DNA of 61,218 bases from a virus. The position numbers were made by a program, and so were the translations under genes. Under the pieces are notes generated by a model that saw nothing but the letters and a program-made list of their open reading frames with translations, was not told the DNA's origin and did no database searches. Shown here piece by piece: positions 1 to 61,218 of this stretch. Where the stretch lies: the IMG/VR virus record IMGVR_UViG_3300017917_002198, positions 1-61,218 of that record; one strand, given 5' to 3'. The first letter of the stretch is position 1. The number at the start of each line of letters is the position of its first letter.

Positions 1-165
1 AGACCAGCATCAACAACGCCTAAAGAACCAAAGCAACCTAAAACGAATGGTGGTAGAAGAGGTAGACCAGCGTTATCGGCTGAGATAATATCACAACGAA
101 CTGCTGCTAGAGAAGCTGTTAGAGCTAGAACAGGTGGCGTTAGAGGCAGACCTAAATCGAGGTAG
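1..165 (+). CDS. AT-hook-like protein, C-terminal fragment
   Basis: Open frame from the first base to a TAG at 163-165, giving the last 54 residues of a protein whose start lies outside the window. The tail is rich in Arg, Gly, Pro and Ala and has two R-G-R-P cores (GRRGRPA near residue 19, VRGRPK near the end). This core is the AT-hook motif that binds the minor groove of AT-rich DNA. The protein at 1150-1440 has the same architecture and is a probable paralogue. The stop codon lies inside the GGTAGGC element of the next gene's promoter. The DNA-binding role is inferred from the motif only. Confidence 0.7.
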   Translation, partial: RPASTTPKEPKQPKTNGGRRGRPALSAEIISQRTAAREAVRARTGGVRGRPKSR

Positions 166-187
166 GCAAAACAAATTACTACATTTA
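161..187 (+). promoter_or_regulatory. Early promoter cassette, copy 1
   Basis: GGTAGGC at 161 and TACATTTA at 180-187. All copies of this cassette in the window have a G(T/G)CAAAA-type upstream box and a TAYATTTA box, normally 19 bases from the start of GGTAGTC to the start of the downstream box. The downstream box fits the Bacteroidota -7 consensus TAnnTTTG, with A in place of the final G. An A/T-only leader follows and usually ends in AAGTTATG at the start codon. Confidence 0.75.
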
Positions 188-226
188 CATTACAAAATTA
201 TTAAAAAACCACTAAATCAAAAAGTT

Positions 227-511
227 ATGTCAAACGAAACAAACGATCCAATGGATGGACTTGCACAGTATTTTATGCAAAAGTCAAGACAACGAGCTGC
301 AATTATGGCTATTATTTATAACATAGTTCATCCCGAATCACCAGTTAATAATCTAAATGAAGCAAGGTTAATGATTGCAAAGCAATTTGCAGATTTCATT
401 GATGAAGGTTTAATGGTTGGTGATGAAATCGACCTTGAAGTAATGAGAGCAGTTAGGTTGTTTTTAGAAACAGAAAAAGCAGTAATGGACGCTTCGGATT
501 TAGTGGGATAA
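227..511 (+). CDS. Small early protein of unknown function, 94 aa
   Basis: Start chosen at 227 because it follows the promoter and A-rich leader with the usual GTTATG context. An upstream in-frame ATG at 134 lies inside the preceding gene and before the promoter. The product is predicted mostly helical, with a Met/Gln-rich N-terminus and an amphipathic C-terminal half (AKQFADFIDEG, RAVRLFLETEKAV). No family is recognised. It is a single-gene early unit closed by the hairpin at 533-558. Confidence 0.75.
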   Translation: MSNETNDPMDGLAQYFMQKSRQRAAIMAIIYNIVHPESPVNNLNEARLMIAKQFADFIDEGLMVGDEIDLEVMRAVRLFLETEKAVMDASDLVG

Positions 512-532
512 TATCCCAATTGTGGATAGAAT

Positions 533-558
533 GTAGGTAGGCAGAAATGCTTACCTAC
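533..558 (+). terminator. Hairpin terminator overlapping a promoter
   Basis: GTAGGTAGGCA (533-543), a GAAA tetraloop (544-547) and TGCTTACCTAC (548-558) form an 11-bp stem with one G-T pair, followed by CTTTAGTTT. The GGTAGGC element of the next promoter lies in the left arm and its -7-like box begins in the right arm. Confidence 0.65.
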
Positions 559-563
559 CTTTA
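536..563 (+). promoter_or_regulatory. Early promoter cassette embedded in a hairpin
   Basis: GGTAGGC at 536 and TACCTTTA at 556-563. Spacing is 20 rather than 19 and the downstream box is degenerate. The cassette sits within the stem-loop that ends the previous gene. Confidence 0.5.
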
Positions 564-585
564 GTTTAAACAAAAATAAAATGTT

Positions 586-744
586 ATGGCAGTAAATGAA
601 AACATGAGACAAGTAATTAGGAATATTCAATTAACTAAGGTAGATGCTGATATCATAAGTCCACACTACGTAGCTGATGTTGCTAATCAATTAAAAATTG
701 TATTATCATCTGCTGAAATTGTTTGGATTTCGGATAATATGTAA
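586..744 (+). CDS. Small early protein of unknown function, 52 aa
   Basis: ATG at 586 in the usual GTTATGGCA context. The ATG at 581 is out of frame and stops after four codons. The product begins MAVNENMRQVIRNIQ and contains an Asp-Val-Ala-Asn-Gln-Leu helix-like centre. It has no recognised domain. It is bounded by early promoter cassettes on both sides. Confidence 0.65.
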   Translation: MAVNENMRQVIRNIQLTKVDADIISPHYVADVANQLKIVLSSAEIVWISDNM

Positions 745-749
745 ATTGA

Positions 750-776
750 TGTTGTCAAAACAAATCATTATATTTA
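750..776 (+). promoter_or_regulatory. Early promoter cassette, GTTGTC variant
   Basis: TGTTGTCAAAAC from 750 and TATATTTA at 769-776, 19-base spacing. It drives the gene at 799. Confidence 0.7.
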
Positions 777-798
777 ATTACACAAAAATTAATAAGTT

Positions 799-1095
799 AT
801 GTTTAAAGTAGTTGCTGAAGACCAAGGTTATACAATGACTGGTTATGGTAGTAATAATCGTTATTTAACATTCAATAGATTTGAAAAAGAGTTAATGATT
901 TTTATTGATGAAGAAAATGGTAAGGAACATACCGTTTTTATTAACGGTCTTAATGGTTTTCTTAGTGGATTTAATTCTACATACATGAACCATACTAGAT
1001 ATTTTCTTACATTAGATAATACTATGACTAGTAGTGATATTATTGATCTTGTTAGTTGTTATAAACAAAGTCTAATAGAGGGTAGTCAAAATTAA
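799..1095 (+). CDS. Small early protein of unknown function, 98 aa
   Basis: ATG in AAGTTATG context directly after the cassette leader. The product begins MFKVVAEDQGYTMTGYG, is rich in aromatic residues, Asn and Thr, and looks like a small beta-rich globular protein. No family is recognised. The last five codons (Gly-Ser-Gln-Asn-stop) are read from the GGTAGTCAAAATTAA core of the next promoter, so gene end and promoter are superimposed. Confidence 0.75.
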   Translation: MFKVVAEDQGYTMTGYGSNNRYLTFNRFEKELMIFIDEENGKEHTVFINGLNGFLSGFNSTYMNHTRYFLTLDNTMTSSDIIDLVSCYKQSLIEGSQN

Positions 1096-1107
1096 TTTAT
1101 ACATTTA
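1081..1107 (+). promoter_or_regulatory. Early promoter cassette
   Basis: GGTAGTCAAAAT from 1081 and TACATTTA at 1100-1107. It overlaps the last codons of the upstream gene and drives the AT-hook gene at 1150. Confidence 0.8.
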
Positions 1108-1149
1108 CATTACACAATTATTAAAAAACAAATAATAAAAATTAAGGTT

Positions 1150-1440
1150 ATGTCACAAGAAACAACAGTAACAACAGTAGCTACAGAAACAGCTAAAAGA
1201 GGTAGACCAGTAAATGAAACATCAGCGCGTCAAGCACGTTTAGCAGCAAGAGCAGCACGTATAGCAGCGGGTGGTTCAGCAGGTAAAGGTAGACCAGCGA
1301 ATCCTGAATCAGAGCGTCAAAAGCGTTTAGCTGACAGACAAGCTCGTATTGAATCAGGTGAAGTAATTAAGCGTGGAAGACGTATTGTTTCTAAGGAACA
1401 AGTAAATGAAATGCTTGCTGATTTCGTAATGGAAGATTAA
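1150..1440 (+). CDS. AT-hook-like DNA-binding protein, 96 aa
   Basis: Thr/Val-rich N-terminus, then KRGRPVNET (about residues 17-25), a highly basic Ala/Arg segment, GKGRPANPES (about 46-55) and a third degenerate core KRGRR (about 75-79), ending in an acidic helix. R-G-R-P is the AT-hook core, so a role in binding the AT-rich phage or host genome is likely by inference. It resembles the truncated protein at 1-165. It could act as a nucleoid-like or early regulatory protein. The hairpin at 1445-1466 ends the unit. Confidence 0.75.
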   Translation: MSQETTVTTVATETAKRGRPVNETSARQARLAARAARIAAGGSAGKGRPANPESERQKRLADRQARIESGEVIKRGRRIVSKEQVNEMLADFVMED

Positions 1441-1444
1441 AAAC

Positions 1445-1466
1445 ACATCCCGCATTAGCGGGATGT
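1445..1466 (+). terminator. Rho-independent-type terminator
   Basis: Perfect 9-bp stem ACATCCCGC / GCGGGATGT with loop ATTA (1454-1457), followed by TTTTG. It lies 4 bases after the AT-hook gene and 9 bases before the tRNA-like element. Confidence 0.85.
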
Positions 1467-1474
1467 TTTGTACA

Positions 1475-1551
1475 CAGTCAGGTGGAGGAATTGGTCAGAC
1501 TCACTTGGAATAAAATCCTTGGTTACAGGTTCGAATCCTGTCCTGACTGCA
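1475..1551 (+). tRNA. tRNA-like element, anomalous anticodon arm
   Basis: The acceptor stem AGTCAGG (1476-1482) pairs perfectly with CCTGACT (1542-1548), with a further C1475-G1549 pair. D-stem GAG/CTC (1485-1487, 1500-1502) encloses a loop with GG at 1493-1494. The T-arm is a perfect ACAGG-TTCGAAT-CCTGT (1525-1541). Segment lengths match a type I tRNA of 74 nt. The anticodon arm (1504-1520) does not fold normally: CTTGG is repeated directly instead of inverted, only GGA/TCC pairs around ATAAAA, and U33 is absent. The loop contains TAA, suggesting a Leu(UAA) ancestor. It may be a decayed tRNA or a tRNA mimic. Confidence 0.55.
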
Positions 1552-1556
1552 ATTAA

Positions 1557-1583
1557 GGTTGTCAAAATAAATCGTTATATTTA
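1557..1583 (+). promoter_or_regulatory. Early promoter cassette, GGTTGTC variant
   Basis: GGTTGTCAAAAT from 1557 and TATATTTA at 1576-1583, starting just after the tRNA-like element. It drives the pair at 1603 and 1697. Confidence 0.75.
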
Positions 1584-1602
1584 ATTTATAAAAATACAAA
1601 TT

Positions 1603-1704
1603 ATGTTCGCAGCAGGTTTTATTATGGCCATTCTATCAGTAGTAGTTGGCGTTGCAATTGAAGTTTATTTAGATGAAAAATATAAAAATAAAAATAATGA
1701 TTAA
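1603..1704 (+). CDS. Single-span small membrane protein, 33 aa
   Basis: ATG in AAATTATG context 20 bases after the promoter box. Residues 2-22 form a hydrophobic helix (FAAGFIMAILSVVVGVAIEVY), followed by a charged Lys/Asn/Asp tail, so a single-pass inner-membrane peptide is likely. Its stop overlaps the start of the next gene, which suggests translational coupling. Function is unknown. Confidence 0.6.
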   Translation: MFAAGFIMAILSVVVGVAIEVYLDEKYKNKNND

Positions 1705-1948
1705 AGACATTGTTGAAAAAGCAGGTTTAAAGTTTACAGATCCTAGAATCAATCATATAATTGATTTAGGTTATGAAAATAACTGGTGGTTTAATGAAAC
1801 TATTTGTAATGCTGTTAAAGAACTAGAGCAATATGCAATTGATAAACATACAAGAACCATAAGGAACTGTGTAACTCAGTATGAAACTGTATTAGATGAT
1901 GGTCAATGTACCGTTACTTTAATTTATAGAGTAGATTCAGGAGATTAA
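1697..1948 (+). CDS. Small early protein of unknown function, 83 aa
   Basis: Start at 1697 overlaps the preceding stop by 8 bases. The in-frame ATG at 1673 lies deeper in the upstream gene. The sequence begins MIKDIVEKAGLKFTD, has an NNWWFNETICNAVKELEQYA helix and a C-terminal beta segment TVTLIYRVDSGD. No family is recognised. It is the second gene of a two-gene early unit. Confidence 0.7.
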   Translation: MIKDIVEKAGLKFTDPRINHIIDLGYENNWWFNETICNAVKELEQYAIDKHTRTIRNCVTQYETVLDDGQCTVTLIYRVDSGD

Positions 1949-1975
1949 GGTAGTCACAATCACTTCGTACATTCA
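1949..1975 (+). promoter_or_regulatory. Early promoter cassette
   Basis: GGTAGTCACAAT from 1949 and TACATTCA at 1968-1975 (C at the seventh position), 19-base spacing. It begins directly after the stop at 1948. Confidence 0.75.
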
Positions 1976-1995
1976 CATTATAAAATTAATAAGTT

Positions 1996-2295
1996 ATGAC
2001 AAAAGAACAATTTTTAAATGTTACAATTAAAGACATTTCTCAAGTTTATTCAGGAAAAAACCATCATTGTAGATGTGGTTGTGGTGGTGATTATGTAGCA
2101 ACGAGCTATATGGTTAAACCACGAAGTGAAGTAAATGATTCTTTAGTTGCAAAACGTTTAGCTAAGGCTAAAAGAATAATAGAATCTAATGTAAAAATTG
2201 ATGGAGAAGAAATTGGTTACAATGAAACATATATTAATATTCCAATAGGGAAAAATAGGGCATTAACGTTTTACTTTGATGAAGTTGCAAGGTAG
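1996..2295 (+). CDS. Small CxCxC protein, 99 aa
   Basis: AAGTTATG start. Residues 22-33 read HHCRCGCGGDYV, a compact Cys/His cluster that could bind Zn or Fe. Then comes a Lys/Arg/Ala-rich helix and a C-terminal beta segment. Small phage proteins with a similar CxCxG-type cluster occur, but I know no function. The stop TAG lies in the GGTAGTC of the next promoter (codons Ala-Arg-stop). Confidence 0.7.
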   Translation: MTKEQFLNVTIKDISQVYSGKNHHCRCGCGGDYVATSYMVKPRSEVNDSLVAKRLAKAKRIIESNVKIDGEEIGYNETYINIPIGKNRALTFYFDEVAR

Positions 2296-2317
2296 TCAAA
2301 ATAAATTTATACATTTA
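2291..2317 (+). promoter_or_regulatory. Early promoter cassette
   Basis: GGTAGTCAAAAT from 2291 and TACATTTA at 2310-2317. The upstream gene's TAG is part of the GGTAG. Confidence 0.8.
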
Positions 2318-2337
2318 CATTATAAAATTAATAAGTT

Positions 2338-2565
2338 ATGATAAAAACAATTGCAGTTACTAAAACTACAGACGTAGTAGTAGATAAAAAATTAATTAAG
2401 TGGAGTTTAAGTTGGTTATTTACTAACAAACTAGGACACTACATATCAATCGGTCTTAATGTTGTACTTAAAGTAGTTAAAAGAATATTTACTACTGAGG
2501 TTATTACATATGAAGAATGTAAACGTAGAGGTTTAGTTGTGTTAAGTAGTAATATACCAAGGTAG
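2338..2565 (+). CDS. Small basic, possibly membrane-associated protein, 75 aa
   Basis: AAGTTATG start. A central hydrophobic/amphipathic stretch (WSLSWLFTNKLGHYISIG, then VVLKVVKRIF) with Lys flanks suggests membrane association. The C-terminal part is polar (EECKRRGLVVLSSN). No family is recognised. It ends Pro-Arg-stop, with the stop inside the next promoter. Confidence 0.65.
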   Translation: MIKTIAVTKTTDVVVDKKLIKWSLSWLFTNKLGHYISIGLNVVLKVVKRIFTTEVITYEECKRRGLVVLSSNIPR

Positions 2566-2587
2566 TCAAAATCATTTCGTACATTCA
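2561..2587 (+). promoter_or_regulatory. Early promoter cassette
   Basis: GGTAGTCAAAAT from 2561 and TACATTCA at 2580-2587. It overlaps the preceding stop codon. Confidence 0.75.
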
Positions 2588-2607
2588 TGTTATAAAATTA
2601 ATAAGTT

Positions 2608-2784
2608 ATGTCAGATTTCGAAACACGAAAGCAAGAAGCTATAACGCTGTTTGGTAAGACAACAGTGTATGAAGTAATAGAAATAGTGGAAGTATCAGAT
2701 GCTGATGGAGCATGGTCATTATTTAGTGATCAAGGTATGTTTGAACATGCTGAATGTGTAGAGGTATTGTATTTTGAACAATAA
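2608..2784 (+). CDS. Small early protein of unknown function, 58 aa
   Basis: ATG in AAGTTATG context after a full cassette. The product begins MSDFETRKQEAITLFGK, is acidic, and ends in a beta-like ECVEVLYFEQ. No domain is recognised. It is one of several products under 60 aa supported by promoter, leader and stop geometry rather than by homology. Confidence 0.65.
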   Translation: MSDFETRKQEAITLFGKTTVYEVIEIVEVSDADGAWSLFSDQGMFEHAECVEVLYFEQ

Positions 2785-2785
2785 A

Positions 2786-2812
2786 TGTTGTCAAAATTAA
2801 TTATTACATTTA
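2786..2812 (+). promoter_or_regulatory. Early promoter cassette, GTTGTC variant
   Basis: TGTTGTCAAAAT from 2786 and TACATTTA at 2805-2812. It drives the gene at 2835. Confidence 0.75.
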
Positions 2813-2834
2813 ATTACACAAATAAATAGAAGTT

Positions 2835-3032
2835 ATGTTTAAAGCAAATGACCGCGTTAAAATCGCTAAAACATCAAAGTATTATGGTGAAAGTGATAGT
2901 AGTAGCAATCCAACGAATGGAGTAGGTACTATTCATAAGGTATCGAATGGATATTTGGGTATATATGTTCAATGGGACAACGGACATGATAATTCATATA
3001 GTGAAGTTGATTTGGAATTAGTAACAGATTAA
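2835..3032 (+). CDS. SH3-like small protein, 65 aa
   Basis: The sequence has the look of a small SH3/KOW-like beta barrel: FKANDRVKIAKTSKYYG, then NGVGTIHKV, then LGIYVQWDNGHDNSY and a final DLELV strand. Many phages carry such short barrels, often of unknown role. It is a single early unit between two cassettes. Fold assignment is by pattern only. Confidence 0.7.
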   Translation: MFKANDRVKIAKTSKYYGESDSSSNPTNGVGTIHKVSNGYLGIYVQWDNGHDNSYSEVDLELVTD

Positions 3033-3036
3033 TCAA

Positions 3037-3063
3037 GGTAGTCAAAACAAATTTATACATTTA
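3037..3063 (+). promoter_or_regulatory. Early promoter cassette
   Basis: GGTAGTCAAAAC from 3037 and TACATTTA at 3056-3063. It drives the gene at 3084. Confidence 0.8.
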
Positions 3064-3083
3064 CATTATAAAATTAATAAGTT

Positions 3084-3287
3084 ATGAATAACAAAGTATT
3101 TAAAGATACAGCATCTCAATTATTAGGTATATCTGATGATTGGAGTATAATGGATATTAAAGAACATTTAGTATGGTTAGTGAATAACCCGAATGAAATA
3201 GCTGATGGTTATGATAAATCTCTAATTAATGAAGAATCAATAGATGATATAATGGAATGGGTGAAATACATAAAACAACAAATGTAA
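3084..3287 (+). CDS. Small acidic early protein, 67 aa
   Basis: AAGTTATG start. A helical acidic protein with several Trp residues (DDWSIMDIKEHLVWLVNN, SIDDIMEWVKYIKQQM). No family is recognised. The helix-turn-helix-like layout is not specific enough to name. Confidence 0.7.
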   Translation: MNNKVFKDTASQLLGISDDWSIMDIKEHLVWLVNNPNEIADGYDKSLINEESIDDIMEWVKYIKQQM

Positions 3288-3293
3288 TATAGA

Positions 3294-3320
3294 TGTAGTC
3301 AAAATCGTTTTGTATATTTA
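3294..3320 (+). promoter_or_regulatory. Early promoter cassette
   Basis: TGTAGTCAAAAT from 3294 and TATATTTA at 3313-3320. It drives the gene at 3341. Confidence 0.78.
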
Positions 3321-3340
3321 CATTATAAAATTAATAAGTT

Positions 3341-3598
3341 ATGAAATTAGAATTAAAATGTACTAAGAATCTACTTGTAGACAATGTATTGTTAATTATG
3401 AAAAATGACGTAATTAAAGTATATAATAATGATTTTGTTGAAGATGATAAAGGAAACACAGTGTGTTGGTTTAACTGTGAAGTACTAGTAAGTAGATTTT
3501 GTCAAGGTATGGAAATTGATTTAAAAGCACAGCAAATTGCTGATCATTTTGAGTACTTAGAAACAATAACAAAACAGACAACTATGACATATAGGTAG
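3341..3598 (+). CDS. Small early protein of unknown function, 85 aa
   Basis: Starts MKLELKCTKNLLVDNVLLIMKN, suggesting a beta-rich N-terminal half, then VCWFNCEVLVSRF and a helical AQQIADHFEYLETI. It resembles small phage beta-barrel proteins with an entry such as LVMKNDVIKVY, but no family is assigned. The TAG stop is part of the next GGTAGTC. Confidence 0.7.
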   Translation: MKLELKCTKNLLVDNVLLIMKNDVIKVYNNDFVEDDKGNTVCWFNCEVLVSRFCQGMEIDLKAQQIADHFEYLETITKQTTMTYR

Positions 3599-3620
3599 TC
3601 ATAGTTAATTATTATATTTA
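3594..3620 (+). promoter_or_regulatory. Early promoter cassette
   Basis: GGTAGTCATAGT from 3594 and TATATTTA at 3613-3620. It overlaps the stop codon of the upstream gene. Confidence 0.78.
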
Positions 3621-3641
3621 CATTACACAAATAAATTAGTT

Positions 3642-3911
3642 ATGAATAACAATGTATCATTAGAAGAATCATATGAACAAAGTAAAGAACGACAACATTT
3701 GAGTGTTGACGAAGTAAATAACTTAATTCATACTAGTGAATGGGAAGTAGTAGATTATGATGAAAGAAGTGGTTATGCTTATGTAACACTGCGTAAACCA
3801 TTGCCCAAATCCAATGTAGTGTTTCCTGCATTATCTGATGAAGAAGTTAGAGAAATGTTTATGGATGAATGGGAGAAAAGATATGATTTAGTTGAAGATG
3901 ATGATATATAG
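3642..3911 (+). CDS. Small acidic early protein, 89 aa
   Basis: Start in TTAGTTATG context. The sequence is charged (SYEQSKERQHLSVDEVNNL), has a central beta hairpin (WEVVDYDERSGYAYVTLRKP) and an acidic C-terminus ending EDDDI. No family is recognised. It is the last gene before a gene-free stretch of about 520 bases. Confidence 0.7.
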   Translation: MNNNVSLEESYEQSKERQHLSVDEVNNLIHTSEWEVVDYDERSGYAYVTLRKPLPKSNVVFPALSDEEVREMFMDEWEKRYDLVEDDDI

Positions 3912-3994
3912 GGGGGAGAAAAACAAGGGTGAAATATAGGCGACGTGTGGGAGAGAGAAAAATGAATAAACGAATATAAAAATACTCAGTGGAA

Positions 3995-4018
3995 AGCAAA
4001 ACAAATATCATACATTTA
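3995..4018 (+). promoter_or_regulatory. Early-type promoter before a gene-free stretch
   Basis: AGCAAAAC from 3995 and TACATTTA at 4011-4018, one base longer than the usual CAAAA to TACATTTA spacing. No gene of normal size follows, so it may drive an RNA. Confidence 0.5.
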
Positions 4019-4022
4019 TATC

Positions 4023-4360
4023 ACACAAATAAAAATACAAAGTAAATAGCAAATAATGCGTGATAGAGTACGTGATAGAGTATCGTCGTCGGGTAAAATT
4101 AATAAACGAAATGCGAAATTTACGCGGTAGAATGCGCAAATAATGCGAGAGTTTTGTATAGCAATAGGTGTATTAAAGGGTGGAAATATAGACTGATATA
4201 TGACAAATAGGAGTTTTGTGCAACGGAGTTTTGTATAAAGCGGTGTATAGTATGTGGAACGAAGGGAATGTGTAGGATGGAGTGGCGTTTGTAGATTCCT
4301 CAATCATTCCTCAGTTCCCCAATTCCTCTACTAATGAAGGATATATACGCATATCCTTAC
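4023..4360 (+). ncRNA. Candidate structured early RNA
   Basis: The stretch 3912-4432 has no ORF above 24 codons on the + strand. It begins purine-rich, is entered by a promoter-like element (3995-4018) and ends in a hairpin (4337-4358). Inside are a tandem CGTGATAGAGTA pair near 4059-4082, three GAGTTTTGT repeats (about 4149, 4211 and 4226) and three ATTCCTC repeats (about 4295-4327). It also has short, closely spaced reading frames (4056-4130, 4143-4196, 4200-4238). It may be a noncoding RNA or a decayed gene region. Confidence 0.4.
4337..4358 (+). terminator. Hairpin, weak terminator candidate
   Basis: AAGGATAT (4337-4344) and ATATCCTT (4351-4358) with loop ATACGC. No strong T-run follows, so it may be a 3'-end stabilising or processing hairpin instead. 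Confidence 0.45.
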
Positions 4361-4386
4361 ACAACATAGCAACAAAAAATAATTAA

Positions 4387-4413
4387 GGTAGGCAGAGTTT
4401 TTTATTACATTTA
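4387..4413 (+). promoter_or_regulatory. Early promoter cassette, GGTAGGC variant
   Basis: GGTAGGCAGAGT from 4387 and TACATTTA at 4406-4413. It drives the gene at 4433. Confidence 0.78.
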
Positions 4414-4432
4414 TGTTATAAAATTAAAAAAT

Positions 4433-4825
4433 ATGAAAAAAACATTTTCACCCAATGTATCTGTAATATGTCGTGATTTAAGTGTAAAGAAATTTTTAGT
4501 GGAATATGCACTAAAGAAGGGTGTACCTGTGTATGCTAGTACAATACACGACACTAGAGAAGGAGATGGATATTATCCAAACCTTACATTTTCAGTTAAT
4601 GAAATATGTGGTACATATAGTTCATTAAAAGATCCACTTAAGACATGGATATCAATAGATGAATTTATGGAGTATTGTGACAACTGGGAAAATCAGTCGA
4701 AAGAAATTAAGTTGACTAATGACTACAATGCACAAATCGACAAGGTTAATAAAATTGTTACAGTTGGATGTCAGAAAATACCATACTACGTTATTGACGA
4801 ATTATATGAGGAGATGTACAAATAA
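4433..4825 (+). CDS. Early protein of unknown function, 130 aa
   Basis: Starts MKKTFSPNVSVICRDLSVKKFLVEYALKKGVPVYAST, followed by a GTYSSLKDPLKTWISIDEFMEY segment. The alternating beta/alpha pattern (VSVICRDL, PVYASTIHD, LTFSVNEI) resembles small phage proteins that handle a conditional or nucleotide-binding fold, but nothing specific is recognised. It is one of the larger early products, with more balanced base composition than genes further on. It ends at a strong terminator. Confidence 0.75.
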   Translation: MKKTFSPNVSVICRDLSVKKFLVEYALKKGVPVYASTIHDTREGDGYYPNLTFSVNEICGTYSSLKDPLKTWISIDEFMEYCDNWENQSKEIKLTNDYNAQIDKVNKIVTVGCQKIPYYVIDELYEEMYK

Positions 4826-4846
4826 AATAATGAAACATTGCGAATG

Positions 4847-4874
4847 AAGGCTGTACGCGAAGGCGTATGGCCTT
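4847..4874 (+). terminator. Strong intrinsic terminator
   Basis: AAGGCTGTACGC (4847-4858), loop GAAG, GCGTATGGCCTT (4863-4874): a 12-bp stem with two G-T pairs, followed by TTTCTTTTTTTT. Confidence 0.9.
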
Positions 4875-5012
4875 TTTCTTTTTTTTATTGGACGTAAGAA
4901 AATCTTAAGTAGCCTACTTCTGATCTCTCCAGGTCGCTTAAGACGACCCGCCCGCAAACTTGCACCATAAAGTTAAAAAATAATTTTGCCCAATCCAAAT
5001 TTATATTATTAT
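4875..5012 (+). other. Intergenic stretch with GC-rich patch
   Basis: No ORF of note. A locally GC-rich patch (about 4925-4965) includes GGTCG-CTTAAGA-CGACC (about 4931-4948), a small hairpin. It may be a leftover of a small RNA or a gene boundary. Confidence 0.4.
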
Positions 5013-5039
5013 GGTAGTCAAAATCATTTTGTATATTTA
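5013..5039 (+). promoter_or_regulatory. Early promoter cassette
   Basis: GGTAGTCAAAAT from 5013 and TATATTTA at 5032-5039. It drives the pair at 5058 and 5321. Confidence 0.8.
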
Positions 5040-5057
5040 CGTTAAATACAAATAAAA

Positions 5058-5324
5058 ATGAAAACGTTTAAGGATTTACAGTTTGAATCAATGTCGGACA
5101 CATTTTATAATGGTGTCAAAACACGAATCTATTTTGAAAATGGGTTCGGTGCGTCGATAGTCAAACACGATTATTCATACGGAGGTAAAGAAGGTTTGTA
5201 TGAATTGGCGGTGTTGTTTGATGATGAAATTCACTATGACAATCCCGTTGCCATGGGTGATGTTAGAGGATATCTAAATGAAGATGAGGTCTCCGAATTA
5301 TTAATTCAAATTCAAAAGTTATGA
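5058..5324 (+). CDS. Small early protein of unknown function, 88 aa
   Basis: Starts MKTFKDLQFESMSDTFYNGVKTRIYFENG, a beta-rich layout with the first strand followed by GFGASIVKHDYSYGGKEGLYELAVLF, then an acidic C-terminal helix (LNEDEVSELLIQIQKL). Small phage proteins with this order are common, but I cannot name the family. The TGA stop overlaps the next ATG (ATGA), indicating coupling. Confidence 0.75.
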   Translation: MKTFKDLQFESMSDTFYNGVKTRIYFENGFGASIVKHDYSYGGKEGLYELAVLFDDEIHYDNPVAMGDVRGYLNEDEVSELLIQIQKL

Positions 5325-5494
5325 AAAATGAAGCACAGCAATTCATTGTAGATTTTGTTAATGAAAAGAAAATTAACGAAAAAGACAAACAAAGTATTAT
5401 AGAAAATACACGTAGTGCTAAGTCGTTGCAACGATTACAGACATACTTGTGTAATGCCTTGTTAAAATACGAAGGAATGGGTGTAAATCAATAA
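5321..5494 (+). CDS. Small early protein, 57 aa, paralogue of 7052-7276
   Basis: ATG overlaps the upstream stop by four bases. Residues 8-24 (FIVDFVNEKKINEKDKQ) and the C-terminal YLCNALLKYEGMG are nearly identical to the protein at 7052-7276. A 53-base stretch (5342-5394) is identical to 7127-7179. This copy lacks the first 18 or so residues of the longer paralogue. Predicted helical, function unknown. Confidence 0.75.
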   Translation: MKNEAQQFIVDFVNEKKINEKDKQSIIENTRSAKSLQRLQTYLCNALLKYEGMGVNQ

Positions 5495-5504
5495 GGAAAA
5501 TTAG

Positions 5505-5532
5505 AGTAGGCAAAGTAAAATTCGTACATTTA
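5505..5532 (+). promoter_or_regulatory. Early promoter cassette, AGTAGGC variant
   Basis: AGTAGGCAAAGT from 5505 and TACATTTA at 5525-5532. It drives the gene at 5554. Confidence 0.7.
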
Positions 5533-5553
5533 ATTATCAAATAAAATAAAAAT

Positions 5554-5778
5554 ATGAACCAAAAAGTAAAATTTTTAGTAGAAGTAACAGAAGACAACAA
5601 AATATCAACAGATATTGATGGTCAATTAGGTGAAATAATTAACCTATTGGCAAACGTATTAGATGGTAATGATGACCTACAGCTAGCATTTAAAATAGCA
5701 CTTGAGGTAGTCAACCCAGACAACAATGATTTATCAGCTGCCACAAACAATATAAGTAATATTGTAGGTGAAGCTTAA
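5554..5778 (+). CDS. Small acidic early protein, 74 aa
   Basis: Starts MNQKVKFLVEVTEDNKIST, then a helical ELGEIINLLANVLDG-type segment (here QLGEIINLLANVLDGNDD), then ALEVVNPDNND and an Ala/Asn-rich end. No family is recognised. It is followed by an intrinsic terminator at 5813. Confidence 0.72.
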   Translation: MNQKVKFLVEVTEDNKISTDIDGQLGEIINLLANVLDGNDDLQLAFKIALEVVNPDNNDLSAATNNISNIVGEA

Positions 5779-5812
5779 AGACGGTTCATACTTTTAATTT
5801 TTAATGGCAATC

Positions 5813-5838
5813 GAGCTGGGTTTCTACCCGGCTCTTTT
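5813..5838 (+). terminator. Intrinsic terminator
   Basis: GAGCTGGGT (5813-5821), loop TTCT, ACCCGGCTC (5826-5834): 9 bp with one G-T pair, followed by TTTTGCTTTT. Confidence 0.9.
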
Positions 5839-5849
5839 GCTTTTATGTA

Positions 5850-5876
5850 GGGTGTCAAAATAATTATTTACATTTA
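5850..5876 (+). promoter_or_regulatory. Early promoter cassette, GGGTGTC variant
   Basis: GGGTGTCAAAAT from 5850 and TACATTTA at 5869-5876. It drives the gene at 5896. Confidence 0.75.
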
Positions 5877-5895
5877 CGTTATAAAATTTAAAATT

Positions 5896-6051
5896 ATGTT
5901 TAGTTTAAAATGTTCGTATTACAAAAAATCGTTTGAAACTATTGAAGAATTAGTAGATGACATAGTAATGTCAGGTATGGATCCTAACTATGAAATTACT
6001 AAAGACGGAAAGTCAATTGGTGTAGAAGCTATTGAATATATTGGGTTTTAA
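5896..6051 (+). CDS. Small early protein of unknown function, 51 aa
   Basis: ATG in AAATTATG context. The sequence is MFSLKCSYYKKSFETIEE, then LVDDIVMSGMDPNYEITKDG and a final VEAIEYIGF. The fold looks like a helix followed by two strands. No homologue is recognised. Confidence 0.65.
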   Translation: MFSLKCSYYKKSFETIEELVDDIVMSGMDPNYEITKDGKSIGVEAIEYIGF

Positions 6052-6061
6052 ATTTAACAAA

Positions 6062-6088
6062 GGTAGTCAAAACAATTTTGTACATTTA
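6062..6088 (+). promoter_or_regulatory. Early promoter cassette
   Basis: GGTAGTCAAAAC from 6062 and TACATTTA at 6081-6088. It drives the gene at 6120. Confidence 0.8.
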
Positions 6089-6119
6089 ATTATTAAATAA
6101 AAAATTAAAATTAAAAGTT

Positions 6120-6464
6120 ATGAACAAACAACAAATGATTGAAAAATTAGGTAATTTTCAAACTGAATTCGGTAATTGTATATCAGTAGACACTGTAATT
6201 AAAATGATTAATTCGTTAGAAACGGATACAACAACTGTACAGAAAAGTTTTATAGATGACTTGTGTGACTCAGTTTTTCATGGTTTAGAAAATGTAATTG
6301 ATAATGATTCAATTATTGATTATAATAGTGCTGAATTTAGTATAGATTACAATAATAAGATAGTATTAGATCGTGTTGATTTAGACATAAATAAGTTAAC
6401 AAAAACTGTAATAGAAATTATTAATTATAGTTATACAGAAGTATTAACAAAGGACCCTGAATAA
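6120..6464 (+). CDS. Early protein of unknown function, 114 aa
   Basis: Helical N-terminus (MNKQQMIEKLGNFQTEFG), then SLETDTTTVQKSFIDDLCDSVFHGLENVI and a beta segment around FSIDYNNKIVLDRVDLDI. It is acidic and has no recognised family. Its last codons (Asp-Pro-Glu-stop) form the left arm of the terminator hairpin, so gene end and terminator are superimposed. Confidence 0.72.
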   Translation: MNKQQMIEKLGNFQTEFGNCISVDTVIKMINSLETDTTTVQKSFIDDLCDSVFHGLENVIDNDSIIDYNSAEFSIDYNNKIVLDRVDLDINKLTKTVIEIINYSYTEVLTKDPE

Positions 6465-6473
6465 TCAGGGTTC
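6452..6473 (+). terminator. Hairpin terminator overlapping a stop codon
   Basis: GGACCCTGA (6452-6460), loop ATAA containing the stop codon, TCAGGGTTC (6465-6473): a 9-bp stem with one G-T pair, then TTATTTG. Confidence 0.75.
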
Positions 6474-6478
6474 TTATT

Positions 6479-6505
6479 TGTAGTCAAAATAAAATTGTAC
6501 ATTTA
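6479..6505 (+). promoter_or_regulatory. Early promoter cassette
   Basis: TGTAGTCAAAAT from 6479 and TACATTTA at 6498-6505. It drives the 30-aa gene at 6526. Confidence 0.72.
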
Positions 6506-6525
6506 TTTAAATAAAATTATTACAA

Positions 6526-6618
6526 ATGGGAGAGTTTTTTATGTTAAATGGTATAATATATAGAATAATATCTAGTGAAGAATTTATTGAAGAATTTTTT
6601 CGTATGGGTATAAATTAA
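6526..6618 (+). CDS. Tiny early protein, 30 aa
   Basis: ATG after an ACAA leader, 20 bases past the promoter box. The product is MGEFFMLNGIIYRIISSEEF followed by IEEFFRMGIN. It is an amphipathic peptide with no recognised family. Support is the cassette upstream and the cassette that follows its stop. Confidence 0.5.
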   Translation: MGEFFMLNGIIYRIISSEEFIEEFFRMGIN

Positions 6619-6624
6619 AACAGA

Positions 6625-6651
6625 GGTAGTCATAGTTTAATATTATATTTA
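6625..6651 (+). promoter_or_regulatory. Early promoter cassette
   Basis: GGTAGTCATAGT from 6625 and TATATTTA at 6644-6651. The leader to 6692 is 40 bases of A/T only. Confidence 0.78.
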
Positions 6652-6691
6652 ATTTATAAAATTATTTATTAATTATTAAAAATTAAAATTT

Positions 6692-6964
6692 ATGAAATTA
6701 GAAGTAGTAGTAAAAAGAATTATTAATGTATTAGAAAGAATGATGATGGATCCAGAGTACGGATTAGGTACTGAGGATCAGGAATTAGGGAAGGATTTAA
6801 TTAATAATTATTGGTTAAAATTTATTAGTGATAAAGATGTAGTGTTAGAAGATGTAATGATTTTAATTGATGATTGGAATGAATTAGGTGAAGTGTTTAT
6901 GTATGAATTAGAGTATAAGAAGTGGGATTACACTTTGGAACAGATTTTTAATAATGAAATTTAA
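6692..6964 (+). CDS. Small acidic early protein, 90 aa
   Basis: Starts MKLEVVVKRIINVLERMMMD and continues with an acidic helical stretch (DVVLEDVMILIDDWNELGEVFMYELEYKKWDY). Predicted mainly helical with exposed Asp/Glu. No family is recognised. From here to 10 kb the coding strand becomes notably poor in cytosine. Confidence 0.72.
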   Translation: MKLEVVVKRIINVLERMMMDPEYGLGTEDQELGKDLINNYWLKFISDKDVVLEDVMILIDDWNELGEVFMYELEYKKWDYTLEQIFNNEI

Positions 6965-6971
6965 AAAAATG

Positions 6972-6996
6972 AAGGACCTCCGAATGGAGGTTCCTT
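6972..6996 (+). terminator. Hairpin terminator
   Basis: AAGGACCTCC (6972-6981), loop GAAT, GGAGGTTCCTT (6986-6996) with one bulged T. Confidence 0.75.
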
Positions 6997-7005
6997 ACAT
7001 ATTAA

Positions 7006-7032
7006 GGTAGTCATAGTTATTTATTATATTTA
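7006..7032 (+). promoter_or_regulatory. Early promoter cassette
   Basis: GGTAGTCATAGT from 7006 and TATATTTA at 7025-7032. It drives the gene at 7052. Confidence 0.8.
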
Positions 7033-7051
7033 TTTTATAAAAATTAAAATT

Positions 7052-7276
7052 ATGAAAATAAAGTCCGTTCTTGAACAAATTAGCGAAAAAGTTTTTGTAA
7101 TGACAGATTTGAATGAAGCTAAGGCTTTCATTGTAGATTTTGTTAATGAAAAGAAAATTAACGAAAAAGACAAACAAAGCATAATAGCGAATACAAATAG
7201 TGCTACATCAATGCAACGCTTGGTTAGGTATTTATGTAATGCCTTGTTAAAGTACGAAGGAATGGGAATAAATTAA
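7052..7276 (+). CDS. Small early protein, 74 aa, paralogue of 5321-5494
   Basis: Longer member of a duplicated pair. Residues 1-25 (MKIKSVLEQISEKVFVMTDLN and onward) are additional helix. The rest matches the 57-aa paralogue, including a shared 53-base identity at 7127-7179. Divergence rises outside that core (ENTRSAKS versus ANTNSATS). Probably helical, function unknown. It ends at a perfect 9-bp terminator. Confidence 0.75.
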   Translation: MKIKSVLEQISEKVFVMTDLNEAKAFIVDFVNEKKINEKDKQSIIANTNSATSMQRLVRYLCNALLKYEGMGIN

Positions 7277-7283
7277 ATTGTTT

Positions 7284-7305
7284 GAACCCCGAGAAATCGG
7301 GGTTC
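7284..7305 (+). terminator. Intrinsic terminator
   Basis: GAACCCCGA (7284-7292), loop GAAA, TCGGGGTTC (7297-7305): perfect 9-bp stem, then ATTTTGG, which leads into the next promoter. Confidence 0.85.
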
Positions 7306-7310
7306 ATTTT

Positions 7311-7337
7311 GGTAGTCAAAATTATTATTTATATTTA
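7311..7337 (+). promoter_or_regulatory. Early promoter cassette
   Basis: GGTAGTCAAAAT from 7311 and TATATTTA at 7330-7337. It drives the gene at 7361. Confidence 0.8.
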
Positions 7338-7360
7338 ATTATTAAATAAAAAATTAAAAT

Positions 7361-7573
7361 ATGACAAAGTTAAGACAATTATCACTGTTAGATGTTAATT
7401 CAGATAAATATGATGAATTATACATCGAATTACTTGAGAAACTAGAAAATTTTTGTACAACTGAACTTTCTAACGTTAATGAATTGAACAGTATTAGTTT
7501 TGAACAAGTAAAAGAAGAAAAAATATTAGCAGCGAATTTCTTAAGAGATTTTGCTAATAGATTAGAAGAATAG
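7361..7573 (+). CDS. Small helical early protein, 70 aa
   Basis: Acidic helical protein (MTKLRQLSLLDVNSDKYDEL, then ELLEKLENFCTTELSNVNEL and KILAANFLRDFANRLEE) with a possible coiled-coil tendency. No family is recognised. Its terminator shares bases with the next promoter. Confidence 0.7.
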   Translation: MTKLRQLSLLDVNSDKYDELYIELLEKLENFCTTELSNVNELNSISFEQVKEEKILAANFLRDFANRLEE

Positions 7574-7582
7574 TAAATAATG

Positions 7583-7613
7583 ATTGTGACTACTAAGGTA
7601 GTCACAATTTTTT
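7583..7613 (+). terminator. Terminator hairpin sharing a promoter element
   Basis: ATTGTGACTAC (7583-7593), loop TAAG, GTAGTCACAAT (7598-7608): perfect 11-bp stem followed by TTTTT. The right arm is the GGTAGTCACAAT upstream box of the next promoter. Confidence 0.85.
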
Positions 7614-7623
7614 ATTATATTTA
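7597..7623 (+). promoter_or_regulatory. Early promoter cassette, shares terminator stem
   Basis: GGTAGTCACAAT from 7597 and TATATTTA at 7616-7623. It drives the gene at 7644. Confidence 0.8.
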
Positions 7624-7643
7624 ATTAATTAAAATTTAAAATT

Positions 7644-7838
7644 ATGGTATACGAATTATCAATTTCAAGTGATAGAGCTAAGTATTTTATTGAGTACCTT
7701 GTAGGTAAAGTAGATATTACTTTTGATGAAGGTGAAGTATTTTATTCGCTTAGAATTAATATTGATTCAGATATGGATCTTTTATATTGTATGCATGCAA
7801 TGTTTCATTGTGGGTATGATAAAGGTCTACAGGGGTAG
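7644..7838 (+). CDS. Small early protein of unknown function, 64 aa
   Basis: Starts MVYELSISSDRAKYFIEYLVG, then an alternating beta pattern (VDITFDEGEVFYSLRINID) and a helix with Cys/Met/His (MDLLYCMHAMFHCGYD). No family is recognised. The TAG stop is inside the next GGTAGTC. Confidence 0.7.
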   Translation: MVYELSISSDRAKYFIEYLVGKVDITFDEGEVFYSLRINIDSDMDLLYCMHAMFHCGYDKGLQG

Positions 7839-7860
7839 TCAAAATAAATTTGTATATTTA
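7834..7860 (+). promoter_or_regulatory. Early promoter cassette
   Basis: GGTAGTCAAAAT from 7834 and TATATTTA at 7853-7860. It contains the upstream stop codon. Confidence 0.8.
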
Positions 7861-7880
7861 TTTTATAAAATTAATTAGTT

Positions 7881-7982
7881 ATGATTATGTTTTTTATTGT
7901 AACAGTAGTATCATTTGGTTTTATTGTGTTTAATTTAAGAGGTGAGGATAGTGGGTATGGTGATAACTTTGTGGAATTATAA
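7881..7982 (+). CDS. Single-span small membrane protein, 33 aa
   Basis: ATG in TAGTTATG context. Residues 1-19 are hydrophobic (MIMFFIVTVVSFGFIVFNL), followed by an acidic tail (RGEDSGYGDNFVEL). Likely a single-pass inner-membrane peptide with an acidic cytoplasmic end. It is similar in size and design to the peptide at 1603-1704 but not similar in sequence. Confidence 0.6.
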   Translation: MIMFFIVTVVSFGFIVFNLRGEDSGYGDNFVEL

Positions 7983-7983
7983 A

Positions 7984-8010
7984 GGTATTCAAAATTATTA
8001 ATTATATTTA
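7984..8010 (+). promoter_or_regulatory. Early promoter cassette, GGTATTC variant
   Basis: GGTATTCAAAAT from 7984 and TATATTTA at 8003-8010. First of four GGTATTC copies (7984, 8423, 9080, 9638), all in the most AT-rich part. Confidence 0.75.
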
Positions 8011-8051
8011 ATTATTAAAATTTATTTATTAATTATTAAAAATTAAAATTT

Positions 8052-8372
8052 ATGAAATTAATTAAGATTAATTATGTTGATTTTAAAAATGGTAGTTTAA
8101 AATTAGTGTTTGAAGATTTAATTGGTTTAGGTAGTTGTTTTGATGGTGATGTACCGGAATTATTAAAAATGGTTTATGATTTATTAATGTATTCAGATGA
8201 AGAAATTAAAGAGTGGTGTAAAATAACTGATTATGTTAATAATGAGTTTAAATTATTTTTAGGTAATGGTATTGATATTGATTGGAGAGACGCTTATGAA
8301 GTGGTAATAAATAATGTAGATGAGAGTATAGTGGATGAAGCGTTGACAAAGATGTTTAAATTGATTAAATAA
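8052..8372 (+). CDS. Acidic early protein, 106 aa
   Basis: Starts MKLIKINYVDFKNGSLKLVFEDL and is rich in Asp, Glu, Asn, Val and Ile, with a predicted alpha/beta fold. The C-terminus is helical (DEALTKMFKLIK). No family is recognised. Only about 8 of 321 coding-strand bases are C. Its net negative charge leaves open a DNA-mimic role, which is speculative. Confidence 0.72.
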   Translation: MKLIKINYVDFKNGSLKLVFEDLIGLGSCFDGDVPELLKMVYDLLMYSDEEIKEWCKITDYVNNEFKLFLGNGIDIDWRDAYEVVINNVDESIVDEALTKMFKLIK

Positions 8373-8382
8373 TTAATTAGTG

Positions 8383-8412
8383 ATGAGGGTAACTAATAAT
8401 GGTTGCCCTCAT
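8383..8412 (+). terminator. Hairpin terminator, repeated type
   Basis: ATGAGGG (8383-8389) pairs with CCCTCAT (8406-8412), and AAC with GTT inside. The same hairpin recurs at 9520-9549 and 9578-9607. Confidence 0.75.
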
Positions 8413-8422
8413 TTCATATTAA

Positions 8423-8449
8423 GGTATTCAAAATTATTAATTATATTTA
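8423..8449 (+). promoter_or_regulatory. Early promoter cassette, GGTATTC variant
   Basis: GGTATTCAAAAT from 8423 and TATATTTA at 8442-8449. It drives the gene at 8487. Confidence 0.75.
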
Positions 8450-8486
8450 ATTATTAAAATTTATTAAAAATTAAAAATTAAAAATT

Positions 8487-8792
8487 ATGAATGTATTAAA
8501 TGAAAGAGTTATTAATTATTTTGAAGAAATGATTTATGATTTTTGTTGTGGTAATGATAATGTATATGATGAGGGAACTTTATTAGATTTTTTATATGAG
8601 GGAGAAGAAAAAATGGATTTAGATAATTATAGTGAAAAAGATGTTGATAATTTTGTATATGTAAGAGATTATATATTAAATGAAGGTGGTGAAGTTAAAT
8701 ATATAAGAAATGTTGATGGTAAAGAATTAGAGTATACATTTGAAGTAATAGAAGGAGATATTAAATGTAGTTTTATAGAACCTAGTTGGTAG
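8487..8792 (+). CDS. Acidic early protein, 101 aa
   Basis: Very acidic, with an N-terminal helix (MNVLNERVINYFEEMIYDF) and a middle rich in Asp, Asn and Tyr (NYSEKDVDNFVYVRDYI). The C-terminal part looks like a beta sheet (VKYIRNVDGKELEYTFEVIEG). No family is recognised. Coding strand very poor in C. Confidence 0.7.
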   Translation: MNVLNERVINYFEEMIYDFCCGNDNVYDEGTLLDFLYEGEEKMDLDNYSEKDVDNFVYVRDYILNEGGEVKYIRNVDGKELEYTFEVIEGDIKCSFIEPSW

Positions 8793-8804
8793 AATAATAA
8801 TGAG

Positions 8805-8828
8805 GGAACCACTTAAAATAGTGGTTCC
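8805..8828 (+). terminator. Intrinsic terminator
   Basis: GGAACCACT (8805-8813), loop TAAAAT, AGTGGTTCC (8820-8828), followed by TTATTTTA. The stem can extend into AATGA / TTATT. Confidence 0.8.
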
Positions 8829-8840
8829 TTATTTTATATA

Positions 8841-8867
8841 GGTAGTCATAGTTATTAATTATATTTA
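8841..8867 (+). promoter_or_regulatory. Early promoter cassette
   Basis: GGTAGTCATAGT from 8841 and TATATTTA at 8860-8867. It drives the gene at 8891. Confidence 0.8.
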
Positions 8868-8890
8868 ATTATTAAATAAAATTAAAAGTT

Positions 8891-9079
8891 ATGGAAATTT
8901 TAAATGGTAGAGAAATATTGGATCATGATGGTATTTTTATTAAGTTTAATGATGATGGAGTTGGGATGTTTATAAGTGAGGATAAAGATTTAAACTTTAA
9001 TGAATATGAGGGATGTAGTGAGGATGGAATAGTAGAATTAGATGGAAAAATAATAAAATGGGGAATATTATTTAATTAA
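8891..9079 (+). CDS. Small acidic early protein, 62 aa
   Basis: Beta-rich acidic protein: MEILNGREILDHDGIFIKFN, then DGVGMFISEDKDLNF and ELDGKIIKWGILF. This could be a compact all-beta fold. No family is recognised. The next promoter starts at the base after its stop. Confidence 0.68.
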   Translation: MEILNGREILDHDGIFIKFNDDGVGMFISEDKDLNFNEYEGCSEDGIVELDGKIIKWGILFN

Positions 9080-9106
9080 GGTATTCAAAATTTTATTTTA
9101 TATTTA
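9080..9106 (+). promoter_or_regulatory. Early promoter cassette, GGTATTC variant
   Basis: GGTATTCAAAAT from 9080 and TATATTTA at 9099-9106. It drives the gene at 9146. Confidence 0.75.
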
Positions 9107-9145
9107 TTTTATAAAATTATTTAATAAAAATTAAAATTAAAATTT

Positions 9146-9508
9146 ATGAAATTAAGTGAATGGTTTAATGAAAAAATTGAAGAAATTAGAATTAATGTAA
9201 ATGATTATGGTTTAAGTGATGAAGAAAAAAGTGAATGGTTGAAATTTAATGATGAATTTTGGAAGTTTGATGGTGAAGATAGAGAAATAGTGTTGGAAGA
9301 TTTAATGAAGGATGAAGGGTTGTTATATAAAAAGGTAGTAGAATTTAATGAAAATGAATTAGTGGTTGAATTAGGAATGGGTAATGATATGTGGGAATAT
9401 AGTATTGAAGATGAATTCAGGGATGAATTTGGAGATATATTTGGGTTAAGGAATATGATATTATATGGTGAGGATTATAATGATAGTATTTGGGATTATA
9501 ATGATTAA
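9146..9508 (+). CDS. Highly acidic early protein, 120 aa
   Basis: Rich in Asp, Glu, Trp and Asn (MKLSEWFNEKIEEIRINVND, DDEFWKF-like segments, EDYNDSIWDYND end). The net charge is strongly negative, a general property of DNA-mimic and anti-restriction proteins, but no such family is recognised. The coding strand has a single cytosine in 363 bases, forcing GAA/GAT/AAT/TTA codon use. Function unknown. Confidence 0.7.
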   Translation: MKLSEWFNEKIEEIRINVNDYGLSDEEKSEWLKFNDEFWKFDGEDREIVLEDLMKDEGLLYKKVVEFNENELVVELGMGNDMWEYSIEDEFRDEFGDIFGLRNMILYGEDYNDSIWDYND

Positions 9509-9513
9509 TAATT

Positions 9514-9636
9514 AAAATAATGAGGGTAACTAATAATGGTTGCCCTCATTTCATATTAAGGTAAAAAAATAAAAATAATGAGGGTAACTAATAATGGTTG
9601 CCCTCATTTCATATTAAGGTAAAAAAATAAAAATAA
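9514..9636 (+). repeat. 58-bp tandem repeat carrying terminator hairpins
   Basis: Two tandem copies, period 58, each with the ATGAGGG...CCCTCAT hairpin (9520-9549 and 9578-9607) and a TTCATATTAAGGTAAAAAAA tail. The same hairpin and tail lie at 8383-8420. In these copies the AAGGTA that would start a promoter runs into poly-A instead of TTCAAAA. Confidence 0.85.
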
Positions 9637-9637
9637 A

Positions 9638-9664
9638 GGTATTCAAAATTTTATATTATATTTA
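9638..9664 (+). promoter_or_regulatory. Early promoter cassette with long pure-A/T leader
   Basis: GGTATTCAAAAT from 9638 and TATATTTA at 9657-9664. The leader to 9773 is 108 bases with no G or C at all. Confidence 0.72.
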
Positions 9665-9772
9665 TTTTATAAAATTATTATTAATAAATTATTTATATAA
9701 AAATTAATATATTATATTAATAAATAAATAATTAAAATTAAATTAATTAAATAAAATTAAAAAATTAAAATT

Positions 9773-10000
9773 ATGAGTAATTATTTATTAGTAAAAGAAG
9801 TAATTAATGTAATGAATGTTGAAATGTTAATTAATGAATTTAATGAAAAATTTAATGAAGGAGAAAATATAAGTGAAGAAGAATTTAAAGAATTAGTAAA
9901 TAAATATAATAGTGATTGTAGTGAAGGTTATTATAATGATTTAAATTGGAAGTATATTGAAAGTGGAGGTAATGTTGAAATATTAATTAATGAAGGTTAA
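9773..10000 (+). CDS. Acidic early protein with cytosine-free gene, 75 aa
   Basis: Helical acidic protein (MSNYLLVKEVINVMNVEMLI, then NEFNEKFNEGENISEEEFKEL). The whole 228-base coding strand contains no cytosine, and the C-free run extends from 9645 to 10020. Codons are confined to the A/T/G set. No family is recognised. It is the last gene of the early region. Confidence 0.7.
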   Translation: MSNYLLVKEVINVMNVEMLINEFNEKFNEGENISEEEFKELVNKYNSDCSEGYYNDLNWKYIESGGNVEILINEG

Positions 10001-10017
10001 ATAAATAAATAATGAGG

Positions 10018-10037
10018 GAACCTTCGAATGAAGGTTC
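10018..10037 (+). terminator. Intrinsic terminator
   Basis: GAACCTTC (10018-10025), loop GAAT, GAAGGTTC (10030-10037), followed by TCTTATTTT. It ends the early region's last gene. Confidence 0.82.
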
Positions 10038-10115
10038 TCTTATTTTAATTAATGAATTAAATATTATGTTTGTTTAAATAGTAGAATTTTTGATGGTATA
10101 TTTATGTTTATGAAG

Positions 10116-10140
10116 GGTAGCCGAAAGGCTACCTTTTTTT
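10116..10140 (+). terminator. Strong intrinsic terminator at region boundary
   Basis: GGTAGCC (10116-10122), loop GAAA, GGCTACC (10127-10133) and at least seven T residues. It separates the early region from the GC-rich island. Confidence 0.92.
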
Positions 10141-10330
10141 CTTTTTTGAAGGATCGGGCCGATAGCGGACCGATAACGGAATGATAGCAGAGCGCTCCCA
10201 CGCCAGCCGCGGTCCATCGATGGGGCGGTGTCGTCGCCGAAAAAATGTGACGTATTCTCAACAGACGTACAATCTTTATGGCCCGACAGTATATACAAAT
10301 ATACCCGCAAGTTCCATTTAACCCCTTTTG
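10141..10330 (+). other. GC-rich gene-free island
   Basis: Abrupt rise in GC between an AT-only region and the late genes. No + strand ORF of credible size. Contains three 11-bp repeats (10160-10192), palindrome CCATCGATGG (10214-10223) and CCGCGG (10208-10213). Two overlapping open frames on the minus strand (10064-10352) have composition-driven sequences and no promoter, so they are not called. It could be an origin, a structured RNA or a control region. Confidence 0.5.
10160..10192 (+). repeat. Three tandem 11-bp repeats
   Basis: CGATAGCGGAC (10160-10170), CGATAACGGAA (10171-10181) and TGATAGCAGAG (10182-10192). Iteron-like, with the third copy diverged. Confidence 0.6.
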
Positions 10331-10409
10331 GAACACTTTGATAAATCATCAAAGCTACCTTTTATAAATCTTTTTGGTAATAGCAAAGTATATACCTATA
10401 TTTATGTTT

Positions 10410-10577
10410 ATGAAAAAATATATTCAGGATAGTTTATTGTTGACGAAAGAAGATATAGAACATAGTATTAAGAAACAACGTGAGGCTCAAGCAGCACAAT
10501 ATGGTATGACATTAGAGCAATGGGAAGCAGCTACTATTAGTGGTAGTGTTGTAGAATCTAAACCAAATCACCAATAA
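10410..10577 (+). CDS. Small protein of unknown function, about 55 aa
   Basis: Begins MKKYIQDSLLLTKEDIEHSI and is helical and charged, ending VVESKPNHQ. In-frame ATGs at 10374 and 10404 also exist. 10410 is preferred because TATATTTA at 10397-10404 looks like the -7 box, leaving almost no leader. It lies 11 bases before the nuclease gene, so they are probably co-transcribed. Confidence 0.5.
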   Translation: MKKYIQDSLLLTKEDIEHSIKKQREAQAAQYGMTLEQWEAATISGSVVESKPNHQ

Positions 10578-10588
10578 ATTCAGGTCAT

Positions 10589-11071
10589 ATGAAATATGTT
10601 ACACCAGATGAATCAAAATATTACATACATTTATCGTATGATAAACATAAAAAAGCAGATGCTTTTACCCGTATCCCTTTAGGTGATGGATGGGAGGAAG
10701 TACAATACTTAGCTAATGCCATACTAGATGCATCCGGTGCTGTACGAGCAACGGAATACGTTTACGTATTAATTAATCGTTCCGTACCGGGTATGGTTAA
10801 AATAGGTATGACTACTAGTACGCCCGATGATAGGGCTAGACAAATATCCGCAGCCACGGGAGTCCCAACGCCATGGATCCCAGTATTTTCATTTAGTTGT
10901 TATCGTTCCGATTTATTAGAAGAAGAAGTTCATGAACATTTCGCTCCATATCGTGTTAGTACACATAGAGAAATGTTTTCTATTGATTCTCGTACTGCTG
11001 AGGATGTAATTAAGGATTTAGGTTACAAATATTCTACTGTCGTTTGGGCAGATAAATTATCAAAAGACTAA
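10589..11071 (+). CDS. T5orf172/GIY-YIG-type nuclease, 160 aa
   Basis: Residues 60-135 carry the T5orf172 (MUG113) version of the GIY-YIG fold: EYVYVLINRSVPGMVKIGMT, Arg in DDRARQIS, PVFSF, then EEEVHEHFAPYRV and a REMFSI end. In this family Tyr, Arg and Glu build a single-metal nuclease site. The N-terminal 55 residues are unassigned. It may be a free-standing homing-type nuclease or a DNA-processing protein. Neighbouring genes do not define its target. Confidence 0.8.
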   Translation: MKYVTPDESKYYIHLSYDKHKKADAFTRIPLGDGWEEVQYLANAILDASGAVRATEYVYVLINRSVPGMVKIGMTTSTPDDRARQISAATGVPTPWIPVFSFSCYRSDLLEEEVHEHFAPYRVSTHREMFSIDSRTAEDVIKDLGYKYSTVVWADKLSKD

Positions 11072-11195
11072 TTTTAAAATTAATTAAACGGTTACTTTAA
11101 TAAAATCATATACTTTGTAATAAAAAATAAAATACGATTTTAAATCGTTTGTATATACGGATACAAGGGTGGGGTGTGAAGATTGTAAATAGCAT

Positions 11196-11205
11196 TATAT
11201 TTATA
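11196..11205 (+). promoter_or_regulatory. Late-type promoter motif TATATTTATA
   Basis: TATATTTATA ending 3 bases before the ATG at 11209. This AATATTTATA / TATATTTATA motif recurs upstream of many structural genes and lacks the GTCAAAA box of the early cassettes. Confidence 0.55.
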
Positions 11206-11208
11206 GAT

Positions 11209-11469
11209 ATGGAAAAACAATATAAAATTAAATTAAAAGACAAAGCAGCTTTGTTAAATCGTATGGAGAAGGCTGGAGTTGGTTTAGGATCAGAACAAAT
11301 AACAGATAATAAATTAGAAGGTTATTTTGAAATAAATGTAACAGACCCTAAACAAATTGAGGCTTTAAAAATAGTATCTAAACAATCTCCTAAGATTGAT
11401 TTTATTAAAGAGCAACTTACCAAAGCTAAATTAAAGGAAATGATCCTTCAGGAATTATATAGAAGGTAA
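11209..11469 (+). CDS. Small protein of unknown function, 86 aa
   Basis: Start set at MEKQYKIKLKD (11209), directly after the TATATTTATA motif. An upstream in-frame start at 11149 would place the promoter within the gene. Beta-alpha layout: KQYKIKLKDKAALLNRMEKAG, GYFEINVTDPKQIEALKIV, and a C-terminal basic helix (KAKLKEMILQELYRR). It resembles small ferredoxin-like alpha/beta proteins, function unknown. Confidence 0.7.
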   Translation: MEKQYKIKLKDKAALLNRMEKAGVGLGSEQITDNKLEGYFEINVTDPKQIEALKIVSKQSPKIDFIKEQLTKAKLKEMILQELYRR

Positions 11470-11522
11470 AAAAGATTTGGAAATGTAAGATTTTTTTCGT
11501 ATTTTTAGCCTACAGTAGGTTT

Positions 11523-11557
11523 GAATGGTAGGGTAGGAAGAATGGTGAATGGTAGGG
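11523..11557 (+). repeat. Direct repeat GAATGGTAGGG
   Basis: Two copies (11523-11533 and 11547-11557) in a purine-rich, gene-free stretch of about 125 bases before the late promoter at 11572. No hairpin is seen. Confidence 0.5.
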
Positions 11558-11571
11558 AATGGAAAGAAATG

Positions 11572-11581
11572 TATATTTATA
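11572..11581 (+). promoter_or_regulatory. Late-type promoter motif
   Basis: TATATTTATA, 14 bases before the ATG at 11596. It may drive the block that includes the sigma-like gene. Confidence 0.6.
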
Positions 11582-11595
11582 TATAAACATATATT

Positions 11596-11781
11596 ATGAG
11601 ATTTAAAAACAACGTTTTAGACAAAATAACACAATTGGAAGCTAATGTTAGTAAAATCCAATTTCAAGTAAACAGAGGAATGGAGCAAGATTTAATATTA
11701 GACTCTATTGAACAGTTAAAGGAACAAATTGAAAAAACTCGTGAAATCATCTCTCTTGAACCGGATGATTCCATACAATAA
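11596..11781 (+). CDS. Short coiled-coil protein, 61 aa
   Basis: Heptad-like pattern across most of the length (MRFKNNVLDKITQLEANVSK, DLILDSIEQLKEQIEKTREI) and a short acidic tail. It precedes a membrane-anchored coiled-coil protein, so the two may be partners. No family is recognised. Confidence 0.7.
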   Translation: MRFKNNVLDKITQLEANVSKIQFQVNRGMEQDLILDSIEQLKEQIEKTREIISLEPDDSIQ

Positions 11782-11790
11782 TTTTAACTA

Positions 11791-12063
11791 ATGTGGGTAT
11801 CACTTTTAATAATTCATGTTGTTGAATTAGTTGCTTTAGGAGTATTTTTACTTATTAGACGTAATAAAGCTCTAGAAAACGCTGTAATTCAACAAAAACA
11901 ATATATTGATGCTATTAGTATCATAATTGCTAATTCCGACGCTAAGTTAAAAGAACTTGATGTATTAGGAGCATTTCAAGCAGATGATGAAGTTGGTACT
12001 TTCTTTACTAATTTGGCTGAAATTCAAAATATAATAAACGAATTTAATAATTTTAAAGGATAA
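11791..12063 (+). CDS. Membrane-anchored small protein, 90 aa
   Basis: N-terminal hydrophobic helix at residues 2-22 (WVSLLIIHVVELVALGVFLL) followed by basic RRNK, a positive-inside orientation. A predicted cytoplasmic helix pair follows (ENAVIQQKQYIDAISIIIA, DAKLKELDVLG). Length and design recall small phage inner-membrane proteins. Function unknown. Confidence 0.7.
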   Translation: MWVSLLIIHVVELVALGVFLLIRRNKALENAVIQQKQYIDAISIIIANSDAKLKELDVLGAFQADDEVGTFFTNLAEIQNIINEFNNFKG

Positions 12064-12115
12064 TTTGGTTATTTAATTTTTCTTCCATATATTGGGATTA
12101 AAATAATAATTAACT

Positions 12116-12889
12116 ATGTCTTATTACGATACTTATGGGATCGATATATTTGCTGATGATTCCTTAGCTTTAACTAAACGAGGTAAACCACGTAAACGTA
12201 AACCCAAAGAACCTCGTGTCTATTTTACTCAAGATACTGAAGATGCTATTGTCGAATACTTAGCTTGTGATGATAGTATTGAACGTAACTTTATTTATAA
12301 TGAACGTATAGAATATGCTTTCTACAAATTAGCGGAAAACATAATTCATACGTTCAAATTTTACTACACGGATACCGATACTATAGAAGAACTTAAACAC
12401 GAAGTAATTACTTTTTTACTTGAGAAACTTCATTTATATAAACCTAACAAAGGTAAGGCATTTTCTTATTTTGGTACTATAGCTAAAAGATATCTTATTG
12501 TTTATAATGAAAATAACTACAAAAAGCTTCAAGAAAAAGCTAATGTAGATGAAAGTGATGATGAACAAATGATGCTCTATGAAAATGACAGAAACATAGA
12601 AAATGCATTTAATGAACTAGGGTTTATGGATCAATACACAAAATACATAGATACCCACTTATTTAGGTTATTTCCCAAAAAACAGGATGCTCAAACAGCT
12701 GATGCTATAGTTGAATTGTTTCGTAAACGTGAATCGTTAGAAATATTTAATAAGAAAGCATTGTATATCTATATTAGAGAAATTACTGATGTTTCTACCC
12801 CTCAAATAACTAAAATTATTAAAAAACTTAAAACAATATATTCTCAATTATATAATGAATATTATAATAATGGATATATAAAAATTTAA
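12116..12889 (+). CDS. Sigma-like factor, probable late sigma (gp55-like), 257 aa
   Basis: Residues about 60-130 have a sigma region 2 look: IEYAFYKLAENIIHTFKFYY, EELKHEVITFLLEKL, then YKPNKGKAFSYFGTIAKRY, matching the F-x-P-x-K-G-x-x-F-x-x-Y signature at the end of region 2. The basic N-terminus (KRGKPRKRKPKEPR) and a C-terminal helix-turn-helix-like segment (about 218-250) complete it. T4 gp55 is the family precedent for late transcription. It precedes the structural genes and is the obvious candidate to read the AATATTTATA motif. Assignment is from pattern, moderately sure. Confidence 0.7.
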   Translation: MSYYDTYGIDIFADDSLALTKRGKPRKRKPKEPRVYFTQDTEDAIVEYLACDDSIERNFIYNERIEYAFYKLAENIIHTFKFYYTDTDTIEELKHEVITFLLEKLHLYKPNKGKAFSYFGTIAKRYLIVYNENNYKKLQEKANVDESDDEQMMLYENDRNIENAFNELGFMDQYTKYIDTHLFRLFPKKQDAQTADAIVELFRKRESLEIFNKKALYIYIREITDVSTPQITKIIKKLKTIYSQLYNEYYNNGYIKI

Positions 12890-12894
12890 TTGTT

Positions 12895-12904
12895 TATATT
12901 TATT
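12895..12904 (+). promoter_or_regulatory. Late-type promoter motif
   Basis: TATATTTATT, 14 bases before the ATG at 12919, at the head of the baseplate block. Confidence 0.6.
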
Positions 12905-12918
12905 GATAAATAGTATTT

Positions 12919-13305
12919 ATGGTTAATTTTGACAACGTAACATTGTTTGGAAATACATCTTTATCAGATATATTTAAACAAATTCATAAAAATAATAAAG
13001 AAACTGATAAACAAATAAATGAATTTATTGATAAACTAGGACCTATAGCTACTAATGGAGCTGGATCAGCAGCTATATTAATGCCTACCGTAAAAGATTT
13101 AATTGATGTTAATGTAAAAAATAATGAACAATTGATAAAAATGGCATCTATAGCTCAAAGAGCATCTAGTATTAATAGTTCTAATATAGCTAATGATCTT
13201 ATAAACATGGATGAAATAAATGCTTTGTTAGAAGAACAAAGAGTAATACAAGACGAAGGTAAAAAATTATTAGAACAGACACCTGTAATTCAAATAAGTA
13301 AATAA
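12919..13305 (+). CDS. Putative tail/baseplate-associated protein, 128 aa
   Basis: Helical protein rich in Asn, Ile and Lys (SLSDIFKQIHKNNKETDKQI), with a small Gly/Ala-rich patch (ATNGAGSAAILMPT) and an acidic helix near the end. Its last base overlaps the next gene, and it heads a run of overlapping structural genes, so a virion or assembly role is inferred. No family is recognised. Confidence 0.6.
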   Translation: MVNFDNVTLFGNTSLSDIFKQIHKNNKETDKQINEFIDKLGPIATNGAGSAAILMPTVKDLIDVNVKNNEQLIKMASIAQRASSINSSNIANDLINMDEINALLEEQRVIQDEGKKLLEQTPVIQISK

Positions 13306-14477
13306 TGATTATAAGAACTGGTTTATCTCCTATTGTATCTTCTATAGGTAAGAATAACTATACTCCATCTAAAAAAATCCAAGTTGGTAGGGTATACGGA
13401 GTAGTTACTACTGAAAATACTCCTACTAAAGCTATGTTTAAGAAGGCTGGAGGGTTTAGTGGAATCGGGACTATATTTTATTTAGATTATGATCAATCAA
13501 AAGACGTTGCGGGTGAAAACAATGATACTTTTTTCGAGAGCTGTAAAATAGCTAGACCATTAAACCCACAATATCAATATTACCCGATATTGGGTGAATT
13601 AGTATATTTAGAAGACTTACCGTCTGCTGCGTCTCAGATAACAAGTACGTCCTCCCAAAAATATTATATAAGTATAATAAATTTATGGAATAATAATCAA
13701 CAAAATTCTCAACCTGCTAATGATAATGCTAGTTTAGGTCTTACATTTGTTGAAAATCCTAATATAAGAACTTTATTACCGTTTGAGGGTGATCATATAT
13801 TACAAGGTAGACAAGGTAACGCTATTAGATTTAGTTCTACAACAAAATTATTTAATAATTTAAATGAATGGAGTTCTGTAGGCAATGATGATAGTCCAAT
13901 TACTATATTAACTAATGGGTTTAATTATAGTCCAAGTGAACGATACCATGTTGAACAGATAAATAAAGATGCATCTTCTATATATCTTACATCTACCCAA
14001 CAGTTACCTTTACAAACGGATAAAACTGGATCTTTAAATCCAATTACTAATCCTATATTACCTTCAAAATATTTCAATCCACAGATTATTCTTAATAGTG
14101 ATAGAATAGTAATTAATTCTAAAAAAGAAGATGTATTAATTTTTGCTAAAAATAATATTGAATTAAATACTAAAAATATTATTAATTTAAATGCTGATGA
14201 AAGAGTTCATGTTAATAGTAACGCTGTGTTTCTAGGTACAGTTGATAGTAAATTACCTACGGAACCGTTGTTACTAGGTAATAAAACTTACTCTTTACTA
14301 TCAGATTTACTAGAAAGTTTATATAATTTAGGCGTAACCCTTTCAACTACTGTTGGTAGTCCTGAAGGAGCACCAGCTTTAGATATTAATAGTGCTGCTG
14401 AAACTATGTTAAATGATTTAGAAAAAATCAGTAATAATTTAGAAGGAATATTATCACAACAAAACTTTACGGCATAA
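13305..14477 (+). CDS. Baseplate hub/spike-like protein, 390 aa
   Basis: Residues 1-200 include an OB-like segment (KKIQVGRVYGVVTTENTPT) and an LPFEGDHILQGRQGNAIRFSS motif typical of gp5/gpV-like hub proteins that bind the membrane-piercing spike. Residues about 250-310 form short beta repeats (IILNSDRIVINSKKEDVLIF, NIELNTKNIINLNADERVHV), like a triple beta-helix spike. A helical end follows. It sits upstream of gp25- and gp6-like genes, as expected for a central spike. No lysozyme domain is seen. Confidence 0.72.
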   Translation: MIIRTGLSPIVSSIGKNNYTPSKKIQVGRVYGVVTTENTPTKAMFKKAGGFSGIGTIFYLDYDQSKDVAGENNDTFFESCKIARPLNPQYQYYPILGELVYLEDLPSAASQITSTSSQKYYISIINLWNNNQQNSQPANDNASLGLTFVENPNIRTLLPFEGDHILQGRQGNAIRFSSTTKLFNNLNEWSSVGNDDSPITILTNGFNYSPSERYHVEQINKDASSIYLTSTQQLPLQTDKTGSLNPITNPILPSKYFNPQIILNSDRIVINSKKEDVLIFAKNNIELNTKNIINLNADERVHVNSNAVFLGTVDSKLPTEPLLLGNKTYSLLSDLLESLYNLGVTLSTTVGSPEGAPALDINSAAETMLNDLEKISNNLEGILSQQNFTA

Positions 14478-15721
14478 TGTCTAATACATCTAATATATCT
14501 TCTGTTATTTCTCCCGATATTCTTAAAACAATATCGTCGTCTACCCTTATAAAAACTTTTGGTGATCAATTAAAAGATCAAGCAAAAGAAAAAATAATAT
14601 CAGTAGCTTTAGGTAAAACACAAGATTTACAAAACCAAATTCAAGAAGTAGTATCAACTGAAATAAAAGTAAGGTCTGATCATAGTACTGAGTTAAAACG
14701 TTTAGATAAGTTATTTAAAGAAAACCAAATAACTAAAGAGCAATATGATGAATCTGTTACTAAGGAAAATGAGGCTTTTCAATTAAAATTAAGTGAATTA
14801 GCTCTTTTAAAAAATAAGTTACAAAATGATTTAAAAAATATATTATCTGATCCTTACAGTAAAATAAAGGAAAACCAAAAGAAAAGAAAAGCACTAAGGG
14901 TACAAAAACGAGCACAACAAAAAGCAGCTAAAACTAAGGCTAAAAGAGATTTAACTAAAAAAGTAATGTTAAATGCTGCTAAAACTTTAGCACCTGTTAT
15001 AGCTCTTCAAATATCAAATAGACTTTCTTCAATTATATCTCAAAGATCAAAATTAGAGGAACTAGTAAATCAGGTAAATGCTTATATAGATCAAGCAAAC
15101 AACCCTGAAACTGTTAATATTGCTACTAATTTAAGAAGTAATACTGTTACTTTAATTAATAATAGTATTAGTAAATTAAGTAATTTACAACAAACATTAA
15201 ATCAAATAAACACATACTTAGTAGTATTTAATACTATTGTAACAGTATTATCTGCTATTCCTATACCAACAGCTGTTCCTCCTGGTATTGGTATTCCTGT
15301 TAATTTGATTATTAGAATAATTAAAACTATTGAAAAAGCAAACAAATTAATATCTGCTTTAAATGTAGTGTTAGCTATAGCATCTATATCGTTGGAAAAT
15401 GAAGTTTTAAAATTAAATGAATTAGTTTTAAAATTAAAAGATGTTAACTTAAATGGATTAGATAGTCAACAATTATCTGATCTTACATCATCTATATATA
15501 ATAATGTTGATGATTTTCCTATGTATAAAGGTTTTAAATTTAAAATTAAAGAAGAACAAAATCAAGCCTTTGTTGTTAAAGGAAATAAACGCCGATATGC
15601 TGTTGCTGTTGATCGCGATGGTGTAGAAGTATTAAAAAGTGAATATTCATTTACTTTGGACCCTAATGATCTAGTAGATCAGTTAAAATTAATTATTGAT
15701 CAACGAAATTTACAAGGATAA
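14477..15721 (+). CDS. Coiled-coil structural protein with hydrophobic segment, 414 aa
   Basis: Long helical N-terminal half with Lys/Gln-rich coiled-coil stretches (LDKLFKENQITKEQYDESVT), then a hydrophobic patch around residues 255-300 (VVFNTIVTVLSAIPIPTAV, GIGIPVNLIIRIIK). A beta-rich C-terminal domain (MYKGFKFKIKEE, RRYAVAVDRDGVEVLKSEY) resembles a tail-associated module. It overlaps the preceding hub-like gene by one base. Possibly a baseplate hub or ejected tail protein. No specific family. Confidence 0.62.
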   Translation: MSNTSNISSVISPDILKTISSSTLIKTFGDQLKDQAKEKIISVALGKTQDLQNQIQEVVSTEIKVRSDHSTELKRLDKLFKENQITKEQYDESVTKENEAFQLKLSELALLKNKLQNDLKNILSDPYSKIKENQKKRKALRVQKRAQQKAAKTKAKRDLTKKVMLNAAKTLAPVIALQISNRLSSIISQRSKLEELVNQVNAYIDQANNPETVNIATNLRSNTVTLINNSISKLSNLQQTLNQINTYLVVFNTIVTVLSAIPIPTAVPPGIGIPVNLIIRIIKTIEKANKLISALNVVLAIASISLENEVLKLNELVLKLKDVNLNGLDSQQLSDLTSSIYNNVDDFPMYKGFKFKIKEEQNQAFVVKGNKRRYAVAVDRDGVEVLKSEYSFTLDPNDLVDQLKLIIDQRNLQG

Positions 15722-15731
15722 AATATTTATA
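15722..15731 (+). promoter_or_regulatory. Late-type promoter motif
   Basis: AATATTTATA between the stop at 15721 and the ATG at 15735, leaving almost no leader. Confidence 0.55.
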
Positions 15732-15734
15732 ATT

Positions 15735-16070
15735 ATGAACATTAAAGCATTTAAAAAATTAATCAAAGAAGCTGTAACAGATGCTATTCATGAAGAGTTA
15801 CCATACATTCTTGAAGAGCACATGGTTAAACAAGAAAAAAAAGCATTACGTGAAAACCGTACACTTAATTTTACTAGTAATGATGTTCCATTAGGAGCTG
15901 ATGTTAAGTCTGCTTTACATAGTAAAATGGGAGCTATGTTTGGGTATGAAACACCTCAACCTCAATTAACAGTGGATCATACATCTAATAACCCATTTGC
16001 AGCATTTATAGAAGACGCTGGAGCTAACATGACTCCTCAAGAATTATCAGGTTTAAGAAATTTAGGATAA
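15735..16070 (+). CDS. Helix-tagged protein, candidate head cargo, 111 aa
   Basis: Start at MNIKAFKKLIKEAVTDAIHE (15735). The in-frame ATG at 15696 lies inside the upstream gene. The first 20 residues are an amphipathic basic helix ending Ile-His-Glu, matching the N-terminal tag found on many proteins in this window. The rest (about 90 residues) has a polar middle and ends ANMTPQELSGLRNLG. It lies between tail genes, so a tail or head assembly role is also possible. Confidence 0.62.
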   Translation: MNIKAFKKLIKEAVTDAIHEELPYILEEHMVKQEKKALRENRTLNFTSNDVPLGADVKSALHSKMGAMFGYETPQPQLTVDHTSNNPFAAFIEDAGANMTPQELSGLRNLG

Positions 16071-16071
16071 T

Positions 16072-16482
16072 ATGCCAATACCTCAAACGATACGAGTAAA
16101 TCCGTTAGACTTACAGAAAAATATTGCTATTGGGGTTGCTTTACCTTTTAATGCATCTGGTGTATTTAAAAGCACATATTCTACTAAAGAACAAATTAAA
16201 TCTAATCTAGTTAATTTACTTTTAACAGACGTAGGCGAACGAGTAATGAATCCTACATTTGGTTGTAATTTAAAAAGATTTTTGTTTGAAGGTATAACAA
16301 ACGATAATTCAAATTTAATAGTAGAAAGTATAGCTAATAGTATATCTATATTTGTACCTGAAATAACAGTTACTAATATTACAATAACACCTAATCCTGA
16401 TTATAATCTAATAGATTTAACCATAGATTATTTTTTAAATATATCACAAGCACCCGATCAAGTAACAGTACAATTTACATAA
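16072..16482 (+). CDS. Baseplate wedge protein, gp25/GPW-like, 136 aa
   Basis: Matches the gp25 family (related to the T4 gp25 and P2 W baseplate proteins): the conserved core LLTDVGERVMNPTFGCNLKRFLF at about residues 50-73 includes the E-R-x-x-x-P-x-F-G signature. Length is normal. It begins two bases after the preceding stop and is followed at once by the gp6-like gene, the usual baseplate wedge arrangement. It is a structural component of the contractile tail baseplate. Confidence 0.88.
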   Translation: MPIPQTIRVNPLDLQKNIAIGVALPFNASGVFKSTYSTKEQIKSNLVNLLLTDVGERVMNPTFGCNLKRFLFEGITNDNSNLIVESIANSISIFVPEITVTNITITPNPDYNLIDLTIDYFLNISQAPDQVTVQFT

Positions 16483-16483
16483 A

Positions 16484-18304
16484 ATGTCTAATGATAAAAA
16501 TATATCATATTTAAATAAAAGTTTTGGGGATTTTAAAACAGCGTTACAACAGTACGCTAAAACATATTTTCCAACAACATATAACGATTTCTCAGAGGCT
16601 ACTCCGGGTAACATGTTTATTGAAATGGCTTCATATGTTGGTGATGTAATGTCTTTTTACCTTGATTCTCAGATACAAGAGAACTTTTTATTATACGCTA
16701 AGGAGAAAGAAAATTTATACGCTCATGCCTACGTAATGGGTTATCGTCCTAAAGCATCTTATGCTTCTAATACCATTGTTGATGTATATCAACTAGTTCC
16801 TTCTATTACAAATGGTGGTATAACAACTCCTGATTATACAACATATGGTTTAATAGTACCTGTTAATACTACTTTAACATCTACATCTACTGGTGTTAAA
16901 TTTATAACTACTCAACAAATAGATTTTACAGATACTGGTAGTGCTGAAATATCTTTTATAGACAGTAACTATTATTTATTTAAGAAATCAGTACCGGCTA
17001 TATCAGCTGAAATAAAAGAAACAACAATAAACGTTGGTGTTAATCAAAAATTTGCTACTTCTAATATAGTAGATACTAATATATTACAAATATTAAATGT
17101 TACTAGCAGTGACGGTAATTCTTGGTATGAAGTTCCATATTTAGCTCAATCATCTGTATTCCAAAAAGTATCAAATCCCTCATATGGTACTGATCAAGTA
17201 CCTTATTTATTACAATTACAACAAGTTCCTAGACGCTATGTATCTAGAATCTTGTCTGATAATACATTACAGTTAGAATTTGGTGCTGGTTTATCTACAA
17301 ATAAAACAGACAGTCAAATAATACCAACAGCTGATAATATCCAAGCTGGATTAGTACCTGGTATATCGTTATTAACTAATAATTATAATGAAGCTTCTGC
17401 ATTATTCACTCAAGAATATGGTTTAGTACCATCTGGTTCGTTAACTGTAAAATATTTAGTAGGAGGGGGAATAGAATCTAATGTACCTGCTAATGACCTA
17501 AACACAATAGATACGTCAGGAATATATTTTAAAAATATACCTGGCCCATTATCTGGATCTGTTTTATCTAGTGTAGTATCAAGTAATCCAATACCTTCGT
17601 CTGGAGGTAGAAATGGCGATACAGTTGAAGAAATAAGACAAAATGCATTATATGCTTATTCAACTCAATTAAGAGCAGTAAATAAAAATGATTATATTGT
17701 TAGAGCATTATCTATGCCTTCTGATTATGGTACTGTAGCTAAGGCTTATATATCACAAGATTTATATCAAAATCCACAGCAAACAGTAGCTCATACTCAA
17801 CCTAATAACTCTTTATCTTTAGATTTATATATACTAGCGTATAATAATAACAAACAATTAATTCAAGCTTCTAATACATTAAAGCAAAATTTAGTAACTT
17901 ATATAAACCAATATAGAATGGTTACTGATGCTATTAATATTAAAGATGCTTATTATATTAATATAGGAGTTAATTTTGATATAACTATATTAAGTGGATA
18001 TTCAAATAAAGATGTTTTAACATCGTGTATATCTGTAATACAAGATCATTTTAATACTGATAAATGGGCAATTAATCAACCAATAATATTATCAAATATT
18101 ACATCTAAACTTCTACAAGTTAAAGGTGTACAATCTGTAGTTAAACTAGAAATAACAAATAAACAAGGAGGAAATTATTCACAATACGGATATGATATTG
18201 CTGGGGCAACTAAAAATGGCAACATATACCCATCATTAGATCCAGCTATATTTGAGGTGAGATTTCCTAACACAGATATACAAGGTAGAGTAGTAGTAAA
18301 TTAA
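16484..18304 (+). CDS. Baseplate wedge protein, gp6/J-like, 606 aa
   Basis: N-terminal FSEATPGNMFIEMASYVGDV, then YLDSQIQENFLLYAKEKENL and YAHAYVMGYRPK are typical of the gp6/baseplate J family, which forms the wedge ring and controls baseplate opening. The central part includes GGRNGDTVEEIRQNALYAYS, the conserved J-type motif, and the C-terminal part is beta-rich. Start is two bases after gp25-like stop. Length fits T4 gp6 (660 aa). Confidence 0.85.
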   Translation: MSNDKNISYLNKSFGDFKTALQQYAKTYFPTTYNDFSEATPGNMFIEMASYVGDVMSFYLDSQIQENFLLYAKEKENLYAHAYVMGYRPKASYASNTIVDVYQLVPSITNGGITTPDYTTYGLIVPVNTTLTSTSTGVKFITTQQIDFTDTGSAEISFIDSNYYLFKKSVPAISAEIKETTINVGVNQKFATSNIVDTNILQILNVTSSDGNSWYEVPYLAQSSVFQKVSNPSYGTDQVPYLLQLQQVPRRYVSRILSDNTLQLEFGAGLSTNKTDSQIIPTADNIQAGLVPGISLLTNNYNEASALFTQEYGLVPSGSLTVKYLVGGGIESNVPANDLNTIDTSGIYFKNIPGPLSGSVLSSVVSSNPIPSSGGRNGDTVEEIRQNALYAYSTQLRAVNKNDYIVRALSMPSDYGTVAKAYISQDLYQNPQQTVAHTQPNNSLSLDLYILAYNNNKQLIQASNTLKQNLVTYINQYRMVTDAINIKDAYYINIGVNFDITILSGYSNKDVLTSCISVIQDHFNTDKWAINQPIILSNITSKLLQVKGVQSVVKLEITNKQGGNYSQYGYDIAGATKNGNIYPSLDPAIFEVRFPNTDIQGRVVVN

Positions 18305-18318
18305 AATTAAAATAAAAT

Positions 18319-18918
18319 ATGAATTTAGAAAAATTAAAAGGACATGTCCCTGATGCTGTTATATCACAGCTACCCGACACAATTGCAAAGTTTGAATTAA
18401 ATACCCCATTACGTTTAGCTCACTTTCTAGCTCAAGCTGGTCATGAAAGTGGTGGGTTTAAAATATTAAATGAAAATTTAAACTATAGTGCAAAAGGCTT
18501 ACTAAGCATATTTAAAAAATACTTCCCAGACGCTACTAAAGCTGCTTTATATGAGCGTAAACCTGAAAAAATTGCTAATTTAGTATATGGTGGTAGAATG
18601 GGTAATGGACCTGAATCAACTGGTGAAGGGTATAAGTTTCGTGGACGTGGTTATATTCAATTAACTGGTAAAGATAACTACACAGCTTTTGGTAAATCAA
18701 TAAATGAAGATATAGCGTCTAATCCTGATTTAGTTGCTACTAAATATCCACTTTTATCAGCTGCTTGGTTTTTTCATAAAAATGGTTTACATAAAATAGC
18801 AGATCAAGGTGCTACCGATGCAGTAGTAACATCAGTTACAAAACGAGTTAATGGTGGTACAATTGGATTACCAGATCGTATTAAACATTTCAAAGAATTT
18901 TATTCTTTATTAGCATAA
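18319..18918 (+). CDS. GH19-type endolysin, 199 aa
   Basis: Glycoside hydrolase family 19 (chitinase/lysozyme fold): LAHFLAQAGHESGGF at about 33-47 holds the catalytic Glu (E43), and GEGYKFRGRGYIQLTGKDNY around residues 100-120 is the substrate-groove motif. No signal peptide or cell-wall binding domain, so it would act from the cytoplasm after membrane permeabilisation, cutting peptidoglycan glycan strands. It sits amid tail genes rather than a lysis cassette, so a baseplate-associated wall-cutting role cannot be excluded. Confidence 0.87.
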   Translation: MNLEKLKGHVPDAVISQLPDTIAKFELNTPLRLAHFLAQAGHESGGFKILNENLNYSAKGLLSIFKKYFPDATKAALYERKPEKIANLVYGGRMGNGPESTGEGYKFRGRGYIQLTGKDNYTAFGKSINEDIASNPDLVATKYPLLSAAWFFHKNGLHKIADQGATDAVVTSVTKRVNGGTIGLPDRIKHFKEFYSLLA

Positions 18919-18935
18919 GATAGTTTAACAGTTAC

Positions 18936-18945
18936 TATATTTATG
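18936..18945 (+). promoter_or_regulatory. Late-type promoter motif
   Basis: TATATTTATG, 17 bases before the ATG at 18963. Confidence 0.55.
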
Positions 18946-18962
18946 TGTAGTAATTACTAACT

Positions 18963-20057
18963 ATGGCTATTTATAAAATATTTCCTGAAAAAAGTGCTAC
19001 TCTTTATTCTTATTACCCTACTCTTAATACAGGGATTGATGAGATTTTAGAGATTAGCACTTTTAAATCTATTGGCGACACTTACGAAGTATCTCGCCCT
19101 GTAATCAAATTTCCATCAAATCAAATAACAGATGTTATTAGCAATAAAGTATCTGGTAGTGCATTCGATGCTTATTTAAAAATATTTTTAGCGGATGCTT
19201 CTCAAATTCCTTTAGAATATACATTGTTTTGTCATCCGTTAGCGGCTGATTGGAATCAAGGTACTGGAAGATTAGGTAACGTACCTATTACCACTAATGG
19301 AGTAAGTTGGGAATACACAAATCAACTAGGGGGTAATAGATGGACTCAAGGTAGTTTCCCAACAGGTATTACAGGCTCATATAGCAATAATATAGGAGGT
19401 GGAATATGGTGGACAGGATCAGCTTACCAAGCGACACAGTCGTTTACTTCAATATCTAGTAAAGATATTGAAATGAAAGTAACAAATACAGTAAGTGCTA
19501 GCTATGTAGGTAATATATCTAATTATGGATTTATATTAAAACATTCATCATCTTTAGAATTTACAACAGCATCTCAGTTTGAACTTAAATATTATTCTAA
19601 TAATACTCATACTATATACCCACCATGTTTAGAAATTAGATGGGATGATTCATCATACTCTACTGGTTCTTTAACTGTAGTTACTTCTAGTTACTACGTA
19701 GCTACATTAAATAATAATAAAGGAGAATACCAACAAGACTCAGTTCAACGTTTTAGAATAAACGTTAGAGATGTATATCCATCTGTTGTGTTTAGAACAG
19801 CATTAAATTTTGCTAATTCTAAAGCATTACCTTCTTCTTCATATTGGGCTATAAAAGATTTGGATACTGAAGAGATGGTCGTAGATTATGATACATCATA
19901 TACTAAAATTAGTTGTGATGCTAATAGTAATTATTTTGATGTTTATATGAATGGTTTAGAACCTGAACGTTATTATAAATTACTTATCAAAACAGTATTA
20001 CAAAATAAAGAAGTAGTAATATCTGATAAAGATTACATTTTTAAAGTTGTAAGATAA
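18963..20057 (+). CDS. Tail/baseplate structural protein, 364 aa
   Basis: Begins MAIYKIFPEKSATLYSYYPT and continues with a DNRLRE-like pattern: Y-P-rich opening, RPVIKFPSNQITD, then SAFDAYLKIFLADA and HPLAADWNQGTGR. Later parts are Ser/Thr/Gly-rich beta (TGSYSNNIGGGIWWTGS). Such modules serve as tail-fibre or baseplate attachment domains. It overlaps the next gene by one base. Precise role unknown. Confidence 0.68.
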   Translation: MAIYKIFPEKSATLYSYYPTLNTGIDEILEISTFKSIGDTYEVSRPVIKFPSNQITDVISNKVSGSAFDAYLKIFLADASQIPLEYTLFCHPLAADWNQGTGRLGNVPITTNGVSWEYTNQLGGNRWTQGSFPTGITGSYSNNIGGGIWWTGSAYQATQSFTSISSKDIEMKVTNTVSASYVGNISNYGFILKHSSSLEFTTASQFELKYYSNNTHTIYPPCLEIRWDDSSYSTGSLTVVTSSYYVATLNNNKGEYQQDSVQRFRINVRDVYPSVVFRTALNFANSKALPSSSYWAIKDLDTEEMVVDYDTSYTKISCDANSNYFDVYMNGLEPERYYKLLIKTVLQNKEVVISDKDYIFKVVR

Positions 20058-20392
20058 TGTCTCAAATACCAGTACAAAAAACTGTATTTAATAAAGATAC
20101 ATACAGTAGAGTAATAAATACACAATTTAATCAGTTAATAAATCAGGGATCTGAAGAGGCTCCTCTTACTTTTACTGTAGATGATTTTTTTGAATTATAT
20201 GATCAAGTATTTTATCAAATTCCTAAAGAAGGAGATTCAAATTCACATCAGTTTATATTACAAAGAGAAGCTGATTACTTAGGTGTTAGTATTAGTCAAG
20301 ATGATGTTCAAGCTTTATTAGATGAAATAACATCATTGAGACAACAAGTATTAGATGCACAACAAACAATAAACGATTTGACTAAAATATAA
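20057..20392 (+). CDS. Small tail-associated protein, 111 aa
   Basis: Acidic protein with an alpha/beta start (VDDFFELYDQVFYQIPKEGD) and a C-terminal coiled coil (DEITSLRQQVLDAQQTIND). It is encoded with single-base overlaps on both sides (20057 and 20392), so it is tightly co-translated with two large structural proteins. Related small proteins next to tail genes are known in T4-like phages, but I cannot name one. Confidence 0.65.
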   Translation: MSQIPVQKTVFNKDTYSRVINTQFNQLINQGSEEAPLTFTVDDFFELYDQVFYQIPKEGDSNSHQFILQREADYLGVSISQDDVQALLDEITSLRQQVLDAQQTINDLTKI

Positions 20393-23300
20393 TGGCAGAT
20401 AATATTAAAATAACAGGTAACGTTGTAAATACACAACAAGTAGCTCGCTATAGTGAAGAAGATTTAAATCTGCTATCACCTCAGCTACTAAAAGAAGATT
20501 TTGGACAGCAAAATGATTATATTGAATATTTTGTATATGATGCTAGTGGGAATCTTTTAAATTTAAATTATAATTATAAAAGTTTTAAATTACCTACTAC
20601 ATCCTATGTAGACCCTAATAGCGGATCTTTACCTATAATTGAAATAGATCCTGTTAGTGATCTACAAAATTTAGGTTATTCGTCTGGGGAATTTAAAACC
20701 CAATATAATTTCTTTAATAATAAAATATCAGACCCTAGTGCTGGTTTATTTTTAAAAGAAATATCTGCTGATCGAACTGAATTAAGAGTAGGATCTACTG
20801 TTTTGAGTAATGAACAGATGGAAAGCGGTTCTATGGTTCTTATAAATGAGATTAGTAGCTCTGCATATATAGCTGATTACCTTATTAACTTTGGAAACAA
20901 TACTCAAGTAGTAGCGGTAAATGTGGCTCTTAATAAAATAGAATCTGGATATGAGATATTATTCAAATTATATCAACCTTTACCAGACAATATACAAGAA
21001 AAAACAACGTTATGGGTTGTAGATGAAAAGGTAAATCCTTATGTTTTTGATATAAACTTAGATAAGTTAATAATACCAGCTCCTCTACCTCAACTAAAAG
21101 GACCTAATTTCACAGTAGAAATACCAGGTCAAAATAATGTTGCTACTCCTTATCAAACATATGATACTTTAATAGATAGTATACAAACTATATCTACTTC
21201 GTCATATCAGCAATTATTAAGCTTAATGACTTCCCAAAGTATTGATATAAATGTTGATTATACTGATTTTAATAACTTTGTGTTTTTCAGTTCAGCTGAA
21301 CAAAGATTAATTAATTTTTATGATAAGGTAAAACAAATAGAAGATTACAATACCAATATTTCTATTTATACTCCATTAACAGCTAGTGCTCCTAATTTAA
21401 TAAATGATTTAAACTTAGCAACAGCTAGTATTAATAGTATTATATCTAATTTTGACGGATATGAATATTATATGTATTATGAATCAAGTTCATATACTTG
21501 GCCTAAAACTAATTCTAATTTACCTTATATTCTAGCGTCTACAGCATCTGCACAGGTTTGGTATAATAATATGACGTCAAGCGCAGCATATTATGACGAT
21601 AATAATCAAAATAACCTAATATTTTCAGTACCAGCTTTTATTAAAGATGATGGTAATAATGAACAGTATCTTACTTTCCTTAAGATGATAGGACATTATT
21701 TTGATAATATTTGGATATTTCTACAGTCTGTAACGGATATAAATCTAACCAATAACAACCTAGAAAAAGGCGTTTCTAAGGATTTAGTATACTATGTGTT
21801 AGAATCACTTGGAATAAAATTATACAACCAATACGGAGACTCAAATAATATTGATTTTTTAGTTGGTAATAGTGGTAGTGCAAATTTTGATAATAATTTT
21901 ACTATTACTGGTAGTTATTTAAATGCAATACCACGTAAAGATTTACTTGCTGAATCGTATAAACGTATTTATCATAATTTACCTTTACTATTAAAAACAA
22001 AAGGTACAACATATGGTTTACAAACATTAATATCTACTTTTGGTATTACTGGTAGTACATTATTTGTAAAAGAATATGGTGGTGATTTAAAATCTAATAC
22101 ATTAGATGAATTTAATAATGACAAAGTAAGAATAGTATCAAACACCATAACAGGAAGTGTACTATCCCCATTTATTAGTTTACAACAACAGCCTACATCA
22201 TCTACATCATTTAGAACAGATGATTTACATTATGTAGATATATCATTCTCACCACAAGATAAAATTGATATCTATGCATCAGCATCAATAACAGCTATTA
22301 ATCCTACTTGGAGTATAGATGATTATATCGGCGATCCTAGATACCAATATAGTAACTCATACCAAACACTAGATACAACACGAGCTATTTATTTATCCCC
22401 TCTATCAGCATCTTTAGTTCCATTTACTGGTTCTGAAGGTATTGGTGCTATAGGAGCAACTAATTACAATGATTTTATTAGATTAATACAGTTTTTTGAT
22501 AATTCATTGTTTAAAATGTTAAAGGATTTTGTACCTGCTAGAACAAGTTTATCAACAGGTATTACTATTAGTTCACCTATACTCGAAAGAAATAAATTCG
22601 TTTATGCTAATCCGTCACCTTCAACAGAGGTAGATATAGAAGAAGGAACAATTAATGGACCTACTATCAATACTGAATACACTGATTTGTATGAGAATAT
22701 AACAGGTAGTAAAGTAGCATACTATGATGGTGATTTAACTGGTAGTTATATTAATGTTAATAGTTATTTTGCTAGTGGCAATTTTAATCCATATCTACAC
22801 CCAACATCTAGTTTAACAGCTAATGATATATATAATTTTGATCATAGTGATTATGATGTATTATTTAATAATGTATCTGAAAGCCGATTATCAATAAATA
22901 GACAAGACATAGAATATATTTTTGGAACTACCCAAAGTATACTTTCATCAGCTGAATTACAAGATTCATATGAATATTTAAAATCACATCAATCATCTAG
23001 ATATGATGGGGTAAAAATATCTAGTGCCAAATATAATACATATACAGCTGGGGATATATCTTTTGGTAAAACAGCTGTAATAGATCGTAATTCACGTAAA
23101 ATAGGATTATTTACTGATATAAATGCATCAGTTTATTTACCTGGTCGTAATAATGTTAGATTATTATATCTTGTAGATGAATTTGGTGGTTTAACAGAAT
23201 TAAACTTACGTAACAAACATTGGCAAGAAATTCAAAATACATTTGTGCAAGGTGAAACATTAGATATATCTCAATTTGATAATCAAAAGTTTAGTAACCA

Positions 23301-24831
23301 AAAGACAACAGATGGTACTAAAGTTATTTTTGATAGTGGATATTCATATTCTCCTATTTTATATTTTTCCACATGCAGTATTGATCCTCAAATATATTTT
23401 CAATATGATGGTTCATCTAATAGTTATTTAGCGTTAGCTAAAACTGAAGGTACTGCTTCACGAACTATTAATGGTTACGCTACTAACAACTACCCATTAT
23501 CTTCAAATGAAGTAAAAAACATATTTGATGTTGTAACTTTAGGAGAAGGGTATTTAAAAGCAGGATCAATAAACCAATACCCTACTTATTCAGTACAAGA
23601 AAGTGGTAATCATAAAGTTAGCGGATCGTTATCTCTTAACATCAGTATGCCTGATGGAGGAACATCAGTATGGTCTTTAGGTGTATATAAGAATGGTTCT
23701 GGTACTCCATTAATAGAGGATTCTAGAACAATAACTGTATCTAATGCTGCTACTTCTACTGATAGTAGAACTACTTTATATGGATATTCTATTGCTCTTA
23801 ATCCGCAACCTGTTGTTAGCAATAAACCTGTAACTATAGGAGTAACTACATACCCAGTAGGTACTACTTTTTATAAATGGGGTAGTGATTTTTATGCTAG
23901 TGATGTTTACCCACCAACGTGTACTTTTACAAATGTGGGAGGGGAATGGTACAGTCTGTACAATGGTGGTTATATAATAAACAAAATAACATCACCTTGT
24001 TACCCAGATACGGTACAATTTGACAACATATATAGTTTTGATGCAACGATGTACAGAATAGATGATTTTGGTACACCTGCTGGTACACAAACTATAGATT
24101 TTAGTGTAAATAGTAGTACAATTAATGTTGAAAAGAATGATACAATAGATATTAGATTTAAAAATACTAGCACTACTACCGCTAATTTTACAGCTTCTTT
24201 CAACAATGTTGGGAATTTATATATAAGTTCATTATCGTTATCCACAGGATATGCTTCTACTAATTGTCCTTACTTTAACTCGGCATCAATGGCAGCTTAT
24301 TCAACAGATCCAAATAACGATAATGTAATAGTATTTAGTAATGGTATATCCGGATTTCATGAAAGTGATTATACTTTTGTTCCTAATCCACTTAAAGGTA
24401 CTACAAATAGTTTATATTCAACATATGGTGATGTAGATTATACATTTACTATAAAACCTTACGATGTATTAGTAGTATATCTATCTGATAACACATATGT
24501 AGAATCTAGAATAATGGAAGTAATAGGTGGAGGAAACCAACCATTAAAAATAAGATTAGAAAACCCATTATCTACTCTTTTAAGAAGTGATTTAACAGTA
24601 GGAAGCGGTAATTATAAATCATTTTTAATTTTATCTAAAACACCAGATGAAACAAGTGCTTATTTAACATTTAAAAAACGTAGTGGTAAAACATCGTATG
24701 GTTTTATAATTCCTAACGATTTAGCAACTGACGTTTTATCTAACATAGATACAATTACTAAAGAAGTAAAACAAAAATTAATTAATGAACAACCAATAAT
24801 TAATGATATTAATGGTGGAACTTTTTCATAA
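20392..24831 (+). CDS. Very large tail/baseplate protein, 1479 aa
   Basis: Largest ORF in the window. Residues 1-400 are mixed alpha/beta with coiled-coil (IKITGNVVNTQQVARYSEED). The central part holds FLKMIGHYFDNIWIFLQSV and RKDLLAESYKRIYHNLPLLL, helical segments that may anchor it on the baseplate. The last 500 residues are Ser/Thr/Tyr/Gly-rich beta modules of fibre type. There is no signal peptide and no peptidase motif. Likely a baseplate wedge or long-fibre base protein, by context. Confidence 0.68.
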   Translation: MADNIKITGNVVNTQQVARYSEEDLNLLSPQLLKEDFGQQNDYIEYFVYDASGNLLNLNYNYKSFKLPTTSYVDPNSGSLPIIEIDPVSDLQNLGYSSGEFKTQYNFFNNKISDPSAGLFLKEISADRTELRVGSTVLSNEQMESGSMVLINEISSSAYIADYLINFGNNTQVVAVNVALNKIESGYEILFKLYQPLPDNIQEKTTLWVVDEKVNPYVFDINLDKLIIPAPLPQLKGPNFTVEIPGQNNVATPYQTYDTLIDSIQTISTSSYQQLLSLMTSQSIDINVDYTDFNNFVFFSSAEQRLINFYDKVKQIEDYNTNISIYTPLTASAPNLINDLNLATASINSIISNFDGYEYYMYYESSSYTWPKTNSNLPYILASTASAQVWYNNMTSSAAYYDDNNQNNLIFSVPAFIKDDGNNEQYLTFLKMIGHYFDNIWIFLQSVTDINLTNNNLEKGVSKDLVYYVLESLGIKLYNQYGDSNNIDFLVGNSGSANFDNNFTITGSYLNAIPRKDLLAESYKRIYHNLPLLLKTKGTTYGLQTLISTFGITGSTLFVKEYGGDLKSNTLDEFNNDKVRIVSNTITGSVLSPFISLQQQPTSSTSFRTDDLHYVDISFSPQDKIDIYASASITAINPTWSIDDYIGDPRYQYSNSYQTLDTTRAIYLSPLSASLVPFTGSEGIGAIGATNYNDFIRLIQFFDNSLFKMLKDFVPARTSLSTGITISSPILERNKFVYANPSPSTEVDIEEGTINGPTINTEYTDLYENITGSKVAYYDGDLTGSYINVNSYFASGNFNPYLHPTSSLTANDIYNFDHSDYDVLFNNVSESRLSINRQDIEYIFGTTQSILSSAELQDSYEYLKSHQSSRYDGVKISSAKYNTYTAGDISFGKTAVIDRNSRKIGLFTDINASVYLPGRNNVRLLYLVDEFGGLTELNLRNKHWQEIQNTFVQGETLDISQFDNQKFSNQKTTDGTKVIFDSGYSYSPILYFSTCSIDPQIYFQYDGSSNSYLALAKTEGTASRTINGYATNNYPLSSNEVKNIFDVVTLGEGYLKAGSINQYPTYSVQESGNHKVSGSLSLNISMPDGGTSVWSLGVYKNGSGTPLIEDSRTITVSNAATSTDSRTTLYGYSIALNPQPVVSNKPVTIGVTTYPVGTTFYKWGSDFYASDVYPPTCTFTNVGGEWYSLYNGGYIINKITSPCYPDTVQFDNIYSFDATMYRIDDFGTPAGTQTIDFSVNSSTINVEKNDTIDIRFKNTSTTTANFTASFNNVGNLYISSLSLSTGYASTNCPYFNSASMAAYSTDPNNDNVIVFSNGISGFHESDYTFVPNPLKGTTNSLYSTYGDVDYTFTIKPYDVLVVYLSDNTYVESRIMEVIGGGNQPLKIRLENPLSTLLRSDLTVGSGNYKSFLILSKTPDETSAYLTFKKRSGKTSYGFIIPNDLATDVLSNIDTITKEVKQKLINEQPIINDINGGTFS

Positions 24832-24847
24832 CATTTGAAATTTTAAC

Positions 24848-24856
24848 ATATTTATA
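24848..24856 (+). promoter_or_regulatory. Late-type promoter motif
   Basis: ATATTTATA, 19 bases before the ATG at 24876. Confidence 0.55.
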
Positions 24857-24875
24857 GTATATACAATAAAAAACT

Positions 24876-25538
24876 ATGGCAATTTTAAATCCTACAACAA
24901 TAACAGTAGATGCAATACTAACCACAAAAGGCCGCGAGTTATTAGCTCGTAATGATGGTTCTTTTCAGATTACTCAATTCTCATTAGCTGATGATGAAAT
25001 AGATTATACCTTATATAATCCTAATCATCCTTCTGGGTCTGCATTTTATGGAGAAGCTATTGAAAACACTCCTATATTAGAGGCTTTCCCTAATGAATCT
25101 CAAATAATGAGATATAAATTAGTAACTTTATCTCGTGGAACTTCAAAATTACCTGTTATTAACTTAGGTTACAACAGCATTACACTACGTCAGGGTGCTT
25201 CATTAACTATTACTCCACAAACACTTAACTATTTAGGAGCTACTAGTACATTTGAAGCAAATGGATACACAGCTACTATTGCTGATTCTCGTTTAGTATC
25301 CACATTTACTGGTACTGGTATTACTACAACTACCCCTGTGGGTAATTTAAATACTACAACAGGTACAGTACTATCTGTAACACAAGTAGGTACTTCGTTC
25401 ACTATTACAGGTACAACAATTAATACATTATTTGGTTCTACATTAACATCATTAGCAACTACAATTACTGTAATTGGTAGAGATAGTGGTGCAAGAATCA
25501 CAATTCCACTTAATATTCAAAAAGTATCAACTATATAA
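24876..25538 (+). CDS. Tail structural protein of T4-like type, 220 aa
   Basis: Opens MAILNPTTITVDAILTTKGR, then ELLARNDGSFQITQFSLADD and EIDYTLYNPNHPSGSAFY. This order (TKGRELLA, F-x-I-x-x-F, DDEIDY, IE-x-x-P-x-L-E) is one I associate with virion proteins of environmental T4-like phages. The C-terminal half is a Thr/Gly-rich beta region. Exact position in the virion is not known. Confidence 0.68.
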   Translation: MAILNPTTITVDAILTTKGRELLARNDGSFQITQFSLADDEIDYTLYNPNHPSGSAFYGEAIENTPILEAFPNESQIMRYKLVTLSRGTSKLPVINLGYNSITLRQGASLTITPQTLNYLGATSTFEANGYTATIADSRLVSTFTGTGITTTTPVGNLNTTTGTVLSVTQVGTSFTITGTTINTLFGSTLTSLATTITVIGRDSGARITIPLNIQKVSTI

Positions 25539-25546
25539 TTTAACAT

Positions 25547-26539
25547 ATGTCATTTGTAAGATATAACCCAGAAGATTCAGTAATAAGCTCAGAAACCGTA
25601 ATACGCGGTTTGTTTAGCGGAGATAGTAATACGTTATCAACGTTTGCTACTTCTAGTACATACACTGAATATTATTTAGATGTTTATAATGGTAATCCTG
25701 CCTTATCTTCATCTGCTGTTCAATTTAGTGTACAGTATGGAAATTTAAATGGATCTGGTTCTAAAATAATAAATTCTAGTGTAATAGCAGGTGGATACAC
25801 TCCATCTCGTGTTGTTTATGGAGAATATAGAAACTTAGTTTTTGGAACTGAAACTCAAAACTTTAGTTTTGATAACGGATCTACAACAGCCAATGATATA
25901 TTTGTAATTAACTATGCTCGTAATCGCTATAAAGAATCATTACTACCAGGATCATTTAATTTAACTTTAGTTAGTGGTAGTAATACTATTAAATTAACTG
26001 ATGATAGTGGTACTACTAGTTTAACTCGTTTTATAGGAGAAAATAAAGTATACTATATTATTAGTGGAAGTAATGGTAACGCGTATACAGCAGCCGCTTC
26101 ATCTTCATATTATGGAATGATGTTTCCTGATTTGAATATAGTAGTATTAAATGCCAGTGCATCGTCAACTGTTAGTTTAACTAGCTACTTTGCTCCATTA
26201 ACAGCAGCTACATCATCAGTTCAGAATAACCATTTGAAACTATACTCATCAATTGTATCAGGTAATAATATGACTTTACAGTCATCTGAGACTGTATCTT
26301 CCCGTTATTTCTTTACTCGTGTTAAAAATAGTGAATTTAATTATACTACTAATCCATCTATTATAGATAGTAATGGTAATTTATTATATACAACATTAAT
26401 AAATAACCCTCAAACGTTTATTACTACTGTTGGTATGTACAACGATAATAATGAACTATTAGCTGTTGCTAAATTAAGTAAACCATTAACTAAAGACTTT
26501 ACTAAAGAAGCCTTAATTAGAATCAAATTAGACTATTAA
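25547..26539 (+). CDS. Tail-fibre-like protein with shared C-terminal module, 330 aa
   Basis: Ser/Thr/Asn/Gly-rich beta protein (SVISSETVIRGLFSGDSNTL) that fits a short fibre or adhesin. Its last 45 residues (TTVGMYNDNNELLAVAKLSK) match the end of the 103-aa protein at 29709 (TTIGLYNDENELLAVAKFGK). This suggests a module that is duplicated and placed at the end of different proteins. No other domain is recognised. Confidence 0.65.
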   Translation: MSFVRYNPEDSVISSETVIRGLFSGDSNTLSTFATSSTYTEYYLDVYNGNPALSSSAVQFSVQYGNLNGSGSKIINSSVIAGGYTPSRVVYGEYRNLVFGTETQNFSFDNGSTTANDIFVINYARNRYKESLLPGSFNLTLVSGSNTIKLTDDSGTTSLTRFIGENKVYYIISGSNGNAYTAAASSSYYGMMFPDLNIVVLNASASSTVSLTSYFAPLTAATSSVQNNHLKLYSSIVSGNNMTLQSSETVSSRYFFTRVKNSEFNYTTNPSIIDSNGNLLYTTLINNPQTFITTVGMYNDNNELLAVAKLSKPLTKDFTKEALIRIKLDY

Positions 26540-26542
26540 TGC

Positions 26543-27988
26543 ATGTCTTCATACAAAAAGTTAAGTAAATCGGATGTTACGGTAGTACCTTACTACGCTA
26601 ATAAACAGTGGGATTTATTTTACTGTCCATACCCAACATCTTCCGACTATTTAACAATATATAAAGGTACTAACGTTACAGGATCATTTTCATTATGTGA
26701 TGATCCTGTAACTGAAGGACAATATGAAAGATTAGTTTATTCATCAATAAACCAAATGTTTTATCAGACGTATACGGCCTCATTAGATACGTCGTCTTTA
26801 GCCAATTCAATTTATTATGAATCTGCATCTCAACAGAGACCAACATCATCGTATTTCATATACAATGACAATATTAATTTCGTTAACAATTTTCCAACTG
26901 GAGTTAATGATGGGATTAGAGTATTAGCTATTAATCAAAATATATATGGTAATAAAATATTACCAAATAACTTTACTTTATCATCATCTGCTTATCTTAT
27001 AATAGATGATGGGTATGGTAATTTATATGATGTATCTGAGGATGTGTATTATAATAGATTGGGATATTACACACCGGAATTTACAAACTGGTATGTATTT
27101 AAAGATTATCCTTTTGTTGGGAATATATTTTATGCTCATGGTTTAGCAGTAATAACAAACCAAGATTACCAAATGATATTTCCTCTTCCACCGTTAGCTA
27201 AATGTGATTATGGAACATTTGAAATAACAGATTCACCAAAAACAATATCAGCATCATTTAATGATATAGCTAGAAGTGGAACATTAAATACATCGTCGAT
27301 TGTACTATCTGGTAGCACATCAGAATTAAGTAATTGGGTTACTGGAAGTTTAGGTACTGTTTTATTAACAGCTACTACACCGGGTACTTATACTATACAT
27401 TATACTATAGGAGCAGATATTGCTGGTTCTTGTCCTGTTCATTTAAGAAGTAACAAAACTAAAATTGTTGCTATAATTAATGAACCTCCACCGCCAACGC
27501 CGACGCCAACGCCAACACCTACGCCGACACCAACGCCGACACCGACGCCAACGCCTACACCGACATTAACGCCGACACCGACGCCAACGCCGACGCCAAC
27601 GCCAACGCCAACGCCAACGCCGACACCAACACCTACGCCAACGCCAACGCCAACGCCGACGCCAACGCCAACGCCAACACCAACACCTACGCCGACTCCA
27701 ACGCCGACACCAACACCTACGCCGACAGGACCTGTTCTGTATAGTATATCCTCGGGAGCTTATGGAGATCCAGGAGTATGTAGTGGAACTACAAGTGTAT
27801 CAGTTTATGCAGACCCAGGAAATAATGTACCAATGCCTGGTTTAACTTTATATACAACATATAATACAATAACATTTATAGGAGATAATAGTCCAACAGC
27901 CTGGTTCTTATTAGAAAAAGATGGTACTAAATGGAAAATCCAAATAGATACATCAGGAGTAATTCAAAACTATGGTAGTTGCCCATAA
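26543..27988 (+). CDS. Fibre protein with Pro-Thr tract, 481 aa
   Basis: Residues 1-312 are a beta-rich Tyr/Ser module ([20 protein letters not shown]). Residues about 314-396 are a nearly pure Pro-Thr repeat, and residues 397-481 form a separate C-terminal domain ([20 protein letters not shown]) with two Cys. Pro-Thr tracts serve as extended, stiff linkers, so the last domain is probably held away from the virion. It is paired with the protein at 29011, which carries a similar tract. Confidence 0.75.
27490..27729 (+). repeat. CCNACN hexanucleotide tract (Pro-Thr codons), copy 1
   Basis: About 40 CCNACN units with wobble positions varied among A, G, T and C, and local GC far above the surroundings. 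Coding for Pro-Thr. It is in direct orientation with the tract at 29119-29361. Confidence 0.95.
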
Positions 27989-27996
27989 TATTTATA
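27987..27996 (+). promoter_or_regulatory. Late-type promoter motif
   Basis: AATATTTATA, 15 bases before the ATG at 28012 and overlapping the stop of the preceding gene. Confidence 0.55.
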
Positions 27997-28011
27997 TAAA
28001 ATAACACAATA

Positions 28012-29007
28012 ATGAGCTTAATACTAAGATTAACAAAAGGAAGCGCCTTAACATACACTGAGTTAGATGGTAACTTTACATATCTAAACCAAACAATATC
28101 ATCATCTGTTAGCGGTACTTTAGGTACAATACCTGTTTTTACAGCTAGTAATGCTATAGGAAATAGCATTATGCAACAGTCAGGAACGACAATAACTGTT
28201 AACGGTGATCAAACCGTAACAGGTACGATTACAGCACAAAAATTAGTTGTTCAAACTATTACTTCTTCAGTAGTATATTCTAGTGGCTCTAATATATTTG
28301 GTAATAAACTTACAGATACACAAGTTTTATCTGGTAGTACGTATTTAGTAGGATCGGGATATTTAAATGGTGTTCCATTAACAGCTTTAAATGGTACTGG
28401 TTTTGTTAAAGCAAATGGCACTAATATAACGTATGATAACACAGCATTTGGTACAGTAGCTAGTGTTGCAGCATTAACAATAGGAACGTCAGGAACAGAT
28501 CTTACCTCAACTGTAGCAAATAGTACTACAAACCCAGTTATTACATTAAACGTTCCAACTGCAAATGCTACAAACAGAGGAGCATTAAGTGCAGCAGATT
28601 GGACTACCTTTAATAATAAACAAAATGCCATCACTTTAACCACAACAGGTACAAGTGGTGCTGCTACATTAGTTGGAAACACTTTAAATATTCCTCAGTA
28701 TCCAGGAACTACGGGAACTGTAACTTCAGTTAGTGGTACTGGTACTGTTTCTGGTTTAACCTTAACAGGAACAGTTACTACTACAGGTAATCTAACTTTA
28801 GGTGGTTCACTTAGCCTTACGTCTGGACAAATTACAACTGGTTTAGGATATACACCATATAATAGTACTAATCCAGATGGTTATATAACAAATAAAAATG
28901 ATACATATACTGGTACAGCTAAAATAACTGATATTATTACACTTACAGCTGCTGAATATGCTGCTATAGGTTCTCCATCATCAAATATTCTTTACGTTAT
29001 AATATAA
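28012..29007 (+). CDS. Tail fibre protein, 331 aa
   Basis: Gly/Thr/Ser-rich beta-repeat fibre with no Cys (SLILRLTKGSALTYTELDGN at the N-terminus, typical of tail-tip fibre proteins). Near residue 185 is NRGALSAADWTTFNNKQNAI, a sequence common in phage and prophage tail fibres of Bacteroidota. The C-terminal part has TGLGYTPYNSTNPDGYI and a short hydrophobic end. The gene sits between the two Pro-Thr tract genes. Probably contributes to host recognition. Confidence 0.78.
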   Translation: MSLILRLTKGSALTYTELDGNFTYLNQTISSSVSGTLGTIPVFTASNAIGNSIMQQSGTTITVNGDQTVTGTITAQKLVVQTITSSVVYSSGSNIFGNKLTDTQVLSGSTYLVGSGYLNGVPLTALNGTGFVKANGTNITYDNTAFGTVASVAALTIGTSGTDLTSTVANSTTNPVITLNVPTANATNRGALSAADWTTFNNKQNAITLTTTGTSGAATLVGNTLNIPQYPGTTGTVTSVSGTGTVSGLTLTGTVTTTGNLTLGGSLSLTSGQITTGLGYTPYNSTNPDGYITNKNDTYTGTAKITDIITLTAAEYAAIGSPSSNILYVII

Positions 29008-29010
29008 AAT

Positions 29011-29694
29011 ATGGGTAGTTTAGAAGTAGGTTCATTTTTATTAGGAACAACAGGTCAACTGAAAGTAGGATCATCTAATGTACAAGCGATATATGCTGGT
29101 AGTACATTAGTGTTCCCTCAACCAACGCCAACACCGACGCCGACTCCGACACCGACGCCAACGCCAACGCCAACGCCTACGCCGACTCCGACACCGACGC
29201 CTACGCCTACACCAACGCCAACACCAACGCCGACACTGACGCCAACGCCTACGCCTACACCAACGCCAACACCGACGCCGACGCCTACACCAACACCAAC
29301 ACCAACACCAACGCCGACGCCGACACCGACACCAACACCGACACCGACGCCTACACCAACGCCGTCTTCTCTTAGCATAAATTTAACAAATTCATGCACT
29401 ACTGGAGATGTAACTGAAATAGTAGTAGGTACTAACAGTAGTGGAACAATATCCGTAGCACCAAGTAGTATGTACAGCTTCTCAATTCCATTACAAAGTG
29501 GATCAACAAACATAGCTATAGCAATGAATAATGCTAATTCATCATTAACATATAATTTCGATGCTACAACATCACCAGGTGGATCTACAACGTCAACCAG
29601 TTACACTACACCTCAAGGTACAAGCTTTACAATGAATTTATCTGTTGACTTAACCGGTAAAACATCTTTAACAATAACTGTTAGAGATTACTAA
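29011..29694 (+). CDS. Pro-Thr tract protein, 227 aa
   Basis: Residues 1-36 are a short Gly/Ser/Val N-terminal module ([20 protein letters not shown]). Residues 37-117 are Pro-Thr repeats. The C-terminal domain of about 110 residues ([20 protein letters not shown] onward) is a Ser/Thr-rich beta sandwich of adhesin type. Its design mirrors the C-terminal half of the protein at 26543. Likely a fibre tip held on a linker. Confidence 0.72.
29119..29361 (+). repeat. CCNACN hexanucleotide tract (Pro-Thr codons), copy 2
   Basis: About 40 CCNACN units, direct orientation relative to 27490-27729. The opposite strand gives an artefactual Val-Gly ORF (29118-29513). Confidence 0.95.
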
Positions 29695-29695
29695 A

Positions 29696-29705
29696 AATAT
29701 TTATA
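29696..29705 (+). promoter_or_regulatory. Late-type promoter motif
   Basis: AATATTTATA three bases before the ATG at 29709, so the leader would be almost absent. Confidence 0.5.
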
Positions 29706-29708
29706 ATC

Positions 29709-30020
29709 ATGCCAGCAATAATCCACTCAGGTTCATTTACATTATCGTTTAAAAACGAACACACTATATACGAAAACGAAGTTCGTTGTTTAGTATTGGA
29801 AAGTGATTATAATTTATCTTACAATCCAACATTAATATCAGGTAGCTATAGCAATGGAATATTAAAAGATTTCGCTACTGGATCTGATTTTTATGTATAT
29901 GCTACTACTATTGGGTTATATAATGATGAAAATGAATTATTAGCAGTTGCTAAATTCGGTAAACCAATTATGATGTCACCTGATACAGATATGACGTTTG
30001 TAGTTAAATATGATGTATAA
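29709..30020 (+). CDS. Small tail-associated protein, 103 aa
   Basis: Begins MPAIIHSGSFTLSFKNEHTI. The C-terminal 45 residues (TTIGLYNDENELLAVAKFGK) match the end of the protein at 25547, suggesting a shared assembly or attachment module. Ends in one-base overlap with the ATG of the next gene. No family is recognised. Confidence 0.68.
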   Translation: MPAIIHSGSFTLSFKNEHTIYENEVRCLVLESDYNLSYNPTLISGSYSNGILKDFATGSDFYVYATTIGLYNDENELLAVAKFGKPIMMSPDTDMTFVVKYDV

Positions 30021-30403
30021 TGATTAAACTAATTAATATATTAAACGAAATAAAGCAAGATAATATATTCCCTAACAGTAAAATTAAAAATATAGCTTAT
30101 CATGATTCTAATATAGAAAATATACAATCATTTAGAGAAAACCCAAACGGAATTTGGTTTACAGGGGATAAAAATTGGTGGCAAGCAAAGAAATATAAAT
30201 ATGCTGTAAAATTAAATATTCAAAATCCATATATAACAAACCAAGCTATAAATAATATTACTGCTGCTGAATGGTTAAAAGACCCAAAAAATAAAAAATA
30301 CGACGCTTTAATCTCAACTAAAAATATAGATTCGGCCAGTAATGCAACCCTTGACAAAGCAATATATGTGGTTAGACATCCTTACCAGATCTATATATTA
30401 TAA
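30020..30403 (+). CDS. ADP-ribosyltransferase-like protein with N-terminal tag, 127 aa
   Basis: Residues 1-10 (MIKLINILNE) are the tag found on many proteins here, ending in a Leu-Asn-Glu cleavage-like site. The rest resembles the ART domain of phage polyvalent proteins: AYHDS with His28, GIWFTGD, Ala-x-x-Tyr59, NPY near residue 69, KYDALIST and a final VVRHPYQIYIL. That order (H, F/W-F-T, Y, P, D, Q-I) fits, but the terminal catalytic Glu is not evident. If correct, it would modify host proteins after delivery, as T4 Alt does. Medium confidence. Confidence 0.6.
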   Translation: MIKLINILNEIKQDNIFPNSKIKNIAYHDSNIENIQSFRENPNGIWFTGDKNWWQAKKYKYAVKLNIQNPYITNQAINNITAAEWLKDPKNKKYDALISTKNIDSASNATLDKAIYVVRHPYQIYIL

Positions 30404-30418
30404 AAATAAAAACAAGTT

Positions 30419-30868
30419 ATGAATTTAGAATCAGTTACGAACATAGACACTATAATAAACAACCCTAACTTCAACATAAATGAATGGTTTGGATATGTTT
30501 ATTTAACAGTACATACTCCTACTAATAGAATGTATATTGGTAAAAAACAGTTTTTTAGTAGCCAAAACAAGAAACTAGGTAAAAAGGAATTAGCAGCTAT
30601 ACCTGTTACTAGGGGCCGTAGACCAACCAAGAAAAAAGTAATAACAGAAAGCAACTGGAAAACATATTATGGTTCATCTGAAGAAGTTAAACAGCTTCCA
30701 CACGATGAATTAGAACGTTATATAATAAAGTTATGTAAAACATCCAAACAACTAACATATTGGGAAACAAAATATTTGTTTGAATATAATGTTTTAGAGG
30801 ATGATCGTTACATGAATGATAATATATTAGGTACCTTTTTTAAAAAAGATTTGTTAGAGGCCAAATAA
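30419..30868 (+). CDS. GIY-YIG-like endonuclease, 149 aa
   Basis: WFGYVYLTVHTPTNRMYIGK (about 22-41) gives the GIY-YIG signature in degenerate form (Y-V-Y and Y-I-G). Then come SNWKTYYGSSEEV and a C-terminal helix with Glu (YWETKYLFEYNVLEDDRYMN). This layout is common in free-standing phage homing endonucleases of Seg-like type. Its insertion between the ART-like gene and the primase suggests a mobile gene. It is followed by a middle-type promoter before the primase. Confidence 0.75.
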   Translation: MNLESVTNIDTIINNPNFNINEWFGYVYLTVHTPTNRMYIGKKQFFSSQNKKLGKKELAAIPVTRGRRPTKKKVITESNWKTYYGSSEEVKQLPHDELERYIIKLCKTSKQLTYWETKYLFEYNVLEDDRYMNDNILGTFFKKDLLEAK

Positions 30869-30881
30869 GTTTATATATTCA
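30857..30881 (+). promoter_or_regulatory. Cassette-like promoter before the primase gene
   Basis: GAGGCCAAAT (30857-30866) and TATATTCA (30874-30881). The GGCCAAA to TATATTCA spacing equals that of the early cassettes, without the GGTA prefix. Confidence 0.5.
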
Positions 30882-30885
30882 TTAT

Positions 30886-31830
30886 ATGGATAACGCAGCT
30901 TTATTGTTTCTAGTTGAATCAGTATTAGATAAAGGACAATCTACAAGTAAAGGTAATTACGCCTTTAAATGTCCCTTCTGTTCACATCATAAGAATAAAT
31001 TAGAAATTAATTTACGAACAACAGATAAACGTGAAAATTTTTGGCATTGTTGGATATGTGGTGTTAAAGGTAAAACATTATTATCTTTATTTAAAAAAAT
31101 TAAAGCACCTGCTGATAAAATAGCTGAACTAAATATTTTAATAATTCCATCTAAACATGAAAAGTATGTTACTGGAAATGGTGTTTTAGAATTACCAAAA
31201 GAATTTATTTCTTTATCTAATATTAATAATTTAGATAAATTAACACAAATCGAAGCAAAACACGCTCTAATATCATTAAAGAAACGAGGTATTACTCAAG
31301 ATGATATTATAAAATATAATATTGGTTTTTGTAAAGATGGACCCTACAATAACAGAGTTATTATCCCGTCATACGATAATAATAAAGCACTAAACTACTT
31401 TATAGCCAGATCATACAGAGACTCAGATCGCAAATATAAAAATCCTCCAGTAGCTGCTAAAGACACTATTGGTTGGGAATTATATATAAATTGGGATGCA
31501 CCTATAATACTTGTTGAAGGTATATTTGATGCATTAACTATTAAACGAAATGTTATACCATTATTTGGTAAAGTACTACATGATAAATTAATGAAAAAAC
31601 TAGTTGAATCTTCTGTTAATCGTATTTATATTGCTTTAGATAAAGATGCTAGAAAAGATGCACTTAAACAAGCTGAAAAATTAATGTCATATGGTAAAGA
31701 AGTATATATGGTAGAGATGGAAGGTAAAGATGCTAATGAAATAGGATTTGAAGCATTTTTAAATACAATTGAACAAACACAACCACTAACCTTCCACAGT
31801 TTACTTGAGAAAAAATTACAATTATTATGA
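30886..31830 (+). CDS. DNA primase, gp61-like, 314 aa
   Basis: N-terminal zinc finger C29-x2-C32 with C55-x2-C58 (FKCPFCSHH, FWHCWICG), then the Toprim domain with Glu211 (ILVEGIFDAL) and D252-x-D254 (ALDKDARKD). This is the bacterial/phage DnaG-type primase layout that makes RNA primers for lagging-strand synthesis. It is shorter than DnaG and has no helicase part. The stop overlaps the start of the nuclease gene at 31827, so they are translated together. Confidence 0.88.
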   Translation: MDNAALLFLVESVLDKGQSTSKGNYAFKCPFCSHHKNKLEINLRTTDKRENFWHCWICGVKGKTLLSLFKKIKAPADKIAELNILIIPSKHEKYVTGNGVLELPKEFISLSNINNLDKLTQIEAKHALISLKKRGITQDDIIKYNIGFCKDGPYNNRVIIPSYDNNKALNYFIARSYRDSDRKYKNPPVAAKDTIGWELYINWDAPIILVEGIFDALTIKRNVIPLFGKVLHDKLMKKLVESSVNRIYIALDKDARKDALKQAEKLMSYGKEVYMVEMEGKDANEIGFEAFLNTIEQTQPLTFHSLLEKKLQLL

Positions 31831-32609
31831 TAGAAAAAAACACAAACATTATTAAAGATCCCAAAATAAAGCGGATTGTTGAATATAGTAGTGATACTAA
31901 ACAAATTAATGTATTAGATCAACGTTTTTACAAACGTAACGATAAATTTTATCCATCTGTTAGTACTATATTAAATTATTTCCCTAAAAATAATTTTTTC
32001 CATAATTGGTTAAAAGATGTAGGACACAATGCTGAAATAATTGCTTCTAAAGCGGCCGCTGAAGGCACACAAGTACACAATGCTATTGAAGCATTTATAA
32101 ATGGAGAAGAAATAAATTGGATTGATGAATATGGAAATGTAAAGTATAATTTAGATGTTTGGAAAATGATTTTAAAGTTTGCTGAATTTTGGAATACACA
32201 CAAACCAGAATTAATAGCAGCTGAATACCATTTATTTTCAGACGAATACCAATATGCAGGTACGGCTGATTTAGTTGTAAGATTAAATGAGAAGATATGG
32301 TTGATAGATATTAAAACATCAAATTCATTACACACATCATATGATTTACAATTAGCATCATATGCTAAAGCGTGGAATGAAACACACGATCAACACGTTG
32401 AAGAAACCGGAATATTATGGTTAAAAGCGGCTACCCGTGGTGAGGGTAAAAAAGGTAAGATACAAGGTAAAGGTTGGGAATTAAAAGTAATAGGGGAAAT
32501 TGAAAAAAACTTTAGTATGTTTACAAACATATACGAAATATATAAATTAGAAAATCCAGAACATGAACCTGTTACTGAATTATTACCAACATCTATTAAA
32601 CTTTCTTAA
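31827..32609 (+). CDS. PD-(D/E)XK nuclease, 260 aa
   Basis: RecB/Cas4-type PD-(D/E)XK signature: HNAIEAFINGEE (about residue 90), AGTADLVV with D148, then LIDIKTS with D161-x-K163, and QLASYAKAW with the Gln-x-x-x-Tyr motif. Such enzymes act as exonucleases in DNA repair, recombination or degradation. Length is normal for the single-domain type. Four-base overlap with the primase gene suggests a replication or recombination role. Confidence 0.85.
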   Translation: MIEKNTNIIKDPKIKRIVEYSSDTKQINVLDQRFYKRNDKFYPSVSTILNYFPKNNFFHNWLKDVGHNAEIIASKAAAEGTQVHNAIEAFINGEEINWIDEYGNVKYNLDVWKMILKFAEFWNTHKPELIAAEYHLFSDEYQYAGTADLVVRLNEKIWLIDIKTSNSLHTSYDLQLASYAKAWNETHDQHVEETGILWLKAATRGEGKKGKIQGKGWELKVIGEIEKNFSMFTNIYEIYKLENPEHEPVTELLPTSIKLS

Positions 32610-32644
32610 TAAAAACTTTTTATTTTTTAATTAAAACTAAACAC

Positions 32645-35182
32645 ATGAAAAAAACAGCAATTTTAATTGCCGCCTTGTTTTTGGGAATGACGACATTCGC
32701 CCAAATTAAAGGTAAAGTGGTGGATCAAAACACAAAAGAAGTACTAGCAGGAGCAACAGTTAGTACAGAAAAAGGAAGTGTAACATCTGGATTAGATGGT
32801 ACCTTTGAGTTTAAAACAGTAAAAAACGGAGACAGATTAAAAGTATCTTTTGTTGGATACAAGAATGTTGATGTTGTTGCTAAAAACGGAATGACAGTTG
32901 AATTACCATCAACGTCAATTGGTCTTAAAGAAGTAGCAGTAATGTCTTCTTATGGTATAGACAGAAAAACACCAGCTGCTATATCATCAGTAAATACAAA
33001 ATTTGCACAAGAGAATTTAGGTTCTCAAGAATTACCTGAATTACTGAAAGTTACCCCATCAGCATTTATTACTAAGTCAGGAGGTGGGTTAGGTGATTCT
33101 CGTATTAACATTAGAGGATTTGATCAGAAAAACGTAGCAGTATTAATTAACGGTATACCGGTTAATGATATGGAAAATGGTTGGGTTTATTTTTCTAACT
33201 GGGCTGGTATTGGTGATGCCTTAAAACAAATGCAAGTACAAAGAGGTTTAGGTGCTTCTAAATTAGCTATTCAATCAGTTGGTGGTACAATGAATATTAT
33301 TACTAAAACTACTGATGCTGAGAAAGGTGGTTCTATTCAACAATCTTTAACTGATTTTGGACAATCTAAAACTGTATTGTCGTTATCTACTGGAAATACT
33401 AAGTATGGTGCATTATCTTTTGTAGGTAGTACCACTCAAGGACAAGGTTATATAAATGGTACATGGGCTAAAGCATATTCATACTTTTTATCATATGCTA
33501 AAGATTTAGGAACTCACCATAAAATTCAATTTATTGCTTTAGGTGCTCCACAAGAACATGGACAACGTAGTTCAAGATTAACAGCAGCGGAATATGATAA
33601 ATATGGCTTGAAATACAATAAAGATTTATATATGGCTTATGGAGCCCAAAATAATATCAATATTAACTATTTCCACAAACCAATATTCCAGTTAAACCAT
33701 TATTGGACTGTTAATACCAAAACAAACATTACAACTTCGTTGTACGCTTCTTTTGGACATGGGGGTGGTAGTGGTGCTATTGGTTCATATGCAAACACAA
33801 TCGTTAGAGACGGTGAAGGAAGATTATTATTTGATCCCCAATTGGTTACAAATATGAATTCTTCAACAGGATCTAAATATGGTATTAGAAATTCAATCAA
33901 TAATCACACTTGGTATGGTGTATTATCAACATTAAATCACCAATTAAGTAATACATTAAATTTAACATTTGGTATTGATGCTAGAACTTATAAAGGAACT
34001 CACTTCAGAGAAATGAGAAATTTATTAGGTGGTTCTTTTTATAAAGATGCTTTTACAACAAAAGCAACAGTAGATCCTAATTCAAGTTCTTATTGGGATA
34101 TTACATCAGTTACACCAGTAAATAATCGTATCGCTTATGATAATGATGGTCTAGTTGATTATTATGGTTCTTTTGGTCAATTAGAATACTCAAAAAACAA
34201 ACTATCAGCGTTTGCTCAAGGTGCAATATCTGAAACAAAATATGGTAGAGTTGATAGATACAATGCTACTTATACTGAATACAATGCTGAAAGAGTATCA
34301 ATTACTGGTTACAATTATAAAGGTGGATTTAACTATAATTTAACTGATAAACACAATGTATTTGTAAATGGTGGACAATATAGTAGAGCTCCGTATTTTG
34401 GATTTATATATAATGGAACAACTACAACATCAAATCCTAATAGTGGTAATGCTGTAAATAAATCAATTACTAACGAAAAAGCAACTGCCGTTGAAGTTGG
34501 ATATGGATACCGTTCCAAAGGTTTTAGATTTAAAGCAAATGCTTATTATACTAACTTTAAAAACCGTTCTTTAACTTCACCATTATTAACTAATCCTGAT
34601 GGAACACAATATAGAGCGTTAATTGTAGGTCAAGATGCATTACATAAAGGTATTGAACTTGAAGCTCAAGTTAAATTAACTAAAAAATTAGACATTAATG
34701 CATTCGGATCTTTTGGTGATTGGAAATGGAAAGGTAATGCTTCTGCAACACTGCGTGATGAAATATTAAACGTTGATAAGAAAGTAGCAATTTATTCTGA
34801 TGGTTTATATGTTGGTGACCAACCACAAACCCAAGTTGGTGGATATGTTAGATACCAATTAACTAAAAGTTTAGACGCTTCAGCAACTTATACTTATAAT
34901 GCTAAGTATTATAGTTACTATGATCCATCTTCAAGAACAACAGCAAGTATAACATCACAACCATATAAATTAGATAATTTTGGTGTGGCTGATGCTAGAA
35001 TTGGTTACAAATTTAAAATTGGTAAATTAGATTCTTATGCTCAAGCGCAGGTTTATAATTTATTAAATACTAATTATTGGGCTGAAGCTAATGATGCTGG
35101 TGGTAATGCCGTTGGTACATTAGGTAGCGGATTTAAAGGATGGGGACGTAATTCTAATGTAAGCGTTAAGATTAACTTCTAA
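32645..35182 (+). CDS. TonB-dependent outer-membrane receptor, 845 aa
   Basis: Complete receptor. Residues 1-20 are a signal peptide (MKKTAILIAALFLGMTTFAQ), 21-95 a carboxypeptidase-regulatory-like beta domain (GKVVDQNTKEVLAGATVSTE), and about 96-101 a TonB-box-like KEVAVM. Residues 107-222 are the plug (GLGDSRINIRGFDQ, VLINGIPVNDMENGWVYFSN, VGGTMNIITKT). The rest is a 22-strand-type barrel ending in Phe (SVKINF). No frameshift or stop. Base use matches neighbouring phage genes. It starts 36 bases after the nuclease gene and ends at its own terminator (35203-35229). Its role in a phage is unknown; candidates are receptor exclusion, nutrient uptake or outer-membrane change. Confidence 0.92.
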   Translation: MKKTAILIAALFLGMTTFAQIKGKVVDQNTKEVLAGATVSTEKGSVTSGLDGTFEFKTVKNGDRLKVSFVGYKNVDVVAKNGMTVELPSTSIGLKEVAVMSSYGIDRKTPAAISSVNTKFAQENLGSQELPELLKVTPSAFITKSGGGLGDSRINIRGFDQKNVAVLINGIPVNDMENGWVYFSNWAGIGDALKQMQVQRGLGASKLAIQSVGGTMNIITKTTDAEKGGSIQQSLTDFGQSKTVLSLSTGNTKYGALSFVGSTTQGQGYINGTWAKAYSYFLSYAKDLGTHHKIQFIALGAPQEHGQRSSRLTAAEYDKYGLKYNKDLYMAYGAQNNININYFHKPIFQLNHYWTVNTKTNITTSLYASFGHGGGSGAIGSYANTIVRDGEGRLLFDPQLVTNMNSSTGSKYGIRNSINNHTWYGVLSTLNHQLSNTLNLTFGIDARTYKGTHFREMRNLLGGSFYKDAFTTKATVDPNSSSYWDITSVTPVNNRIAYDNDGLVDYYGSFGQLEYSKNKLSAFAQGAISETKYGRVDRYNATYTEYNAERVSITGYNYKGGFNYNLTDKHNVFVNGGQYSRAPYFGFIYNGTTTTSNPNSGNAVNKSITNEKATAVEVGYGYRSKGFRFKANAYYTNFKNRSLTSPLLTNPDGTQYRALIVGQDALHKGIELEAQVKLTKKLDINAFGSFGDWKWKGNASATLRDEILNVDKKVAIYSDGLYVGDQPQTQVGGYVRYQLTKSLDASATYTYNAKYYSYYDPSSRTTASITSQPYKLDNFGVADARIGYKFKIGKLDSYAQAQVYNLLNTNYWAEANDAGGNAVGTLGSGFKGWGRNSNVSVKINF

Positions 35183-35193
35183 TTATATTCTTA

Positions 35194-35203
35194 AATATTT
35201 ATA
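35194..35203 (+). promoter_or_regulatory. Late-type promoter motif next to a terminator
   Basis: AATATTTATA directly before and touching the terminator stem. Transcription from here would have to pass the hairpin. Confidence 0.4.
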
Positions 35204-35229
35204 GGTGGTTTGACTTGTTCAAACCGCCT
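35203..35229 (+). terminator. Terminator after the receptor gene
   Basis: AGGTGGTTTGA (35203-35213), loop CTTGT, TCAAACCGCCT (35219-35229): 11 bp with one G-T pair, followed by ATTTTTATTTA. Confidence 0.9.
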
Positions 35230-35245
35230 ATTTTTATTTATATAT

Positions 35246-35253
35246 TATATTTA
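35246..35253 (+). promoter_or_regulatory. Promoter-like TATATTTA before the polyvalent gene
   Basis: TATATTTA three bases before the ATG at 35257. It lies just after the receptor terminator, so the next gene probably has its own start of transcription. Confidence 0.45.
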
Positions 35254-35256
35254 AAC

Positions 35257-37470
35257 ATGAATAATAATTTTACTGTTGGTTGGTGGAAAGAAGTATTAGA
35301 TCTTAACGAATACTCTAATAAAGTAATTAATACACTAGTAGACAAATTTAAGCAAGAAGAACCCAGTTTGGAAACAGACGTTATCAAAGCATATATCAAT
35401 CGTTTTGATCAAATTAAAAGTAGCCCTAAAATATCTAATAAAGATATTACTAAATATAGTTGGAAAGAATTAGAAACTGTAGTTAATGATAATCAACCAA
35501 AACGGGTTAAAGCAGGTAAAATTAATGATGGTGAACCGGAAAATGCTGATTTAGTTTATAATCAACATGGGTTAAGAGTGTACGTTGGTAGAGATCATAA
35601 AGCTTGTATTAAATATGGTAATGGATACTCATTTTGTATTTCTTCTCGAGGAGATGATGGGGAAAATATTTATTCAAATTATAGATATGATGAAATGGGA
35701 ACACCCTATTTTGTATTTGATGATACTAAGTCTTCTGAAAAGGATGAAAATGGAAAATTCATAGATGACTACCATTTACTTGTAGTATTTGTTTATATGG
35801 GTGAAGTCAAACCGTATTCAGTAACAAAAGCTAGTAATAAAGAAGGAGAAGAGTATTTTGATAGTTGGGACGATATGGTAAAAGCTTACCCGGAACAACC
35901 AAAGTTAAAATTTTTAAAAAATATAATTAAACCTATAGATATAGATCCAAAAGAAAAAACAAAATACGATATTAAAAATGAATACACTTGGAGGTTAAGC
36001 AATGTTAATAATGATTATTATAAAAAATATCAAAAAGAATTTGGGGATGAATATTCTTTTGAAAATATTATAGGAGCTAATGCTAAAATTGATGATATTA
36101 TAAAAGGTAAAACAGAAATATATCGTTTTAAGGGAAAACTTAAACCTACAGCAGATGAACAAGACTATGCATTTCTTAAAATAAGCCAATTTAGACTTAT
36201 AAAACCAGGAAATGTAGAAGAAGCATATAAAGAATTTATTGATAATATAATAATGCCCTCGTATATGGGTTCTAATGAAGATCACAATATTGTAGATGAT
36301 TGGATTATAACATATGTAAAAACAGATACTATAAAAAATCCCCAATATAAAGAATATCTTAAAAATATTAAACAGATAGTAGACCAATATAGAAGTGAAA
36401 TAAGTAAATTAAATTTACTAAAAGAAAATTTAAAACACAACAATAAACTAAATGAAAGCCAAACAGCTACTATTGGTGAGTTTGTTAAATATGCTATTAA
36501 GAATTTGGGAATACAAAAACCTCCACGTAACTTAACATTATCTTATGATAATAACAAAGCTAAAGATATGAGTAGCTTTGGTTATTTTGATCCAAATAAT
36601 AATAGAATATGGATCTATTGTGCTAATAGAAATATGGCTGATATTTTAAGAACATTAGCTCATGAATTAGTTCACCGTAAGCAAGATGAAGACGGTAGAA
36701 TAGATAATACAAGTGGTGAAACTGGTTCTGAAATTGAAAACGAAGCAAATGCTCAAGCTGGTGTTTTATTAAGAGATTTTGGTAAACAAAATAAAGACAT
36801 ATATGAAGTATTATTAAGAGAGGGAGTGTATGGAGATTATTTATTTGGAGACAAAGAATCAGGAGTAGCTATACTATGGTATGAAGATGAAAAAGAAGAA
36901 GATACAGTTGCTGAACATGCATTGTTTAATTTGTTAAGAAAGTATGCGAGCTCTACAGCAGATATTTATGGTACTATTAATTTAGATCATTTAATTCCGG
37001 TATTAAAAGAATTAAAAAAGGAATACCCTGAGATAGTAGACCCAAAAATAAACGGCGAAACATATATCTATAGAGGAACATCAATACCTGAAGAAAAATT
37101 AAATGAATTGATGTATGGAGCAAAAACAGAACCATACACAAAAACGTACGATCAGGGTATTATAATAATGAATCAAATGTATTCATCTAGACGTAAAGTA
37201 CAATCATGGAGTATTAATTACAACAATGCTGCTACATTCGCTGCGTCTACAGCAGAAACAAAAGGAGGGGTACCTGTAATAATGAGAGCAAAAGCTAAAA
37301 ATGCTGAACTATTCTTTAAACCAGAATTTATGGATAAATTAAGTTCACAGTTAGAAGACGAAACGTTTAATATTACTAACCCAATCCCAGCTGATGTTAT
37401 GGTATTAGAAAACTATAAAGATGATTTTGAAAATATAGAAGCAGGTTATCAACATACAAAACGAAAATAG
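35257..37470 (+). CDS. Polyvalent effector: metalloprotease motif plus R-S-E ADP-ribosyltransferase, 737 aa
   Basis: Start at MNNNFTVGWWKEVLDLNE. The longer frame from 35215 runs back into the terminator. Residues 1-18 are a tag ending Leu-Asn-Glu. Residues about 85-180 hold a KYGNGYSFCISSRG domain. Residues 388-400 contain two more L-x-E sites (LKE at 388-390, LNE at 398-400) in a Lys/Asn helix. HELVH at 469-473 (LRTLAHELVHRKQDE) is a zinc metalloprotease motif. The C-terminal domain has R606 (IYRGTS), S650-W-S652 and E700-D-E702: the R-S-E signature of arginine ADP-ribosyltransferases such as T4 Alt and ModA. Likely packaged, cut by the prohead protease, and injected. Confidence 0.78.
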   Translation: MNNNFTVGWWKEVLDLNEYSNKVINTLVDKFKQEEPSLETDVIKAYINRFDQIKSSPKISNKDITKYSWKELETVVNDNQPKRVKAGKINDGEPENADLVYNQHGLRVYVGRDHKACIKYGNGYSFCISSRGDDGENIYSNYRYDEMGTPYFVFDDTKSSEKDENGKFIDDYHLLVVFVYMGEVKPYSVTKASNKEGEEYFDSWDDMVKAYPEQPKLKFLKNIIKPIDIDPKEKTKYDIKNEYTWRLSNVNNDYYKKYQKEFGDEYSFENIIGANAKIDDIIKGKTEIYRFKGKLKPTADEQDYAFLKISQFRLIKPGNVEEAYKEFIDNIIMPSYMGSNEDHNIVDDWIITYVKTDTIKNPQYKEYLKNIKQIVDQYRSEISKLNLLKENLKHNNKLNESQTATIGEFVKYAIKNLGIQKPPRNLTLSYDNNKAKDMSSFGYFDPNNNRIWIYCANRNMADILRTLAHELVHRKQDEDGRIDNTSGETGSEIENEANAQAGVLLRDFGKQNKDIYEVLLREGVYGDYLFGDKESGVAILWYEDEKEEDTVAEHALFNLLRKYASSTADIYGTINLDHLIPVLKELKKEYPEIVDPKINGETYIYRGTSIPEEKLNELMYGAKTEPYTKTYDQGIIIMNQMYSSRRKVQSWSINYNNAATFAASTAETKGGVPVIMRAKAKNAELFFKPEFMDKLSSQLEDETFNITNPIPADVMVLENYKDDFENIEAGYQHTKRK

Positions 37471-37474
37471 GTTT

Positions 37475-38059
37475 ATGAATAACGAATCAATGTTACAACG
37501 GGAGTTTAAAAGTAAAGATGTACAACGTATGCGTAACATCATTACTAAAAATCACAATGCTAAAACAACAACCCAAATAGGTTATACTAAAAAACATGTT
37601 GATCATAGTGAAGGTGATGTTTGGGAAGAAGATGGTAAAAAATGGACTATTAAAAACGGTGTTAAACAAACAGTAACACGTTTTGATAGTTTAAAAAAAC
37701 TAATATCAATACCATTAACCTGTCCAAAATGCCATAATGCTATGAAACCTACTACATTAAATAAAAAGATGTGGCCTATTCATGGCACCTGTTTCGATTG
37801 TGTCATTGAAACAGAAACAGAATTAAAACGCCAAGGTAAATTTGATGAATACGCTCGTAATCTAATTTCACGTGGGGTTAAAACATATATTCAAGATCTT
37901 GAAGATGCTTTATTAGATTTATCATCTGAATCAAACAATGATTTTATAACCGAACATGGCGATGTAGAAAAATGGACTGGTAAAGGAGTAGACACTAAGA
38001 AGATAACGGTAGAAATACAAGAACATATACAAGAATTACGGAATCACATTAATATATAA
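37475..38059 (+). CDS. Zinc-ribbon protein, 194 aa
   Basis: The middle region has CPKCHNAMK and CFDCVIETE (C-x2-C, then C-x2-C about 24 residues later), a zinc-ribbon layout. The N-terminus (MNNESMLQREFKSKDVQRMR) is basic and helical. WEEDGKKWTIKNGVKQTVT resembles a short SH3-like segment found in phage proteins. The C-terminal part is helical and acidic. Function unknown; a link to the preceding effector or the virion is possible by position. Confidence 0.68.
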   Translation: MNNESMLQREFKSKDVQRMRNIITKNHNAKTTTQIGYTKKHVDHSEGDVWEEDGKKWTIKNGVKQTVTRFDSLKKLISIPLTCPKCHNAMKPTTLNKKMWPIHGTCFDCVIETETELKRQGKFDEYARNLISRGVKTYIQDLEDALLDLSSESNNDFITEHGDVEKWTGKGVDTKKITVEIQEHIQELRNHINI

Positions 38060-38067
38060 TATTTATT
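38058..38067 (+). promoter_or_regulatory. Late-type promoter motif
   Basis: AATATTTATT overlapping the preceding stop. The sequence ATATTTATTGGTATAAT is repeated before the portal gene (from 51741). Confidence 0.5.
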
Positions 38068-38101
38068 GGTATAATTTGTAAATTAAGTAATATATAAAAT
38101 A

Positions 38102-38374
38102 ATGAGTGATAATATCTGGTCAGTATTGATAACAGCGATAACGGTTTTGGGAGGCACATCAGCATTTAGATATTATGAAAAGAGAGCAATGCGTAAGGAA
38201 CGTGATGAAGAATTTATTCGTCATGATTGTAAAGATCGCATAGCAAAGTTAGAAGCACTATTAGAACAATCCTCTAAAGAAAAAGATGAACTAAGAAATT
38301 TAGTATTAAAATTAACAGCTGAAGTAGCCGAATTGCGTGTTAAAGTTGAATTTTTTGAAATATACGAAAAATGA
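38102..38374 (+). CDS. Membrane-anchored coiled-coil protein, possible holin-like, 90 aa
   Basis: Residues 5-24 are a hydrophobic helix (IWSVLITAITVLGGTSAFRY), followed by a basic-acidic mixed coiled coil (MRKERDEEFIRHDC, then KLEALLEQSSKEKDELRNLV and AEVAELRVKVEFFEIYEK). One membrane span with a cytoplasmic coiled coil fits small holins or structural membrane proteins. It overlaps the next gene by four bases. Holin role is a guess. Confidence 0.55.
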   Translation: MSDNIWSVLITAITVLGGTSAFRYYEKRAMRKERDEEFIRHDCKDRIAKLEALLEQSSKEKDELRNLVLKLTAEVAELRVKVEFFEIYEK

Positions 38375-38601
38375 TTAAACTATCAGAACTTATCCTAAAA
38401 GAAGGACCAGCAGAATACCCAGCAAATTATAAACCAGGAATAAGGGTAACTAAAGGTGGTTCAATGTGTGCTAATTGTGAATATTGGGAAGCAGATGGAA
38501 ATAAATGTAAAAATAAATATTGGTTAAAATGGCATGATAGTGTTGAAGAAATCCCTTATCCTGCTGATGAATATTGCTGCGATTGGTGGCATTCAAAATA
38601 A
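38371..38601 (+). CDS. Tagged Cys-rich small protein, 76 aa
   Basis: The tag MIKLSELILKE (Leu-Lys-Glu at 9-11) precedes a Cys-rich core: CANCEYWEADGNKCKNKYW and EYCCDWWHSK. The Cys order (C-x2-C, C, C-C) suggests a Zn or Fe-S centre, as in small high-potential iron-sulfur-like proteins. Predicted head cargo by the tag. No function is known. Confidence 0.65.
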   Translation: MIKLSELILKEGPAEYPANYKPGIRVTKGGSMCANCEYWEADGNKCKNKYWLKWHDSVEEIPYPADEYCCDWWHSK

Positions 38602-38607
38602 TAAACT

Positions 38608-39240
38608 ATGAAAAAAATAGATTTAATTGCTGAAGATTGTGGATGTAATGGTCCTAAATTAATAATTAAAGAAGGACAAAGTAGATTAATGTTATCTGAA
38701 GGTATTAAGTATCATATTAAAGAGGGTAGGATGCTTATTCATAATATCTATCGCCCGTTATCTGAAAAGTATTTTGCTTTATTTCGTGAAGCAAGAGAAT
38801 TATATAATAAAGGTATTATATCCGTTACGGAAAACGATGTTGAATTATTAGAATCAAGTATTGGTGAATTTGGAATTTACAATGGAATAAAAGTTCCACT
38901 TGATTATCCTATATCACTTGAGGAAATACAATCAATAGTTGAATCATTAGATGAAGCTAAAGATAAAAAGAAAACACCTCCAATTGGTAAACCAAAACGC
39001 GGTGGTTCTAAGAAATTTTATGTTTATGTTCGCAAGCCAGGTGGTGGTGTAAAAAAAGTATCATTTGGTCAAGCAGGTATGTCTGCTAAAATAAACAACC
39101 CTAAAGCTAGACAAGCATTTTCTAAGCGCCATAATTGTCCTCAGAAAAAGGATAGAACTAAAGCTTCATATTGGAGTTGCCGTTTACCTCGTTATGCTAA
39201 ATTATTAGGTATGAAAACATCCTTTTCAGGATATTGGTAG
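38608..39240 (+). CDS. Tagged protein with conserved phage C-terminal domain, 210 aa
   Basis: MKKIDLIAE is a short tag ending Ile-Ala-Glu. Several other L/I-x-E sites follow (IIKE, LSE, IKE). The C-terminal 75 residues (KFYVYVRKPGGGVKKVSFGQ, then HNCPQKKDRTKASYWSCRLP) resemble a domain seen often in T4-like phages of unknown role, with conserved His-Asn-Cys and Tyr-Trp-x-Cys. Overall basic C-terminus suggests DNA contact in the head. Confidence 0.65.
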   Translation: MKKIDLIAEDCGCNGPKLIIKEGQSRLMLSEGIKYHIKEGRMLIHNIYRPLSEKYFALFREARELYNKGIISVTENDVELLESSIGEFGIYNGIKVPLDYPISLEEIQSIVESLDEAKDKKKTPPIGKPKRGGSKKFYVYVRKPGGGVKKVSFGQAGMSAKINNPKARQAFSKRHNCPQKKDRTKASYWSCRLPRYAKLLGMKTSFSGYW

Positions 39241-39243
39241 TAG

Positions 39244-39618
39244 ATGATTAAATTAACTGACATAGCAAAAGAAATCCTTAACGAAGATCGTTGTAAACGC
39301 ATTGCTGATCGTCGTTACGACAAACCATCTGCTTATAAATCAGGTGCTATTGTTCGTTGTCGTAAAGGTGATATTTGGAAAAAACTAAACGAAAAACAAA
39401 AAGAAACACTTCGTACTTGGTTTAAACGTAAAGGAGCGCCGGGCAAAATAGGAGGGTGGGTTGACTGTAATACTTGTCGTAAAGTGGACGGTAAGACTAA
39501 ATGTAAAGCTTGCGGTAGACAAAAAGGTGAAACACGATCAAAATACCCATCATGTCGTCCAACACCGTCACAATGTTCAACTCCCGGCAAAGGCAAATCA
39601 TGGGGTAAAACAAAATAG
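39244..39618 (+). CDS. Tagged basic Cys-rich protein, 124 aa
   Basis: MIKLTDIAKEILNE (tag, Leu-Asn-Glu at 12-14), then a basic body (KPSAYKSGAIVRCRKGDIWK, DCNTCRKVDGKTKCKACGRQ) with a Cys-x2-Cys pair and another Cys-x2-Cys. The C-terminus is Lys/Gly/Ser-rich. This resembles small T4-like phage proteins with the AYKSGAIVRC motif. Likely head cargo that binds metal or DNA. Confidence 0.68.
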   Translation: MIKLTDIAKEILNEDRCKRIADRRYDKPSAYKSGAIVRCRKGDIWKKLNEKQKETLRTWFKRKGAPGKIGGWVDCNTCRKVDGKTKCKACGRQKGETRSKYPSCRPTPSQCSTPGKGKSWGKTK

Positions 39619-39619
39619 T

Positions 39620-39889
39620 ATGATATATACTGATGTTAATATAGAACAAAACGTAATAATACGTTGTTTTGATGAAAATATTGATCCGATTGAATTAAAG
39701 TGGCATAGAGATAATGAAGATAGATTAGTAGAAGCAATAGAACCTACAAACTGGTTAGTACAATTAGAAAATGAACTACCAGTAAATATGAATAAACCAA
39801 TATTTATACCAAAACATGTATGGCATCGTACTATAAAAGGTACGGGGTTTCTTAAAATTAAAATATTCAATGAAAAAATCACAACTTAA
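39620..39889 (+). CDS. Small cupin-like protein, 89 aa
   Basis: Start at MIYTDVNIEQNVIIRCFDEN (39620). An earlier in-frame ATG at 39461 lies inside the upstream gene in another frame. The sequence has LKWHRDNEDRLVEAIEPTN and IFIPKHVWHRTIKGTGFLKI, a small cupin pattern with His in both motifs. Metal or small-molecule binding is plausible. Its 3' end is repeated downstream of the next gene (see repeat). It overlaps the next gene by about 20 bases. Confidence 0.62.
   Translation: MIYTDVNIEQNVIIRCFDENIDPIELKWHRDNEDRLVEAIEPTNWLVQLENELPVNMNKPIFIPKHVWHRTIKGTGFLKIKIFNEKITT
39793..39871 (+). repeat. Imperfect direct repeat, left copy
   Basis: About 75 bases (AAAC-AATATTTATACCAAAA... ending TTAAAATTAAAAT) repeated at 40567-40643. 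A 32-base core, ATAAAAGG...TTAAAATTAAAAT, is identical. The left copy is the 3' end of the cupin-like gene. The right copy is an orphan. Confidence 0.85.
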
Positions 39890-40565
39890 ACAACTTATTA
39901 AAGAAGAAATACGTAAAGTATTAAATGAGGATAAAATTGCAGATCGTATTTTAGATAAAATAAATTCTCAAGGTATAAACTCTTTAACTAAATTGGAAAA
40001 AGACTACCTTAAAGATTTCTCCTTAGGAAAAACAAGTTTAATAAATCCGTATGATGAAAAAAATATTAGATTGGGTGAACAAAAATCTTTTTTATCATTT
40101 GTAAAGTCTAACTATGATGAAATTTTAGATTCTATTTTAAAGAATGATTTTGATAATGATATAATATCTTTCATTTACGCAACTAACATAGATAAACAAT
40201 ATTTAGTTACAGGAAAATGGAATAATTATATAGATGAAAAAACCTCTTTAGATTCTGTTGATATAACATATGGTGAAGAGGGAAAGAATACTCCTTTAGA
40301 TTTTAGTGAGGTTCTTGTATCTAAAGGAGAAGAAATAAAGTATGATGAATATTTAAAAGATAAAAACGTCCCCCAATCTACAACAAATATATTTAAATAT
40401 TTTGAAGAATATGGTGATCTTCGAAGCATAGTTATTTCTAATTATTCTACTAAAGATGTACCGAATATTTTCAGCAATCCTGGTATGGATCCTAATCTAA
40501 AATCTAAACTTATACCTAATATAAAATATAAAAATAAACCTATTTATTATAGAATAATAGATTAA
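39870..40565 (+). CDS. Helix-tagged protein, 231 aa
   Basis: Tag MKKSQLKQLIKEEIRKVLNE, one of the clearest copies, ends Leu-Asn-Glu. The body (KIADRILDKINSQGINSLTK, SFLSFVKSNYDEILDSILKN) is helical then beta and resembles no known family. The gene is bracketed by an imperfect 75-base direct repeat (39793-39871 and 40567-40643), as if the gene was inserted or duplicated there. Predicted head cargo. Confidence 0.68.
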   Translation: MKKSQLKQLIKEEIRKVLNEDKIADRILDKINSQGINSLTKLEKDYLKDFSLGKTSLINPYDEKNIRLGEQKSFLSFVKSNYDEILDSILKNDFDNDIISFIYATNIDKQYLVTGKWNNYIDEKTSLDSVDITYGEEGKNTPLDFSEVLVSKGEEIKYDEYLKDKNVPQSTTNIFKYFEEYGDLRSIVISNYSTKDVPNIFSNPGMDPNLKSKLIPNIKYKNKPIYYRIID

Positions 40566-40566
40566 T

Positions 40567-40643
40567 AAACTAATATTTATACCAAAATATATAACGTCGT
40601 ATTATAAAAGGTACGGGGTTTCTTAAAATTAAAATACAAAATG
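40567..40643 (+). repeat. Imperfect direct repeat, right copy
   Basis: Copy of the 3' end of the cupin-like gene, without its reading frame. It supplies the leader of the next tagged gene (ATG at 40641). Confidence 0.85.
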
Positions 40644-40823
40644 GTAAATAACAAATTAAAAGAAGTTCTTCGTAAGCTTGTAAAAGAAGCAATAAACAAA
40701 AAGAAACTAAACGAATTAGATCTACCAACAGATAATTGGAAGAAATTTGAAAAAATATACCAACAAGGATATATTAATGGATATAAAGATGCAACTATAG
40801 GTAAACCAAACAAATATAAATAA
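40641..40823 (+). CDS. Short helix-tagged protein, 60 aa
   Basis: MVNNKLKEVLRKLVKEAINK and KKLNE form a basic amphipathic helix with Leu-Asn-Glu at 23-25. The remaining 35 residues (DNWKKFEKIYQQGYINGYKD) are also helical. It is the shortest tagged protein in the window. Its start overlaps the orphan repeat. Confidence 0.62.
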   Translation: MVNNKLKEVLRKLVKEAINKKKLNELDLPTDNWKKFEKIYQQGYINGYKDATIGKPNKYK

Positions 40824-40834
40824 ATATAATAAAA

Positions 40835-41725
40835 ATGAATCTATCAGAAGTACGCGAAGTTATTCGCCAAGTAATAGCCGAAGTTAAAAAAGAAGGTAGT
40901 TTACCTAAAAGTGGTGGTAAACTAGTACACCTTAAAAAAGAATTAAACGGCTTAAGAAAAATGAAAGAATCCTTAGGTCAATATGCTATTAATGAAAATG
41001 GAGAAAACACATCATCATTTGTAGCTGAATATGCTCATATGCAAAAATTTGTTAATGAGTTAGAAAAAATTAAAGCAGCACATGCTAGATTATCTGAGAT
41101 GTTAGATAATCAAATTTCTGAAGTTGAGAGTAAAGTTGCTTCTGAAACTGAAAAGATTAAAGAAATGGTTGGTTTAATCGAAAAAGCTCCTGTTAAAGTT
41201 GCTAAAAAGAAAGAAAAAGAACTAACAAAGGCTAAACCACAATTAAAAGAAAATCTTGATTGTGAAGAGTGTCAATATGATTTTGAAGATAAAGTTAAAA
41301 AATATGTAGACGATAATCTTAACGTTGGTGAAAGTAATGTAACTCCTAGAGAAGCTAAAGATATAATTGATGCTATATTAGGTGAATTCAACTACACTGA
41401 CTATAAAAACAATGATGAAAAGCTTGAAAGCGATATAACAGATTGGATTAATACTTATTATGATGAAAAAGATTGGAATAGTGGTTCATTATCATCTAGA
41501 GGTTTAAGTTGGAGTGATTTTATAAAAGAAGCTAAAGCTAAGAAGAAAAAGCCATCGGCTGGTATGACTAAAAAGGAAAAATCAGCTGTAGCTACAAAAG
41601 CTCGTGCTGGTAAAGATATAGGTAAGAAAGGTAAAGGATTTGAAAAAGTAGCTGCTGCTGCTGGTGGTGGTGAAAAAGGTAAAAAAATAGCAGCTGCTGC
41701 TATGTGGAAAAACCAAGCAAAATAA
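40835..41725 (+). CDS. Helix-tagged basic head-type protein, 296 aa
   Basis: Tag MNLSEVREVIRQVIAE (Ile-Ala-Glu at 14-16). Next comes a long coiled coil (HLKKELNGLRKMKESLGQYA, EYAHMQKFVNELEKIKAAHA), a central acidic domain, and a Lys/Ala/Gly-rich basic tail (SAVATKARAGKDIGKKGKGF). The coiled-coil plus basic tail design suggests a protein that fills or organises the head and binds packaged DNA. No family is recognised. Confidence 0.65.
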   Translation: MNLSEVREVIRQVIAEVKKEGSLPKSGGKLVHLKKELNGLRKMKESLGQYAINENGENTSSFVAEYAHMQKFVNELEKIKAAHARLSEMLDNQISEVESKVASETEKIKEMVGLIEKAPVKVAKKKEKELTKAKPQLKENLDCEECQYDFEDKVKKYVDDNLNVGESNVTPREAKDIIDAILGEFNYTDYKNNDEKLESDITDWINTYYDEKDWNSGSLSSRGLSWSDFIKEAKAKKKKPSAGMTKKEKSAVATKARAGKDIGKKGKGFEKVAAAAGGGEKGKKIAAAAMWKNQAK

Positions 41726-41733
41726 ATATACAC

Positions 41734-42171
41734 ATGATTAAACTTATTAATCTTATAGAAAAAAAGATGACTCCTACTCAAAAAAAGAAACGGGGTAAAA
41801 TTTTTGATAAATTAGTAGCTGGAGGAATGGCTAAAGATAAAGCCGGTGCTATTGCTACTACTAAAGCAATGAAAGAAATAAGATTTACCAGTAAATATAA
41901 TGATAACCCTAAATTAAAAGGTAAACAAAAAACCTTACCAGACGAGTTACAAGCTCAACTTGTAAAAGAAGATGACCATGAAGTAGCTATGGCACAAGCT
42001 AGTTTAAAATCCATTATTAAATCAGCAACCACTTTACTAAATAAATTAGGTAACCAAGAACGTAACATCCCCGGTTGGATTCAAGATCATATTACTAATG
42101 CTGAGAATTATATTGACCAAGCTGCTCAAGGATTTCATGAGTTAGGAGATAATGAAATGGATAAATATTAA
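41734..42171 (+). CDS. Tagged protein with conserved phage C-terminal domain, 145 aa
   Basis: Start at MIKLINLIEKKMTPTQKKKR (41734). An in-frame ATG at 41704 lies within the preceding gene. The tag MIKLINLIE is near-identical to that of the ART-like protein at 30020. The C-terminal 55 residues (HEVAMAQASLKSIIKSATTL, then NIPGWIQDHITNAENYIDQA) match a domain I recognise from T4-like phages, of unknown role. Predicted head cargo. Confidence 0.67.
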   Translation: MIKLINLIEKKMTPTQKKKRGKIFDKLVAGGMAKDKAGAIATTKAMKEIRFTSKYNDNPKLKGKQKTLPDELQAQLVKEDDHEVAMAQASLKSIIKSATTLLNKLGNQERNIPGWIQDHITNAENYIDQAAQGFHELGDNEMDKY

Positions 42172-42173
42172 CA

Positions 42174-42758
42174 ATGAATAAAAAACTATTATTGGAAAAA
42201 TACGTTAAAGTTGCAGTACGTAAAGCTCTTCAAGAACAAGAAGAAAAAGAAAAACGTGCTACACAAGCTATGTATTTAGTATATCGTTTTCCTAAATTAA
42301 AAGAAGTAATGATCGACCTAATGTCTCCGGCATTTGGTCGATTTATTTCTGATATTGAAATAGTTGCCCCTAAACCAACTACATTTTCCATTAAACTAAT
42401 TAATAATGAAGATTTTACTATTATATATAATGGAAAAGGTACATATACAGCTAAAGTAGCAGGTAAACGATATAATATTCAAAATTTAGGTGAACTAGAA
42501 AGAGCGTCACAAGGCATATCAGATTTATTAGAATTAAACTATTCAATTGATGAAAAAACATCAGAAATTGAAACTAATACACCTGATGCTGGAGCTGAAG
42601 CATTTAACGCTGTAACTGGAGCTCCATCAGCTGAAATACCAGGTGGAGAACCTGCTGCACCTACTGCACCTACTGCACCTACTGCACCTCCTACAGAAAC
42701 ACCGGCTGGAGCTGAAACACCAGCGGCGCCTGAAGAAGAAACACCTGCTGAAGCTTAA
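42174..42758 (+). CDS. Tagged protein with Pro/Ala/Thr-rich tail, 194 aa
   Basis: Tag MNKKLLLEKYVKVAVRKALQ ends Leu-Gln-Glu. A central alpha/beta domain (PKLKEVMIDLMSPAFGRF, TFSIKLINNEDFTIIYNGKG) is followed by a Pro-Ala-Thr-Glu tail with APT repeats (about 160-194), probably unstructured. Function unknown. It precedes a small acidic protein with which it may be co-expressed. Confidence 0.62.
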   Translation: MNKKLLLEKYVKVAVRKALQEQEEKEKRATQAMYLVYRFPKLKEVMIDLMSPAFGRFISDIEIVAPKPTTFSIKLINNEDFTIIYNGKGTYTAKVAGKRYNIQNLGELERASQGISDLLELNYSIDEKTSEIETNTPDAGAEAFNAVTGAPSAEIPGGEPAAPTAPTAPTAPPTETPAGAETPAAPEEETPAEA

Positions 42759-42769
42759 ATAAAATAACA

Positions 42770-42991
42770 ATGAATAGAAGCATATTAGATGAAATTAAAG
42801 CTATTAATATTAAAATAGGAGATACATTCACTGTATCTAATAGCATAGGTAAATTTAACGAAGGCGACAAAGTCACTGTAGATGATGTACGTTCCTTTGG
42901 TAACGATATTGAATTACATTTATCTAATGAAGAAGGTGATAAAGATACCTTCTATTTAGATCGAGATGATGATTTTGGGGATTTGGCTTAG
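42770..42991 (+). CDS. Small beta-barrel-like protein, 73 aa
   Basis: MNRSILDEIKAINIKIGDTF followed by TVSNSIGKFNEGDKVTVDDV, then a pattern of alternating strands (ELHLSNEEGDKDTFYLDRDD) gives an SH3-like small beta barrel. A short N-terminal helix could be a tag (Leu-Asp-Glu at 5-7), but it is weak. Function unknown. Confidence 0.6.
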   Translation: MNRSILDEIKAINIKIGDTFTVSNSIGKFNEGDKVTVDDVRSFGNDIELHLSNEEGDKDTFYLDRDDDFGDLA

Positions 42992-43034
42992 TTAAATCTC
43001 TTTTGTATCTTCATCCCTAACTTAATAAAACAAT

Positions 43035-43796
43035 ATGAGTAAAATTAAAAGGTTATTTTTTGATATTGAAACAAGTCCAAACATTGGTTTGTTTTGGACT
43101 GCCGGTTACAGATTATCAATTAGTCCTGAAAACATAATTAAAGAAAGAGCTATTATATGTATTTGCTATAAATGGGCAGGTGACGATAAAGTATATTCTT
43201 TAAGCTGGGATAAAAACCAAGATGATAAAAAATTATTAGAACAGTTTATAAAAGTAGCTAATGAAGCAGATGAATTAATAGGTCACAATGGTGATCGATT
43301 TGATTTACCTTGGATTAGAACTAGGTGCCTATACCACAGAATACCAGTATTTCCTACATACACTACATTAGATACATTAAAAAACGCTCGTTCTAAATTT
43401 AAATTTAACAGCAACAAATTAGATTACATTGCTAAATTTTTAGGCATTGGTGCTAAAATTAAAACAGGTTATGACTTGTGGAAAAAAGTAGTGCTGGATA
43501 AAGACCAAGAAGCATTAGATAGCATGATAGAATATTGTAAAAATGACGTATTAATACTTGAACAAGTATATAATGAAATGTCAAATTACATTCCTGCTAA
43601 AACACACCATGGTGTAGCTAACGGAGGCGAAAAATATTCATGTCCTAAATGTGCATCAGAAGACATGAGATTTTCACAAAAACGATATACAGCATCAGGA
43701 ACACCAAGAATTCAACTACAATGTAAAAATTGTCACACCTATCACACAGTTTCTAACAGAATATATGAAACTAAGTTAGCTAGTGATCCCCTTTAA
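43035..43796 (+). CDS. DEDDy 3'-5' exonuclease with zinc ribbon, 253 aa
   Basis: RNase H-fold exonuclease: motif I FFDIETS with D10 and E12, motif II HNGDRFDLPW with D90, motif III YCKNDVLIL with Y165 and D171. These are the DEDD residues of proofreading-type enzymes. The C-terminal part is a zinc ribbon (CPKC about 208, CKNC about 231). Likely acts in replication, repair or degradation of nucleic acid. Confidence 0.86.
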   Translation: MSKIKRLFFDIETSPNIGLFWTAGYRLSISPENIIKERAIICICYKWAGDDKVYSLSWDKNQDDKKLLEQFIKVANEADELIGHNGDRFDLPWIRTRCLYHRIPVFPTYTTLDTLKNARSKFKFNSNKLDYIAKFLGIGAKIKTGYDLWKKVVLDKDQEALDSMIEYCKNDVLILEQVYNEMSNYIPAKTHHGVANGGEKYSCPKCASEDMRFSQKRYTASGTPRIQLQCKNCHTYHTVSNRIYETKLASDPL

Positions 43797-43806
43797 TATA
43801 TTTATA
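43797..43806 (+). promoter_or_regulatory. Late-type promoter motif
   Basis: TATATTTATA directly after the exonuclease gene, 16 bases before the ATG at 43823. Confidence 0.58.
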
Positions 43807-43822
43807 CGTAAACATATACTAG

Positions 43823-44257
43823 ATGTATTTAATAAAAGAGGCTAAACGTTGGCAAAAATTAGCTGGTATCTTAAAAGAAGCAGACGAGGATGAACAAGCC
43901 GTGCCTGATTCTGAAATACCAGATGAAGTAAAGCCAGATAGTAACGCGAATACTCCTGAAGAACCATCTGGTACTATATCAAAGGATAAAGCTAAGGAAT
44001 TAATTAAAAATACTAAAGGTAAATTCTTCACAGTAACATTTACTAAAAAAGATGGTACAACACGTGTAATGAATGCTCGTTTAGGAGTTAAAGCTTATCT
44101 TAAAGGTGGAGAACTACCGTATAATCCAGAAGCTAAAGGATTAATACCAGTATGGGATCCTAAAGCTAAGAGTGGTAGCGATTCAGGATATAGAATGATT
44201 AATGTTAACACAATTAATAATTTAAAAATAGGAAACAACGTTTACAAAGTACAATAA
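43823..44257 (+). CDS. Tagged protein with SH3-like domain, 144 aa
   Basis: The tag AKRWQKLAGILKE (Leu-Lys-Glu at 17-19) resembles the scaffold C-terminus. An acidic Pro-rich linker follows (DEVKPDSNANTPEEPSG), then an SH3-like beta barrel (KGKFFTVTFTKKDGTTRVMN, LGVKAYLKGGELPYN, NNLKIGNNVYKV) common in phages. Predicted head cargo. Confidence 0.7.
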   Translation: MYLIKEAKRWQKLAGILKEADEDEQAVPDSEIPDEVKPDSNANTPEEPSGTISKDKAKELIKNTKGKFFTVTFTKKDGTTRVMNARLGVKAYLKGGELPYNPEAKGLIPVWDPKAKSGSDSGYRMINVNTINNLKIGNNVYKVQ

Positions 44258-44274
44258 AACAAATAAAACCCAAA

Positions 44275-44724
44275 ATGAAAAAACAAATAATCGAAACAAA
44301 AAGATTACAGCTATTAGCTGGTATGATCAACGAATCTCAGTTCAACGAAGCTGAAGAAATGTATGAAATGGCTCGTACAGCAGGTACTGGTGGTGCATAC
44401 ACTATTACTCCTGAAGGTGAAGCATTATTAAGAAATTTAAAAGCTGGTGGTTCTTTACCTATGGGTATTGGAATTAAACATCTTGATATTTTAAAATACT
44501 TATATCTTGCTAAAAAAGATGGTAGAAGAGTACAAAAATTTGACTATGCTGCATCAATTGGTAAATTACAACCAGATGTTAATAAATTCTTTAATCAATT
44601 AGAAGAACAAGGTCTTGTAAGTAGAATTGCATACACAACTGGAACTAGTACAGGTGGATCTAAAGCTGGAAAATCAGTAGATGATATCTTAGCTGATTTC
44701 GAAATGGATGATGAAGAAATGTAA
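44275..44724 (+). CDS. Tagged protein, possible winged-helix, 149 aa
   Basis: Tag KRLQLLAGMINE (Ile-Asn-Glu at 18-20) of the LAG type, then a helical domain (HLDILKYLYLAKKDGRRVQK, VNKFFNQLEEQGLVSRIAYT) with a helix-turn-helix/wing pattern, and an acidic end. It may bind DNA in the head or the host. Ends before a terminator hairpin. Confidence 0.62.
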   Translation: MKKQIIETKRLQLLAGMINESQFNEAEEMYEMARTAGTGGAYTITPEGEALLRNLKAGGSLPMGIGIKHLDILKYLYLAKKDGRRVQKFDYAASIGKLQPDVNKFFNQLEEQGLVSRIAYTTGTSTGGSKAGKSVDDILADFEMDDEEM

Positions 44725-44753
44725 TTAAATTTAATAAACATCAAATGTAAATT

Positions 44754-44780
44754 AATAGCTCACTATAAACGTGAGCTATT
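44754..44780 (+). terminator. Intrinsic terminator
   Basis: AATAGCTCAC (44754-44763), loop TATAAAC, GTGAGCTATT (44771-44780): 10-bp stem followed by TTATATTTAT, which contains the next promoter motif. Confidence 0.82.
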
Positions 44781-44781
44781 T

Positions 44782-44790
44782 TATATTTAT
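44782..44790 (+). promoter_or_regulatory. Late-type motif overlapping a start codon
   Basis: TATATTTAT whose last two bases are the A and T of the ATG at 44789, so a leaderless message would be needed. Confidence 0.4.
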
Positions 44791-44935
44791 GATTGAAATA
44801 AAATATAAAAATTTTAAACAAATAGAAAAACAACTACTACAACGTAAATTTATTGCTAGTAAACAATTCTACGACCCAGACAAGGTTATATTTGGTTATG
44901 TTTTATATAAATTGAAGCCTAGTGATATAGATTAA
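44789..44935 (+). CDS. Small basic protein, 48 aa
   Basis: Begins MIEIKYKNFKQIEKQLLQRK and ends YVLYKLKPSDID. An alternating beta segment is at the end (VIFGYVLYKLK). No family is recognised. The start is at the late-motif edge after a terminator; it has no other in-frame start. Confidence 0.5.
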   Translation: MIEIKYKNFKQIEKQLLQRKFIASKQFYDPDKVIFGYVLYKLKPSDID

Positions 44936-44945
44936 ATATTTTTTA

Positions 44946-44970
44946 AGGCAAGATAAAGTTCGTATATTTA
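44946..44970 (+). promoter_or_regulatory. Middle-type promoter before denV
   Basis: AGGCAAGAT from 44946 and TATATTTA at 44963-44970. A close relative of the early cassette without GGTAGT. Confidence 0.55.
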
Positions 44971-44988
44971 GGTGTTTAATTTAATTAT

Positions 44989-45351
44989 ATGACAAGAATA
45001 AATGTTGCGATCCCCCCAAAAGAACTAACAAATAAACATTTGTTAGCTGAACACCGTGAAATGAAACGTATACCTAATGTTGTATCTAGAGGTAGATATA
45101 ATATGAAGAGTGTACCACCTAAGTTTACATTAGGTAAAGGCCATGTTGCCTTTTTCTATGATAAATTAGGCTATTTAAAAAACAGATATGAAGAAGTGTA
45201 TGCTGAATGTAAAGCAAGAGAATTCAATGTAGCTTACTATGGTAATGCTTGGGAAACAGTACCACAACATCTAATGGGTGATTATACACCAACTATAGAA
45301 GATGAACAAATTATCAGACAACGTATAAATGAAAGACTAAATGCAAAGTAA
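44989..45351 (+). CDS. denV: Pyrimidine-dimer DNA glycosylase (endonuclease V type)
   Basis: 120 aa, close to the T4 DenV pattern: MTRINVAIPPKELTNKHLLA-EHREMKRIPN, then KFTLGKGHVAFFYDKLGYLK and RYEEVYAECKAREFNVAYYG. Thr2 (catalytic amine after Met removal), Arg3, the His17-Leu-Leu-Ala-Glu block and Glu24, which corresponds to the catalytic Glu of T4 DenV, are present. It cuts UV-induced cyclobutane dimers by glycosylase/lyase action. It lacks the last 18 or so residues of T4 DenV. Start of a gene block with the flavoprotein. Confidence 0.9.
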   Translation: MTRINVAIPPKELTNKHLLAEHREMKRIPNVVSRGRYNMKSVPPKFTLGKGHVAFFYDKLGYLKNRYEEVYAECKAREFNVAYYGNAWETVPQHLMGDYTPTIEDEQIIRQRINERLNAK

Positions 45352-46690
45352 AAAAATTGTAATTGTTGGAGCAGGAGTATCGGGTATATGTGCTGCGACT
45401 AAATTAGTGGATAATGGGTATCCTGGTGAGCTAATAACAGTTATTGATAAAGGTAATGATCCACATAATCGTTTACCTGAAGAAGTAATGACTGGTATGT
45501 TAGGAGCTGGTGGTTGGAGTGATGGTAAATTAACCTATCACACTGCTATTGGTGGTCAATTATCTAAATATTGTGGTGAAGAAAAAGCAATGGAGCTAAT
45601 GAAACAAGTAGTAGATAATTTTACTAGATTTCACCCTAAACCAGATGAAATATTCTTATCTAATCCACAAGAAGAACCTGAATTTATTAAGCCATATTTT
45701 GGTTTGAGAATGTTTCCAGTATGGCATATTGGTTCAAATTTCTTACACGAGATCGCTAAGAATTGGTATCAATATTTATTAGATAAAGGTGTTAAATTTA
45801 TATGGAATACACCTGTAGAAGATATTGACTTTCATTACCAACAAGTAGTATGTTTAAATCAAAAACATGATGCTCCTTACACTATTGAATATGATGAATT
45901 AATATTCGCAGTAGGTAAATCAGGTATTGATTTTGCACAACAACTATCTAATAATTATAAATTACCAACTGAACCTAAATCAGTACAAATAGGAGCTCGT
46001 TTTGAAGCACCACAAAAATATTTCCAGAAACTAATTGATGTATCATACGATTTTAAATTATATCAAAAATTTGAAAATGTATCTATACGTTCGTTTTGTA
46101 CTAACAATAACGCTGCTTATGTAGCTGTAGAAGAAACATATGGTGATATCACATATAATGGTCATGCTAAAAAAGGTGATGAATTTAGAAATGATATGAC
46201 TAATTTTGGTATCTTAATGGAAATTAAAGGTATTGAAAATCCATTTGAATGGAGTAGAAAAGTTGTTTCTAGATTACAAAAAGAAGGTAAGGGATTATAT
46301 TATAGTCCGTCTCGTAAAGCTGGTATTACATCTGAAGGTGAAATTATTAAAAGCTATTCTATATCTGATACATATGAAGTAGCAGAGGCTATGGGATCTT
46401 ATTGGTATTATATTGAATGCTTTATTAAAGATATGGATAAAGTGTTTAACTTTGGAGATGATTATGGAATATATATTCCTGAAGTAAAATACCTATCACC
46501 AGAACCATTAGTAAATTACAATGATTTATCATTAACTGAGTATTCTAATGTACACTTTGTAGGTGACGCGTTATCAGCTAGAGGCATTACAGTATCAGGA
46601 GCTCACGGCATTTATGTTGCTGAAGCAATAATTAGAGAAAATGCATTAGAACAAATAGCACAACAATCACAAAAATTAAACTTATATTAA
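45341..46690 (+). CDS. FAD-dependent dehydrogenase-like flavoprotein, 449 aa
   Basis: N-terminal Rossmann/FAD motif IVIVGAGVSG (G10-x-G12-x2-G15), with ATKLVDNGYPG after it. Middle ELIFAVGKSGIDFAQQL and C-terminal HFVGDALSARGITVSGAHGI are the second FAD contact regions of COG2509-type dehydrogenases. There is no signal peptide or membrane span. It overlaps denV by 11 bases. Substrate unknown. Such a flavoprotein is unusual in phages and may be an auxiliary metabolic or tRNA/DNA-modification enzyme. Confidence 0.8.
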   Translation: MQSKKIVIVGAGVSGICAATKLVDNGYPGELITVIDKGNDPHNRLPEEVMTGMLGAGGWSDGKLTYHTAIGGQLSKYCGEEKAMELMKQVVDNFTRFHPKPDEIFLSNPQEEPEFIKPYFGLRMFPVWHIGSNFLHEIAKNWYQYLLDKGVKFIWNTPVEDIDFHYQQVVCLNQKHDAPYTIEYDELIFAVGKSGIDFAQQLSNNYKLPTEPKSVQIGARFEAPQKYFQKLIDVSYDFKLYQKFENVSIRSFCTNNNAAYVAVEETYGDITYNGHAKKGDEFRNDMTNFGILMEIKGIENPFEWSRKVVSRLQKEGKGLYYSPSRKAGITSEGEIIKSYSISDTYEVAEAMGSYWYYIECFIKDMDKVFNFGDDYGIYIPEVKYLSPEPLVNYNDLSLTEYSNVHFVGDALSARGITVSGAHGIYVAEAIIRENALEQIAQQSQKLNLY

Positions 46691-46691
46691 T

Positions 46692-46928
46692 ATGTCAGAA
46701 ACAAAAAAGTTAAAAACAGCGGACAAAACTGTAGTATACCATTTAAATGGTAAAATGCATAATTGGGATGGCCCAGCGTATATCCCTCAAGGTAATAAAA
46801 GAGCAGCTGAATATTATTTATTTGGAATAAAATATTCAAAAGATCAATGGGAGTTTTTTAAGAAAGATACTAACGGTGTACCATGGCATAAAACGGCAGC
46901 AGCTAAAGCAGCAGGAGCTAGAGTATAA
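46692..46928 (+). CDS. Small MORN-like phage protein, 78 aa
   Basis: One base after the flavoprotein stop. YHLNGKMHNWDGPAYIPQGN and AAEYYLFGIKYSKDQWEFFK are the N-G-K-x-H-x-x-D-G-P-A pattern and Tyr/Trp-rich strand pair seen in many short phage proteins of unknown role. Basic, Ala-rich end. Function unknown. Confidence 0.68.
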   Translation: MSETKKLKTADKTVVYHLNGKMHNWDGPAYIPQGNKRAAEYYLFGIKYSKDQWEFFKKDTNGVPWHKTAAAKAAGARV

Positions 46929-46952
46929 GGCAAAATAATTTATTATATTTAA
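46928..46952 (+). promoter_or_regulatory. Middle-type promoter
   Basis: AAGGCAAAAT (46928-46937) and TATATTTA at 46945-46952, spacing as in the early cassettes. It drives the gene at 46956. Confidence 0.58.
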
Positions 46953-46955
46953 TAT

Positions 46956-47159
46956 ATGAAATTTCAACGTACATACGAAGATGAAAATATGATTGAAGTT
47001 TGGTCATTCGATACTGACAGGTTTCCCAATGGACCTGTCAGTGTTGATATAAAATATAAAAACAACTTCGATAAAAGTTGGAGTAAAATTCAAAAAGAAG
47101 CTAAAAACGATCGTCGAGCAGCACGTGAAATGAAGAAAATAAATAACAAATATAAATAG
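46956..47159 (+). CDS. Small protein of unknown function, 67 aa
   Basis: Begins MKFQRTYEDENMIEVWSFDT and has a DRFPNGPVSVDIKYKNNFDK segment, then a Lys/Arg-rich helical end. The pattern suggests a small beta domain and basic tail. It directly precedes the P-loop kinase gene. No family is recognised. Confidence 0.65.
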   Translation: MKFQRTYEDENMIEVWSFDTDRFPNGPVSVDIKYKNNFDKSWSKIQKEAKNDRRAAREMKKINNKYK

Positions 47160-47160
47160 T

Positions 47161-47679
47161 ATGAGAATAGGATTAGCAGGTACAATGAGTGTAGGTAAAA
47201 CTACATTAGCTAAAGCGTTAGGTGAAACAGAACGCTTTAAAGATTACGTCATTCAAACTGAACGTAGTAAATATCTTAGTAATCTAGGCATACCATTAAA
47301 CACAGATTCAACATTAAATGGTCAATTTATATTTTTAGCTGAACGTGCTACTGAATTATTACAACCAAATATTATAACAGACAGGACAATATGGGATGTA
47401 TGTGCATTTACATTTTCAGCAAAATCTATTGATTGGTTTGCAAAGCATTCATTTGTTGAAGCTGCTATGAAGCTTAGAAATCAATATGATGTTGTATTTT
47501 ACGTGTCACCAGAAGGGGTTGAAATTGAAGACAATGGTGTTCGTACTATTGATCCTGAATATCGTAATAAAATTGATTGGGTTATTAAAGAATCATTAGA
47601 GGAATATAAGCCTAATAAGTTAGTGTATGTAAAAGGTACAACAGAAGAACGTATTGCTACTATTTTACAAAATATTTAA
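47161..47679 (+). CDS. P-loop kinase-like protein, 172 aa
   Basis: Walker A at 7-15 (GTMSVGKTT), aspartate-bearing IITDRTIWDVCAF near residue 75-87, and FYVSPEGVEIEDNGVRTIDP, typical of the nucleoside/NadR-type AAA_28 kinases. Length and layout fit a nucleoside or nucleotide kinase. It would feed phage DNA synthesis, but the substrate is not clear. It is one base after the preceding stop. Confidence 0.8.
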   Translation: MRIGLAGTMSVGKTTLAKALGETERFKDYVIQTERSKYLSNLGIPLNTDSTLNGQFIFLAERATELLQPNIITDRTIWDVCAFTFSAKSIDWFAKHSFVEAAMKLRNQYDVVFYVSPEGVEIEDNGVRTIDPEYRNKIDWVIKESLEEYKPNKLVYVKGTTEERIATILQNI

Positions 47680-47687
47680 TATTTATA
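47678..47687 (+). promoter_or_regulatory. Late-type promoter motif
   Basis: AATATTTATA overlapping the kinase stop codon, 20 bases before the ATG at 47708. Confidence 0.55.
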
Positions 47688-47707
47688 TTCACAACTATTA
47701 ACAACAC

Positions 47708-48352
47708 ATGAAAAAATCCGAAATAAGACAAATTATTAAAGAAGAAATACAAAATGTATTAAACGAAATAACAAATAAAGTTATAGATAATTTTGAACAA
47801 GGATTAATGGTTTATATTATGGATACATATGAGCAATTAGATGATAATAAGGCCGAATTAGTAGAACTAAGTGATATATATGATTCTATAAATTGGTTTC
47901 TTAAAAATACCCCAGAAGATTCTTTTGAAGAAAATGAAAAAGAAAATATAGAAGCTTTTATAAAAAATAGACCTCAAATTGAACATTATTTAATAGATAA
48001 TATAAACGAAACTATTGAAGTTCAATGGCCTGAACTAGAACATGTTTTTTATTATACTCCTTTAGTAAAGAAAAACCAAATTTGGATTAAATTAGGAACT
48101 ACTGCTAATTCAGAATTAGCACCCGAATATGATTATTATAATCCTAATGAAGATTTAAAGTTTCCCATACGAATTAAAAATAAAGATGATTTTGAAAAAT
48201 ATTCTAAAGAATTAGAAATAGGTGGGTATTATTGGTACGGAGGAAAACCCCCATCATCCTTCAACCCAGCGGAACAAACGAAAGGATTAGGGTATCCTTT
48301 TAAATTAACAACAATAAATAAAAATTCAAAACAATTAGCATATTCCCATTAA
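47708..48352 (+). CDS. Helix-tagged protein, 214 aa
   Basis: Tag MKKSEIRQIIKEEIQNVLNE, close in sequence and DNA to the tags at 39870 and 48364. The body (KVIDNFEQGLMVYIMDTYEQ, HYLIDNINETIEVQWPELEH) is acidic alpha/beta, with aromatic ends (IGGYYWYGGKPPSSF). No family is recognised. Predicted head cargo. Confidence 0.68.
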   Translation: MKKSEIRQIIKEEIQNVLNEITNKVIDNFEQGLMVYIMDTYEQLDDNKAELVELSDIYDSINWFLKNTPEDSFEENEKENIEAFIKNRPQIEHYLIDNINETIEVQWPELEHVFYYTPLVKKNQIWIKLGTTANSELAPEYDYYNPNEDLKFPIRIKNKDDFEKYSKELEIGGYYWYGGKPPSSFNPAEQTKGLGYPFKLTTINKNSKQLAYSH

Positions 48353-48363
48353 ATTAATATTAA

Positions 48364-49386
48364 ATGAAAAAATCCGAATTAAGACAAATTATACGTAAAG
48401 CTATAAACGAAGCAGTGAATGAAGCGGAAATAACTCCCCAAGAAAAGGCAGCTAAAGATGCAGAATTAAATGCTATTAATAAACAAATAACAGCATTAAA
48501 TGCTAAAAAATCAGACCTAGCATCTGGTAGAACACCAGTAGTATCTGAAGATAAATTAGATGAATTAGCTAACGTAGCGTTACGTTATGAATTAGCTCCT
48601 GGTGTTGATCCTGGAAAGTTTACTGGTAAGAAAAATCGTATTGTAAGTAAAATGAAAGAGATTGATGAACCTATTACTAAAATAGACTTAGCATACGAAT
48701 TAGGATACAACAAACAACAACCTGTAAACTCAGATTTCATGGAGTTAGTAGCTAGAGGTATAATTGTAGCTGCTGAGGAACAAAAAGCACCTAGAGCAGC
48801 AGGAGATAATTTTAGTCCTATCAAACCAGTAACACTGAAAAAACGTGATCTTGCTAGTTTTAAAGATATTGATGGTATTGAAACTACAAGTGATGAATAC
48901 GATGATGAAGAAGATGAAGATGAAGATGAAGAAGAAACAAGTGATGAATTTGATTTTATCGTAGGTGATATGAGCGATGAAGAAGTAGACGCTATGTTCG
49001 ATAAAATGAAAAAATCTGGAGAAGAGGAAGAGATAGTACCATCTGGTAAAGTAAGTGCTAAAGTAATGTCAGATGAGGATTACGAAGCATTTATGAAATA
49101 CTCAGATTTAGAAACAAGATTAGCTAACGTAAAAAGTGATATTTTTAAAGCAAGAAGAGCAAAAAATGTAGCTGGTGATCTTAAAGATATAAAACCTACA
49201 TCTGATATACAGCGTTTATTAGATTTAAAAGCATCATTAGAACAAAGAATGGAAGATTTACTATCTAAATCAGATTATTTACAAAAACGTCAAGAAAAAG
49301 CAAATAAAACTAAAGAGAAACCAGAAGAACCAATTGATGAATGGTTTATGGAACAATTAAAATATCGTGCTGGAATTATAAAATAA
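48364..49386 (+). CDS. Helix-tagged acidic protein, 340 aa
   Basis: Tag MKKSELRQIIRKAINEAVNE with Ile-Asn-Glu and Val-Asn-Glu. The next part is a coiled coil (KDAELNAINKQITALNAKKS), then a helical domain, a highly acidic region around residues 178-205 (DEYDDEEDEDEDEEETSDEF) and another coiled coil. The acidic tract resembles scaffold or internal core proteins. It ends four bases before the next gene. Confidence 0.66.
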   Translation: MKKSELRQIIRKAINEAVNEAEITPQEKAAKDAELNAINKQITALNAKKSDLASGRTPVVSEDKLDELANVALRYELAPGVDPGKFTGKKNRIVSKMKEIDEPITKIDLAYELGYNKQQPVNSDFMELVARGIIVAAEEQKAPRAAGDNFSPIKPVTLKKRDLASFKDIDGIETTSDEYDDEEDEDEDEEETSDEFDFIVGDMSDEEVDAMFDKMKKSGEEEEIVPSGKVSAKVMSDEDYEAFMKYSDLETRLANVKSDIFKARRAKNVAGDLKDIKPTSDIQRLLDLKASLEQRMEDLLSKSDYLQKRQEKANKTKEKPEEPIDEWFMEQLKYRAGIIK

Positions 49387-49390
49387 AATT

Positions 49391-50071
49391 ATGTATAATA
49401 AAATAAAAAATATATTAACAATATTAGTACTTATTGTTTTTATTATAGGGATAAGCAACATACTGTTTGAAAAGTGTAATAAAAATCTTGGTAAAGGATT
49501 TAAAGCTAAATTAGATAGTTTAAACTATGTAACAGATTCATTACAAAATGTTATTAAAAATAATAACGGTATTATTGAAATACTAATGGTTAAAGATTCT
49601 ATATTAGAATACCAAATTGTACATCAAAAAACTAAGATAAAGCCTATTATCAAATATGTAGATTCATCTAAAAAAGCAATAGACAAATTTACTGACCCTC
49701 AACTAGTATCATTTTTTAACAACAGATACTCAGCAGATACAATAACTAATAAATTACCTTTAGCACAACCTGTATTAAACAGTGCTGCTAAAGATTTAGT
49801 AGAATTTGACGGAGCTAAAAAACAATTAATTATAAAAGATAGTATAATTTCATTAACTGAAAACAGAATATCTATAAAAGATAGTATAATAGATAAACAT
49901 GTTAAAAATGAAATTAACTATAGAAATATTATTATAAATAAAGACACTGCTCTTGATTTATGGGGAAGTGAATATTCATTATTAAATAACAAATATCAAA
50001 AAGCTAAAAACAAAAACAAAGTTTTATATATTATTATAGGTGGATTAACATTTCTACTACTAGCAAAATAA
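49391..50071 (+). CDS. Membrane protein with two terminal spans, spanin-like candidate, 226 aa
   Basis: N-terminal hydrophobic helix at about 8-26 (ILTILVLIVFIIGISNIL) and a C-terminal one (VLYIIIGGLTFLLLAK), with a periplasmic coiled-coil-like middle (LDSLNYVTDSLQNVIKNNNG and repeated KDSI elements). This recalls proteins linking inner and outer membranes in lysis. No lipobox is clear. Also could be a tail-fold protein. Weak functional call. Confidence 0.55.
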   Translation: MYNKIKNILTILVLIVFIIGISNILFEKCNKNLGKGFKAKLDSLNYVTDSLQNVIKNNNGIIEILMVKDSILEYQIVHQKTKIKPIIKYVDSSKKAIDKFTDPQLVSFFNNRYSADTITNKLPLAQPVLNSAAKDLVEFDGAKKQLIIKDSIISLTENRISIKDSIIDKHVKNEINYRNIIINKDTALDLWGSEYSLLNNKYQKAKNKNKVLYIIIGGLTFLLLAK

Positions 50072-50091
50072 CCACGCCTCCCAGACTATAC

Positions 50092-50121
50092 AGGTCCAAC
50101 CCACAAGGTTGGACCTTTTTT
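50092..50121 (+). terminator. Intrinsic terminator before the terminase gene
   Basis: AGGTCCAACC (50092-50101), loop CACAA, GGTTGGACCT (50107-50116): perfect 10-bp stem followed by TTTTT. Confidence 0.92.
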
Positions 50122-50122
50122 A

Positions 50123-50132
50123 TATATTTATA
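50123..50132 (+). promoter_or_regulatory. Late-type promoter motif
   Basis: TATATTTATA just after the terminator T-run, 12 bases before the ATG at 50145. Confidence 0.62.
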
Positions 50133-50144
50133 TATAAACAATAT

Positions 50145-51731
50145 ATGTCTCAACAAGCAAACATTAAAGAAATTATTAAACAGGAGTACATAAAATGTGC
50201 TACTGACCCTGTACATTTTTTTAGAAAATATTGCTATATTACTCACCCTGTTAAAGGTAGAGTGTTATTCCATTTATATCCATTCCAGGAAGAAGTACTA
50301 TCGGAATTTAGAAATAATAGATTTTGTATCATAAATAAATCAAGACAGTTAGGTATATCAACATTATCTGCTGGGTTTGCTTTATGGACTATGATATTTA
50401 ATAAAGATAAAACCGTACTTTGTATAGCAACAAAACAAGAAACCGCTCGTGGTATGGTGGAAAAGGTACAATTTATGTACGAAAACCTACCTAGTTGGTT
50501 AAAGGGTAACCAAAAACCACTATCAAATAACAAGTTATCATTTCAGTTAGCAAATAACTCTAGAATAGTAGCTACATCTGCTGCGTCAGATGCAGGTAGA
50601 TCTTACGCTGTATCTTTATTATTAGTAGATGAGGCTGCCTTTATTGAAGGCATTGATAAAATATACACTAGTATTAAACCTACAATTGCAACTGGTGGAG
50701 GTATTATAGCATTATCATCACCAAATGGTGTTGGTAATTGGTTTCATAAGATGTATTCTGAAGCTGAAGTAGGTAAAGGTGATTTTAAAGCAATAAAACT
50801 ACCATGGAACCTTCACCCAGATAGGGATGAAAAATGGGAAGAAACCGAACGAGCAAACATGTCACCTCGTGAATTTGCTCAAGAATATGATTGTGACTTT
50901 TTAGGTTCCGGTAACTCAGTTGTTGAACCAGATTTATTATCCTTTTATGAAGAAACATTTATACAAGATCCTGTTGAACGTCGTTTTCTTGGTGGCGATT
51001 ATTGGATATGGAATTATCCTGATTATAGTAAGTCTTATATTGTCTGTGCTGACGTTGCTCGGGGTGATGGTTCGGACTACTCGGCATTCCATGTTATTGA
51101 CACTACAAACTGTGAGCAAGTGGCTGAATTTAAGTCACAAGTAGATACTAGAACTTTTGGTAATATGTTAGTAGCAGTAGCTACTGAATATAATAATGCA
51201 TTGTTAGTAGTGGAAAACGCTAACGTAGGTTGGGACGTAGTTAATACTATTGTTGAAAAAGGATACCCTAAATTATATTATTCTCCTAGAACATATGGAG
51301 AAATAAACATAGATAAATGGATGTCTAAGATGGAATCTGATCAAACGGTTCCTGGTTTTACTACTTCAACTAAAACAAGACCACTTGTTATATCTAAAAT
51401 GGAGTCGTATATTAGGGAAAAAGCATTTACTTTCCGCTCTAAACGTTTATTAGAAGAATTACGTGTATTTATTTGGCAGAATGGTAAAGCACAAGCACAA
51501 AATGGATATAACGATGACTTAGTAATGGCGTTAGGTATTGGACTATTCACTAGAGATACAGCAATGAAATTCTATGAACAAGGGATGGATATAAACAGAG
51601 CAATGATATCTAATATAACTAGAACAGGATACGAGGGTGGATTTATACCTCAACTACCTAATGGACAGCAAAATCCATACATGGTTAATAATGGTCATGG
51701 GCAATTTGAAGATATGACGTGGGTGCTTTAA
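50145..51731 (+). CDS. terL: Large terminase subunit, gp17-like, 528 aa
   Basis: ATPase motor and nuclease that packages DNA into the prohead. Start at MSQQANIKEI (50145). The longer frame from 50109 runs back into the terminator. Walker A KSRQLGIST (65-73), Walker B LLLVDEA (158-164), then the coupling motif SSPNGVGNWF. The RNase H-like nuclease has D303 (ADVARGDGSDYS) and a C-terminal Asp pair in NDDLVMAL (near 457). It heads the head-assembly block and precedes the portal gene, as in T4. Confidence 0.92.
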   Translation: MSQQANIKEIIKQEYIKCATDPVHFFRKYCYITHPVKGRVLFHLYPFQEEVLSEFRNNRFCIINKSRQLGISTLSAGFALWTMIFNKDKTVLCIATKQETARGMVEKVQFMYENLPSWLKGNQKPLSNNKLSFQLANNSRIVATSAASDAGRSYAVSLLLVDEAAFIEGIDKIYTSIKPTIATGGGIIALSSPNGVGNWFHKMYSEAEVGKGDFKAIKLPWNLHPDRDEKWEETERANMSPREFAQEYDCDFLGSGNSVVEPDLLSFYEETFIQDPVERRFLGGDYWIWNYPDYSKSYIVCADVARGDGSDYSAFHVIDTTNCEQVAEFKSQVDTRTFGNMLVAVATEYNNALLVVENANVGWDVVNTIVEKGYPKLYYSPRTYGEINIDKWMSKMESDQTVPGFTTSTKTRPLVISKMESYIREKAFTFRSKRLLEELRVFIWQNGKAQAQNGYNDDLVMALGIGLFTRDTAMKFYEQGMDINRAMISNITRTGYEGGFIPQLPNGQQNPYMVNNGHGQFEDMTWVL

Positions 51732-51739
51732 ATTATAAA

Positions 51740-51749
51740 TATTTATTGG
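51740..51749 (+). promoter_or_regulatory. Late-type promoter motif
   Basis: AATATTTATT, 17 bases before the portal ATG at 51767, within the same ATATTTATTGGTATAAT sequence found near 38059. Confidence 0.6.
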
Positions 51750-51766
51750 TATAATAAAACAACAAA

Positions 51767-53647
51767 ATGGCAGAACAACAACCAGGGTTATTTGGTAGAC
51801 TAACACGTTTATTTAGTACTGATGTTATCATCAGAAACGTTGGTGGAAATCAACTAAAATCTATAGACGTAGATAGAATTCAAGCTTATGGTAATGTAAA
51901 GACAAATGCATTAATAGATAGGTTTACTAAATTACATAGATTTGGGGCTAATATGCCTTATAATCCAACAATGAACTATCAAACACTTCGTATTCAGTTA
52001 TACACTGATTATGAAGCGATGGATACCGAATCAATTATAGCATCTGCATTAGATATTTTAGCAGATGAATCAACATTAAAGAATGAAATGGGTGAGGTAC
52101 TTCAAATTAGAAGTGCTGATGAAAATATACAACGTATATTATATAATTTATTTTACGATGTATTAAACATTGAATTTAATTTATGGTTATGGACTCGTAA
52201 TATGTGTAAATATGGTGATTTTTATTTACACATGGAAATTGCGGAAAAATTTGGAATATACAATGTAACACCAATGTCTGTTTATGACATGGTACGTGAA
52301 GAAGGAACGGACCCTTCTAACCCATCGTTAGTAATATTCAGGATTGATCCCATGGTAATATCAGCAGGTGGTGCCAATTATCCTGATTATCGTAAAGATA
52401 AAGAGGGTAAAATTACATTTCAAAACTATGAGATAGCACATTTCAGATTATTAACTGACGCTAACTATCTACCTTATGGACGTTCGTTTATCGAACCAGC
52501 CCGTAAAACATACAAGCAATATGTACTAATGAAAGATGCGATGTTATTACATCGTATTACTCGTGCCCCGGAAAAACGTGTATTTACAATTAATGTTGGT
52601 AATATACCACCTAATGAAGTTGATGGATATATGCAGAAAGTAATGCAAAAAATGAAAAAAACACCTCACGTAGATCAACAAACAGGTGAATATAATTTGC
52701 GTTACAACATGATGAATATGATGGAGGATTATTACCTTCCAACTCGTGGTAATGATACTGCAACAAAGATTGATACAATTAAAGGTTTAGAATATAACGC
52801 AATAGAAGATGTTAACTTCTTACGTGATGAAATGTTAGCTGCATTAAAAATACCTAAAGCATATTTTGGATTTGAAAAAGATTTACAAGGTAAAGCTACA
52901 CTAGCTGCTGAAGATATTAGATTTGCTCGTACAGTAGAACGTATTCAACGTATTATCTTATCTGAATTATATAAGATGGCGTTAGTACATTTATATGTAC
53001 AAGGATATGATGGTGAAGGTTTATCTAACTTTGAATTATCTTTAACTACTCCTTCTGTTATATATGAACAAGAAAAAGTAGCATTGTGGAAGGAAAAAGT
53101 AGAATTAGCTAAATCAATACAAGACACTAACTTATTACCATCAGATTTTATTTACCACGATATATTCCAATTTAGTGAAGATCAATATGATGAATATCGT
53201 GATCTAGTAATTGAAGATAAAAAACGTGCGTTTAGATTAGCCCAAATTGAAAATGAAGGTAACGACCCAGCTAGAACTGGTAAATCATATGGTACACCAC
53301 ATGACTTAGCTTCACTATATGGTAAGGGTAGAGCAGGGATGGATGTTAATGGACCTGTACCAGCAGGATATGATGAAAGAAGACCTGGTCGTCCTAAACA
53401 AAAAGCATCTATCATAGGTACACAACAAGACCCATTAGGTAAAGATAGATTAGGTAGCAAAGAAAATGGTGAATTATACAAACCAAATGCAGCTCCTGAA
53501 GGTAGTGGTACACCAAAAGCTATGTTTGAATTAAAGAAAAATAAAACTTTACTTGAAGGAATGGATATAGCTCGTAAAGAAATCGTATTAGGACCTGAGC
53601 AAGAACCATCACTATTAAGTGAGAAAAATATTAAGAACATAAAATAA
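51767..53647 (+). CDS. Portal protein, gp20-like, 626 aa
   Basis: Dodecameric portal ring at the head vertex for DNA entry and tail joining. Conserved T4 gp20-type features: ALIDRFTKLHRFGANMPYNP, YTDYEAMDTESIIASALDIL, YGRSFIEPARKTYKQYVLMK, TRAPEKRVFTINVGNIPPNE and DEMLAALKIPKAYFGFEKDL. Length is slightly above T4 gp20 (524). The C-terminal 100 residues are polar and low-complexity. It lies directly after terminase. Confidence 0.9.
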   Translation: MAEQQPGLFGRLTRLFSTDVIIRNVGGNQLKSIDVDRIQAYGNVKTNALIDRFTKLHRFGANMPYNPTMNYQTLRIQLYTDYEAMDTESIIASALDILADESTLKNEMGEVLQIRSADENIQRILYNLFYDVLNIEFNLWLWTRNMCKYGDFYLHMEIAEKFGIYNVTPMSVYDMVREEGTDPSNPSLVIFRIDPMVISAGGANYPDYRKDKEGKITFQNYEIAHFRLLTDANYLPYGRSFIEPARKTYKQYVLMKDAMLLHRITRAPEKRVFTINVGNIPPNEVDGYMQKVMQKMKKTPHVDQQTGEYNLRYNMMNMMEDYYLPTRGNDTATKIDTIKGLEYNAIEDVNFLRDEMLAALKIPKAYFGFEKDLQGKATLAAEDIRFARTVERIQRIILSELYKMALVHLYVQGYDGEGLSNFELSLTTPSVIYEQEKVALWKEKVELAKSIQDTNLLPSDFIYHDIFQFSEDQYDEYRDLVIEDKKRAFRLAQIENEGNDPARTGKSYGTPHDLASLYGKGRAGMDVNGPVPAGYDERRPGRPKQKASIIGTQQDPLGKDRLGSKENGELYKPNAAPEGSGTPKAMFELKKNKTLLEGMDIARKEIVLGPEQEPSLLSEKNIKNIK

Positions 53648-53651
53648 ATAC

Positions 53652-53660
53652 ATATTTATA
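53652..53660 (+). promoter_or_regulatory. Late-type promoter motif
   Basis: ATATTTATA, 14 bases before the ATG at 53675. Confidence 0.55.
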
Positions 53661-53674
53661 GGTAGTGCAATACT

Positions 53675-54532
53675 ATGACAAAGAATAAACACAGCAAATA
53701 TAAAAATACCGGTATTTTATTTGAGCTACTTGTAAGACAAATAGCATCAGATACCGTATCCAATAAAGACTCAGCAGCTATTGGATTAGTTAGAAAATAC
53801 TTTAACAAATCTGAGTTATCTAAGGAGTATAAATTATACCAAGCGTTAATTTCTCCTAAGGCTCTTAGTGAAGGTAAAGCTGAAACCTTTATCAATGCTA
53901 CGTTAGATGCTTCTTCTCGTTTAAATAAAACAACGCTGCGTAAAGAAAAGTATAATCTTATTAAAGATATACGTGAGCATTATGGCTTAGAAGAGTTCTT
54001 TAAAGCAAAGATAAATAACTACAAAGAATATGCTGCTATATATAATCTGATTGAAGCACATAATTCATTAGAATTTGTGGCACCTCAACATATTATTGAT
54101 AACAAAGTTACATTATTAGAACACATCACTCGTAAAGAGATTGATAAAGAAGGTGTTAAAGATCGTGTAATGGAAGAATTTTCTAATATGGATAAAGGTT
54201 CTCGTTTATTAGCTTATCGTATGTTATTAGAGAAATTTAACAGCAAATATTCCACGTTATCTGATCGCCAGAAATTAATATTAAAAGAATTTATCAATAA
54301 TATTACTAATACTGTTAAATTAAGAGAATTTGTTAATAAAAATTTTATTACAATAATTTCTGAAATTAATAAATTAATCCCAACAGTATCTGATAAAACT
54401 ACTCAAATTAAATTAACAGAAGTAGTAACACTGTTAAAACCATTAGATAAAACTCAAAATGTAAGAGATGAGAATGTTATTTCACTTTTACAATATTATC
54501 AATTAATTGACGAATTAAAATCAATTAAATAA
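53675..54532 (+). CDS. Head-cluster conserved protein, 285 aa
   Basis: Opens with the conserved MTKNKHSKYKNTGILFELLV-RQIASDTV, which I recognise from T4-like phages just downstream of the portal gene. Predicted all-helical (NLIEAHNSLEFVAPQHIIDN, YRMLLEKFNSKYSTLSDRQK). Probably an assembly or internal head protein. It lacks the N-terminal tag. Overlaps the next gene by one base. Confidence 0.7.
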   Translation: MTKNKHSKYKNTGILFELLVRQIASDTVSNKDSAAIGLVRKYFNKSELSKEYKLYQALISPKALSEGKAETFINATLDASSRLNKTTLRKEKYNLIKDIREHYGLEEFFKAKINNYKEYAAIYNLIEAHNSLEFVAPQHIIDNKVTLLEHITRKEIDKEGVKDRVMEEFSNMDKGSRLLAYRMLLEKFNSKYSTLSDRQKLILKEFINNITNTVKLREFVNKNFITIISEINKLIPTVSDKTTQIKLTEVVTLLKPLDKTQNVRDENVISLLQYYQLIDELKSIK

Positions 54533-56163
54533 TGGAATTTAAAGAATATATTAAACAACTAGTACATAAAGAATTAAAAGAAAATACTGTATTTGGAGAA
54601 GCAGATTTTAAAAATATATTTAAAGTTAAATTAGTACTTGACGATATTTCTTTAAAAAAATTTAATGTAATTCCTACATTTAAAAATATACTTCATCCTA
54701 ATCAATTGTCTTCTTTAAAAACAGGAGAAAATATATTAAACCTAAATAAAACACAGTGGGGGGCATTAGAACGAATGGCTGGTCCTGGTGGGTATAAAGT
54801 TGAAAAAATATTAGGAGAAATATCTGCGACTAGTGGTGGAGAAGCATACAGTACTCCATTTGCTTTTGCTAAAAAGGGCCAAAAGAAAAATGCAGCGGTA
54901 GCTGCAGCTGAAGATGAAGGTTGGAAAGTAACAAAAGGCGAAACACAAATGCCCGGAGATTCTAAAATAAGAGATTATAAATCTATATGGCCGTCCGCTA
55001 AAAAGAAAAAATACAATATATACAAAGAAAGTAATTATGATCAAGCATCATCTTATGGAGCAGCTAGTGGCTATACAGCAGCTAGCGGTTATACCGGAGG
55101 TGGTATTAAGGGTGATAATTATTACCAAAACAATACTGATATGAACGAAGCAGAATTTTCATCTTACAATCCTGATAGAAAACCAACTACTGGACCTAAA
55201 AAACCATACATACCAAAAGAATTTGAATTTCCTTCATTTTTACTTGAACCTATTAAATTAGGAGATAAATCTAAAATATATTTTAAAATAGCTACTAACA
55301 GTAAAGGAGAATCAATATTAATGATTGATCCTTTAGTTAAAACTGCATTAGATGCTATTGAAAAAGGTAGAAGTTCATTTGACAAAGAAATATTACTACC
55401 AGCATTAACTAGATATTTAAAAGAAAAATTACCAGCGGGTGCTAGAGGAACTATTAAAAAAGCAGCACAGGGAGCTAAGATAATGGATAATGGTTTTATA
55501 GCATTAAATTTAATACTATCTAAAACACCTAGCCCAAGTACATCTGTTTCTAATGATATAATAAGTATTGCTCCTAAAGGAATACAGTTTTTAAAAGCTA
55601 TTAAAGCTGAACCTAGTAAAGCAGCGGGTTTAGAAAATGAACTAGAATTTTTAATTTGGTTGTATAGAAATAAAGATAAAGAAAATACACCTAAACAATT
55701 TTCATTGGATACTGGTAATTCAATACAGTTAGCTTCTAGGGTAGCAAATAAATTAGCAAGTAGCAACACAATTAATGTTGAAAAATTAATGCCTGCTGCT
55801 AGTGATGATACATGGTATATAAAAAATCCATTTTTAGATAGCTATGATGATATTAATACTAAATTATATGAATCATTAAGTAGTATTGTTAAAGAAGAAT
55901 TACTTAAGGAAGTATCATATGGTAAATTTAAAAATGAGGTTAAATTCAGAACTAGATCTGAACAACTGCATAAAGCTATTCGTGAAGTAAAACGTAAATT
56001 AGCTGATATAGATCGTATAGTAGAATATACTTCTCGTATGAAACAAGAATTAAGTGAAGGTGAGGAAGGTCTTAAATATTGGAAAGCTACTCAAAAGAAT
56101 GTAGCAACTATATCTGAAATGGTAAACCAACTTAGCAATAAAATTAAAAATCTTAATCAATAA
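54532..56163 (+). CDS. Helix-tagged head-cluster protein, 543 aa
   Basis: MEFKEYIKQLVHKELKE is a tag ending Leu-Lys-Glu. Next are a central YGAASGYTAASGYTGGG low-complexity segment (about 170-190), a structured core and a helical C-terminus (RSEQLHKAIREVKRKLADID). The last 80 residues resemble proteins encoded beside portal genes in T4-like phages. Likely a large internal head protein. The stop overlaps the start of the 42-aa gene (TAATG). Confidence 0.68.
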   Translation: MEFKEYIKQLVHKELKENTVFGEADFKNIFKVKLVLDDISLKKFNVIPTFKNILHPNQLSSLKTGENILNLNKTQWGALERMAGPGGYKVEKILGEISATSGGEAYSTPFAFAKKGQKKNAAVAAAEDEGWKVTKGETQMPGDSKIRDYKSIWPSAKKKKYNIYKESNYDQASSYGAASGYTAASGYTGGGIKGDNYYQNNTDMNEAEFSSYNPDRKPTTGPKKPYIPKEFEFPSFLLEPIKLGDKSKIYFKIATNSKGESILMIDPLVKTALDAIEKGRSSFDKEILLPALTRYLKEKLPAGARGTIKKAAQGAKIMDNGFIALNLILSKTPSPSTSVSNDIISIAPKGIQFLKAIKAEPSKAAGLENELEFLIWLYRNKDKENTPKQFSLDTGNSIQLASRVANKLASSNTINVEKLMPAASDDTWYIKNPFLDSYDDINTKLYESLSSIVKEELLKEVSYGKFKNEVKFRTRSEQLHKAIREVKRKLADIDRIVEYTSRMKQELSEGEEGLKYWKATQKNVATISEMVNQLSNKIKNLNQ

Positions 56164-56291
56164 TGGCAAAAGCAAAATCATCAACATCTAACAATAAGAT
56201 TAATTTTGGTAAACGTAAACAAGGAGCAGCTAAGAAATCATATAATAAACATACACCACGTCCAAAAGCTTACAGAGGACAAGGAAGATAA
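56163..56291 (+). CDS. Small highly basic protein, 42 aa
   Basis: Too short for most callers. ATG overlaps the previous stop (TAATGGCA). The sequence is MAKAKSSTSNNKINFGKRKQ then GAAKKSYNKHTPRPKAYRGQ, strongly basic with Lys/Arg clusters. Small basic proteins with a Pro-Arg-Pro-Lys and Tyr-Arg-Gly-Gln-Gly end are conserved next to portal genes in T4-like phages. A DNA-binding or internal head role is likely, by composition. Confidence 0.7.
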   Translation: MAKAKSSTSNNKINFGKRKQGAAKKSYNKHTPRPKAYRGQGR

Positions 56292-56303
56292 ATAAATATA
56301 ATA

Positions 56304-57482
56304 ATGAAAAGTATACAAAATCAATATCGTGATTTAAAAGAAGGTAGAATGTCACAAGCAAATTTTATGAGAAATTTACGTATGACTATGCCTCAATACG
56401 TTACAAACGTAACATCATTTAAGGATTCAGTTAAAATCCTTAAGAATAAGGGTATATTAGTTGAATCAGACATATATGGTATAGCAGGTAATCCTGAAAA
56501 AGAAGCTGATGCTAGAGCAATGGCTAGATCAGTGGCTAAAGCAATAGCTATTAAAAGAAATAGACAAAATCTAGAAGATGATGAACTAGAAGATCTTATC
56601 AACAAATACAATACTGAAAAACAAGGTGAGGAAGATATATTATCACAATGGGATCCATTAGAAGAAGGTATTGATGATGAAACAGCACAAGATATAGCAA
56701 TGAATGCTACTTCATTTGAAGATGCTGTAAATAGATTATGGGATGAAGGTGTTAATATTAATATGGCTAGAGAAATAGCTAGCCGATACCATAATGAAGA
56801 ATTATATGAATCTAAAAAAGGTAAAAGCTTACATCCAAACCAAATACACCCACAAGAATTAAGAATGGGTATACAAGTTGAAATGGAACATACAGACGAT
56901 CCTAAAAAAGCAGAAAAAATTGCTTTAGATCATTTAGCTGAAAATCCATTCTACTATACTCAGCTTAAATTATCTGGTGTAGATACTAAAGCATTACCTA
57001 CTAAAGAGAAAAAAGCTATTGCTAAGAAAAAGGATGAAACTGAATTTGTAGATAAAGCTAATCAAATGAAACCTGTTAAAGGTGTTGAAAAGGTAAAAGC
57101 ATCTGCAAACAAAGCTCATAAAGAAACAAATAAAGGCGTATCTGGTGTACAGTTAATGTCTTTAATAGCTAAATCAGCTCGCGGTGTTAAAAAAATGGAC
57201 CCAACAGGTGAGAAAAGTAAGAAAGTAAGTGTAAAAGAATCATTTTTAAATGAAGATCATTTAACAGATAGACAAGACCAAATCAACTATATTCTTAAAT
57301 CTGGTATATATGCTGGTAGTAGAGAATATTTAAATAAACAAACAGACGAAAGAATACAACATCTTTACGATAAAGTAGAACAAGAAGTAAAAGGTGGAAA
57401 TTTAGCAGCAGCTTTTAGTAAATTTAAAGAAAATTTAGAAAGAGCAGTGCGTGAAGTATTAGCAGAAATGAAAAACAAATAA
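56304..57482 (+). CDS. Head-cluster protein, possibly tagged, 392 aa
   Basis: MKSIQNQYRDLKEGRMSQAN carries a weak tag (Leu-Lys-Glu at 11-13) and then a helical region. Repeated L/I-x-E and Lys-rich segments, an acidic centre (LEDDELEDLINKYNTEKQGE) and a coiled-coil end suggest an internal head protein. HPNQIHPQELRMGIQVEMEH resembles a short motif from T4-like phage head-cluster proteins. It precedes the protease gene. Confidence 0.64.
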   Translation: MKSIQNQYRDLKEGRMSQANFMRNLRMTMPQYVTNVTSFKDSVKILKNKGILVESDIYGIAGNPEKEADARAMARSVAKAIAIKRNRQNLEDDELEDLINKYNTEKQGEEDILSQWDPLEEGIDDETAQDIAMNATSFEDAVNRLWDEGVNINMAREIASRYHNEELYESKKGKSLHPNQIHPQELRMGIQVEMEHTDDPKKAEKIALDHLAENPFYYTQLKLSGVDTKALPTKEKKAIAKKKDETEFVDKANQMKPVKGVEKVKASANKAHKETNKGVSGVQLMSLIAKSARGVKKMDPTGEKSKKVSVKESFLNEDHLTDRQDQINYILKSGIYAGSREYLNKQTDERIQHLYDKVEQEVKGGNLAAAFSKFKENLERAVREVLAEMKNK

Positions 57483-57485
57483 TAA

Positions 57486-58103
57486 ATGAGCAAAAGTTTA
57501 TTAATAGATTATACACTTCCTCAGTTAGCAAATTTAACTATTGTTGAAAATAAACAGTTAAATGAGGGTAAATCTCTTGTTACTCTTGTAGGTAAACTAC
57601 AAGAAGCTGAACAAAAGAATGGTAATGGTCGTGTATATCCTCGTGAAATTCTTGAAAGAGAAGTTCAAAAATATGTAGAAGGACCAGTAAAAACACGTAC
57701 TGCTCTAGGTGAATTAGATCACCCTGAAGCATCTGTGGTTAACTTATCAAACACATCTCACGTTATTACGGAAGTATGGTGGGAAGGAAATGACTTAATG
57801 GGTAAACTACAACTACTACCAACACCTTCAGGTAATATTGCTAAAGCATTAATATTATCTAATATTCCACTTGGTATATCATCACGTGGTATGGGTAGTG
57901 TTAAACAACTAGGTGAAACAGTTGAAGTACAAGATGATTTTGAATTATTATGTTGGGATCTAGTGTCAGTACCTAGTACACCACAGGCATATATGTCATT
58001 AGCTGAAAGTAAACAATATAAATCATCTAAAGACTATAGCAAAATAAATAGTTTAATAACTGAGATTATTTGCAATCAAACCGGGGTATGCCCAATATGT
58101 TAA
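57486..58103 (+). CDS. Prohead protease, gp21-like, 205 aa
   Basis: Serine protease that cleaves scaffold, capsid and internal head proteins during maturation. Motifs: GELDHPEAS with His79, GISSRGMGS with Ser132/133 and CWDLVSVPS with Asp158, matching T4 gp21 catalytic blocks. The N-terminal QLNE at 24-27 may be a self-processing site. T4 gp21 is known to cut after (L/I)-x-E, so this enzyme would act on the tagged proteins here. Confidence 0.9.
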   Translation: MSKSLLIDYTLPQLANLTIVENKQLNEGKSLVTLVGKLQEAEQKNGNGRVYPREILEREVQKYVEGPVKTRTALGELDHPEASVVNLSNTSHVITEVWWEGNDLMGKLQLLPTPSGNIAKALILSNIPLGISSRGMGSVKQLGETVEVQDDFELLCWDLVSVPSTPQAYMSLAESKQYKSSKDYSKINSLITEIICNQTGVCPIC

Positions 58104-58106
58104 TTT

Positions 58107-58697
58107 ATGGCTTATTTATATAGACATATAAGACTCGATAAAAACGAGCCTTTTTATATCGGTATAGGAAGTGATGACCAAGGTTCTTATGATAGAGCAT
58201 ACCATGGACATCATTTTAGAAATAAACATTGGAAAAATATTACTTCTAAAACTACATACAACGTAGAAATATTATTAGATGATTTAACTTGGGAAGAAGC
58301 ATGTGAAAAAGAAACTGAATTTATTACCTTGTATGGTAGAGCCGATTTAAATAAAGGGACATTATGTAATATGACCAATGGTGGTGAAGGATGTGTTGGG
58401 TTAAATAGAAAAGGACAAGGAAAAGGTATTAAGAAACCGTCTATTTCTAATAAACATAAAGGAAACCAATATTGGAAATTTAGAGATAATAAAGCAATGG
58501 GTTCCAAAATTAGTCAAAATCAACCTAAAATAAAAAATCATAATAAACCTATACTACAAATACACCCATCAAATAATAATATTATCAAAGAATGGAAGGG
58601 ATTTGTAGAATTAGATAATAGTGAATTTAAAGGAGTTAGAGCAGCTATAATACAAAACAGACAATACAAAGGATTTATCTGGAAGAAAAATTATTAA
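58107..58697 (+). CDS. GIY-YIG homing endonuclease-like protein, 196 aa
   Basis: N-terminal YLYRHIRLDKNEPFYIGIGS is a GIY-YIG variant, with conserved Arg in AYHGHHFRNKHW and Glu in the KETEFI helix. The middle carries a NUMOD3-like Lys/Gly/Ser motif (KKPSISNKHKGNQYWKFRDN). The C-terminal part (PILQIHPSNNNIIKEWKGFV) is a NUMOD1/HTH-like DNA-binding unit. Position between protease and head genes fits a free-standing mobile endonuclease inserted in the head cluster. Confidence 0.82.
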   Translation: MAYLYRHIRLDKNEPFYIGIGSDDQGSYDRAYHGHHFRNKHWKNITSKTTYNVEILLDDLTWEEACEKETEFITLYGRADLNKGTLCNMTNGGEGCVGLNRKGQGKGIKKPSISNKHKGNQYWKFRDNKAMGSKISQNQPKIKNHNKPILQIHPSNNNIIKEWKGFVELDNSEFKGVRAAIIQNRQYKGFIWKKNY

Positions 58698-58705
58698 TAT
58701 TTATT
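58696..58705 (+). promoter_or_regulatory. Late-type promoter motif
   Basis: AATATTTATT over the endonuclease stop, 23 bases before the ATG at 58729. Confidence 0.5.
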
Positions 58706-58728
58706 ATTACAATAATAACTAAATAAAA

Positions 58729-59352
58729 ATGAAAAAAAAACTAATACAAGAAGCAAAAAGAATGCAGTTTTTAGCTAAAATAATTAGCGAAGAGAAATAC
58801 ATGGAAGAAGGAACACATATAGGTAAATCAGATATGATCATTACACTTGATTATGATAATGAAATTACAAAAATTGAAGATAAACATTACCACCATGGAC
58901 CTGATGGATCTACAGATTATGAAATAGATACTATAGAATCAGATTTTGATTATGATGACACTATGGATATAGTGAAAGATCTTATTGAAAAACAAAAGTG
59001 GAACAAAATTATCTTAAAAGTAACATACGATGGTGAAGAACAAGAAGATGAATTTGATATGGGTAATTGGAGAGGTATAAGCTACTGGATTCAAGAATCA
59101 TTAAGAGAGGGAATAGATAAGAATGTAGGATATTTCCATACTTATAACAAATATGTAGACCCTAAAAAATTTAAAGAAAGAGCACAGAAAATGTTCCCTC
59201 AGAAAAATAGTGAAACTATAACTGTTGAGTATTACAAAGACCAAGATTGGTCTAGTGTAGCAGCTGGTCAGGAAATATGGTCAAGAGGTGAAGGATTCTT
59301 AACTAGTCTTGAATTACTAAGAGTAGCAGAAACTTTCCCTGAACTAAATTAA
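58729..59352 (+). CDS. Helix-tagged protein, 207 aa
   Basis: MKKKLIQEAKRMQFLAKIIS-E is a LAG/LAK-type tag ending Ile-Ser-Glu at 19-21. The body is acidic with His/Asp-rich stretches (DKHYHHGPDGSTDYEIDTIE) and a beta segment (WNKIILKVTYDGEEQEDEFD). No family is recognised. A late-type promoter precedes it and a terminator follows. Predicted head cargo. Confidence 0.66.
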   Translation: MKKKLIQEAKRMQFLAKIISEEKYMEEGTHIGKSDMIITLDYDNEITKIEDKHYHHGPDGSTDYEIDTIESDFDYDDTMDIVKDLIEKQKWNKIILKVTYDGEEQEDEFDMGNWRGISYWIQESLREGIDKNVGYFHTYNKYVDPKKFKERAQKMFPQKNSETITVEYYKDQDWSSVAAGQEIWSRGEGFLTSLELLRVAETFPELN

Positions 59353-59379
59353 GGATAATCGCGGTTTTTAATATTCACA

Positions 59380-59389
59380 TATATTTATG
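59380..59389 (+). promoter_or_regulatory. Late-type promoter motif
   Basis: TATATTTATG overlapping the left arm of the terminator hairpin, upstream of the scaffold gene. Confidence 0.5.
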
Positions 59390-59411
59390 GGTAGCCTAAA
59401 TAGCTACCCAT
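59387..59411 (+). terminator. Intrinsic terminator
   Basis: ATGGGTAGC (59387-59395), loop CTAAATA, GCTACCCAT (59403-59411), followed by TTTTA. It shares bases with the late-type motif at 59380. Confidence 0.85.
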
Positions 59412-59490
59412 TTTTATCCTCATGGTAGCTCGGCAATTTTTAAACCCCACTATTAAGATTCTTAATAATCTTATTTCCGTAATTAAATTT

Positions 59491-59496
59491 AAGGAG
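59491..59496 (+). promoter_or_regulatory. Shine-Dalgarno-like site of the scaffold gene
   Basis: AAGGAG, 10 bases before the ATG at 59507. Most genes in the window have only A/T leaders without an SD, so this is an exception that would raise translation of the scaffold. Confidence 0.6.
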
Positions 59497-59506
59497 AAAA
59501 AACAAA

Positions 59507-60829
59507 ATGAGTACAAACAAAGACTTATTCAAAGAGGCTATCGCAGACGCTAAAGCAGTTCGCGAAGCAGCGTTAGCAAACGCAAAAGTAGCTTTGGAAG
59601 AAGCACTTGCACCAAAACTTCAATCTATGTTATCTGCAAAACTTCAAGAAATGGAAGACCCAGAAGATGATGACGACGACGATTATTCTGATTTAGGAGA
59701 TATAGAATCAGATGACGCCGCAAAAGCACAGGCTTTCGCTGATATGGAAGATGATGATTTAGAAGAAGATTTTGATTTATCTGAAATTTTAGCAGATTTA
59801 GATTTCGGTGACGATATGAATGAAGCTAAAAAAGACGATAAAAAAGATAACAAAAAAGCATCTAAAAAAGATGATGAATCTGAAGAAGATGAAAAAATCA
59901 CTGACTTAACTGTTGACGAATTAAAAGACATGATTAAAGACATCGTTTCAAGTGAATTAGAAGCTGAAGAGTATGAAACTCCCGGTGAAGAAGAAGCTGA
60001 AATGAGTGATGATATGTCATTAGACGTAGACGGTATGGGTGGTGAAGAAGAAACTGAAGATGAAGAATTCAATTTAGATGAATTGTTAGCTGAATTAGAT
60101 TCATTGAATGAAAATGAAGATAAGGATGGCATGAACGAAGGTGCATCTGATTTCATTAAAAAGATTAGTTCGCTTAGTGCTGAAAAATTAGCTAAATTAA
60201 AGAAATTTTACAACGATGAAATCTCACCAGCATCAGTAAAACCAGGTGGTAAGTACTACGGTAAAGCAACTAAACTTCCTTCTAATATCTCTGAAGATGA
60301 AGATATGGAAGAAGGTATGGGTGATACTATTAAAAAAATAGGTACTGCCGTTAAAAAAGGTGTAGGAAATGTTAAGAAAGCATGGCAAGATGAATACTCT
60401 CCAGCTGCAATGAAAAAAGCAGTAGCTGCTGGTAAAGGATATTCTAAATTACCATCTAATCTTGAAGAAGAAGAAAATGAAATGTACGAAGCTGTTAAAA
60501 CCATAAAAGCTCTTCGTAATGAATTAAACGAAACTAACTTATTAAATGCTAAGTTACTTTATGTTAACAGAATCTTTAAAGATAAAAACTTAACTGAATC
60601 ACAAAAACTAAGAGTAATTGCTCAGTTCGATAAAGCAACTACTACAAAAGAAGCTAAAAATCTTTACGAATCAATGAACAGTGCATTAGCAGTAGCTAAG
60701 AAAAGCACAATCAAAGAATCATTAGGATTTGCTTCAAAAGCAGCTGGTATAGCTCCACAAAAACAAATCGTACAAGTTGACGATACTGTTGCTAGATGGA
60801 AAATGTTAGCTGGTATAACTAAATTTTAA
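59507..60829 (+). CDS. Prohead scaffold/core protein, gp22-like, 440 aa
   Basis: Acidic, Lys/Ala-rich helical protein: MSTNKDLFKEAIADAKAVRE, then acidic stretches near residues 50-105 and 165-210, and a C-terminal coiled coil (TIKALRNELNETNLLNAKLL). The C-terminal WKMLAGITKF resembles the LAG-type tags. It lies between protease and major capsid protein, as gp22 does in T4. It has several L/I-x-E sites for degradation by the protease. Family by composition and synteny. Confidence 0.82.
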   Translation: MSTNKDLFKEAIADAKAVREAALANAKVALEEALAPKLQSMLSAKLQEMEDPEDDDDDDYSDLGDIESDDAAKAQAFADMEDDDLEEDFDLSEILADLDFGDDMNEAKKDDKKDNKKASKKDDESEEDEKITDLTVDELKDMIKDIVSSELEAEEYETPGEEEAEMSDDMSLDVDGMGGEEETEDEEFNLDELLAELDSLNENEDKDGMNEGASDFIKKISSLSAEKLAKLKKFYNDEISPASVKPGGKYYGKATKLPSNISEDEDMEEGMGDTIKKIGTAVKKGVGNVKKAWQDEYSPAAMKKAVAAGKGYSKLPSNLEEEENEMYEAVKTIKALRNELNETNLLNAKLLYVNRIFKDKNLTESQKLRVIAQFDKATTTKEAKNLYESMNSALAVAKKSTIKESLGFASKAAGIAPQKQIVQVDDTVARWKMLAGITKF

Positions 60830-60864
60830 TAAAACAACAAACAAAACCTAAAAATCGTTTAAAA

Positions 60865-61218
60865 ATGAACGTACAACAATTACTAGAAAGCTCTAACCAA
60901 TACAAAGTTGTAATGGAAGATGCTAAAAGATTGTCTGGAAAGTGGGCAAAATCTGGCCTTTTAGAAGGTATCAAATCTACTACAGACAAGAACACAATGG
61001 CTATGCTATTGGAAAACCAAGCAAAACAATTAATGACCGAAGCTAGTGTAACTGGTGGAACCAACAGCATGACTGGTGGTGGATACAACAGTGAAAACTG
61101 GGCTGGTGTTGCTTTACCGTTAGTTCGCCGTGTATTTGGTGAAATCGCTGCTAAAGAATTCGTTAGTGTACAACCAATGAACTTACCTTCAGGTCTTGTA
61201 TTCTATCTTGATTTCAAA
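60865..61218 (+). CDS. Major capsid protein, gp23-like, N-terminal part
   Basis: First 118 residues, cut off by the window end. Residues 1-59 are a propeptide (MNVQQLLESSNQYKVVMEDA) with probable cleavage near LLE at 48-50 or TEA at 58-60. The mature start VTGGTNSMTGGGYN and VALPLVRRVFGEIAAKEFVS then VQPMNLPSGLVFYLDFK matches gp23 of T4. It should form the hexameric capsid lattice. It is 35 bases after the scaffold gene. Confidence 0.9.
   Translation, partial: MNVQQLLESSNQYKVVMEDAKRLSGKWAKSGLLEGIKSTTDKNTMAMLLENQAKQLMTEASVTGGTNSMTGGGYNSENWAGVALPLVRRVFGEIAAKEFVSVQPMNLPSGLVFYLDFK

Follow-up and report, generated by a model that had tools for sequence, protein, structure and literature searches.

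The 61,218-base window, which is the whole stretch of DNA analysed here, encodes an intact TonB-dependent receptor (TBDR) that is inserted into a cargo slot in which related phages exchange unrelated TBDRs and other genes. The reading that we favour, with some reserve, is that the receptor would serve as an energised importer of organic phosphorus during infection. This reading comes from its bacterial and viral relatives, which adjoin phosphate-scavenging genes and secreted nucleases.

A complete TBDR in a phage fragment

The record (IMGVR_UViG_3300017917_002198) is viral, with genes for terminase, portal, endolysin, baseplate, primase and exonuclease, and is without reported end repeats or a completeness estimate. 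On sequence grounds the phage is T4-like and related to Flavobacterium phage immuto, a cultivated relative of 160 kb: its portal (60% identity) and exonuclease (57%) are closest to those of immuto, and the primase–exonuclease order is common to both, which makes it a relative of immuto and a candidate member of Immutovirus. As the window is a 61-kb fragment and its relative immuto has a much longer genome, we can only infer the lifestyle of the phage and its host, which would be an aquatic member of the Bacteroidota; the term "lytic" in the preliminary description goes beyond such a fragment. Two parts of the window differ in character from their surroundings. Positions 8001–10000 show a GC drop to 0.20–0.21, a GC skew of 0.75–0.85 and small ORFs, unlike the remaining window, and positions 27488–27727 and 29121–29364 are repetitive, GC-richer and tail-fibre-like, with many cross-matches to the related phage L190.

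The TBDR gene is a single open frame running from ATG to TAA with 0 internal stops (Table 1). The preliminary description held the receptor to be intact, and the signal-peptide-like start, regulatory domain, plug, barrel, terminal Phe and undamaged frame were all found. Its assertion of phage-like base use likewise stood when codons were checked against the other window genes, as GC3 (0.147) and codon distance (0.092) lie within their range.

Table 1 Features of the TBDR gene, its protein and its flanks in the window
Feature	Position	Strand	Basis
Toprim DNA primase	30886..31830	+	Pfam, PHROG
PD-(D/E)XK exonuclease, left slot anchor	31827..32609	+	Pfam, PHROG; basis of slot survey
Inserted cargo vs empty site of L190	32601..35191	+	Flanks align at 88–89% nt, to 32600 and from 35192
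TonB-dependent receptor (TBDR), 845 aa	32645..35182	+	Open frame, Pfam domains, AlphaFold2 model, PDB TBDR matches
Signal-peptide-like N-terminus, aa 1–20, end ...TTFAQ	32645..32704	+	Read from sequence
CarbopepD_reg_2 N-terminal domain, aa 21–99	32705..32941	+	Pfam E 1.4e-11
TonB-box-like segment LKEVAVMS, aa 94–101	32924..32947	+	LKEVAV/LKEVSV in phage and bacterial relatives
Plug domain, aa 107–215	32963..33289	+	Pfam E 5.5e-12
TonB_dep_Rec_b-barrel, Pfam-matched part, aa 323–806	33611..35062	+	Pfam E 2.4e-19
ATATTTATA box of downstream gene, probable phage promoter element, slot right edge	35195..35203	+	Strand-biased motif
13-bp hairpin then T run, ancestral slot element	35201..35231	+	66-nt stretch folds at -21.4 kcal/mol
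Right slot anchor, large protein, weak metallo-protease match	35257..37470	+	PHROG 87 E 2e-4

AlphaFold2, supplied with an alignment of 50 sequences, models the protein as a complete barrel with its plug in place (mean pLDDT 83.4, pTM 0.80), whose strands reach residue 844, next to the terminal F845, which is invariant across the alignment of relatives. In the 50-sequence alignment E96 and V99 of the TonB-box-like segment are nearly invariant, and the plug is the most conserved segment among relatives, more so than the barrel. With a plug, a 22-strand-type barrel, a TonB box, a signal-peptide-like start and a C-terminal aromatic residue, the protein is a member of the TBDR class, and its conservation makes it very probably a working transporter that phages keep under selection.

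Foldseek matched many solved TBDRs, the nearest being PqqU/YncD, Fiu, FecA and FhuA, all at 12–15% identity; these matches settle the fold as that of a TBDR but do not settle what it carries. A sequence search of the PDB returned 0 matches, and the best match in the viral structure library is a "SusC" of an uncultured marine phage. In NCBIfam the window TBDR has weak matches, far below cut-off, to heme/transferrin and B12 receptors and no SusC/RagA-type match; no SusD-like gene was found among the neighbours at the window locus. By these sequence features the receptor would not be classed as the SusC of a SusCD pair.

The TBDR gene occupies a cargo slot

The gene upstream of the TBDR, called a replication nuclease in the preliminary description, is indeed a PD-(D/E)XK exonuclease following a Toprim primase. 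By comparison, the supposed injected effector downstream yields just the weak metallo-protease PHROG match listed in Table 1, and its likely start is the ATG at 35257, not the TTG at 35215. In L190, the closest TBDR-less relative, which shares 88–94% nucleotide identity with the window across most neighbouring core genes, the homolog of the right anchor comes directly after the nuclease, with ~25 nt where the window has its insert. Set against that site, the TBDR gene is a clean insertion of 2.6 kb, located 3' of the PD-(D/E)XK nuclease gene, and the insertion into the window phage is recent, since its closest relative is empty at this site.

The hairpin downstream of the TBDR had been taken for the gene's own terminator. 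This role is ruled out, because the same hairpin stands at the empty site of TBDR-less L190. The ATATTTATA box at 35195 is also present there and in other relatives, and versions of both elements occur in L196, L213, L217 and L219. Hence, the promoter-like box and the hairpin are assigned to the slot and not to the TBDR. The motif ATATTTAT(A/T/G) lies on the + strand, mostly just upstream of genes (TATTTATA occurs 22 times on + vs 6 on -), with window sites at, for example, 18937, 24848, 27988, 29697, 35195, 38059, 43798, 47679, 51739, 53652 and 58697. Its placement suggests that it is probably the T4-type late promoter element of the phage; no ATATTTAT motif lies directly upstream of the TBDR.

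Unrelated outer-membrane cargo genes have a leader in common, which consists of a ATATTTATG(C/A)TTGAA-like start, a GC-rich hairpin, a T run, an A/C-rich stretch and the ATG (L008:9879-10000, L217:8786-8904, L219:8786-8905 and L267:8786-8906, and near 8800-8910 in L226 and L206). The hairpin stems differ in sequence yet stay paired, and among the related-phage loci checked the ATATTTATG box was found before such cargo genes only. In phages of other lineages (L002, L004, L005 and L006) a terminator-like hairpin ends shortly before the TBDR ATG, which is not seen in the bacterial locus L082. A hairpin in this position is possibly an attenuator or a 5' stabiliser. An Rfam scan of the loci returned tRNA only.

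Relatives were fetched through the nuclease gene, giving 90 phages, from which 3 whose contigs break off inside the slot were set aside to leave 87 readable, the window included. A TBDR is present in the slot of 16 of these 87, and the receptors are of at least three unrelated types. The carriers are the window, L008, eight phages with family F4 (Plug + OMP_b-brl_3) and six with family F6 (CarboxypepD_reg + OMP_b-brl_4), several of the F4 and F6 copies running off contig ends. The phage F4 receptors are without the N-terminal CarbopepD_reg domain, and their loops are shorter than in aligned bacterial relatives. In L223 (8815-10557) the F4 gene is broken, its frame being lost in the barrel, and its lipoprotein partner is intact. 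The remaining readable slots are empty or hold other cargo, including GT2 glycosyltransferases (13 loci), LpxH-like metallophosphoesterases (14) and zeta-toxin/AAA-like kinases (21); the slot of immuto is without a TBDR. On a quick nuclease-plus-primase tree the slot state changes at least 13 times by parsimony, gain not being separable from loss. Furthermore, L267, with a TBDR, and L275, with a GT2 and a phosphoesterase, have flanking DNA that is 95–97% identical. Tail-adhesin regions vary in many of the phage pairs compared, with no clear tie to slot type. The site 3' of the nuclease is a cargo slot in which related phages exchange unrelated TBDRs and other cargo.

The combination of GT2 and LpxH-like metallophosphoesterase occurs as alternative cargo in L191 (8798-10239) and 12 further loci; the LpxH match of this phosphoesterase family (F1) is below cut-off. 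Similar phosphoesterase genes adjoin a TBDR–polyphosphate kinase pair in Crocinitomicaceae and the F6-type TBDRs of L282 and L283.

The presence of unrelated TBDR types in one slot would also suit superinfection control, in which the phage receptor replaces, competes with or masks that of the host and thereby wastes or shuts out phages arriving later, whether kin or rivals. Many phages use TBDRs as receptors, the envelope could likewise be altered by the alternative cargo (GT2, LpxH-like phosphoesterase), and differing slot TBDRs would then track differing host receptors. In addition, T5 Llp blocks the TBDR FhuA (PMC9586334), and the FhuA–Llp structure is among our PDB matches. However, masking needs neither a plug nor a TonB box, both of which are strongly conserved here, the plug above the barrel, and an added TBDR alone leaves the host receptor in place.

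Distribution and selection of phage TBDRs

The window TBDR is closest (70–76%) to copies on viral contigs from other lineages, which also encode a Gp23 capsid protein (L005), a clamp loader (L003), an endolysin (L002) or terminase plus portal (L004). The single bacterial close copy, L082 (69%, chromosomal context), nests among the phage copies, and in its family a match at E 1e-100 is missing from 195 of 197 genomes. The clade of the window TBDR, as sampled, thus appears mostly in phages of several lineages, a spread that argues against both a recent host capture and an assembly join. Recent capture, which had been proposed earlier, is rejected on this phylogeny together with the phage-like base use. 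By comparison, the L008 TBDR groups with Crocinitomicaceae genes (69–70% identity vs 53% to the window), which leaves vertical inheritance of one TBDR by the window phage and L008 unsupported. The L008 receptor may be a mosaic, as its N-terminal domain is phage-type-like and absent in the Crocinitomicaceae hosts.

A further large clade, at ~34% identity to the window TBDR, consists entirely of viral contigs in our sample, with T4-type portal and terminase in five long records plus L078. TBDR genes of two types, the window type in L003 (1644-6047) and the ~34% type in marine contigs such as L052 and L065, are followed by the same AAA ATPase (MSK..NLFGGPGIGKS). This neighbourhood suggests a second phage slot with exchanged TBDR types.

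Every dN/dS value estimated by NG86 falls well below 1 (0.13–0.28 for the window type, 0.06–0.20 for F4 and 0.11–0.16 for F6, with synonymous sites close to saturation in distant pairs), indicating purifying selection on the slot TBDR copies; the lipoprotein partner of F4, F7, is under purifying selection of its own. At E 1e-80, F4 had 0 matches in 295 Bacteroidia genomes, and at a looser limit it was found in Flavobacteriales.

It might still be argued that the TBDR does nothing for the phage and is a chance-carried host gene or the product of an assembly join, as the closest phage L190 is without it, the exact window junctions were found in no other contig in a pattern search of viral contigs, and one F4 copy (L223) is broken. 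Against this stand a clade common to several phage lineages, phage-like base use, purifying selection and the repeated acquisition of TBDRs in one slot, and we regard such an origin as highly improbable. A join at 32.6 or 35.2 kb in particular is unlikely, because related phages, assembled independently, also have TBDRs in this slot and in further phage settings.

Gene neighbours of relatives suggest a link to phosphorus

Among the same-strand genes beside bacterial relatives of the window TBDR (36–69% identity), PF01663 phosphodiesterases/nucleotide pyrophosphatases account for 13 of 46 and polyphosphate kinases for 4 of 46, so that phosphorus-related neighbours make up under half (17/46). 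The TBDR relative comes first in these loci, followed by the phosphodiesterase or polyphosphate kinase. The window TBDR itself has no phosphatase or secreted nuclease adjoining, and L082 lies near a myo-inositol oxygenase.

The slot families add to this link. The layout of phage F4 and its lipoprotein F7 matches Fjoh_0545-0546 (pf07715, pf13715, pf14905; beta-helix lipoprotein), which belong to the PhoBR operon of F. johnsoniae and are induced by Pi depletion (PMC8115612). Bacterial F4/F7 relatives adjoin PhoB-like regulators and a PhoR/PnpS-like kinase, whose matches are below curated cut-offs and rank first. For F6 the link comes from two bacterial loci only, each beside a metallophosphoesterase. 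F4 and F6 are separate families, whose phosphorus link may not extend to the window type.

Other viral TBDR loci encode a secreted S1/P1 nuclease (17 loci) or a signal-bearing nonspecific endonuclease (8 loci). All of these nuclease genes lie no more than 2 kb from the TBDR, a zone that makes up only 27% of the flanking bases; as the contigs are not independent of one another, an exact probability for this clustering should be read with caution. In L006 a PF01223 gene is directly downstream of the TBDR, and in six of these other viral loci a GT2 directly follows it. Such nucleases could cut incoming DNA and would in this respect also fit superinfection control. Nevertheless, F4 is paired with a lipoprotein partner under its own selection and the gene neighbours indicate phosphorus, and we consider superinfection control unlikely, a weaker rival to phosphorus import.

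General uptake cargo for another nutrient, such as an iron complex, a vitamin, a PQQ-like cofactor or a glycan, with no special phosphorus link, is what the closest solved folds (PqqU, Fiu, FecA and FhuA) and the NCBIfam matches to heme/transferrin and B12 receptors would suggest. These family matches are weak and far below cut-off, the fold matches say little on substrate at their level of identity, and relatives have phosphodiesterases and polyphosphate kinase beside them, with F4 matching a Pho-regulon pair; this alternative seems to us quite improbable. Of the three earlier readings, nutrient import fits best, now narrowed to phosphorus by the neighbours. Being phage-encoded and having bacterial relatives that suggest a host-derived function, the window TBDR is a candidate phosphorus auxiliary metabolic gene (AMG).

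In the phosphorus reading, the TBDR cargo would be co-transcribed with the replication genes, its product would be routed through the host Sec and BAM machinery, and host TonB would drive the import of nucleotides, phosphodiesters or inositol phosphates. The imported phosphorus would allow more phage DNA to be made in phosphorus-poor water, and some phages supplement this with a secreted nuclease, with a lipoprotein partner of Pho-regulon type or with what may be a lipid-remodelling pair. More tentatively, large T4-like Bacteroidota phages could keep interchangeable cassettes for phosphorus harvest at the outer membrane, partly in fixed slots, comprising a TBDR alone, a TBDR with a Pho lipoprotein, a TBDR with a secreted nuclease, or lipid-remodelling enzymes; those with a nuclease might recycle DNA of lysed cells into phage genomes. 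The slot pairs window/L190 and L267/L275, which differ in cargo in otherwise similar genomes, offer a direct natural test of the phosphorus reading.

Comparison with known systems

Most known phage genes for phosphorus supply come from cyanophages, and their products work in the periplasm or cytoplasm: pstS, for a periplasmic protein, and phoA, for an enzyme, raise phosphorus supply during infection. The window TBDR resembles them as a phage gene with a proposed role in phosphorus supply and differs in that the step would be at the outer membrane. Should the phosphorus reading be true, phages would control nutrient supply at the outer membrane of Bacteroidota, a group that does much of the breakdown of organic matter; this would also explain why unrelated import gates repeatedly land in one phage slot. 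Where nuclease cassettes are present, the virus would take an active part in recycling nucleic acids in phosphorus-poor water.

The Lc/NmpC porin of PA-2 is a phage-encoded outer-membrane protein acting in superinfection exclusion. Both Lc and T5 Llp resemble the window TBDR as products of phage genes at the outer membrane; Lc is a porin and Llp a small lipoprotein (PMC9586334), whereas blocking by the window TBDR is putative.

The annotation of a phage TBDR is itself already known. The marine megaphage Mar_Mega_1 has a gene for a SusC-like TBDR, proposed as an uptake AMG and read as serving carbohydrate uptake (PMC9723777). It resembles our case in placing a TBDR gene within a phage genome and differs in being described by annotation alone, with no slot, exchange or phosphorus link; LR745206, in which the same SusC gene has been reported, aligns with P0001 over 145 aa only, at 32% identity. 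Beyond that paper, phage TBDRs appear in the literature mostly as annotation mentions or in abbreviation lists, and neither a slot with recurrent exchange nor the phosphorus link was found in the open-access literature searched.

Slot cargo F1 + F2 resembles, by gene kinds alone, the PlcP–Agt system of lipid remodelling in phosphorus-starved bacteria, a metallophosphoesterase and a glycosyltransferase (PMC4796936); this likeness is a lead. The Pus loci of F. johnsoniae comprise Fjoh_0545-0546, the TBDT Fjoh_1368 with a phytase, and PUSIII with a PPK-like gene, their TBDTs being induced by Pi depletion (PMC8115612). Phage F4 and F7 have the same layout of TBDT (pf07715, pf14905) and beta-helix lipoprotein, and bacterial relatives of the window type also adjoin polyphosphate kinase. 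The Pus loci lie on a bacterial chromosome, while the window TBDR is phage-borne and belongs to another TBDR subfamily.
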